Below are positions 1 to 46,358 of a DNA stretch of 46,358 bases, piece after piece (position 1 is the first letter of the stretch; each line of letters begins with the position of its first letter). The stretch lies in assembly GCA_018398765.1 (NCBI GenBank), contig JAHBMJ010000498.1:1-46358 (forward strand), written 5' to 3'. The notes beneath the pieces are model-generated. The model was not told the origin of the DNA. It ran no database searches and was given only the letters and a program-made list of their open reading frames with translations. The position numbers and the translations under genes are program-made. This DNA is from Chromera velia. Lineage: Eukaryota; Sar; Chromeraceae.

Positions 1-1725
1 CCTAGTCTGTGCAAGAGAAGAGAAGGAAAGGGTCAACCAATGCATAATCGACAATGGATGCCTCTTTTTTCATGTTCTTTGATTTACAGGTACAAGCACC
101 CGAAAAGCGGAAGTCTTTGCCCCACACTTCCCTTGCAGACCATTCAGGATGAGTAGGTTGCTTTCACCGCAAAGACGCACCAATTCACGGCCCATGGGGT
201 CGACTGACTGCTTGTATTCTGAATGTCGGATGAAAGAGGGAGCCGACTCGTCAGAGCCGGTAGATTCGTCCTGTTCGAACAGTTGTTCACGATTCTATTC
301 GAGACCTTCTGGACAGAGCGATGCCGTGTGAGAGTTGAGGTCCCTCAGGACTACTCTCGGCTCTCCTAGGGGGACAGAGCACAGGAAATCAGACAGGATC
401 TCTTTCGTGTCATCTTTCTTATGATTCGACTAACCCCCCAGCAAATACACCCCAAACATATGCAGTTTTCTACCCGATGAGTGGATGGCTACCCTGGCGA
501 TGCTCGGCCCTACCAGCTCAAACTCCGGTCTGAGTTCCCCCCAACGGTCCGATTTGACCAAAATGCATACGCCTTCAGACCGGATTTCTTTGTCTACACA
601 AGCGGAATGGACTTTTGTCTTTCTCCTTTCCCATTCCCTATGTGACCAATTTACTCCTTTCCAACCCCCCAGTTCTAGATCGCAGAACAGGTGTTGTGTT
701 TCAACCAGAACCACAACATCCGCATCCGTTTCAGTGAGCCATAAACGAATGTCCCCATTTCTTATCTTCCGCTGCAATCCTCCCACATTGATGTAGGCAA
801 AGCGCAGACGGTCCCGTGGGTGAGACACCGTCAAGTCCTGGTAGCAAGCATTCCCTCGCTTCTTGAACTTGCCTCTTCTCACCTTCCAATACTCTCTCAC
901 GGCTTTCTGTATGATTATTCTCTCATCCTCCGACCTTTCTTTCATCAAGTCCCTTTCCTTTACCCATTCGAGACCAGAACCAGGAGAGCACCTGATTTCA
1001 AACCATCTCTCACCACCGTGTAACCTTTTATACCCTAATACAAGTAGAGGAGGAGAAGAAGAAAAAGAAGAAGAAGAAGAAGAAGAAAAAGAAGAGGAGG
1101 AGGGGGAAGAGGGGGGAGAAGAAGAATCCGAAAAAGAAGAAAAAGAAGAAGAGGACGATTTGGGAGGAGCATGCGAGGTAGCAGAGCAAAAGGAAGAAGA
1201 ATCATCCAGAATATCACGATCTCTCCTTCGTTTCTTTCTCCTCCTTCTCTTGCTGCGTGGGACGAGGAGTGTCAAGGCTGGCACAAAAGAGGAAGGTCGA
1301 TAAATAGGAGGGAGATCGCCCCGCGGGGAAGAGGACTCAGAGTCAGAAAGGCGTGGCGATCTAGAAAAAGGGGACGGAAGGCCCTGTCCCCTCGAGCGAG
1401 AAAGCTCATTAGAAGACGGCGAAGGCCATGAAAGCAAAACTTCACTTGAGCTGCGATTCAGTGCAGGATTAGATCCTCCGTCGAGTCCCAGCTCACTCTC
1501 ATCATAAGCAAACAACGAGGAAGAGGAAGAAGACGAAAAATGCGAAGATGCAGAGAGAAAAGGTTCTTCGGCCATAGCAGATCCAGAAAGAGGAGAAAAA
1601 GAGGAGAGAGAAAGAGAGTTCACAGGATTTTGAACCTGCATGCATGTATTCAACGGGTCGATCAGGCCGGGATGGGGGAGAAGTCCAGCTGGATGGCTCC
1701 CCTCCTTCCCAGCACAACCTGACAA
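1..1725 (-). pseudogene. APE-type endonuclease (EEP fold) domain of a LINE ORF2, frameshifted
   Basis: The open frame 1725-430 carries, near its end, the sequences AYINVGGLQRK (EEP Asn motif) and DADVVVLVETQ (the catalytic Glu region), followed by a strand-rich segment ending HMFGVYLLGG. After a frameshift near 425 the homologous reading continues with VLRDLNSHT, which matches the GDxN motif region of LINE endonucleases, and then GRELVRLCGESNLLILNGLQ, typical of the segment after it. This enzyme nicks target DNA for target-primed reverse transcription. Upstream of the domain the frame is a Ser-rich, Lys/Arg-rich linker encoded by TTC/TCT repeats. The frame opens at a TTG and not an ATG, so the true start is unknown. 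The frameshift and the atypical RDLNS in place of GDFNx indicate decay. Confidence 0.65.
1033..1160. repeat. GAA-rich microsatellite
   Basis: An imperfect (GAA)n / GGA run. On the minus strand it lies inside the endonuclease frame and encodes a poly-Ser/Phe tract. Confidence 0.9.
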
Positions 1726-1795
1726 ATCTCGTGCGGCCCTATTCCGTTAATCCCACCCCCCCTTCCTTCTTTCCCCCCACTGCCTGCCGCCGAGG

Positions 1796-1908
1796 AAGAA
1801 GAAGAAGACGAAGAAGAAGAAGAAGAAGAAGAAGAAGAAGAAGGAGAAGGAGAAGAAGAAGAAGAAGAAGAAGAAGAAGAAGAAGAAGAAAAAGAAGAAG
1901 AAGGGTCC
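1796..1908. repeat. (GAA)n microsatellite
   Basis: A near-pure GAA/AAG trinucleotide run of about 110 bp inside the decayed LINE. Confidence 0.95.
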
Positions 1909-1989
1909 ATCCAGTGGCCTAGCCTCTCCCCCCCCTCCCCTTCCTGTCCATTGCCCACCTCGTTCCTTCCCTTGCAAGGTCCAGCGGAA

Positions 1990-2165
1990 GAGGAAAAAAA
2001 GAAAAGAGCAGACGAAGAAGAAGAAGAAGAAGCAGGAGCAGCAGCAGCAGCAGCAGAAAAAGAAGAAGAAGGAGGAGAAGAAGAAGAAGAAGCAGCAGCA
2101 GAAGAAGAAGAAGAAGAGGAAGAAGAAGAAGAAGACGAAGAGGAAGTGGAAGGAGAAGGGGAGGG

Positions 2166-2198
<33 letters not shown>

Positions 2199-2222
2199 AG
2201 AAGAAGAAGAAGAAGAAGAAGC
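1990..2222. repeat. (GAA)n / GCA-interrupted microsatellite
   Basis: About 230 bp of GAA repeats with GCA and GGA interruptions. Long open frames over this stretch come from the repeat and are not genes. Confidence 0.95.
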
Positions 2223-2229
2223 AAAGGGG

Positions 2230-3530
2230 AAAGAATTTCTAAAAGGATTCTGACATTTGCCCTATCTTCCCAGAGAACAGTTCCAGCAAGCCCTTTTGAG
2301 CTTAGCGCACCTACAGCGGCTGCAGGTGCTATTTACAGCACAACTACATTTGCAGCACTGGGTCCCATCCTCCTTCGACTTCTTTATCCCCGAGGCGTCC
2401 GGAGGACCCGGGCCGTCACCCCCTCTTTTGTCTTTTCCTTTTTCATTTTCTCCATTCCCTTTGAAGCTTCTTCCATTACCTCCCTTTCCTTTCTCCCCTC
2501 GTCTATCCGTTCCTTTCCTCGTCTCTTCATTTCCTTTCCCTCCTGTCTTCCCCGTTGGTTAGTTCTTCCCCCCTCCCCCCACCCTAGTGAGAGAGAGAGG
2601 AAGAGGAAGTGAAAGAAAAGGAAAAGAAACATCGTATACATCTGTCACTTTCCATTCGATACCTTCTGAACTCATATGTTCTTCTTTATCCAAAGAGATG
2701 ACATTGTCAGCTACTCCGAGAGGAGAGTGGCGTGTATCGAGAGTCAATGCATCCGAGAGAGGCGAAAGTGTCCTACCTGTGTGAATGTCATGTGTGATCG
2801 CTGGAGAAGATGGCGTTCTGTCATACGTTCTTTGTCTGAAGTCTACCGAGAAGGCCTCTCTTCTATGCATGCACGAGCCGAGCTTACTGTGATCGCATAC
2901 TTCATTCCCTCCCTGCCCGCCCAGAAAGTCCTCTTCTATATGATCCCCCCCTCCAAGTTGCTGCTTCCCCTCCCTTCCCTTCAACCCCCCACCCTGACTC
3001 TTTGGAGTTCCCGTCTCCAACAAATCCGGAGGTCTTTGGCCCCACTTCTTTCCAGAAGGCCATCCGCGAGTCCCTTTCCGTGCCCCCCTGAAGTGTCTCC
3101 CTGTCAATCTCCCTCCGCCCTGCCGTGACCTGCACATAGGAGGAGGGGGGGGAAACTGTGTCTTCTCAGAAAAAGCATGAAGGGGAGCGCGATCAAAAAC
3201 CATCCCTGCCCCACTGACCGGCATCGGATAGACCGTGGTTCCCCCGGCCTATCCGTCCCCCCCTCCCCCAGTCGGTCACTGAGGTCTATGGGCTCGTCAC
3301 AGGATGTCGTCGGTCCAATGGTGTGATCATTTCCATCGGAGGTTTCAACAACACAATATGACAGAGGGAGTGCCGTTTTTTGGAAAGAGATTTGAGACCG
3401 AAAAGAAAACATCTTTACACAATTTTCAAGGAGCGCAAACCGGTTCGTAACCGAGACAGGGGAACGTTCCTTCCCTCCCCAAAATACCCCTTCGCAACGC
3501 TTTCCTACCCCCCCTTCAGTCTCTGATCTC
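2230..3530. other. LINE interior without a recognisable domain
   Basis: Purine/pyrimidine-skewed sequence between the ORF1-like and endonuclease segments. Overlapping minus-strand frames exist (2559-3224 and 3104-3532) but they are Gly/Arg-rich, share no motif I recognise and contradict one another. I see no supportable gene here. Confidence 0.5.
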
Positions 3531-3532
3531 AA

Positions 3533-4126
3533 CTACCCCAACAGCCCAACTTCTTCCACAGCCTGGAGGATACAATTCACAGCTCGCTCTCTGCCCTCAA
3601 TTTTCTTTCTCTCACTGATTCTGTCTATTTCTTCCTCAAGAGTCTGAATCGCCACTGCTCGTTTCTCCATCTCACACACCAACACCCTTCTCCTCGTCAG
3701 CAAACGACTCAACTTCACACAACCTGCCTCATCGCCTCCGAGGGATCCGTTATGTGCCGGTACGGAGGGGGTTCGGATCTTTTCCCCCTCCCCCAACTTC
3801 TTTCAGGCCCGAGGGCCCGGAGGGCCATCACCCTCCTCTTCCCTCGGAGAATCGGGCTCCTCGAACATTTCTCCATTGGACTCATCCCCTCCTCCGAGCT
3901 TCCTCCGCCTTGCTGGAGGGGCTGATGATGCCGGTGTGTCATCTCTCTGTCGGATCTGTCCCCTTCTTGCGGGAGATGCGGGTGGGGTCTGGTGGGATCG
4001 ATCAATGTCTGCGAACGAACTGAAGAGGGGTCCGGACTCCACCGCCGTCTCCTGCCGTTCCTCTCCCCCCCCGACCGGCACCATGCCAGCTTGTTCAGAG
4101 CCCACACCCCCATTGAGGCCGAGCAC
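3533..4126 (-). pseudogene. ORF1-like remnant of the LINE
   Basis: One minus-strand frame is open from 4126 to 3533 apart from a single TGA at 3803-3805. The N-terminal part is polar, Pro/Ser/Arg-rich and probably disordered. The C-terminal 60 residues are highly charged with heptad-like spacing (MEKRAVAIQTLEEEIDRISE), consistent with a short coiled coil. LINE ORF1 proteins commonly combine disorder with a coiled coil, and the position upstream of the endonuclease fits. There is no sequence-level motif such as an RRM or zinc knuckle, so the assignment rests on context. It could also be non-coding. Confidence 0.35.
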
Positions 4127-4182
4127 GGGTTAGGAATTGGGAAAGAAATGTGGGGCAGGCAGGGGTTGGGGTCCATTCAGCA

Positions 4183-4556
4183 TTCCGTCCGAATACCCCT
4201 GGTGGTAAGGATTCGGCGTATTCCATTAGAAGTAAAAGTTAGCTTGTTTATATATTACACTGCGCATTGTCATATGCCTGCAGAGTCTGCAATAACTCCC
4301 CGACATATCAACATACTATAACTCTTTCACCTCACTTACGTCCAACAATTTCCAACATACACACCACAAACCTATTAAACCTTATCTTTAAAAGTTGTTC
4401 ATACTTTCATACAGGTAAGAAACAATAAATAGAATCATTCTAAGTGCTTTAAAGACTTAGTTTTTTATATAAAATTTAGTGTGATATATAGAAAATTAAA
4501 AATCACTTTCTAGTATAAAAGTTTCAATTGTCAGTACAGTCAGTTAAGAGTATGAT
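4183..4556. other. AT-rich spacer between two retroelements
   Basis: An abrupt shift to AT-rich sequence. No ORF, no RNA gene and no recognisable LTR. The copia element to its right shows no matching 5' LTR here. Confidence 0.6.
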
Positions 4557-5950
4557 GTGCTCAACTTCCGCCCCTCCCCTCACACAGCGTTTCATTTCCA
4601 GCAATCATCGAACTGTATCACATATCAGTATACGAACTGTCGGCATGATGTTGGACGGGCCATGGTAGACATAGGTACCGAGAGGGGAATGGGGAATCGT
4701 GGGAGGTTGCAGAGAGCAGGAGTTCTAGTTCGGGAACAGCCGTACTCTGCACACGTCGGCGTTGTAAAGCGTGACGGCGATGGCCGCCAAACTTCCGAGC
4801 ATGTTTGGATCAATGTCGATGGGATCGGCACTGTGATTCTGGAGGACGAGACGGGTGGGCTGTTCCACACGTATCTCTACCTCACAGATGACGATGTTCC
4901 CACGTTGGTCACATATGATGCCTGCACAGCGTTTGATAGGTCGGGCAGGATGCTGTTATACTTTGATGTGCGAGACGTCCGTGGCATTATACATTGCGTC
5001 ACTGTTGATGCACCGAATGGCCACTGCTGCTCTTATATCCCTTCCTTTCCTCTCCCTGTCAATGCGAAGAAAAGGGAAGCAGAGTTCGACCGTGAGTGGG
5101 GTGGTGGTAGGCAGGCTCTGTATGTACAGCGTGAGCTGCGTCGTTTGGACATGGAGGAGGCAAGAGTCGAGCACGATCGTCTCAGCATCCACTCGGGGGC
5201 TGAATATTTGCGTCTCACCATCGAGGAGGACGGAAAGTCCATCACAGCAGCCATGGCAGCAGAGATTACTGCCACTTGCCGGACTTGCCAGCAGAAGCAG
5301 GCAGTCAACAAGTCGTTGAAGGCAGCGATTTGGGAGAAGAGCAGGAGAAGCAAGGTGAAGGAATTCGGGGATGAGGTGTATTTGGACACGTGGTTTCCTG
5401 GGGATGAGGATGCAGAGGTTAGTGGGTTCCCGTGTGGGAATCTTTAGACAGATCTCTATACCCATAGTAAGTTCGGCACTCCGATGCATAGCCGCTGCGA
5501 TGCTGCAGATTCTCTGATGGATTGGATCGATTACTACGGTGTCGTTCGTAAGAAGATCTTCATAGAGAGGGCCCTCGAGTTGATTGGGGGTAAGTTCATC
5601 GAAACCTGCAGGTCGTTCAGCCCACCCATCCTCCCAGAAAGGGCCCCGACTGGAATCAAAGGGATTTTGGGGTTCGCTGAGAGACTTATCTGCACTCATC
5701 GGAATCAGGTCAGGGTGGCTCTAGACAGGTGTTTGGTTCCAAGTGAGGGGGGGAGATTGAGAAAGCGAATTCGCCATAGTTTTGCACACGAGATCAGCAT
5801 AGCAGTAGCCATAAAAGGAGATAAGATTGTCCATCCTACTGACAGAAAGAGTGCGTATGTTATTGAGCGGAGAACCGGGGAGAAACCAGATCGCAAGTTT
5901 GCGTTGGGGGATTGGGTTGTGATTCATCATGGTCCTAAGGACCTTTCCCT
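4557..5950 (+). pseudogene. Copia pre-integrase and integrase segment
   Basis: The frame to 5447 ends with a zinc-type CRTCQQKQ and then EVYLDTWFPGD, which fits the end of a gag-pre-integrase domain and the first catalytic Asp of the integrase core. After one TAG the same frame resumes with a degenerate DYYG...KFIE segment (the second acidic region) and APTGIKGILGFAERL...HRNQVR, resembling the copia signature TPxxNGxxERxNR with its catalytic Glu. It continues with KFALGDWVVIHH, a typical integrase C-terminal motif. Integrase would insert the cDNA. The stop codon and altered motifs make it non-functional. Confidence 0.6.
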
Positions 5951-6089
5951 CCCAAGCAAGCTTTGTATGTTTCTCTACATTTGGTCCCCCCATGTTGCAG
6001 CACTCTTGTACTACAATGCACAGAAACACCGCATTCTGAATCAGGTTTTCAACATACACTCTTTCCTCGTGGAGCCCTTGCACGATGGT

Positions 6090-6630
6090 CTACTTGCGGG
6101 GTGGCGTATGGTAAAGAGAATCCTGGAGACCCTTGTGAAGGGAAGGCTTGTATCTGGGGGTGAAAATATGCTTTTACCCTCTGTTCTGCAGGTTTCTGGT
6201 CAGAACCTTCCCGCCGCCTATCCACAGGGGGCAGCCGCTGCTCAAGAGGACGGGGGAGGTGCAGCATTTCACAGGAGGCGACGACCAGGATCTAGGGGTG
6301 GAAGTCCAGGCAGAGGTTCCACAGCAGGGAGCGGGCCCTCCAGGAGATAGCCAGAGAAAGTATACAAGTTTGCTTATAGAAGCGAATGGCAGGCATCTTG
6401 TGATGATGCAGACAGGGAAAGTGTATCACAAGTCTATCTTTGCAGTATGGCTCCAGCCAGTGGGGGATGGGAGTGGGAAGTGGCGTCCAGAGGGAATAGC
6501 GCCCAATCCCATTCGGAAACAGCAAGTGCTGTGTTATTTCGATTTTGTAGACGACCCTCTGCCTACCGGGATTGAATCTCAAGTCTTCCCAGGCCCCCCT
6601 CCGATTGGTGTCGGTCCGTCCGCATAGCAG
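6090..6630 (+). pseudogene. Copia linker region between integrase and reverse transcriptase
   Basis: Gly/Pro/Ala-rich sequence followed by a Trp-containing stretch (FAVWLQPVGDGSGKWRPEG) and a stop at 6627. It links the integrase and reverse transcriptase segments. No independent domain is recognised. Confidence 0.4.
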
Positions 6631-7866
6631 CACAGTGTTGTAAATGAGGGGGTGCCGCCAGACGTGGGAGGGGATGCACCCGCAGCCCCTTACCCTGATG
6701 GCATTCCTCCTGATGACTCCTTGACAATGTTTCGTTCCGACCTCCTCAGAAATCCTCAGCACGAGGGGGGGGCAGAACAAGGGTCAGTGTATTTGGAATC
6801 GTTAGAGGCGCTGGTAGCCTTGAATTTTAAGAAAGGCTCCACCAACATTCCAGCAAAGGAGGAAGAGGTGAGGGAGAGGAAGTTCAATGAGGCGATAAGA
6901 GATGAGTGGCTCCAGAACATCTGTGGGCAGGAGGTGTTTAGGAGGGCGGTTCTAAGGGAAGAGGCCAAGATGGTGATGGATCTCGGCTGGAGGCTCACAT
7001 GGAAGGAGAAGGAGGCAGAGAAAGGAAAGGGGAAGGAAGGAAAGAACGGAAGTCTATCTCCCAGTCACTCTCCCCCCACAGCAATAAAGAGAGTGCCAAA
7101 AGCCCCATGCTTTGGGAAGGGCTTCTGAGATAAGAGAAAGATCAATACCTTCACAGGTACCCCTGTCCCTGCTCTGATCTTAAATTTTTTTGCATGATCT
7201 GGGCACTGCGTGTGCTTTACAGATTTTTGTGGGGGATGTGAAGGAGGTGTTCCTTCAGTCTACCAACACGAATGTAGAGAGAGTCTACGCGCGCATGCCT
7301 GCATAGATGCCTCCGATCTTAGACGTGTGCCCCTATCTAGAAATAAAGCCTGAGAAGTGGGAGAGAATAAAAGGGTATGCCAGATCTCTCTTGCCTGGAC
7401 AGATTCGGGAGGTCGTTCGCAGTTTTTATGGCATGGCATTGCCTGTCTTATCCAAACCTTTTGACAACAAGTGGGTTGGGACAACGGGGCGGGCAGGGTT
7501 TGAGAGAATAGAGTTGGGGATTGCAGTTGATAAAGAGAAGAATGTTCTCATCAATTGGATCGATGACGTTTTTAGTCTGATTGCTTTGGGCAGGTTGAGA
7601 GGGTGATGCGACATCTGCAGGGGGAGATGGAGTTTGGAAAAATGACGAGGCTTGACATGGCTTTATACAAATTCAAGTATGTGGGAATGGACTTTGAAGG
7701 AGACAAAGGGGAGTGCAGAGTCTCAATGTCTTCGTATCTTGAGAGGGTGGACACAGACAAACTGTTCAGAGAATACAAGATCCCTTGGAGAGGAGTGGGG
7801 GGCACGTCTTCATGTAAAGAAAGGATTTTCATCTGCAGGAAGATGAGCAACCAGATCTGTCTCTGA
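6631..7866 (+). pseudogene. Copia reverse transcriptase segment, frame-broken
   Basis: Several frames together show the copia reverse transcriptase path: RKFNEAIRDEWLQNI (usual start of the copia RT module), GWRLTWKEKE, then KAPCFGKGF followed by a stop and DKRKINTFTGTPVP (compare the usual K-A-R-L-V-x-x-G-F-x-D with a following T-x-x-P segment), then IFVGDVKEVFLQS (motif A; the family has DVKxAFL), INWIDDVF (motif C, the family's YVDD) and KFKYVGMDFEGDKGE (the segment after motif C). At least three frame changes and stops separate these pieces. The enzyme would copy element RNA into cDNA, but this copy cannot be expressed as one protein. Confidence 0.7.
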
Positions 7867-7883
7867 AAGACATTTACAGCAAT

Positions 7884-8550
7884 GTGATCGGGTGTCTGGG
7901 TTGGGGGGGACGTCTCTCTCCTTTCCATCGTATGTGGTACGATGTTCTTTCTCGCTATGGGAAGACACCGACCCACAGGCATCTCGCGATTACTGTCAGA
8001 ATCCTGCATGGAATTAAGAAAGATCCAAAAGGTCTGAATTTCTGCTGTCTGTCTCTCTCTCCTCTTCTCAAGATGGTTTTCTTCATTGATTCCTCTCATG
8101 AGAAAGATATATATGAAGGAAGGCATGCATAGATTGCTCTTCTGGTTGATCATGCCTGGAAGCCAGGAGATGAATTGTTCAACATTTTTGCATGGCGTTC
8201 GATGCGTTCGACCGTTAAGCTAGGCAGCTCCACAGCTTCAGAATTGGTTGGGTTTGAGCAGTGCCTCAAGCGTGTGCTACGACTGATTTCTTTTGGCCAG
8301 AATTTTCAGAAAGACATGCCCGTACAGTTCTTGATTGACTGTAACCCTTTGCATGATCAGTTTAGATCGGAGGTGGCAGATTCAGATACGGGGATGGAGC
8401 ATGTTCTCGACTAGTGCATTTAGAGATGCAAACAATTGTCTGTCAGCGTTGTTTGGATCCCTCGTGAGATACAGGCAGCCAATGCACTCACCAAGCCTAT
8501 TGCTTTTGGTCAATCGATCTATGATTGAAGTGTGGATCGTTTGTCTATCA
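7884..8550 (+). pseudogene. Copia RNase H segment
   Basis: After a spacer, the frame at 8175-8414 reads KLGSSTASELVGFEQCLKRV, matching the copia RNase H signature around SSTxAE. After a stop it continues with VVWIPREIQAANALTKPI, matching the conserved C-terminal LADxLTKP segment. RNase H would remove the RNA strand during cDNA synthesis. Internal stops (for example at 8412-8414) show inactivation. Confidence 0.7.
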
Positions 8551-8560
8551 TGAGGGGGTG

Positions 8561-9723
8561 AGTTATGAGTTAGATTCATGACAGTCTCAGAATGGAGATG
8601 TCAGGGGTGCCAAGAATGACTGAATCTGACGTCATCCTCATAGGAACTGTATTATCAATCATATGATATAGATATCTGCAAGACACAGAAGGATCGTTGT
8701 ACCTTATCGTAATCTCAGTCTCTAAGCAGTCGTAACGACCTTGCATATGAGAGTTCGTGTATCTGATAGTCATCCAGATTAACCCATATTATTTTTTATA
8801 TAAGCATCGTTAGTTTTAAGTTCAAACTTATCGTTGTTTATGAGATATGACCTTCGAAAAATGGTTTTTTTAACATAATTAGCTGCTTTAAATTCCTAGC
8901 TGCTACCAACTGCTAAATTTCTTTTTCCAAAATTTTTGAATCCAAATTTCTTTCTGGAAGTCGACGCGCGCAGGACAATTGACCACAGGGGAACTCAAAA
9001 CATAAATCCTAATCCTAAGTCTACATTCCTCTTTTAAATTAGTTTGAATGCCTTGAAATTTCTTTAAAAAATTTTTGTATTCCTCTTTAAATTCTTTTAA
9101 ATGACTGTGAATTCCAATTTCCTCCAATTAAATTCTTGAGTCTTTACAAGGTGTCACGGTGATTGAAACGATGATAATATATATGATATGAATATCTCTT
9201 ACAAGAGGAAAGCTATGTATCACAATAACTAGTATGCAGATGCATGTAGAGTTTTATCAGTATTCAACAGTTGAATTGGTCGACCGCTGCATAAACAGAC
9301 GTGTGAGTATATGTAAGGCTAACAGGGCGGCGCGGGTATGCGGAAAGCGATACACGTACGTGGAACACTACCGTGGTGGCGTGTAAGCAGACGGACGCAC
9401 GCGGAGGTTCCAATCCGAATATCTGGCTTGCGCACATGCATGCAGACTATGATACAGTTACGGTATGATGATACAGAGATCGATTGAACTAACAGCTCCT
9501 TGAGTAGAAGCGGTCTACTTGCTGAACTCTCAATCCACCTGTACATGAATGCTGAACTCTCAATCCACCTCTACACGAATGCATCAAAGATGTAGCCTTC
9601 ATTGGTTCTAGAAGGTCACACAAGACCTTACTTTCTACTTCAACTTTCAAACTTTCCGCCCCAAACACAATGTAATCTAATATAATCCTGTAAACCTTTT
9701 TATCAATCATACCCCTACTATCA
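8561..9723. other. AT-rich non-genic region
   Basis: No convincing ORF or RNA gene. Its left edge may include remains of the copia 3' LTR (it starts TGAG directly after the purine tract), but with no second LTR for comparison this cannot be confirmed. It contains one 30-bp tandem duplication, listed separately. Confidence 0.5.
9521..9580. repeat. Tandem duplication of a 30-bp unit
   Basis: Two adjacent copies begin with GCTGAACTCTCAATCCACCT and differ at two positions. Confidence 0.95.
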
Positions 9724-10034
9724 TAAAGCTTCAGAGCGCTTCAGAGGTAAAGGCTGAGCGTGCAGCGTGAGAGAACTGCGTGCGTCATTATTTCAATACC
9801 CCGCCTGTGCGCGCGAGATTTTCGCTTTATGAGGCATGCAATGAGTCATTTCCCGGGAGCCGGCACCACGATAAGTTTAGGTGCTTCATTTATCGTGGTG
9901 CTGGCTCCCGGGAAATGACTCATTGCATGTTTCATAAAGCGAAAATCCTGCGTGCACAGGCGGGGTACTGAAATAATGATACACGCAGTTCTCTTACACT
10001 GCACGCTTTACCTCTGAAGCGCTCTGAAGCTTTA
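9724..10034. mobile_element. Long-hairpin MITE / foldback element, 311 bp
   Basis: Nearly the whole element is an inverted repeat: arm 9724-9874, loop of about 15 bases, arm 9890-10034. The ends read TAAAGCTTCAGAGCGC on both strands. It has no coding capacity. The arms differ mostly by transitions (CG to CA or TG) and one short indel. No clear target-site duplication is visible beyond the TA included in the ends. Non-autonomous foldback MITEs look like this. If transcribed it would give about 145 bp of double-stranded RNA. Confidence 0.85.
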
Positions 10035-10050
10035 CAACTGTAGTGCTAGA

Positions 10051-10125
10051 AAAAGGTTTAAGGTTCAAGGTTCAAGGTTCACTTCGAAGTAATGAACCTG
10101 AATCAGGTTCAAAAACATGTTGAAA
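10051..10125. repeat. AGGTTCA-type short tandem repeats, block 1
   Basis: Repeated AAGGTTC / AGGTTCA units. A second, similar block lies 620 bp to the right (10738-10833). Confidence 0.8.
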
Positions 10126-10737
10126 AACAGGTTTACTTTTAATTAATAGAAACCTCATTTTTTCGTATTATTTTATGCCATATCTCTGATTTCGGCTTCG
10201 GTGCATAAGACACGACCTGAGGTGTCAGAGAGAATGGGACTGCTGGAATTTTTTTCAACAAAGAGAATGAAAAAGGGTTGTACAGTGAAAGAGGTCAGAC
10301 CCATGGGTAGCCCTCTTATGGTTGAGAGTTCAAAAAAAAAGATCCGGAGACGGCAGTAGTAGAAACAAGCAGAGGGACTGCTGCCGGCATGAGTCTGAAG
10401 CAGCCCCTCCAAAAAGACATTGTCAATTACACTGTCGTGCAGACTGCTGTTAAACAAACTCTATATTTCCTCATTCCTTCAATAGAGACTGTCTGTTTTG
10501 ATGCGGGGCCTTGCAAGTGGAAAACTTGGTAAGTCACGTGTACTTCTTTACTTCTGCAACCGTCAGCATGAGTTTTCATGCTGATATATGATGCTGACAT
10601 GCGTCTGTCCGACACAATAGATTGAACCGGCTGGGGATAGTTGCTGTACGCGCGGCTCCGGCTCCTTATTTCACCTATATGGGCCGCAGGCAGCGCAGGC
10701 CTGGCCGGCCTTGTGCCAGTGGCTGCGCGTCTGGCGT

Positions 10738-10833
10738 CTAAAACAGGTTTAAAACAGGTTCAACAGGTTCAAAACAGGTTCAACAGGTTCACTTTTTCAG
10801 ATTTGAACCTTTTCTCAATAAACCTTTTCCCAG
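10738..10833. repeat. AACAGGTTCA-type short tandem repeats, block 2
   Basis: Repeated CAGGTTCA / AACAGGTT units in the same orientation as block 1. The two blocks and the 600 bp between them may be one small element, but no coding sequence or clear terminal repeats support this. Confidence 0.8.
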
Positions 10834-10834
10834 C

Positions 10835-11448
10835 CCTAACCTGGTCCCCTAATGATATTCTTGCTTTTTTCTTTTTTACGATCCTACGTCTAGGTTTTTA
10901 TTTATGACTCACTGCCAGAACAGTATGCGGAATACAAACTTGAAAAGAGATTGTGCAGAAAAAAAAAATATTTTTAATGCTAGCCATAACGTTTTGTATG
11001 TTTCCATCTCGTTTTTCACGAAAGTCGAAAAGCACATCAACATCATAGGCTCAATTTACAAATCGAACCAGAGTCTGAGCTCAGCCTCAACTTGGCTTGT
11101 CTTACTCCGCAAGGCATTGCTGTGTACATCTTTTCCTCCCCCAAGCAGCCCCTGCTCCCATGTTGATCAATCAGAGAAGCAAGGGAAAGAAGCGCACCAG
11201 CAGCAAACAAGAGACGTTACAAAGATGGGTCCGCAATACCCCCCGCCCCTCGGTCCTCCTTTCCTCTCTCTCTTTTTTTTTTCTTTTATGCTTTCGCCTT
11301 TCCCTTTTTTCCCGAAGGAATTGCATTTGCCTAAAAAGGAGGGGCTGCCTTTTGTCATGGGGTCTACGCTTTCTTTCGCTGCTGTTCTTCCAAATACAGA
11401 GAGAGATCATTAATATTCCCTTTACCTCTGCACCTTGCTTCACGTCTC
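10835..11448. other. Downstream flank of the ankyrin gene
   Basis: No gene seen. The part near 11448 is presumably the 3' UTR of the minus-strand ankyrin gene. Plus-strand frames here are low in complexity and have no motif. Confidence 0.5.
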
Positions 11449-14136
11449 TCACAGGCCTGTTCTTTTTTTTGCTTTCGTCTTTGACGACACAGCTGCGGAT
11501 GAAAGGCGGGAGGACACAGAAGAAGTGGAAGAGGAGGTTGCAAGGTTGAAGAGCAGCAAGAAGATGGACACGCAAAAAAGAAGACCCGGCACAAATATCG
11601 ACCACACAAAATTTCGAGCAGCGATGGTCTCTCTTTCCCTCTCATTCACAACGAATTCTGCCCCTCCACGTATAAGCACATCTGCAACATTCATATGCCC
11701 GTAATACTTTGCAATCCCCAACGGCGTCCATCCATACTGGTCTTTCACATTCACAGTCGCCCCAAAATCCAACAACGCCTGCACAATATCGGTATCGTCT
11801 GAATTCTCTGCAGCCATATGCAAGGGGGTCCATCTCTGTGCATCCTTGGCATCGGGATTTGCCCCCTTTTCTAAGAGAGCCTCAACAATCTGCAGGTGGC
11901 CATTCATTGCCGCAACATGCAGGGGAGTTTGCTTACTGGCTGAACGAGCATCCACCATCGCACCCGCTTGAAGCAACGCCCGTGAGGCTGCCAGATGGCC
12001 ATTGTTGGCCGCTATAAACAAAGGGGTGATCTGCTCAGTTGAACGAGCCTCTGTCGCTGCCCCTGCTCTAAGTAGTGCTTCTACAACCTTTACATGGCCC
12101 TCCTCGGCAGACACATACAGAGGTGTAACGTCCCCCCTCTGCGGCCCCGTCTCTTTTCTTCCTTTGTTCCCCCTCCGACGACTATGCACAACAGGGGGGG
12201 GCGTCCCCTTCCCCTCACCACTTCCCGGCTGACCTCCAAGAAAGTCAACGGGCGACGTGACACCCCCCCCTGGAACTGTCTCCCACAAATTTCCTCCTAC
12301 GGACCCGCTCTGTTGCTGCTGCTGCTGCTGCTGTTGGGGAGGTGGAGGAGGTGAGGGGACGGCTCTACCGAAATACTGAGATCTGAGGTCCTCCACGGCA
12401 AAGGTTGTCAATACGTTGACCACCGTGGTATGACCAGACTCTTTTGCAAGCTGCAGGGCGGTTTTGCCGTTAGGCAATTTCGCCTGTGTGTCTGCTCCAG
12501 ATCGCAACAACAGCATAACGACCCCTGCATGACCGTACCTCGCTGCGATCAACAGAGGCGTCCAGTCACCCCCGTTTCTGGCTTCCATATCAGAGCCTCG
12601 ATCGAGCAGAGCCTGCACAATCTCGGGATCCCCGCTGTAGCGGCAGGCCATATGAAGAGGGGTCCACTGCTTCTCTGTGCTCACATGAACGTTGGCATGG
12701 TTTCTCAGAAGCATTCTGACCACCTGGATATGGCCGTTTTGGCATGCAACGTGCAGAGGCGTGTGCTTTGAGCCGTCTCCTTTCAGAAAGGAAAGGGAGA
12801 CGTCTACATCCGCCCCTGATTTCAGGAGTAAATCTACCGCGGCCTGCCTGCCGTTCTGTGCCGCGATATACAAAGGAGTGGCAGACTCGAGCGTTCGGGG
12901 CTCCACCGACGCACCTGCCTTGATGAGTGCCTGCATGACCGCGATGTGGCCATGCTCTGCTGCTATGTGGAGAGCTGTGTGATGGGTGTCTCGGCGTGCG
13001 TCAACGTTCGCTCCTGCCTTAATGAGAGCTTCTACCACAGGCAAACGGTCCATCTGAGCAGCAATGTAAAGGGGGGTGAGCTGTTGGAAACTGACAGCTT
13101 CAGTAGATGCCCCCCTCTTCAGCAGGGCGTCCACGATCTGAACGTGACCCTGTTGAGCTGCTATCCACAGAGGGGTGATCTTCAGCTGGTTGGGTCTCTC
13201 TTCGAGGTTTGCCCCTCTATCTATGAGTTCTGTCAAGGACGAAAGACTGCCTTCAAACGCGGATTTAAAGAGCGCACCAAGGGGGGGGGCAGAGGTCTGA
13301 ATACTAGGTTGGGTGGCGATGTTACCGGGGTGCAGAGAGGTGGTGGTTTGGCCATGGCCATACCCTCCCTCCAGACCTCCAACGCTGTGTTTGACTGCAG
13401 AGGGCGCCCCAACTCCGACCTGCATGCCAAGAAAAGAACGAAGGGACAAGAAAAAGAAAATGGAACAGGGCAGGATGGTGGCAATACACACTGCATTACA
13501 TCGGAGTCCCTACCCTCTACCCTCTACCTTGTTCGTTTCCTGACGTTGAAGTGACTGAAAGCACATCGCTGGTTAGTGTCCAGGCAAAACAAAGCATACA
13601 GAGGGCTGCCAACTGCTGAGACGGGGGAAAAGTGGGCAGCTCTAGTTGGAGAAAAACACCACAACATGAGCAGCATGCGCGATGTACAAGACTTCTGGAG
13701 GGCGCAAGTTTCCCTTTGCTTTTTTTCGGGGGCGGATACAGGGAGGCAACGCAAAGAAAGAAGCGGGATACACGCAGAGGGCTTTCTGACTGACGGTCAA
13801 AGAATGATGCTGTTCGAGAAGTGTCTTCATGCCTTGGTGCCCTCCCTCTTCCTCTTCCTCTTCGTGGACCAAGTCATCATCGTCCTCCCCGAAGTCGACC
13901 GTCTCCCTTTCCTGCTGCTGGTTGGAAAGTCCGTCTCTGTGTTTCTCTGCAGCTTCAGGGGCCACGGAGACTGCAACAGTCTCTACAGAGATGGAGATAG
14001 AATCAGTATTCCCAAACGCGCCCACATCGTCAAAGAAAAACTCAGGGGGCTCATGGAAGAGCTGTTGACTCCAGATACCAGGGAAGGGGCAGAACACCAC
14101 AAAAACGAACACACTCAGAAGCCACTTCACCTCCAT
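11449..14136 (-). CDS. Ankyrin-repeat single-pass membrane protein with signal peptide (two exons)
   Basis: Proposed join: exon 1 14136-13795 (ATG, 114 codons, phase 0), intron 13794-13420, exon 2 13419-11449, about 770 aa. Exon 1 starts with a clear signal peptide (MEVKWLLSVFVFVVFCPFPG) followed by an acidic, probably disordered region. Exon 2 holds about 14 ankyrin repeats with the usual TPLHxAAxxGH cores, interrupted after repeat 9 by a Pro-rich/poly-Gln linker (about residues 476-484), then a hydrophobic C-terminal helix (about residues 718-740) and a Ser/Lys-rich tail. The hydrophobic N-terminus that a naive exon-2 ORF would show is the polypyrimidine tract of the intron; that ORF has no proper ATG before GCATGCAG. 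The donor GTCAGTCAG matches the donor of the CCCH gene exactly. Predicted type I topology puts the ankyrins in the ER or vesicle lumen or outside the cell. Ankyrins bind proteins; the partner is unknown. Confidence 0.8.
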
Positions 14137-14487
14137 CCTGAGGCCTATTGCCAAGCAGCAGAAGAAACGGTTGACTTGTAAAGATTGGTTCTAGAAGAAT
14201 CCACCGAGAGAATCTCGCGACCAAGCAGGAGGCGACTCTCAATCAAACACCAGAGCTAGGAGAGACACCCTACATGGACAGACGGTACAACGAGGCCGCC
14301 GCAGGCACTCTTCTTGATCCAAATCCAGCGCGAATCAACAGACGTCTCAGAGCTGTCCTCCAGAAAGACCGATCGGTACATGATCGGTACATCTACATGG
14401 TGACCCGGAACCGGCCGTGACCGCACAACATGTGACTCAGTGAGCTGAATGGACAATGGCGGTGAATTTTCCATTCAGATCTAAGCG

Positions 14488-14630
14488 ATGCATGCATGGA
14501 GGGAAGGAGACGCGTGCGCGGCGCCGCGCGTCGGATGCTCCGGGCCGGGACGTACATGCATGCATGCAGCGCGCGCCGGGGCGGCATGCATGCACGCAGG
14601 CCGGAGGAAGATGCATGGACTGCATGCATG
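14488..14630. promoter_or_regulatory. TGCATGCA motif cluster in a bidirectional promoter
   Basis: The 753-bp gap between the start codons of two divergent genes contains at least five separate ATGCATGCA/TGCATGCA sites (14488-14498, 14556-14568, 14584-14594, 14611-14617, 14621-14630) within 143 bp, mixed with a 14-bp GC palindrome (14516-14529). TGCATGCA is an established binding site of an apicomplexan ApiAP2 domain (PF14_0633 type). That it acts here on both genes is inference. Simple GC/AT alternation could also create such sites. Confidence 0.55.
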
Positions 14631-14727
14631 TGATGGAGGAATTAAGCATTTTGACTGACCTTAACCCTTCTGGCAGCCGGTCACGCAGTCGACTGTTGTT
14701 ACCGAAAGGCCAAAGCTCTGTTGGCTG

Positions 14728-14733
14728 TATAAG
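14728..14733 (+). promoter_or_regulatory. Possible TATA-like element (TATAAG) for the F-box gene
   Basis: TATAAG lies about 160 bp upstream of the ATG at 14890. TATA use in alveolates is variable, so this is only a candidate. Confidence 0.25.
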
Positions 14734-14889
14734 ACCCTCCTCTAATATACATTCGATACATTCATACGAAGGCACATTGAAGGGCGCAAATCACGTCAAA
14801 TCCTCTGCTCTCCACTCAATTGTACACACTTTCGTTTGGAGAGAACTGCGTTTAACGCCAGCCCGGGGCTTGGAAGTGTTGCCGCATAT

Positions 14890-15627
14890 ATGTCGAGCAA
14901 AGAACAGAAGGTTGAAGCCGCTGCGGCTCCAACCACTGCGGTAGACTCACCACAACGCTCTCGGTCACTTTCCCGCCTTCCCGTGTGGGCCCTCGAGTCT
15001 GCCTTTGGGTTACTTGGGCCTCGCTCCCTCTGCACAGTTGTTCAAGTCTGCTCTTCCTGGCACGCAATCGTTTTCGATCCCCGTCTCGAATTCTGGAAGG
15101 GCGTTTGCGAGAGGGTGGGGCTGCTGGACGAGAGTGCGTTCTCCAATGCTCGTGCACGAGCAAAGAAGGTGAATAAGTCTGTGGCAGCACTTCGGAAGGC
15201 ACGCGACAAAACGGCACCGAACACACCGGAACGGGCAAAGGCAGACCGAGCCATTATTGAGCGCTACAAAAGCCACTGGGTGGAGATGAGGAACCGAATG
15301 TGCCGGCATTGCAAGAAAGCCCAGAAGCAGACCTCTTGTTATGATCTGTATGACAACGTACTTCTCTGTATGGACTGTCGGAGAATGGAGCCTTTCGCAT
15401 GGATCAGCACCACTCTGTGCAAGAGGTTTTTCAAATTCGACCCTGTGGGGCTCAAGAGCATGTGGGTCGGTCATGGCAATAGGTCAGGGAGTATTTACAA
15501 GCTGCAAGATGTGGAGAAGAAGGCCGAAGAAAAACACGGAAAAGAGAAGGCTGAAGAGATGAGCAGAAAGCACCGTGAGAACTGCAAAATCGGTCAAATG
15601 CGCCCTCCCTTTTTTCACGATGTCTGA
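14890..15627 (+). CDS. F-box protein with a C-terminal zinc-binding CxxC pair
   Basis: ATG at 14890, 245 aa, single exon. The 18 codons upstream are open but have no ATG, so 14890 is the start. Residues about 23-65 match an F-box: LSRLPVWALESAFGLLGP, then LCTVVQVCSSWHAIVFDP and FWK, with the Leu-Pro start and the C-S-S-W core. F-boxes bind Skp1 and recruit substrates to SCF ubiquitin ligases. A basic helical stretch follows, then CRHCKKAQ...LLCMDC, two CxxC pairs about 20 residues apart that probably bind one zinc. The tail is Lys/Glu-rich. The zinc segment would be the substrate-binding part, by inference. It diverges from the ankyrin gene across a shared promoter. Confidence is high that it is a gene, and good for the F-box. 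Confidence 0.8.
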   Translation: MSSKEQKVEAAAAPTTAVDSPQRSRSLSRLPVWALESAFGLLGPRSLCTVVQVCSSWHAIVFDPRLEFWKGVCERVGLLDESAFSNARARAKKVNKSVAALRKARDKTAPNTPERAKADRAIIERYKSHWVEMRNRMCRHCKKAQKQTSCYDLYDNVLLCMDCRRMEPFAWISTTLCKRFFKFDPVGLKSMWVGHGNRSGSIYKLQDVEKKAEEKHGKEKAEEMSRKHRENCKIGQMRPPFFHDV

Positions 15628-15891
15628 ACGAGTGAATTGCCGGAGGAAGGGATGGCCCATCCAAAATTTGCAGGAAGCGTTGAAGATCGGAAAGTCTTTC
15701 GGCCTATTCTGAAGTGTAGCGGCCTGAGATCTCGGATATGCGCATTGTTTTGTTTTGTCGCAATTGATATGTTTATCAGATTTTCCTGGTAGAGTTTTCA
15801 TGCGGTTGGAATCAGTATTCGTTATCACAAAGGAGGGGGGGGCCTGATTCCTCTAGAGATGAACTTAAATAAATCATCATTACTAATATCA
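15628..15891. other. 3' flank of the F-box gene
   Basis: AT-rich, with no coding signal. Probably 3' UTR and intergenic sequence. Confidence 0.5.
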
Positions 15892-16150
15892 TTATACATC
15901 ATTATCATCTAGATTATCATTCTCACAATGCAAAAGGTCTGCTCCATTCTGCTTGAATTTTTGCTGGATCTGCCTCAAGCTAGGGTAATTGTTGTTTACT
16001 ACTACACGGTCACCAAACATCCAAGCCAGCCTTAGCCAGGTACTGTTGATGCTTGCAGAATGACATAGAATGACGCTACCTCCAGGAAGCTGGATGTCAC
16101 TAAGATGTGAACTAATGGTAAAAACCTGGTTTATACTGTTACAGCTAGTG
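15892..16150 (-). pseudogene. Coding-like fragment, no ATG, unrecognised
   Basis: A minus-strand frame is open for about 86 codons and ends at a TAA (15892-15894). Its composition is protein-like (DIQLPGGSVILCHS, STWLRLAWMFGDRVVV, SLRQIQQKFKQNGADLL) and unlike the surrounding AT-rich repeat DNA. It has no start codon and stops where the neighbouring TIR element begins at 16154. It may be the last piece of a transposon or host gene cut by that insertion. Family unknown. Confidence 0.3.
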
Positions 16151-16153
16151 TTA

Positions 16154-17169
16154 CAGTGTTATATGGAAGTAGGAGACATGGGGATAAGGTAATAAGAGAC
16201 TAAATAAGAGAGATAGATAATAATGGGGGTATGACGAAGGCAGAAAGAAGTAAGGAGTAATAGTAGGACAAGGAAGTATTGAGGCATGGCAGAGAAAGGC
16301 GGGGCCTGGCCCCGGATAGAACTTACACATAATATGTATACGATCGAGAGGCCCGCGGGAAGGGGCGAGTCTGGGCCGAATTACAGATTGTGTAATTTGG
16401 AATTACAGCTAGATTATATAATTTAGGAGTTTAAGGCCAACTTTAGGCCGAATTACAGATTGTGTAATTCGGAATTACAGATTATGTAATATGGGAGTTT
16501 AGGCCGAATTAGAGATTGTGCAATTCGGAATTACAGCTAGATTGTGTAATGTGGGAGTTTATAATATAGACCGAATTATAGATTATATAATTCAGAATTA
16601 TGGATCACATACTAATGTGGGAGTTTGGGCCGAATTACATATTGTCTAATTCGGAATTACGGATTGTGTAATGTGAAAGTTTAGGCCATGTAAATTTTAG
16701 ATTGTGTAATCTACATAAAATTACAAAAATTAGGAATTACAGAATATTTGTAATTCCACAAAAATGTAATTTCATAAACAAATTTCAGAAATAGAAAAAA
16801 AAAAAAATCAGAAGAAGCAAATTTAAAGGATTGCATCAGATCGAAAAACTTAAGAATAGAACACAAAATTCTGAACTTTTGACCAAATTACAAATTCTGT
16901 AATTCTTGATTACAAATTTTGTAATCTCACTTAGAGTCGATTATTAGCTGCCTTTAAACAGTGCCTTAGCTTATCTAGCTTCTTAATCTAGCTTACCACT
17001 TAACTACTAGCGATCAAACATAAAAAAAACATTCTATTCTACGTAATGGAATCCAATTAGTCTTACACACAAGTCCTTCAACGATCTTCCTACCTTCGTC
17101 ATACCCCTCTTATTATCTATCTCTCTTATGACCTCATCCCCATGTCTCCTACTTCTACATAATAACAGG
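16154..17169. mobile_element. Non-autonomous TIR element, about 1.0 kb
   Basis: Inverted repeats of about 100 bp mark the ends: 16154-16250 and, reversed, 17075-17169, sharing GAAGTAGGAGACATGGGGAT and AGAGAGATAGATAATAA...GGGGTATGACGAAGG. The interior has no ORF and contains a minisatellite. No clear target-site duplication was found. This fits a non-autonomous cut-and-paste transposon. Confidence 0.75.
16376..16690. repeat. Minisatellite with an internally palindromic unit
   Basis: About five degenerate units carry GCCGAATTACAGATTGTGTA followed by ATTCGGAATTACAG and GGGAGTTT. Within each unit CCGAATTACA and TGTAATTCGG are inverse complements, so each can form a small hairpin. It lies inside the 16154-17169 element. 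Confidence 0.85.
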
Positions 17170-17510
17170 CTACTCGCCACTTAATTTCGTATCCCGGCAC
17201 CCCGGCGGGCACTTTGTATACACTTTTTGGTGAATTGGGAAAAAATTCAGGTTTTTGGCGGGCCCACCCCGGCGTGGCATGCCGGAACCAATAGGTGTTT
17301 CTGAGTTCGTTTGGACCCAAACTAAGATTCTTTGGTCGCTGGGCCCATACCTTCCATGTCCTGGTCGGGCCAAGCCATTAAGGGTTCCAGATAGGCCTAT
17401 TGTGCGCCATGACATACGGTGTTCAGCTGTATATAGGCGGCAGATCCGCTTAATGATGGTGGATTCGTACATGAGCGTGTTGTAGTGCGTATTTCAAGGA
17501 CCCCGGCAAG

Positions 17511-17549
17511 TGAGAGTCCCGGGTTCAAGCCCCGGTCCGGTCCTTTTTT
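17511..17549 (+). ncRNA. tRNA-like T-arm with perfect Pol III B box and oligo-T, SINE-like remnant
   Basis: A T-arm folds as CCGGG (17519-17523), loop TTCAAGC, CCCGG (17531-17535). It contains the B-box consensus GGTTCAAGCC, followed by TTTTTT (17544-17549), a Pol III terminator. No matching 5' half of a tRNA is present upstream. Best read as the 3' part of a tRNA or of a tRNA-derived SINE within the TIR element. Confidence 0.4.
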
Positions 17550-17954
17550 GGCTTAAATTGCACCGTACGACTTTGAAAGTGCAATTTTTTAATACGTACA
17601 TGCATGTATGTGAGAGTGACCAAACTTTTGACTATCTGAGAGGTCTTTGGAGGACTTGCAAAGCATCTGTACGGCTTGTAGGACTATTTTGAATTCTTTG
17701 ATCTGCTCTGTCTATGTATAGGCTGGCAGGTTGTCTGTAGATAGGACTTTTGTGTACAGTCAGGGACCTTTGTGCACTCTCAGTCTAACAAGCTCTGACC
17801 TTGTTTGTATCGATCCTAGGTATCGATCCGTTCAGCTTCTCTGTTTTCTTTCCATCGCCAACGCTGTCTTAGTTCCCTCTGTGTCCAGCTTTTTTGTTCC
17901 TCTGGTAGACTCTCTGCTCCGCTCTGCTCTGGAGGAGGAAAGATGGCTGATCTC

Positions 17955-18540
17955 TCTGCTCCCTCTGTGTCCGCTCTTCTCTATAGGGGGGTGAAATACC
18001 TTTAGCATGGTGGGGGGGCGGGGCGTAATAATTAACGCACGGCTTCGCCGCATGGCAGCACGGCCCCCCCTTGTATCGCGAAAAAAGGCTGCCGCGCGGC
18101 ACGGCCCTACCAGGCCGTGCAGCGCAGCAGCAAGATTTTTTCTAGTATGCGTTAGGCTTTCAACTCCTGGCTGGTAGAAGAGGCACTCAATAGTACTCAA
18201 CTGCCCCGCTCTCCAGGACTCCTCTATTCCTCTCTCAGTATCTTTTTCAGTATTCACATATTGATGTTGACCTAGATGTTGACCCGTTGGCAAGAAGAAA
18301 GGGGAGGGGGGCAACGCAAGGAGACGATGTTGAGAGAGGAACTTGAGACCAACTTATAGTATCTAGTATATTATTTAATAGTCTACCGCGTAGCACGGCC
18401 CCCCCCCCGTACTACGAGCCCAGACTGCGCTCTGCGTGGCCTGGGGGGGGGTCCTGTACAGCTGGCAAGCCAGCCGCGCAGACCGGGACCCCCCCCCCCG
18501 ATATTACCCCCCTATTCTTCTCTGTGCCCCTCGGCTGGCC
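17955..18540. repeat. GC-rich segment with inverted G/C homopolymer motifs
   Basis: Contains TCTATAGGGGGGTGAAATACC near 17980 and, on the other strand near 18500-18525, the related GAATAGGGGGGTAATATC. Between them lie several runs of 7-10 C or G and CGGCACGGCC-type motifs. It looks like a nested repeat inside the 2.35-kb element. No gene. Confidence 0.5.
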
Positions 18541-20790
18541 ACCGGCGAGGTTGTGCAGGTCTTGATCCTTTATAACCGGTGTCTGGCAGTCTGCAAAGCG
18601 GGAATAGATTCTTTCTGGTACGTTGACGTGCTTGCTGTTTGATCATGGTTGCTCTGTAGTCCTAATTGGTTACTTTGATTTTACTTGTGCAGCCTTTTTG
18701 CAATTGGTGGCCCCTCTAGGCCAAGTTTCTTTTTGGTGTCTCTAGTTGCAGCAGAGAAGGGCAAGACTGTAAGCACACTCTGTTGACAAAGCTTGGGGAT
18801 GGACTGAGTCTAGCACAATGCCTTTTCTTCAGTTCTGACTCTGAATTACAGTGATGGAGTAGCTTTAGTGCATATGGCTGGGTAACTTGAGCCAGACGCC
18901 CTACTCCGGTGGAACAAAAATACATGATGCTAGATGATGCGGCACCACCTAAGTAGATGCGTGTCTGTGTGCTTATCTGCACCTCACCACACACTTTCGT
19001 CGTTGTTTTATGCCGTTTGTTGTGTTTGATTACTTCTAGAGATCATTCAGGACTTGTTTTGAGTAGAATTCGGCGTATCGCAGCTTTTATCAGCTTTATG
19101 CATACGGAACCATAGCGTGCCGCATACGGAAGCATAGCGTGCCGCCACCTGAATAGATGTGTGCTTGTGTGTTTGTATGCTCTTTAGGAGTCTTTAGCAC
19201 ATCCTTTGGTCACAGTTTTATGCCGTTTGTTCTGTCTGATCGCTTCTGCAGATCCCACCTGGTCCAGGCTCGTTCGCAATGAAGACACCCCAAACATATG
19301 TGGCGGCGCATAATAGGCCTCCAAGAAACCCTTTTAGGCCTGCCCCAACCGGTACATGAAAGGTATAGCCCCAGCGACCAACGAATGTTAGTTTGGGTCC
19401 AAACGGACTCAGAAACACCTATTGGTTCCGGCATGCCACACCGGGGTAGGCCTGTGCAAAATCTGAATTTTTTCTGAAACAAGGATCATCCCATAGGAAA
19501 AAGTGTATACAAAGTGCCCGCCGGAGTGCTGGGATGCGTTATGCCTAGAAGTAGCTAGAGGGTTAGTCCTGAAAATTCCTCCTCCCTCCCAAATTAAACA
19601 ATTGCAGTTTTTTACTGTAATAACGTCATAGACAATGCTATTAATTATAATGATTGATTTAGAATCTTTTAGATTGAATGCTTAATTTTTCATGATGCTT
19701 GCTAGGTTGTTCAACTCTTATCGAGCCAGTTAGGCTTCAGCGTCGCGTCCCTGCACCCCCACAGGCAGCATCGCCCGGCACGACCCCGCACGACCCTGGA
19801 AAGCAGACAAACAAACTGGAAAATTGAGCACACACATGAAGTCAATGTGGCAATGGCCACAACCTGGCCGTGCGGAATATTCCTCTGCCAGCAACGGCAT
19901 GCATGCAGCGTACACGTACCGCACCTCCCTCTAGACCTCCCTTCAAAGAACCCTCTGACGACAGTTTCAGCGATCGAGAGAAAAGCCGGGCCAACCAGTT
20001 ACCCGCTCCGCGTGCACAAACAGGCAGTGTAGAGCGGTAATTGGCCAGAACAAAAAAAAAGAGCCGCCTGCGCCGATGCGCTCTCCGAAGTCTCTGACAA
20101 TCAACAACGGAGGGCTTTTTTCAGACGCCTGCAGCTCCCCTCCGCTGTGTGTCCCTTCATTCCCTCCCAGCTTCTCCTTCCCTTCCTTCCCTTTCCTTCC
20201 TTCGATTCATTATCATCGATGGATCCATTCCGAGCCAAACAGGACAGGGTCCGTCCATCCATGTATCGACAAATGAACTGACGGGAAAGACACCACAGCA
20301 AGGACAACAGGAAGTGACAGACAGCAAACAAATGATAGAATAGAATTGAAATGATGACGACCGTAGGCGTCCAACGCGTCTCTCCCCGGATCTCTAGCTC
20401 CCTCCCTCTCTGTCTGTCTAGCTAGGTTCATGCTCACTAAATCCAAAGTGGACACACACACACATGCATACGTACAGCAAGATGGATGGAGGCAAGGAGG
20501 GAACAACCCGGCCACTGGCAACAGCACAGCCACTCTTACGGAGGCAAAAGAGGCAGTCAGATGGTCCGTCCTCTCTCGTTCTTCTCTTCTTCCTTCCTTC
20601 CTTCCTAGCTCGTTAGGCCAACGGACTCTTTCCGTCCGTCCCTTCTGTTTACCTCCGGGTCCTTTTCTTTTCCTTTCTTTTCGACGGAGCTTTTGCGCAC
20701 GCAAACACACAAGCAAGCACATGGAAATGCTTGCACGCAAAGGAACACGCGCACGGACACAGACATACTGGAGGACACATATGAACGCAG

Positions 20791-20845
20791 GCGCGCACAC
20801 GCACACACGCACGCACACACACACACACACACAGAGAGAGAGAGA
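20791..20845. repeat. (CA)n/(GA)n microsatellite
   Basis: A CACACGCACACA run continues into ACACACACA and then AGAGAGAGAGA. Confidence 0.95.
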
Positions 20846-21177
20846 CTCTTTCCTCCCGTTTTCCTCCTGCTCGTCGGTCTCTTTTTTCGTCATTTTGAGT
20901 CAATCATCGCTGATCTCTTTTTGCTTCCTCCTCTCGTTTTTGAGAGTGGACGTCCAGCACGGGAGCCAGAGAAGAGAGAAAAAAACAGACAGGCAAGGCA
21001 GACAAGACAGGCACAGCAAGAGAAGCACACAGCATCATCACAAACCACCTCAACTAGATGGATCGATAGATGGATTCTGTCTCTCTCTCCACACATGCGT
21101 GCAGAGAGAAGAGCTTCCTTCTTCCATCCCATCCCCCCATCCCCTCCCTTTCTGCTTGAAGCAAAAGTCGCATCATG

Positions 21178-21200
21178 CAGGCAGGCAGGCAGGCAGGCAC
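21178..21200. repeat. (GCAG)n microsatellite
   Basis: Five to six copies of CAGG / GCAG. Confidence 0.9.
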
Positions 21201-22228
21201 GAACGCAAAACGCGCGTTCATGCGTGCGTGCAGACACACCTGAAGGGAGAGAACGGAGTGGCCTTGAAGAGGAAGGAAGGAAAAGAAAAAAGAGGATGAT
21301 TAATCGACTGCATGATTGAGGGGGGGCTCCAAAAAAGAAAAGAGAGAGAGAGAACACACCACCGAAGTCAACGCATGCATGCATGAACATGAAAGCCACA
21401 CAACCAGTCGATGACAGAACAGTAGATGCAGATCTATGCAGCCTTCCTTTCTTCTTCTGCACACACCACCTCACCTGGGCAGGTGTCATTCACGGAACAG
21501 ATCGTGTTCAAAGGCAATCAAACAAAACACACAGACATGCGGGAGGCAAACAAACCGTCAGACAGGAGACGGATCCGTCTGGCATCTGGTTGGGTTAGCC
21601 TAGGCCGAACGAAATCATTTAGGCACACACGATTGAGTTGAGAGAAGGGAGGGTGGGGGGTGAGAAGAAGGCACCAAAACACGCAAGAGGAGGACAACAC
21701 GGACAAACAGAAAGAGGGAGGGGGCCAGAGAGAGGAACAAAGAAAGAAGGACACAAAGAGAGAAGGCAAGCACCATGCAACACACAAAGCATCCAATTCA
21801 GAAAAGCTTTTCCCGTTCGTCAACACGTTCACTCCCCCCGCTTCCCCTCTTTCCCAAAGCTACACCCCACCCCACCCCACCCAAAAACCCAACACCACTC
21901 GTGGTGGTCGTTTGAATTCGCGTCTGCCTGTCTCCTTTTCCCCACTCATGCTTCTGCTTGCCGTTTCACCATCGAACAAAAAAGCTCGGTGGGAGTTTCT
22001 TAAAACCGGCAAAGAAGAAAGAAGAGAAAAACAGAAGAAGGCAGACATTCAGGAAATCAAGCAAGCAGGCCAAATCTGCAGCCAAACAGACATCGTCTGT
22101 GTGTCATGCGCTCATCCATCCAGCGAGCGAGACACGGTACAGAAGTGCCGCTAAGGTCTTAAAACCCAAAGTCAATGAATGAATGTCAAAATGGAGAGAA
22201 AGTGATGACCATCTTTCTCCATCTCTCT

Positions 22229-22258
22229 TTTTGACAATCAATCAATCAATCGATCAAT
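22229..22258. repeat. (ATCA)n microsatellite
   Basis: A short run of ATCA/CAAT tetranucleotides. Confidence 0.85.
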
Positions 22259-24294
22259 GAATCCCTTCGTTGGAGGAACGAAATTTCATTCCTCCCCCTT
22301 TTTTCTCAAGTCCGCCCCATCCCAACCTACCCACCCGGATGCATGGAGCTGCAGTTGCTTATCGCAGGCAGAAGTCCACTCTGGGGAGGGGGGGACGGGC
22401 ACGGGGGGCGTTGCTTGCTGTAGAAAGTTTAGCCTTTCTTTCAGCGATCCGAGCAAACAGCGCGTTCTTTCAAACTCAACTAAGCTTTTCGATCTGATGC
22501 GTGGGTCGATTTCTTCTTGCAAAATTCCGGAAATTTGACACCTTTCTTTGTGCTTTTTCCCTTTTTTTTTGGCAGAGACCTGCCTGCCCCACCAAGGAGC
22601 GGACTTGCGGCTTCTTTGCATGACACAGAGTTCGTTTCGTTTCTCTTCATTTCTCTCGACCGAACAGCATTCTCGCTCATGCTTCTCCGCAGGCATCAGT
22701 AACAAAGACAGCAAAGCAGTCAGTAATTCAGTCAGGAAGGTAAAGAACACAAGCAGGCAGCAGAATATCATCACAAGAGTGTGTGAGTGATTACCTCAAG
22801 GCAACATCGGTGACTGAGTTGATCGAAGTGGGGGGTCTTCTCTTTCCACTTCTTCTTCTTCCGTTTGCATCCCTTCTTTCCTCTTCTTTCGAGGTTCTCT
22901 GTACAGACTCGCTCCAACGTTTGTCTTCGCAGTTCCCTTCTGGGAAGGAAAAAAAAAAGAGACAAGGGGGGAGCGAAGAGAAAAGAAGCTGACGACTTCG
23001 TAAGACAATCCACATTCGATCGATCCAGAGAAATGAAGACGAAATGACGTTCAACGAACGCAGGTGGAGAGGCAATCAATAAGTCACTGATCGAGAGGGA
23101 AAGAACAGAAAGGAAGCACCCTTACCTTCCTTCCCGTCATGCCTGTTGCTACATTTGAGTGAGTGGAGTGGAGAGGAAACATCCCATTCCCCCTGCCAAC
23201 ATGACTCAGGCAGGGGGAGACGCGGCATTGGCATTATTCACGCTTACATGGTCAATGAGGCAATTGCTCTTTCTCCCTTCCTTCCTTTTTTCTTCCCTTG
23301 AGAGGGGATTCATCCTCTCTATGAACCGAACGTCGAAAGCATGAATAAAATACTCGCGCCTCGCGACGTTCTAGGAATTGGTGTAAAGAGAAAAAGCCAG
23401 GCGATTGAGATGCCGTGCTGTGGTTTTGCTCCGTCGTCACAGAGGACTTTCTTTCCCTGCTTCTCCTCCTTGAAATCGGTCTTTCTTTTCGCCTCCTCTT
23501 TTTTCTCTCTCCTTTCCCCCTTCTCGTATTCTTGAGGGAAATGCCGAAAAGGAGGGGACGTTCTTCCTCCCCGGCTTCCCTGTTTCGGCTTTTTTCTGCA
23601 TTCCTCCAACCCTTACTCACTTGCTCACTTCTCATTCAGGCACTCGGCAATTACCTAACGAACAAAATTGTCTGAGAGGTAATGCTTGCTTGTGAGTGGG
23701 TGGGGGGCATGTGCAACCGGTGAACCCCCGATCTTCCCTCCCCTCTCTTCTCTTTCGTTCTCTTTTCGTTGTCCCATCACACCGACGTTACATTGCCATC
23801 GTCTCTAACACCCATCCGTCTAAAAAAAAAAAGATACGTTCGGGCTACATCTACTTGTTCTTCAGCAGCAGCTTCAATCCTTGTTTGCCTTTCTCTGTCC
23901 GTCCGACACAAAAAGAAAAAAAGAGGAGAGAAATGAGAAGAGAAACAAGGGAGAAGAGAGAAAAAAAAAGAGAAATTCCACACAGAAAAAAACAGGAAAT
24001 TCCACCCAGAAAAAAAAAAAGGAACGGACACAAAGAAACCTAATATAGAAAAACTCATATATACAAAGGCGCGCTGCCATCCAGACACGAGAACACGACG
24101 AAGAATGGAAGTGGAATGAACAACAGTATGCAGCAGACATTGGAGAAACAAACAAAGAAAGGAAAGAAGAAAGAAGGGTCGGAGTGGAATAAATGAATGA
24201 CCTTCCAAAGGAACACATACACACACACGGGTTGAGGGAAGAATGGACAGAACTTGGAAGAACGCAGGGAAGGAAGGAACAAAGGGTCGATCGA

Positions 24295-24413
24295 GAAAGA
24301 AAGAAAGAAAGACAGACAGACAGACAGACAGACAGAAAGAAAGAAAGAAAAGAACGAACGAACGAACGAACGAAAGAAAGAAAAGAAAGAAAGAAAGAAA
24401 AGAAAGAAAGCAG
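24295..24413. repeat. Compound (GAAA)n-(ACAG)n-(ACGA)n-(GAAA)n microsatellite
   Basis: Four related tetranucleotide blocks in a row, each 4-6 units long. Successive point changes of one tetranucleotide probably spread by slippage. Confidence 0.95.
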
Positions 24414-25532
24414 CCTGCCTCCCTTTCTCGATCGCAATCTGCCAATTTGCCCTTGATCTTTTCATCGGGAAGGAGGGAAAACAGACAGACAGACAGAGGG
24501 TCTAGACAGAGGGGGGGGCCGGGACGGAAGGAAGAAGGGACCCCACCCCGCACGTACGCAGATTTGCCCGTGGAAGGAAGGAAGAACCAGATTGATGAGG
24601 AGACCGAAGAAACAGGTGAGTGAGGTCCATGCTGCTTCATCATTCATCGACGCGTTCATTCCCCTTTCTTTCTTTTACCCAGAGGAGATCAGAAGAAGAC
24701 AAGACAGACTGTCTCCTGACAGCCCACCCCCCCCTCCCCTGTTACATGTCAATGAGTAAAGATAGCTCCAGAGACAAATGGATCTCTGCGCGCTCTCTCT
24801 TCCAAACATGCTGTCGGTCTCCGGACTCTCTCTTCTATTCTCTCTCGTTTCTTCCTGCCCGTACAATCCCCATAGACTTTCTTTGCTGCATCGACCAATC
24901 CTCCTCACATGAATCCTAATTCTAATCCTAAAATCGACCCGACACGAGTGTCAGAAAAAAACAAACCAAAACAAATACAGCCATGGAACTGCAAAGCAGG
25001 GTGGAATGCCCTTTCTTGTGTTTTTGTTTGAAGACAAAACAGACAAACAAAGTGATGGATGATGATCGATCCGCTCGATCGCTCTTTCAATTCATAAATG
25101 AACGTCTCTCTCCGCATTCCTTCTTGAGAGAGACGGAAGGGCAAGAGACTTGTCAGGCAATTGGTACTGATGATTTGCTGCACTGAGACAAATGTGTGAT
25201 CCTTTTCTTCTCGTTTCTTGCTCTCGCTTTTCCGTTTCCTGGCAGAGAGGCTTCGCTCATCCTTTCCAGCCCTGAATGTGCAAATCTTCACTTACCTCAC
25301 TGCCTATCTGCCTGCCTGCTCCACACAGTTGCTTCCTTCCTTCCACCTTCAAAAAAGAGCGAGTGGCTCAATATGCACGTGTGGAGTTGGTGTTTCTTGC
25401 TGATTTGTCAAGACAAGAGATTGAATGATTCATTAATTGATTTTTTGTGTTACGTGATGGAACGTTGGGACCACTGCATGTCTTTCTTCTCTTGTCTGCA
25501 CCTCTGCTCCTTCCTTCCTTCCTATGTGTCTT

Positions 25533-26713
25533 TCATGCTGCTCCTTCCGCCTCTTCTTCTTCAGAAGACGAACTGGAAGATCTGTTCCCTTTCCTCGTTC
25601 CCTCGGGGGAAGAGGATCCGGACGTTTCCCCCTCTCCCTCAAGTTCCTCTCTCTGCTGACAGGAAATCTCTTTTCCGCCAACCCCCAAGGGCCTCTCACG
25701 CCCCCAACAAAGGGACTCCCCAGGCGACCCGATCATCTCGATTTGCTGCTGTTTCTCTGTTTGTCTCTCTCTGACAAACCTTCTGTCCCCAAATGCCCCC
25801 ACCAGTCGAAGCCCATCTCCCAGTCCACCCCTTTGGTTTGAGAGATCAAAACAACCACTAGAGGGAAACAAAACATACGAGCCCGCCTCCCCAACACACA
25901 GCGGATGTCCGCTCTCACCAGGCAACTCGGTATCGCTTGAGGTCTCTTCAGGTTCCAACAACCCATCCACGACTTCGGAGCTCGAGCCAACCCCCAACAG
26001 GTCTTCGTTCGTTAAAACCTCCAGTGACTCCGGAGGAAATACACCCCCGCTGTCCGCTTGACTGCCTGCTGTTGCTTCTTTTGCTGCTTTTTCCTGATCC
26101 TTCTCTTCCTTCGTAGGCTTACGCCTCGGCTGGAAGTTTTCAGGAGCTGGCCGCAGCTCTTGCTCCGAGTGCGCATATCGGCAGGCATCGCCCTCAGTAC
26201 ACTCACCCACCTGCAGAAAGAAAGAATGGTCGTCCGCGGGGGAAACCACGCATCGACGAAATACATAACAAGAAAGGGCGCATCGAAGGAAGGAAGAAGG
26301 AAACGTGTTTTGGCCTGTCTCTCTCTTGGCAGACAAGTCTCCCATTCGTCCCTTTGTTTGTGCGTCTCTTGAAAGACACCCAAAGAATAGCAACGAAGAC
26401 TTGCACATCAATCAATGCTATAAGACAACTAACTCTGCTGGTAGCCAAAGGTGACCACCCAACGCGACTTGACGATCCATCCCAGCTATCTGGTAGTGCG
26501 GGCAGCGGCAATTAGACGCAAGAGGGAAAGGCGGTATCCATCTCTTTTTGAAAAACCACCCACCAGTTGTGCCTTCCTGTTGTGAGAAGTTTCCTGACCT
26601 CCCTCACTCCCCCACTCATTGACGCACGTACGCACGCACACACTCACTCACCTCGTGCTTTCTGCACATGCTGGTCTTGGCCAAATCAGGAAGTTGCCTG
26701 CATGCAGTGAATA

Positions 26714-26745
<32 letters not shown>

Positions 26746-28123
26746 AAAAAAAAAAGAAAGAAAAACGGAGTTCAGGGAGGGGCAACTCAAAAGAGGAGGT
26801 GGGGGGAAGGGGGGGGGTCACAGAAGCCCCGGGGGGGGGGGGGAGATCTCTCTCAGGAGGTTGGTACCCCGTTTCCTGTTTTTCTTTCTTTCTTTCTCTT
26901 CTTCCACACGCTTACCGGCCCCCCAAAGAGGCCCGAGAGCGTGTGTGGCAGCGTCTCCCTTGCTCACCTATCAGGCAACTGGACTGACAGCCTGGCAGTC
27001 GAGAAGCATAGGAAAGGGTTGAGGGGTGCAGTGGGCCTCCTAGAGAAAAAGCCAGAAGAAAGCAAACAGCCACCTGCCAACCTCGCATGCTCCCCTGTCG
27101 TAGAATCTTGTACGCTCATTTCGATGACACGAATTAAGACAGGCAAATCAAGGTCTCCGTATGCAGAGAAGAAAAAAGGAGTGCAGTCGCTCTCACTCAT
27201 TCAATCGCATGCTTACCTGAGTTCGGCTTTAGAGTGGGCGAACTCACACGCAGCGCCTCGGACGCAGACGCTGCCTGCCTGGACTTTCGGGCACCTGCAT
27301 ACACACATACATACACATATTCATACATACATACACACACATATATACATGCATACTTATGCACACACATACAAGCGTACAGGCATGCATGCAGCATGAA
27401 TACAGGCAGATACGCATACGCGTATGCAGACATGCATACCAACCTACATACAGGAACGTATAAACAGATGAATGACACATGGATGATGCAAGGGAAATTG
27501 AACGCAATCATGTGTGGATGGATTTTCCTCTGAGGCACATTCATATGGTCTTTGTATTGGGGAGCGACTGCGGGCGGAGGGGAGGCGAGTGGGACTCCCC
27601 AGAGAGCGAAAGGACGGAAAAAGAACAGAAGAAAGCAAGCAGGCAGGCAGGTGCATGGGCCAATGGACCAAGAGGGCGGAGTTCACACAGGCCATAGGTC
27701 GGTACCTATTCCTTCAATACAAAGGGAAGAGGGCGAAGGGAGAACAAGAGGACGTGGGGGCAACGAACGAAGGAAAGTGGGAGAAGGGAGTTGAGGGTGG
27801 GAGCTTCGAGCGAAGAGAGTGTGGGGTCCCTCCCACAGTGGGCAACTAGACAATGGCAGCGAAATACAGCGGAAGGAAAGGGACAAGAAGTCAAGGGGGT
27901 GGGAAAGAACTGCGCAGAAAAAGAGAAACAAGTGGAATTCAAAAAGCTCAAAGGATGTCACGGAAAAATGAAGTCACGACATTAGGCGCCTAGTTCACTG
28001 CCTGACTGACATCTTCGTCTTATTGAAAACATTGATCCGCAGTTCCCTCTCGCGGCGCCGTTGCCCGGTCACACCCCTTGCCGGCGTTCCTGTTCCACCA
28101 CCACCTCCTCGACCCGCCAGCAT
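25533..28123 (-). CDS. Tandem CCCH zinc-finger protein, four exons
   Basis: Proposed exons: 28123-28011 (ATG), 27294-27217, 26697-26652, 26210-25533, about 304 aa. All junctions keep phase: exon 1 ends AAGAT with donor GTCAGT, exon 2 ends CTCAG with GTAAGC, exon 3 (46 nt) ends GAG with GTGAGT, and each acceptor follows a (T)GCAG. Exon 1 ends in the lead-in NVFNKTKM. Exon 2 supplies finger 1, CPKVQAGSVCVRGAACEFAH (C-x8-C-x5-C-x3-H), then SKAELR. Exon 3 gives the linker QLPDLAKTSM and, joined to exon 4, finger 2, CRKHEVGECTEGDACRYAH (C-x7-C-x5-C-x3-H), then SEQELR. The two fingers are followed by about 200 disordered residues ending in a Ser/Glu run. The KTxxC lead-ins and AHSxxELR tails are typical of RNA-binding tandem CCCH proteins that act on mRNA stability or translation. 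Its RNA target is unknown. The frame is open to 28229 without an ATG, so 28123 is the likeliest start. Confidence 0.85.
26709..26765. repeat. (AAAG)n microsatellite in CCCH intron 2
   Basis: On the gene's strand this is a (CTTT)n run ending 11 bases before the exon 3 acceptor, so it forms the polypyrimidine tract of the intron. Confidence 0.9.
27298..27440. repeat. ACAT/ATAC-rich repeat in CCCH intron 1
   Basis: Degenerate ACATACATAC and GCATGCATGC units directly upstream (gene strand) of the exon 2 acceptor. Confidence 0.85.
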
Positions 28124-28689
28124 GATGACGGACGATGCCGGGGACTTACGAGACTTTTGTTGTTGCAGTTTGGGTCGTGTCGATGAAATAAGCGGAGCCG
28201 CTTTCTCAGTCACAGACACCGAATTATATCAATCACGACACTTCAAGGTAGGGGAATACTCTCGGTATTGAACGCGCACGTCCAGCGATTGGGCTGGTCA
28301 CTCTTCAAAAGGGTGCGGTGATGGTTTGGACTTCAGTCAGTCAGTTCGTGACGGGCGAGTCAGAAAGAAAATCGTTCGAAGTTAGTCTGTCTGTTGAACA
28401 TTCTCAACACAGCTGGAGGCTGGCAAAGTCTAGGAGACTCATTTGCAGAAGCTGGAGAAACAAATCTCTGCGTCCGCAAAGGGGAAAACGTCTTCGAAAC
28501 GGCAAACTTCGTGTGCTCGGTCGGTCAGTGACGTGCCGCGGCTGCAACATTATTAATAATTTCATTTTGTGCATGCATGGTCGATCGGTTTCTTAATTGG
28601 AGCGTGCGCATGGAGCGCGCCGCGGCGCGCCCACGAAGCACCACATAGCACCATCCATCCACCATCATAGCACCACACATGCACACATG
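28124..28689. other. Promoter-side flank of the CCCH gene up to the palindrome
   Basis: No further gene seen. It contains a TGCATGCA site (28570-28577) and a perfect 16-bp GC palindrome (28615-28630) just outside the left end of the giant inverted repeat. A strong minus-strand donor-like GTAAGT near 28147 might belong to an untranslated exon. Confidence 0.45.
28615..28630. repeat. 16-bp perfect GC palindrome, left flank of the giant palindrome
   Basis: GCGCGCCGCGGCGCGC is its own reverse complement. It lies 60 bp outside the palindrome end at 28690. Confidence 0.95.
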
Positions 28690-29046
28690 CATGGCGGAGT
28701 TATATCGATATAATTCGTTCAGTTAATCTATCCGAAAAGTCGAAGTATACAGCTCATTACAGCTCTATATAGCTCTCAGGAGTCAGACCAATGGAGATCA
28801 ACCCTGGCTGTACATAGTCCTTCGTCTTCCGGCCTGTAAAGTTACAACAGGTGCATGCATTTGTACTCATCTGTTCCGATACTAATAAGATTCAGACAGC
28901 CGACAAGATCCCTGAGCGAGTGAGGCAGATCTGCAGCCAAGGGAACAAATGACATTTCTTTTCTTTTCCTCGACTCTGTATCACCTCTGTCGATGACGCG
29001 CGGGGGGTTTGAGCAGGAGCAAAGTGACGGGGGGGAGAGCTCTGAT

Positions 29047-30447
29047 ATGGAGGTTGACAACGATCCTGTGAGCGTGCTACCGATTACAGGTGGTATCACT
29101 TCACACGTCAACAACACAGGCCCCTTGTCCCCCGGCACACGCAGAGTGCCTGCCTCCTACCGCCAGAGAATAGTAAAACAGTGGTTCGAACTCTTTCTGC
29201 TTCCAGTTTTCGAACGAAAAAAGCTATTTCCGGTCAGCCAGTCAAGTCAGGCAGTGCGACGTACGTTGCTAACCGTGCGAACAAGATGTAAAAGATTTGT
29301 GCAGCTTCTCTGTCTTTCAGGGTTGTTTGGGATTGCTGGTATGGATGGCGGTTTTGTCTTCTCCTTTCTCATCTATTATATCTTCTCTTTTTTTAGACTG
29401 TTTTCCTTTCCTTTTCTTTTTTTTTTCTTTTCGGTGTCCGGTCTTTCCCCTCTTTGTTCTTTGATTTTTCCACAATGTCATACAGCTCTTCTATGGTTGA
29501 CCTTATACCGTGCTCACTCTAGCTTGCGTTTTCCCTTGCCTCAACAGTTTGATTCACCCCTCCATTCAATCATAGTGGTCACCTTTGTTCTCCTCTATCG
29601 TGACACTCTCTTGTTTTCACTTCTCCCCCTCCCTCCACATGTGCAGGTCTGGACAGGCATTCGCGCTTACGATCGGTGCTGGTTCAAATGGAAGTCGTGG
29701 GGCGATGGAGAAGAAAATGGCAACGGTGATCCTTTTGGGAATGTCCCCTTCGCAGACGAAAGGGGTGACGCTCCGCTTTGGGTGTGTGCAGAGCTCCTGA
29801 GTGCTCGCAGGGCTGTCAGTGAGGCGCTTCGGGAGAGCAAGGAGTGGAGTGAGTTGCTCGGTCCGGTGAGTGGGAATCCTTTAGTGGTCAAACCCGTCAG
29901 AGTGGCCCACATTGCCGTAGAAAAGTTCTCTCCCAAGAAATGGGAATCTCTGTATGTTCAATTACAGAAAGCGGCATCTGTGATGGACGGGTGGGTTCGG
30001 TTAAGAGGAGACATCTGTGCAAGTCCTATGTCTTTCCTGGAGGGCGACTTGGAGTCCGTCTTCACGCTGACCGAATCGGATTGGGGAAGAGTGCGAGAGA
30101 AGGAATCAAAGTACGAACGTCAATCAGAAGAAGTGATGCTCATAGGAGATCTGTCGTGACAGTGTAATAGTTATACAAATGTGCAGCTTCAGGACCGAAG
30201 GCCACGGCTTCTCCATGTGTTCTCTGAAGTCGCTCAATGCGAATCTGTCGCTCGGCTCTGGTTGCTTGTTTTCGTTTCTGGCGGTTCCCTGAGTGGCGTT
30301 GACATTGGATCCCTCGGACTGTTCCTCTCGAATGCGAACAAAGGAATCTTCCCGTACTTCCGCTCAGCAGGGGTCAGTCTGTCACTGACAGTCAATCAGA
30401 GATCCTTTGAAAGGAAGGCCCTTGGATCCCTCCCAGCATACTATTAG
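29047..30447 (+). pseudogene. Unrecognised arm gene, 5' part, left copy (one nonsense codon)
   Basis: The ATG at 29047 (MEVDND) is shared with the right arm; an earlier in-frame ATG at 28993 also exists. The first exon encodes a basic helical stretch (RQRIVKQWFELFLLPVFERK, then LLTVRTRCKRFVQLL). A T-rich intron ends in GTGCAG at 29646. The next exon starts VWTGIRAYDRCWFKWKSWGD and runs in one frame to a TAG at 30445-30447, also shared by both arms, but is broken in this copy by TGA at 30157-30159 where the right arm has CGA. A GTCAGT site at 30373 may be a phase-0 donor leading to the downstream exons. No known domain is recognised. The donor of the first intron is not resolved. Confidence 0.5.
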
Positions 30448-30892
30448 GGAAGGGACACAAAGTGGTTGCATTTCTTGTTTTTTTCACATGCATTCTCCTT
30501 TCTGTTCTGTGCATGTCAGTGCATGTTCGTTTTTTACTCCTAGGGCCAGTGTTACAAGTGAACGCTCTCCAGGTCTTTCATCCATACATCTCAACAGTCG
30601 ACGCATGCAGCTTTAGAGAGACCAAGCTTCCCTTGTCCGTCTCCTCTCCTCGTATGTCTTTCTTCCTAGCTGTCTGTCTGTTCTGGATTAACCCTCATTT
30701 CTCCGGGGTTCCTTTCCATATAATGTCCTTTCTCAGCATCCTCCTGTAAATCTGTTCAAATCAATTTCATTCTCTTGGAGCACAACAAACTGAAAGAACC
30801 TTGTGCGGGTCTATGTTTATAGGTGCATCTGTGTTTGTTTCCTCCCTCTTCTTTTCTGTGTTCTGTCTTTTGTGTTTGTTTGTCTCATCCAG

Positions 30893-32345
30893 GATGTGGT
30901 TACCTTTCTGTCTTGGAGAAAGGACTTCACGCTATTTCCATTGCTTCCTAAGAGGCAGGAGGTATCGCCTTCGCCTGTCTCTGCTTCTTCTGTACCTGCC
31001 TCCGCTTCGGCTTCATCTGCCCGCCAGTGGACGTCTTCTTTGGACTTTTGGGAGACGGGGGCGAGTGGCCCTGCAGTGTTCCGATTCGTTGAAACTTCAG
31101 CAGAATTACGAAGCAGAACAGACGAGGATGCGGGGGGTGAGTGGAGAAGTTCATGGGGCGAGAGAGAGAGTCATGCAGTGCGCAAGAGAGAAGTGGCAGC
31201 TCTCGATGAGAGAGGGTGGAGGAGATTCGCAGATTCCTTTCCTCCTCTCTGTCTATTGGAGAGTGGTTGAACACTATCGAGAGTCTGACTGGCAGACTTT
31301 GTATGAGATTCTCAGGGGAGCTGCTGAAGGGGGGGCACGTGAGATTGGTTGGAGGGTTCTGAGTAAGATCATTCAAAAGAAACCCGAGCTTCTGATGGAA
31401 CCCTCGGTGGTGTTTCATATGAGGGAGTTGGAGGCAGAGACAGAAGTGGAGAAGCAAGCATTTGGGGAGAGGGAGATGAACGATATCGACGCGTTGCCTG
31501 TGGGTGCAGGGGAAGACAAAGGGGAGGAGGGGGGCTGGGCTCTCGAACCCAGAGTCGTTCACAGCCCTTCTCCCCACGGACAGGCGACCGTGATTCAGGG
31601 GGGGGAGGGAAGTGGAGCGGCTGACCTGGCTCGTCGCGTCAGATCCCAATCAGCAGGCAAAGCAGCGGCATCCTCGTTTCCCCCCCTCATGCAGACCTCA
31701 CGTCCCAATTTTCCTTTCCCCTCGTCGTCAGTGTCTCTGCAGAAGAGGCCCGCCTCCAGGCCTGCCTCTGCATCTCTGCAGGCACCTGTCAGTCAGCTCC
31801 CATCCTGCTCATCCTATCTGAGGGCCCATCAAAAACGCAGGCAAAGAGAGAAATCCAACAGAAGTCTGCGGGAAGACCTTCCGTCCGAGCTTCCCGTCGC
31901 TTGGGCACACTTTCAAGCTTTCGGGGTGTGGGGGGCAGAGGGAGAAGGAGACGGAGGAGAGGGGTGGAATGAGGAAGAAGAAAAAATTGAGGGAGGGGAC
32001 GGGGGGACGAGGGGAGAGGAGGAAGAGCAGGAGGAGGTCGTGCAAGACTACGAGACCCCTCAAAGGACGCTCGCGCGCAATTGGAGAAGCCTTCAGGGAT
32101 GCACGAGTCAACATAAACAGTCAGTCAGTTCATTTTGTTTGCAGGTAGAGTCATTGGTTTCTGTTGTCTTCTCAACAATTGTCTCCATTGCCTGAAATCT
32201 TCCCCCATTGTGTGCGCGGCCGTTTCAGGCAGCAAGGCTTTACCAGCTACCGAGGTGGCAGACTGCCGAGCTTGCTCAGTATGACGTACCCGTTCACAAC
32301 TTGGTGGGGAAAAAACTGAAAATTCGATTGATCGGGATCATGTAG
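30893..32345 (+). CDS. Unrecognised arm gene, 3' part, left copy
   Basis: The acceptor at 30892 (TTTGTCTCATCCAG) opens a long exon. From about 31080 its clear frame reads LQQNYEAEQTRMRGVSGEV, YWRVVEHYRESDWQTLYEIL and GWRVLSKIIQKKPELLMEPS (helical), then a Ser/Pro/Gly-rich disordered region and an acidic stretch. The frame between 30893 and 31080 is uncertain. A last exon, 32229-32345 after TTTCAG, reads AARLYQLPRWQTAELAQYDV and ends KLKIRLIGIM with TAG. Both pieces recur in the right arm. This is either the 3' end of the gene starting at 29047 or a second gene. No family recognised. This copy has no nonsense codon that I see in the main exon. Confidence 0.45.
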
Positions 32346-34393
32346 ACGCATGTAGATGGCTCGCTTTGTAAACAACGCTGAGTAGATTACAGGTTCTTTC
32401 CGGTTCTTTCTGATTTCTATCGAGTTGAGTTGTAAGCTTCGAACTTCCGATGTTGGCTTTGAATGTTCTAATTGGTCGCATTCTAATGGTCGGGGGGCCG
32501 TGCGCTTTCGAAATCGTTTATCCGCCGGGACAGACCATTAGACTTATGTGGCGCAAATGCGTACGTGCTTACTTGTCAAGCTGTGGGCTTTCCAATAGCC
32601 ATCAGTCATGCTGTGATGTAGTAGGTCATGCAGTTATGGCTGGTGTTGATGTATGTCTCAGAGTCTGCCGTTGGAAAGTCCGTCTGATCTTGTGCCAATT
32701 GTCTTGAGATGAGGGGAGGGCCCAGCGAGGACTCCGAGCGGGGGCTGAGCCTCGACAATGATGTGAACGCAGCAGTATCGATCGATCAGGGGGCGGGACG
32801 AAGTGAACGCAGAAGCAGTACTCTTAGGGATTGCCGACGTCAACGCACGCGCCGGGAGGACCTTCTATATATAGGGAGCTGGCCGGGGGCTTAGCGGGGG
32901 CCTTCAAGGGGGGTTCTCATCCATGAGAGACAACGGCACAGATGCGTATGTTGTTTGTGCGTGCATGCGACCATATACGCGCCAGGTCTTCCCAAATCTC
33001 TCTCTCTCTCTCTCACTGACAAGCATCTCTCGACTATTCAAAACGACTTCTTTTGCCTGCAAACAGCTCGGTCTTTCTCTGTGTGAAATTGTTCGTGCAG
33101 GCAAGCGGCGGTGCAGGGACAAGCAGCGACACAGGGGCAAGCGGAGAACCAGGGAAGAGCGGCGAAAAAGGTCAACAAGAAAAAGAAAAAGTGATTCTTC
33201 CCCCACGAGTCGAGTCGAGTCGGAAACGGGGTCTTTCTCTCTCTCACACACACACAGACACACACGCATACACAGAGAGGGAGGGAGAGAGAGAGGGGGG
33301 GGGAGGGAGAAAGTTTCAGCGAGGTAAAAGAAGGAGAGGCACATGGATGAACAGAGCGTTGTCTGTTCCGACGTCTTTCGACGATCCAAATATCTCTCAC
33401 TTCAAGTCCACCTTTGTTATCCTTCCCCTTCCCTCTGGGTGTCTGGTTCTCTTCCTATCATTACTGATACCTGGTTCCTTTAACAAGAATTCGCTCTCTC
33501 TGATTTACTGATACAGAATTCGCTACCTGGTTTATTACTGATACTGAATTCGCTCTCTCCTTCCTCGCTACTTTTAACCCTTTGCTCGTGCATGGGTCCG
33601 TGGCCTGATCGAGGAATCTTCTGTGATAGATGTTTATGGCACACGGTTTACCCCTTCTTTCAACTCGAAAAGAAGAGGATCGCTCCTTGTCTCAACTACA
33701 TGGCTTTTTGCGTTCCCACCACTTCCATACACCCCAATCCCTGGCTTTGGGTCTCTTTCTTGTTTGGCCGTATTTTCTTTTTTCTTTGCCTCTTTCCGTT
33801 ACGGTGCGTGCCAAGAGACCAGGCAAGGGGAATGAATCAATTCCGTATGGAAGTGGACTAAATCTGTGCACGTACCTAGCTGCGTTTCTTCAATCTTTAC
33901 ATGAGCTTTGGCATGTATGAGGCTGCTATGAGCTGTCAAAATATGGTGGAGTTGCTGCTGGACAGAGAGAAAACAAAGTTTAATTAAAGGCCCTGAGCTT
34001 TGCATAAAGTCCAAAAACATTTAGTGCTGCACTGTGTACTGCAGTTTAATTGCATATCTATTCTATTCTTACTGTGCATAGGCCAAGTTATGGGGTTATA
34101 TAGGGTACATGGGGAGTACTTATGGTTGTCTATAGCCTAGACTCTGCACTGTAAAAAATTACCACTAGTAAAAATGAAGATACACAAAAAATATTGAGAT
34201 GATTCTTTTATCTATATAACATATTTTTAATTTTTTTTTCTGTCTTTTTTTTTTTTTAAATAATACTACATGGACATCCTAACAAACAGATGGGAAATTG
34301 AAACAACCCTAAGGCCACAAAAAGTTGTATAAAAATGTCATGATAGAAATATTATAAAAATATAATAAGTATAGAATATTACAGGCCGTAACA
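32346..34393. other. 3' flank and inner part of the left arm, no gene supported
   Basis: Contains CT/GA and CA tracts (about 33000-33300), an AT-rich block from about 34000, and TATATATAG near 32870. Frames here are low in complexity. The right arm contains the inverted equivalent of most of it, up to about 34080. Confidence 0.5.
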
Positions 34394-34700
34394 TTCAGGT
34401 CATACACTTTATATATATAGAGAGCCTATATATAATAGAGGGAGAGTTTCGAATATTTTTTTCTATTTTTTTATTTATTAAAAACACTATGATTTTGGGC
34501 CCAAATGTTCCTAAACACTTCTCAAAGTACTTCAACTATAGATTTTATAGAAATACAATTAAGATTTAGATTTAGGAGCAGGCGGTGACCACGGGAGACG
34601 GTGGAGACCAGGGCCAGATGTGGAGTACCCTCTTTAGGTTTGTGAATAACTGGGAGTCAGGCCTGGGGGGGAACAAGGTTGTGTTACGGTCTACTCATAC
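34394..34700. repeat. Direct repeat A flanking the inserted LINE
   Basis: About 307 bp, from TTCAGGTCATACACTTTATA to GTGTTACGGTCTACTCATAC. It is about 97% identical to 37010-37317, and an inverted copy of its inner part starts the right arm at 38300. Confidence 0.95.
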
Positions 34701-37009
34701 TTACTTACTTACTTAATTGTGGTTAAGCCTAGAGTCTCTGAAATCAGAGACAAATGGCAATCCATGCATATAGTTGTAAACAAAAGGAGCAAACCGCCAC
34801 AGCTTAGCCTGCTTCCGCATGAATATGAACATCCACAACCCTCCGCAGCCTAGGCTGAAGCTAAAGGCTAAACAACCACACAAGATGCACGTGTACTCAT
34901 TTTAGACAAGTTTCGATCAGTACACTTGCCTTCTTTGGCTCCCGGTCCACAATGAATGAAACGAGCTCTCTTACATATGTCTCTTCTTCCCCGATACCTC
35001 TTCCCCCAGCTGTAGCAGTCCATCTTGCTCTGCAGACCCTTTCACCGATTCCTGTTCTCTCTTTCACAGTTTCACTCTCTCTGCCAGCGAATGAAGTTTG
35101 AATCTAAGCTGCTCTGTTCATACGCATACAGACAATCGATGTATCGCATCGTCGATCACCTTTTTACCTTCGACTGCAGGACAGTGAATACAGTGTTCTT
35201 CGCAGGATCCACCGTGTCTCTTTCCCCCAGCAGCACATGCTCAAAAGAGAGAAGTGAAAAGAGAACCACTAGTCTAAGATAAGAGAGAGCAAAGCAGAGT
35301 ACGCGTTTGAACTGTGTAACCCCACCCCTTTCTAACCCTCTCCCCTAAAAGTAACATAGCCAGACGCTGGTGCGATCGGTTTTCTATCTAAAAATTACTC
35401 AGTCGGGAGTTGCGTGGATAGATGTCACATGAATGGGTAAGCCTATGCTCGCCGACGAGTCTTGAAGTCAACCATTCCGATAACCATTCTGAGGCTTCTC
35501 TTTTCCTTACTTTCTGCCTGAGTGTCCATTTATTTGTTCTGTTTCTCCCTCTTTGGCTTTCTTTTCTCAAAAGATCTGGTGCGATTGTCTGAAGCATGCT
35601 ACTGGCTGAATTGGCCCATACCGGGGTCAGCAATCTATGCCATGTATCCCAGACTGCCCAAAGAACCTCCCTTCCTGTTTTCTTTATGCTTTCTATGAAA
35701 CCTCCCAACCGACAAGAAAGGATCTCTCTCATGGGACGCACCTCAACCAAAACCAAAGTTGGCACCTTGAAAGAGTTATAGGGCAAACGGAATGTCCAGC
35801 GCACAAATCGAAGCTGCAATGCATCAAGTGCAACGATATCTCTCTGACTTACTGGCAAGGCTTCCAACGAGTACGTTGCCTGCAGTAAACGAACTTTGCA
35901 TCGGGGGGGCAAAGGACCTAAGGATGAATAAGTGCCCATCACTGCCCCCAAACAGCGTTCAGCACTTTCAAGTCAGTCCCTGACTAACTTTCGTGGGTCC
36001 CCTCCCTCAAACACACGACACCCAAGGTATTTATAACTCTCTACATGTTCAACTGTCTTCCCTTCAAAAGTCACTTCCCTTTCTATTTCCCTTCTTGAGC
36101 CTGAGAGTACGAGAACTTTTATTTTCTTTAAATTCACTTTCAACCCATGTTCCTGACAATAAGAGGCCAAACGGTCCAAACGCCACTACAGGTTAGAAGA
36201 AGAGTGAGCAAAAATAACAAGATCGTCTGCGTAACCTATGCTCTTAAGCAGTAAGTCCGCCAATCTTACCTCCTCAGGGATACGGGGTCGCTGCTCCGTT
36301 GTTTCACTCTCTTCCCTCCTCTCTCCGCATTTTTCCCCCCTCTGTCTTTCATCCGTATCTGATTCCCCATCCAAGCCGTTAACAGCTTCCCTCCCTTCAA
36401 CACTCAGAGCAGAATGAATATTATTAATAAACAAAAGAAAAAGAAGAGGAAAAAGTGGATCTCCCTGTTTTACCCCTGCACTTTCGGGAAAGACCCAATC
36501 CGACCCGTCTACCCTTCCCCACACATTGATATACATGGAATGAATCATGCACATGTCCTTCTCGCTGACTTCTTCCTCTCTAAGTCTGTCAATCATTCTC
36601 TTTCTGGGTACTCGGTCAAATGCCTTGCTGAAGTCAACAAACGCTGCAAGAAAGGGTCTATGTCTCTTCTTTGCTGAAGCCGTGAGAGCATGAAGAGTAG
36701 CTATTGCTTCTCTTGTACCGACCCCCTTCCTGAAACCCACCTGTCGTTTATCTATATTCGTTGTCTCCCTTAACCGGCCATCCATCAACAATGCGAACAA
36801 CTTTGCTAGAAGGCAGACGATGTATATGGGCCTCCATTTGTCACAAGAGGGAGAGATGTGACCTTTTATAGAACAGGAGCGATTCGAATGAAGTTCCACT
36901 TTTCTGGCCAGAAAGAAAAAAGGAGAAAAAGATTGAAAAAAATGAAAAGAAGAAAACGAGACAGACGGGAAGAGAAAAAGCATAAATGTACCTGCACAAG
37001 GGAGATTCC
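34701..37009 (-). mobile_element. 5'-truncated LINE inserted at the palindrome centre
   Basis: On the minus strand the element ends with TAAG repeats (plus-strand TTACTTACTTACTTAA at 34701-34716), a simple-repeat 3' tail of the kind seen in several LINE clades. Its body encodes a reverse transcriptase and a C-terminal domain. The 5' end is cut within the reverse transcriptase fingers, near 37009. It is flanked on both sides by a 307-bp direct repeat. About 690 bp of 3' UTR lies between the RT-C-terminal frame and the tail. Confidence 0.8.
35388..36983 (-). pseudogene. LINE reverse transcriptase, nearly open (two in-frame stops)
   Basis: A single frame runs over about 530 codons with only two stops, a TAG at 36186-36188 and a TGA at 35973-35975. 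The palm motifs are all there in order: KWRPIYIVCLLAKLFALLMD (fingers), FVDFSKAFDRVPRKRM (motif A with the catalytic Asp), GVKQGDPLFPLLFLLFINNI (motif B), GYADDLVIFAHSS (motif C with the catalytic Asp pair), GLKVNLKKIKVLVLS (motif D) and YKYLGCRVF (motif E). A thumb/C-terminal region without a recognised domain follows. The segment upstream of about 36905 looks intron-like, with a TGCAG/GTACAT donor near 36992 and TTCTGGCCAG acceptor near 36905. If spliced, it adds GLKESPLCR in phase to the start. The stops could come from CAG and CGA by C-to-T change. Not functional as it stands. Confidence 0.85.
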
Positions 37010-37317
37010 TTCAGGCCATACACTTTATATACAGAGAGAGCCTATATATAATAGAGGGAGAGTTTCGAATATTTTTTTCTATTTTTTTATTTATTAAAAA
37101 CACTATGATTTTGGGCCCAAATATTCCTAAACACTTCTCAAAGTACTTGAACTAGAGATTTTATAGAAATACAATTAAGATTTAGATTTAGGAGCAGGCG
37201 GTGACTACGGGAGACGGTAGAGACCAGGGCCAGATGTGGAGTACCCTCTTTAGGTTTGCGAATAACTGGGAGTCAGGCCTGGGGGGGGAATAAGGTTGTG
37301 TTACGGTCTACTCATAC
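37010..37317. repeat. Direct repeat B flanking the inserted LINE
   Basis: Second copy of 34394-34700. It ends at the same base (CTCATAC), after which unique spacer DNA begins. Confidence 0.95.
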
Positions 37318-38299
37318 CGCAACTTAAATATTTGATCGTCCTGAGACGTTTTGCTGTCTGTGTTCTTTGGCAGACATCACAAGAATTACAATAAATGAAG
37401 TGAGAGCAGATAGTAGACTGAGAAGCGGAAGGTCCCGGGTTTAATTCCCAGCTCGATCTGTCTCTTTTACCTTTCAGGAGAAGCCGATTTTGGAGCTGCA
37501 CGCAAAACCAATTCCGTGTGGCGAGCCGCAGCCGAGACTGCACGATGCTCCACAAGAATCAGAAATTAGCCGATTATGAAAGAAGAAAAATGCAGAGCCA
37601 AATAGTTTGAGTCACATCCAAATTCAGTGGAGGACGATCAACCTCTCCAACTCTCAGTCGTGATGAGTCATCACCTCCAATGAACTCTGATCAACTCAAC
37701 CTCTTTAAGATCTCATCCATCCCTTCCTGCACACATGAACACATGCACTACAAAGAAGAAACAGAGTAGAGATGCCTAAACGTATAGAAGCAATCCAGAC
37801 AAGAGGTCGGGCATAGAAGGCCTTCTGGCGATACTTCAGATCAAAATAGTCGATCCCGGGTCTCGTCTGAGCTAGCTAGCTGGAGCCTTTGGCTGCATGG
37901 CCCCTACCTTCACGTGATTTCCTTGGAGAACAAATGTACGCTAAAGCTCTCAAAGACTTCAGACTTGGCTTTCTAGAATAGAAAGAAACTTAATAGAATG
38001 ACTGACCTTCATATACGTCTAGAACCTTCTAGCTCTCACCTCCTTAGAGTCAGATGGTGCCTACGTCATCCTACGTCCTCTCTCATAGCGTGAGAGTATG
38101 ACGTAATATATGGTGACGCCAGCGAGAGCTCTAGTAGTTCTGACCACAAGCAACCTGTCTGGTATGAAAGAAAGAGGATAAGTCAGGAGCAACCCACTGA
38201 AAAGGCACTTGCCACTGAAATTAAGTCACACCGAGCCTTCGTTCTTCCGGATGAGCTCTTTTCTATAGAAACCGAACTTGATGCTGCATGAAGTTTTTT
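37318..38299. other. Unique spacer of the palindrome
   Basis: About 980 bp not shared with either arm. No ORF with a recognisable motif. It contains a tRNA-like segment, listed separately. Confidence 0.6.
37420..37475 (+). ncRNA. tRNA-like / SINE-like remnant in the palindrome spacer
   Basis: A T-arm-like fold CCGGG (37435-37439), loop TTTAATT, CCCAG (37447-37451) with one mismatch, followed by a TCTCTTTT run. The B box deviates by one C-to-T change (GGTTTAATTCC for GGTTCRANNCC). Upstream sequence does not close into a full cloverleaf. Probably a decayed tRNA-derived sequence. Confidence 0.3.
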
Positions 38300-39495
38300 A
38301 ACCTTGTTCCCCCCCAAGCCTGACTCCCAGTCGTTCACAAACCTGAAGAAGGTACTCCATATCTCACCCTGGTCTCCCGTGGTCACCGCCTACTCCTAAA
38401 TCTAAATCTTAATTGTATTTCTATAAAATCTATACTTCAAGTACTTTGAGAAGTGTTTAAAAACATTTGGGCCCAAAATCGTGGTGTTTTTAATGAATAA
38501 AAAAATAAAAAAAAGTATTGAGAGAGAGAGCTAGCAGCAAGAGCAGTAATTAGGCAGAAGGAAGACACGAAAGACGTATAAGCCAGATGCTAGGACTAAA
38601 CTTTAAGTCAATGCCCCCCCCCCTCCAAAAAAACTTGGCCTATACACAGTAAGAATAGAATAGATGTGCAATTAAGTTGTAGTATACAGTACAGCACTAA
38701 ACGTTTTTGGACTTTATGTAAAGCTCAGGGCCTTTAATTAAACTTTGTTTTCTCTCTGTCCAGCAGCAACTCCACCATATTTTGACAGCTTATAGCAGCC
38801 TCATACATGCCAAAACTCATGTAAAGATTGAAGAAACACAGCTAGGTACGTGCACAGATTTAGTCCACTTCCATACGGAATTGATTCATTCCCCTTGCCT
38901 GGTCTCTTGGCGCGCACCGTAACGGAAAGAGGCAAAAAAAAAAGAAAATACGGCTAAATAAAAAAGAGACCCAAAGCCAGGGATTGGGGTACATAGAAGT
39001 GGTGGGAATGTAAAAAGCCGTGTAGTTGAGACAAGCCTTTAAGTTAGGAGCGATCCTCTTCTTTTCAAGTTGAAAGAAGGGGTAAACCGTGTCCCATCAC
39101 AGAAGATTCCTTAATCAGGTCACGGACCCATGCACGAGCAAAGGGTTAAAAGTAGCGAGGAAGGAGAGAGCGAATTCAGTATCAGTAATGAGCCAGGTAG
39201 CGAATTCTGTATCAATAAATCAGAAAGAGCGAATTCTTATTAAAAGAACCAAGTATCAGTAATGATAGGAAGAAAACCAGATACCCAGAGGGAAGGGGAA
39301 ATATAACAAAGATGGTCCAGGACTTGAAGTGAAAGATACTTGGATCGTCGAAAGACGTCGGAACAGACAACGCTCTGTCCATCCATGTGTCTCTCCTTAA
39401 TTTTTTTACCTCGCTGGAACTTTCTCCCTCCCCCCCTCTCTCTCTCTCCTTCCTTTTCTGTGTGTGCATGCGTGTTTCTATGTATGTGAGACTAA

Positions 39496-40070
39496 GGGGG
39501 GGCACTTCAGCTGGTTACACTATGGTTACTGACCCTATACCCCCCCCTTACAACGTGTGACATGTAACCATCAGTCAAAAGTGATGCTAATCGATTAGTT
39601 ACGTTTGGTTACCCACAAAACTGGCTTCAAGATTGTTAAACAATTTAGGTTATGCTCAAAAATAATGAAAAATGATGTGTCACACTTATTTTACCCCCAA
39701 ATTCCCCGTAACCGGGTAACCCGTAACATTTTTTGACCCCCCTCAAAAATGAAATAACCTCCCTCAAAAAGCATTCAAACGTGATCTAAACATTATTTTG
39801 AATGCTTTTAAAAGTTGAAAATTTGGTTGGTTATTGAGCTTAAAATGCTCATAACCGGGTAACCTGTAACCTCTTTGTGTGACAAAGATAAAAAGGGGGT
39901 AACCCAAAGTAACCACGTAGCCTACACTTCAAAAACATCAGATTTTGACGTAACTTGACCAAGCGGAGCTCCAGGTTGCCGGACTAGCTCACAAAAAATT
40001 CAATCTGTTTTTGTTCACATTTTATGTCACTTTGGGCTCAAAATCCACCATAACCTTCCAGAGTGCCCCT
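39496..40070. mobile_element. MITE-like insertion private to the right arm, about 575 bp
   Basis: The left arm lacks this segment. The ends are imperfect inverted repeats (GGGGCACTTCAGCTGGTTA and, reversed, GGGGCACTCTGGAAGGTTA). The interior repeats GTAACCGGGTAACC-like motifs and has no ORF. No clear target-site duplication. Confidence 0.75.
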
Positions 40071-40766
40071 GTCTAGGTGTGTGAGAGAGAAAAAGACCCC
40101 GTTTCCATCTTAACTCGACTTATGGGGGAAGAATCACTTTTTCTTTTTCTTGTTGACCTTTTTTGCCGCTCTTCCCTGGTTCTCCGCTTGCCCCTGCATC
40201 GCTGCTTATCCCTGCACTGCCGCTTACCTGTACAAACAATTTCACACAGAGAAAGACCGAGCTGTTTGCAGGCAAAAAAAGTCGTTTTGAATAGTCGAGA
40301 AATGCTTGTCAGAGAGAGAAAGAGAGAGATTTGGGAAGACCTGGCGCATATATGGTCGCATGCATGCACAAACAACATACGCATCTGTGCCGTTGTCTCT
40401 CATGGATGAGAACCCCCCTTAAAGGCCCCCGGCCAGCTCCCTATTATAATATATAGAAGGTCCTCCCGGCGTGTGCGTTAACGTCGGCAATCCCTAAGAG
40501 TACTGCTTCTACATGCACTTCGTCCCGCCCCCTGATCGATTGATACTGCTGCGTTCACATCATTGTCGAGGCTCAGCCCCCGCTCGGAGTCCTCGCTGGG
40601 CCCTCCCCTCATCTCAAGACAATTGGCACAAGATCAGACGGACTTTCCAACGGCAGACTCTGAGACATACATCAACACCAGCCATAACTGCATGACCTAC
40701 TACATCACAGCATGACTGATGGCTATTGAAAAGCCCGCAGCTTGACAAGCAAGCACATATGCATTT

Positions 40767-41962
40767 CGCAACGCGGAAGGTGGTTATACAGATGTGTATG
40801 AACCAATTAGAAGGGTCTGAAATTTTTGAGCCAGTTAAGCCGGTCCGCGTAATTCCGGCGGCGCCCAAGGCCCAGAAAGACATCAAATTGGTCCTCAGAG
40901 GCCGCTAAGTGCGTTGGTGCAAGAATTTGTACCAAAACTTTCCAGAACCACTCTCAAAATCCTGAAATTGTGCTTAGAATGCTCAAAAAGCACACCAACA
41001 CACAGAGAAGGGTCATTTCGTCCTCTTGTCCCTTCCTGTCTACCTTCTTGTGTAGAGCAGTACCGATAGTCAAACTAGTACAATTCCGCTCCCCTAGTAC
41101 TAGACAGTTTGCCTCTGTGTCGGGGTGAAGTCTTGTGGCACAGTTGATCTGCTTTGGCGTGTCTGGCAGCTCCAGTCTGGACCAGTCAGGAAAGTACCTC
41201 CCAGGCCTCCAAAGCAATATTCCTTCTTTCTACTAGGAGGCCGCAGAATCGATCCCCAGCAATTTTGCCCAATGCCCTGTGTCTGTTGTCATCCTCCCAG
41301 GCCAGCGGGATAGGTTCCTGGTGAGTCTGCTAGTTGTGGGAAGGTGAGATTGTTTTGTCTTCCTGTTGTGGAGAATTAGCGTCTCAGGGGTATTAATCGA
41401 CCTCTAGCTCTCCCGGTAAGTGGTTCTATCCTGCTCTTTCCCTCCAGACAGGAGCATATGAGTGTTGGGCAATACCTTTGTGCGATGGCTGCAGGTTTGA
41501 AGTGCTCAAGAAGGAAAAAGCCCTTCCGGCAATTTGACATAGGGCGCCATCTGGAGTGTATCTTTCTGTTCATGAGCAGACTTGTCAGTTGAAGTCCACA
41601 GTGCATCAACCATTCCTTATCCCCTGTTGGAACTAACTTACCTGAACCAGATGGAGCGTGTTGGTATGCATTTTATCATCATTGATGTACCACAGCCCTT
41701 TCTGAACTTCTAAGTCCAGGAAGGCTATTTTAGCCTCTTCAGGTGTCAGACCTCAGACGTCCATTCTTTGGACTCCCTGTGATTCTGGGAGTCGTTTTTT
41801 CTACACCAAGCAGCTAGAGAGAGTCTAAAGAGGCGAACTGACGTCTCTTAGGGTCGTTGTTTTGAGTCTAGGAGGGAAAAGGGAAATTTTTGAGCTGGTT
41901 AAGGTCTGGGGGCGGGTTCTAATTAGTCCATGCACATCTGTATGACCCGCCGCCGCGTTACG
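40767..41962. mobile_element. TIR element private to the right arm, about 1.2 kb
   Basis: The left arm has an uninterrupted GCATTTGCGCCACATAAG at this point; the right arm reads GCATTT, then the element, then GCCACATAAG. The ends are imperfect inverted repeats (CGCAACGCGG...ATACAGATGTGTATG...CAATTAGAA and its inverse, CGTAACGCGG...ATACAGATGTGCATG...TAATTAGAA), extending to a shared AAATTTTTGAGC. No transposase frame is recognised, so it is probably non-autonomous. The empty site in the left arm shows insertion after the arms formed, or precise loss from the left arm. Confidence 0.85.
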
Positions 41963-42186
41963 TTACGCCACATAAGTCTAATGGTCTGTCCCGGCGGATA
42001 AACGATTTCGAAAGCGCACGGCCCCCCGACCATTAGAATGCTAGATTAGAATACGAGCAATTAGAATATGCAGAGCCAACATCGGAAGTTTGAAGCTTAC
42101 AACTCAACTCGATAGAAATCAGAAAGAACCGGAAAGAACCTGTAATCTACTCAGCGTTATTTACAAAGCGAGCCATCTATATGCGT

Positions 42187-43476
42187 CTACATGATCCCGA
42201 TCAATCGAATTTTCAGTTTTTTCCTCACCAAGTTGTAAATGGGTACGCCATACTGAGCATAACTGAGCAAGCTGCCACCTCGGTGGCTGGTAAAGCCTTG
42301 CTGCCTAAAATGGCCGCGCACACAATGGGGGAAGATTTCAGGCAATGGAGACAATTGTTGAGAAGACAACAGAAACTAATGACTCTACCTGCAAACAAAA
42401 TGAACTGACTGACTGTTTATATTGACTCGTGCATCCCTGAAGGCTTCTCCAATTGCGCGCGAGCGTCCTTTGAGGGGTCTCGTAGTCTTGCACGACCTCC
42501 TCCTGCTCTTCCTCCTCTCCCCTCGTCCCCCCGTCCCCCCGTCCCCTCCCTCAATTTTTTCTTCTTCCTCATTCCACCCCTCTCCTCCGTCTCCTTCTCC
42601 CTCTGCCCCCCACACCCCGAAAGCTTGAAAGTGTGCCTAAGCGACGGAAAGCTCGGACGGAAGGTCTTCCCGCAGACTTCTGTCGGATTTCTCTCTTTGC
42701 CTGCGTTTTTGATGGGCCCTCAGATAGGATGAGCAGGATGGGAGCTGACTGACAGGTGCCTGCAGAGATGCAGAGGCAGGCCTGGAGGCGGGCCTCTTCT
42801 GCAGAGACACTGACGACGAGGGGAAAGGAAAATTGGGATGTGAGGTCTGCATGAAGGGGGGAAATGAGGATGCCGCTCCTTTGTCTGCTGATTGGGATCT
42901 GACGCGCCGAGCCAGGTCAGCCGCTCCACTTCCCTCCCCCCCCTGAATCACGGTCGCCTGTCCGTGGGGAGAAGGGCTGTGAACGACTCTGGGTTCGAAA
43001 GCCCAGCCCCCCTCCTCCCCTTTGTCTTCTCCTGCACCTACAGGCAATGCGTCGATATCGTCCATCTCCCTCTCTCCAAATGCTTGCTTCTCCGCTTCTG
43101 TCTCTGCCTCCAACTCCCTCATATGAAACACCACCGAGGGTTCCATCAGAAGCTCGGGTTTCTTTTGAATGATCTTACTCAGAACCCTCCAACCAATCTC
43201 ACGTGCCCCCCCTTCAGCAGCTCCCCTGAGAATCTCATATAAAGTCTGCCAGTTAGACTCTCGATAGTGTTCAACCACTCTCCAATAGACAGAGAGGAGG
43301 AAAGGAATCTGCGAATCTCCTCCACCCTCTCTCATTGAGAGCTGCCACTTCTCTTTTGCGCACTGCATCACTTTCTCTCTCGCCCCATAAACTTCTCCAC
43401 TCACCCCCCGCATCCTCGTCTGTTCTGCTTTGTAATTCTGCTGAAGTTTCAACGAATCGGAACACTGCAGGGCCAC
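42187..43476 (-). pseudogene. Unrecognised arm gene, 3' part, right copy (nonsense)
   Basis: Inverted copy of 31060-32345. The frame 43476-42637 is collinear with the left copy but stops at TAG (42637-42639) where the left arm has TGG (Trp). The last exon (about 42305-42187) has a small frameshifting change yet still ends KLKIRLIGIM with TAG. Inactive copy. Confidence 0.6.
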
Positions 43477-44090
43477 TCGCCCCCATCTCCCATAAGTCTA
43501 AAGAAGACATCCATTGGTGGGCAGATGAAGCCGAAGCAGAGGCAGGTACAGAAGAAGCAGAGACAGACGAAGGCGATACCTCCTGCCTCTCAGGAAGCAA
43601 TGGAAACAGCGCGAAGTTCTTTCTCCAAGACAGAAAGGTAACCACTTCCTGGATGAGACAAACAAACATAAAAGACAGAACACAGAAAAGAAGAGGGAAG
43701 AAACAAACACAGATGCACCTATAAACATAGACCCGCACAAGGTTCTTTCAGTTTGTTGTGCTCTAAAAGAATGAAATTGACTTGAATAGATTTGCAGGAT
43801 GCTGAGAAAGAACATTATATGGAAAGGAACCCCGGAGAAATGAGGGTTAATCCAGAATAGACAGAGAGCTAGGAAGAAAGACATACGAGGAGCGGAGACG
43901 GACAAGGGAAGCTTGGTCTCTCTAAAGCTGTATGCATCGACTGTTGAGATATATGGATGAAAGACCTGGAGAGCATTCACTTATAACACTGGCCCTAGGA
44001 GTAAAAAACGAACATGCACAGACATGCACAGAACAGAAAGGAGAATGCGTATGAAAAAAACAATAAATACAACCATTTTATGTCCCTTCC

Positions 44091-45511
44091 CTAATAGTAT
44101 GCTGGGAGGGATCCACGGGCCTTCCTTTCAAAGGATCTCTGATTGACTGACAGTGACAGACTGACCCCTGCTGAGCGGAAGTACGGGAAGCTAGACAGGA
44201 AGGTTCCCTTGTTCGCATCCGAGAGGAACAGTCCGAGGGATCCAATGTCAACGCTTAGCCTACTCAGAGAACCGCCAGAAATGAAAATAAGCAACCAGAG
44301 CTGAGCGACAGATTCGTATTGAGCGACTTCAGAGAACACATGGAGAAGCCGTGGCCTTCGGTCCTGAAGCTGCATATTTGTATAACTATTACACTGTCGC
44401 GACAGATCTCCTATGAGCATCACTTCTTCTGATTGATGTTCGTACTTTGATTCCTTCTCTCGCACTCTTCCTCAATCCGATTCGGTCAGCGTGAAGACGG
44501 ACTCCAAGTCGCCCTCCAGGAAAGACATAGGTCTTGCACAGATGTTTTCTCTTAACTGAACCCACCCATCCATCATAGATGCCGCTTTCTGTAGTTGAAC
44601 ATACAGAGATTCCCATTTCTTAGGAGAGAACTTTTCTACAGCAATGTGGGCCACTCTGGCGGGTTTGACCACTAAAGAATTCCCACTCACCGGACCGAGC
44701 AACTCACTCCACTCCTTGCTCTCCCGAAGCGCCTCACTGACAGCCTTGCGAGCACTCAGGAGCTCTGCACGCACCCAAAGCAGAGCGTCACCCCTTTCAT
44801 CTGCGAAGGGGACATTCCCAGAAGGATCACCGTTGCCATTTTCTTCTCCATCTCCCCACGACTTCCATTTGAACCAGCACCGATCGTAAGCGCGAATGCC
44901 TGTCCAGACCTGCACATGTGGAGGGAGGGGGAGAAGTGAAAACAAGAGAGTGTCACGATAGAGGAGAACAAAGGTGACCACTATGATTGAATGGAGGGGT
45001 GAATCAAACTGTTGAGGCAAGGGAAAACGCAAGCTAGAGTGAGCACGGTATAAGGTCAACCATAGAAGAGCTGTATGACATTGTGAAAAAATCAAAGAAC
45101 AAAGAGGGAAAAGACCGGACACCGAAAAGAAGAAAAAAAGAAAAGGAAAGGAAAACAGTCTGAGAGAAGAGAAGATATATAATAGATGAAAAAGGAGAAG
45201 ACAAAACCGCTATCTATACCAGCAACCCCAAACAACCCTGAAAGACAGAGAAGCTGCACAAACCTTTTACATCTTGTTCGCACGGTTAGCAACGTATGTT
45301 GCACTGCCTGACTTAACTGGCTAACCGGAAATAGCTTTTTTCGTTCGAAAACTGGAAGCAGAAAGAGTTTGAACCACTGTTTTGCTATTCTCTGGTAGTA
45401 GGAGGCAGGCACTCTATGTGTGCCAGGGGACAAGGGGCCTATGTTGTTGACGTGTGAAGTGATACCACCTGTAATCGGTAGCACGCTCACAAGATCGTTG
45501 TCAACCTCCAT
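44091..45511 (-). pseudogene. Unrecognised arm gene, 5' part, right copy (nonsense)
   Basis: Inverted copy of 29047-30447, with the ATG at 45511. It has TGA at 44472-44474 in place of Trp TGG, and upstream a TAG at 45542-45544 in place of CAG. It keeps CGA where the left copy has TGA. Relative to the left copy it carries two in-frame length differences (6 and 12 nt) in the last exon, which suggests that exon was once under coding constraint. Confidence 0.6.
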
Positions 45512-45868
45512 ATCAGAGCTCTCCCCCCCGTCACTTTGCTCCTACTCAAACCCCTCACGCATCATCGACAGAGGTGATACAGAGTCGAAGAAAAGAAAAG
45601 AAATGTGATTTGTTCCCTTGGCTGCAGATCTGCCTCACTTGCTTAGGGATCTTATCGGCTGTTTGAATCTTATTGGTATCGGAACAGATAAGTACAAATG
45701 CATGCACCTGTTGTAACTTTACAGGCCGGAAGACGAAAGACTATGTACAGCCAGGGTTGATCTCCATTGGTCTGACTCCTGAGAGCTATATAGAGCTGTA
45801 TACTTCGACTTTTCGGATAGATTATATAACTGAACGAGTTATGAATTTATCGATATAACTCCGCCATG

Positions 45869-46358
45869 TGCAGATGTCGCGGCGGCGCGGCCTGCATGCG
45901 CGCGCGGCGCCGCGCGCACCGCGAATCGATATATGCAGCCGATCGCGGCGCCCGCGCCGCCACCGATGCCACGCACCGATCGTTGTGCACATTTGTGGCT
46001 TGAAGCCCTCAGATGAGAGGTTGGCCCCGAAAAGCTAGCTTCATACACTAAAAAAAAAAATGAGTTTGATTTTTTTTTAAATTCTGATTTTATAGTTTTT
46101 GTAGAGTTTTTCATAGGTTTTCAAACATTTTTTAAAACTTGAAATAAAATTGTAAAATAAAAAAGTAAAGAAATGTCCTAAGGTGAGAAACCGTTCGATC
46201 CTCTAGAATTTTTCTAAAACTTTTATGATAGCGATGTTTCAATTCTATCTAGAACAGTAGAAAAACAACATGAAACCAGAAGAGATCACCTCATTAATTA
46301 GCGTGTTGGACTTTGTCCGCAACACGCCTCCTGCTGAGCTCTTCGACATTCTCTGTCA
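45869..46358. other. Right flank of the palindrome, AT-rich, no gene
   Basis: GC-rich at first (palindrome at 45900-45917), then AT-rich. No ORF with a motif. A perfect 8-bp stem (GCGTGTTG at 46301-46308 with CAACACGC at 46320-46327, 11-base loop) lies near the edge, of unknown meaning. Confidence 0.5.
45900..45917. repeat. 18-bp perfect GC palindrome, right flank of the giant palindrome
   Basis: GCGCGCGGCGCCGCGCGC is its own reverse complement. It lies 32 bp outside the palindrome end at 45868 and directly follows TGCATGC. Confidence 0.95.

Follow-up and report, generated by a model that had tools for sequence, protein, structure and literature searches.

The palindrome on this contig of Chromera velia raises the question of whether two long, gene-bearing inverted arms with sharp outer ends form a large mobile foldback element, a local inverted duplication, or a product of wrong assembly. 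The window, by which we mean the whole stretch of 46,358 nucleotides that was analysed, is an entire contig (C497, 48% GC) of a genome assembly of 177.8 Mb in 4,040 contigs, while the passages of PMC4501334 give 193.6 Mb for the Chromera velia genome, with transposons accounting for about 30 Mb. When an alpha-tubulin exon of the genome (L051) was compared with PDB, the Toxoplasma entries 7tnt and 7miz scored highest (924 bits), followed by 9r4x (901 bits).

Two inverted arms around a retrotransposon fragment

The palindrome, its centre, its private insertions and its immediate surroundings comprise the following features:

28615..28630: all-GC perfect palindrome of 16 nt, lying 59 bp beyond the left outer end (scan)
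28690..34680, plus strand: left arm, holding an intact-looking gene copy (self-BLAST, alignment)
34394..34700, plus strand: copy 1 of a 308-bp direct repeat, abutting the LINE (self-BLAST)
34701..37009, minus strand: LINE fragment (RVT_1, Pfam E 5.4e-19), its 3' tail seen as TTAC units on the plus strand
37010..37317, plus strand: copy 2 of this direct repeat, adjoining the LINE from its other side (self-BLAST)
37297..~38276, plus strand: central spacer, from an LTR retrotransposon, with its 5' LTR followed by about 170 bp of leader (genome search, copy comparison)
38300..45868, minus strand: right arm, inverted relative to the left, bearing private insertions and C-to-T differences that are one-sided (self-BLAST, substitution spectrum)
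39484..40078: private insertion of about 595 bp in the right arm (alignment gap)
40767..41964: private 1.2-kb element in the right arm, with terminal inverted repeats of about 46 bp (genome search)
45900..45917: all-GC perfect palindrome of 18 nt, lying 31 bp beyond the right outer end (scan)
45997..46358 (start 45991-45997), plus strand: first part of a young repeat with many copies, cut short by the end of the contig (genome search)

Self-BLAST of the window resolved the inverted arms into four collinear blocks (28690-32556 against 45868-41963 at 94.5%, 32555-33251 against 40766-40077 at 92.7%, 33242-34089 against 39491-38632 at 89.8%, and 34452-34680 against 38519-38300 at 88.2%), and aligning the main block (28690-34089) globally gave 251 mismatches in 5,370 aligned columns (95.3% identity), a similarity far beyond chance. 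Beyond the sharp outer ends the flanks are alike only in chance 7-8-nt matches, a comparison that on the right covers only about 122-128 bp because the contig ends 490 bp past the arm and about 362-368 bp of these lie in the young multi-copy repeat, found at eight genome places at 99-100% over at least 200 bp. Neither arm contains Ns. Given the collinear inverted blocks, the identity of the main block, the sharp ends and the absence of Ns, the palindrome is real. Self-BLAST and global alignment thus bear out the inverted arms and sharp outer ends described in the initial annotation, and the main-block mismatches, private insertions and different outer flanks agree with its view that the arms are no simple assembly mirror. 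Its wording that they are inverted copies from end to end holds for the four collinear blocks and needs one correction, because left positions 34090-34451 (362 bp) and right positions 38520-38631 (112 bp) have no BLAST match to each other. Furthermore, the longest runs of perfect identity between the arms (232, 208 and 187 bp, gaps skipped) exceed those in shuffles, with P 0.003 for the longest run and a clustering of runs matched by 0 of 5,000 shuffles, and may reflect gene conversion between the arms or uneven rates.

The spacer of about 1 kb that had been noted before the LINE is present, but proved to be itself a fragment of a dispersed LTR retrotransposon. Among the best 40 of 82 candidates scored, all 40 listed as matches, 14 are long besides the fragment itself. 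The fragment opens with TGTGTTACGG, relatives start with TGT(G)TTAYGG, several of them have a purine-rich tract before that start, and some are paired as terminal repeats, e.g., two copies 92% identical on contig C3848. Since the start sequence is common to relatives, some of them paired in this manner, we read the spacer as a 5' LTR with its leader; the window copy is truncated and unpaired, and the pairing is seen in relatives (on C3848 and others). Its truncation lies shortly before the right arm, with 38277-38299 between fragment and arm, and its first 21 bp are repeated at 34680-34700.

The 3' part of the LINE has 39 other copies at 87-91% among the best 40 of 287 candidates scored, and the two direct repeats that flank it, 96.4% identical to each other, are probably its long target-site duplication. 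Because the 308-bp repeat at both LINE ends contains the first bases of the LTR, the LINE entered after the LTR. Both arms end at the same base, with AAGGTT at 34675-34680 and AACCTT from 38300, and position 34680 is also the start of the LTR. In a genome search the inner arm sequence 34394-34677 occurred solely at its three places in the window; therefore the arms truly extend to, and stop at, the same base. The LTR element as driver of palindrome formation was considered and rejected, since none of its 14 other long copies (13 loci, L020-L032, inspected over 5-10 kb around each) lies between inverted arms; across the 20 loci L020-L039 the only inverted pairs of at least 150 bp were the LTRs of L035 and one pair at L031 (448 bp, 81%), which does not flank the LTR of that locus.

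Origin of the palindrome

The initial annotation had proposed a giant foldback transposon carrying a passenger gene and had set a search with the terminal 200 bp beforehand as the test of mobility. Across the 178 Mb of genome searched, in which the match counts of the search tool are lower bounds, the terminal 201 bp had exactly two full-length matches, both at this locus, and the outer 3,865 bp of the left arm had no third full-length match. Weaker matches to this outer part were limited to three pieces on contig C2954 at 67-75% and short stretches on C529 (84%, 119 bp) and C26 (75%, about 100 bp). A large foldback transposon with a passenger gene is accordingly a highly improbable reading, whatever its appeal from the long inverted arms, the sharp ends and the self-complementary CATG at each outer end, which could be either arm sequence or a 4-bp target duplication: besides the terminus being matched twice genome-wide, both times here, a Pfam search of five arm frames returned no family, and a paralogue of the gene lies on C2954, a contig on which inverted pairs of at least 150 bp were looked for and not found (loci L033 and L034). 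The inverted segmental duplication named alongside it fits two inverted copies at one locus without other full copies, and the result speaks against this locus representing a new foldback class.

It is also very improbable that paralogous or allelic loci were wrongly joined in assembly. The assembled path does cross a LINE of many copies, and soon after the right arm the contig runs out within a repeat, but the path through the LINE is consistent because matching 308-bp repeats flank it on both sides. Moreover, the joining LTR fragment has, itself apart, no match above 82% among the best 40 of 82 candidates scored (a short 140-bp piece of it matches at 86% within the same 40), and allelic loci should agree in their outer flanks, where only the chance matches were seen. 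A chimeric join is thus unlikely.

We favour an inverted segmental duplication at a single locus, produced through fold-back or template-switch repair, to which we assign a probability of about 0.72, because the order of arm, loop and inverted arm, the different flanks and the lack of other copies match the fold-back and template-switch type. Further support comes from the loop, about 980 bp before entry of the LINE, being a dispersed element whose sequence breaks off before the right arm is reached, and from the arms stopping at the same base. In this sequence of events, an LTR retrotransposon would have lain just downstream of the gene, starting at the present position 34680, and a break or stalled fork would have occurred within its leader. 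The strand would then have folded back, or switched template, to AAGGTT at the element's edge, and about 6 kb would have been copied backwards to 28690, giving an arm, a loop of LTR fragment and an inverted arm, of which the left would be the original. The new end would have been joined to other DNA, the present right flank. Later, the left gene would have stayed open and the right one become a pseudogene, decaying mainly by C-to-T as repeats do here, and the 1.2-kb inverted-repeat element would have entered the right arm and the LINE the centre. The pair AAGGTT/AACCTT is no more than suggestive of a fold-back microhomology; AACCTT occurs near the matching place in one of four compared relatives (L020), in a loose alignment.

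Against this order speaks that the base-exact meeting of arm end and LTR start would be a coincidence. The main rival needs no such coincidence: in a sister-chromatid fusion, or another route in which the palindrome came first, two identical broken ends would have been joined tail to tail, which explains why the arms end at one base where the LTR begins with its own terminus. In that case a piece of retrotransposon cDNA would have been taken up as filler, or would have entered the apex afterwards and been trimmed. We consider this rival as a whole unlikely. The LTR fragment is only 82-87% identical to the 14 relatives compared and carries 23 private changes, 8 of them transversions, in 778 columns, whereas the arms jointly show 26 transversions over 5,370 columns, which weakly hints that the fragment is older than the duplication. 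The hint is a weak one, as mutual identity among these relatives spans 80-93%, and L032, one of their number, exceeds the fragment in private changes (26, 10 of them transversions). Fold-back or template switching stays the most likely origin.

One intact-looking gene copy, one probably decaying mainly by C-to-T

The two arms carry convergent copies of one gene:

28993..31850, plus strand: copy of the gene in the left arm, span approximate at both ends (stop-free pieces, translated and compared with C2954 by blastp)
42637..45570, minus strand: right gene copy, likely a pseudogene (codon comparison; ends approximate)

Five stretches of the left copy (29140-29262, 29641-30153, 30181-30384, 30878-30961 and 31065-31811) match the C2954 paralogue, the blastp pieces being 34-76% identical in amino acids, and searches of the left frames against NCBIfam and PDB gave only insignificant matches. 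The matched stretches of the left copy are free of stops by construction, because they were selected as open frames. The right copy has an in-frame stop at the place of left position 30082, within a conserved exon, a further stop in the same frame at the place of left position 31902, beyond the conserved stretch, and, within a single exon, two insertions of 6 and 12 bp that keep the frame. Between the copies, 46 of 1,279 non-synonymous and 19 of 392 synonymous sites differ (pN 0.036 versus pS 0.048). In all likelihood, the right copy is a pseudogene undergoing drift.

Among the 251 mismatches of the main block, 225 are transitions and 26 transversions, and their direction is strongly one-sided, with C or G on the left against T or A on the right in 177 cases and the reverse in 48 (p=1.5e-18). 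Exons share this asymmetry at 55 versus 13, as do the non-coding 3' part at 79 versus 19 and the intronic or uncertain parts at 30 versus 11; the 5' flank has 7 versus 2 directional differences (not significant), and the homologous inner block 34452-34680 is free of the asymmetry (8 versus 7). An apparently reversed asymmetry at left positions 34000-34680 (19 versus 34) was discarded, the interval including 34090-34451, which lacks BLAST homology to the right arm. Using the C2954 paralogue as outgroup in a protein-guided alignment of 1,596 positions, we could polarise the exon differences: of 64, the right arm had changed at 30, of which 24 were C-to-T, and the left arm at 17, of which 9 were C-to-T, while another 17 stayed undecided. 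By context, the rates were 0.112 (CG), 0.042 (CHG) and 0.060 (CHH) in the right arm and 0.027, 0.011 and 0.019 in the left, CpG and CpA being the most affected contexts.

The controls were 19 repeat pairs from loci L020-L046, each 350 bp or longer and at least 88% identical; the pairs overlap one another and comprise 17 direct and 2 inverted ones. They hold 464 transitions and 89 transversions in total, and directional bias was found in 0 of the 19 (smallest p 0.091), of which 10 have at least 20 transitions, enough to reveal a split like that of the arms, and 9 have fewer. Repeats in this genome are thus generally rich in transitions without being asymmetric. In addition, the private 1.2-kb element of the right arm, which has 39 other near-full copies at 89-92% among the best 40 of 206 candidates scored, shows C-to-T at 30 of its 34 private changes, and four other copies show it at 5 of 12, 12 of 21, 25 of 27 and 20 of 24, suggesting that C-to-T decay is a common ageing route of repeats here. 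Because the differences between the arms are one-sided, in non-coding parts as well, and the control pairs are unbiased, the right arm appears to decay like an abandoned repeat.

Cytosine-5 DNA methylase domains occur on three contigs, making methylation a plausible cause, and cytosine methylation or silencing may underlie the decay. Methylation of the plant CHG type was rejected as the cause, the CHG rate being below that of CHH. A more specific mechanism, which we regard as very improbable, is that hairpin RNA from the convergent copies marks one arm for cytosine methylation in a one-sided defence resembling repeat-induced point mutation; if true, one arm of an inverted repeat would be mutationally erased and the other spared. 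The pair also offers an internal clock, with copies born together, one kept and one abandoned, the abandoned DNA differing mainly by C-to-T, and its one-sided decay offers a simple handle on DNA silencing in a lineage that is probably close to apicomplexans.

Comparison with known systems

Repeat-induced point mutation in fungi introduces C-to-T changes into both duplicates and acts before meiosis via a RID-type methylase. The palindrome resembles it in the excess of C-to-T in a duplicate and in the predominance of CpG and CpA, and differs from it in being strongly one-sided, the right arm holding most of the changes (177 versus 48), and in lying in a genome whose background repeats are transition-rich but free of asymmetry. 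The process is named in PMC9998398, whose passages mention no chromerid. Titles and abstract openings in the open full-text literature, which leaves subscription papers and preprints outside, yielded no palindromes of the Chromera velia genome, and the same literature, again with subscription papers and preprints outside, gave nothing on inverted duplication in this species.

Foldback transposons such as Tetris (PMC4079207) share the long inverted arms around a loop. Unlike them, the palindrome showed no other copies in the genome search and no demonstrable target duplication, and its arms carry an exon-built host gene with a paralogue. Closer parallels are provided by human and yeast fold-back duplications, which in passages of PMC3907307 and PMC10622511 likewise have inverted arms around a single-copy loop, made in one event at one locus, as the palindrome would have been. 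According to these passages, all 21 sequenced human junctions have a loop, of 766-70,466 bp, a range that includes the loop of about 980 bp in the window, and inverted microhomology of 2-8 bp is present at 13 of them (PMC3907307), and yeast foldback inversions centre on inverted repeats of 3-15 bp (PMC10622511). Unlike the human and yeast events in these sources, the Chromera velia copy is old, measures 6 kb and lies within a contig, where a terminal deletion or telomere capture would not be visible. Overall, the structure is of a known kind, and its one-sided decay is a clean example for which a new mechanism is not needed.

Direct repeats and 3' junctions of the LINE copies

The LINE fragment lying between the two arms of the probable inverted segmental duplication (34701-37009, minus strand) is adjoined at both ends by a 308-bp direct repeat with 96.4% identity (34394-34700 and 37010-37317), as identified by BLAST of the window against itself. 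Searching the genome with a single 130-bp flank from each of nine other LINE copies located long direct repeats in two of them, one on contig C754 and the other shared by contigs C3241 and C2525. On C754 (loci L061 and L062) the candidate repeat spans approximately 305 bp at 94%, accompanied by an overlapping second match (177 bp, 95%). In the second candidate (loci L063 and L064), 152 bp of C3241 match the beginning of C2525 at 99%. Each candidate was located from one flank of the respective LINE copy. The C754 flank may itself be a repeat, because a further contig, C2218, is also matched at 96%. Two of the nine flanks are dispersed repeats, and for five the 130-bp queries returned no further near-full match among the matches listed. 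Sequence comparison offers a lead towards a putative LINE family with target-site duplications of 150-300 bp.

Directly ahead of the LINE tail, the motif ATAC is found in the window (34697-34700) and in six of the nine other copies (L052-L060), and in a seventh it is shifted one tail unit earlier. Its presence in most 3' junctions hints at a preferred cleavage site.

All-GC palindromes, two of them near the duplication ends

Three perfect all-GC palindromes are present in the window:
14516-14529, 14 nt
28615-28630, 16 nt, 59 bp outside the left outer end of the duplication
45900-45917, 18 nt, 31 bp outside the right outer end

Scanning 162 kb of other loci revealed no palindrome of at least 14 nt with at least 90% GC. 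These palindromes, a post hoc observation, may represent promoter-like islands or break-prone sites.

Additional features and the contig end

The window further contains:
9757-10007, hairpin-like inverted pair, 118-bp arms, 91% complementary, 15 nt between them
11449-13509, minus strand, open frame of 686 aa
16367-16687, degenerate tandem array, 56-bp period, GGCCGAATTACAGATTGTGTAATTCGG-like units

By eye, the 686-aa frame looks like ankyrin repeats. Units of the tandem array show internal inverted symmetry. The contig itself stops within a young repeat (45997-46358), for which the genome search identified eight other places with 99-100% identity over at least 200 bp.
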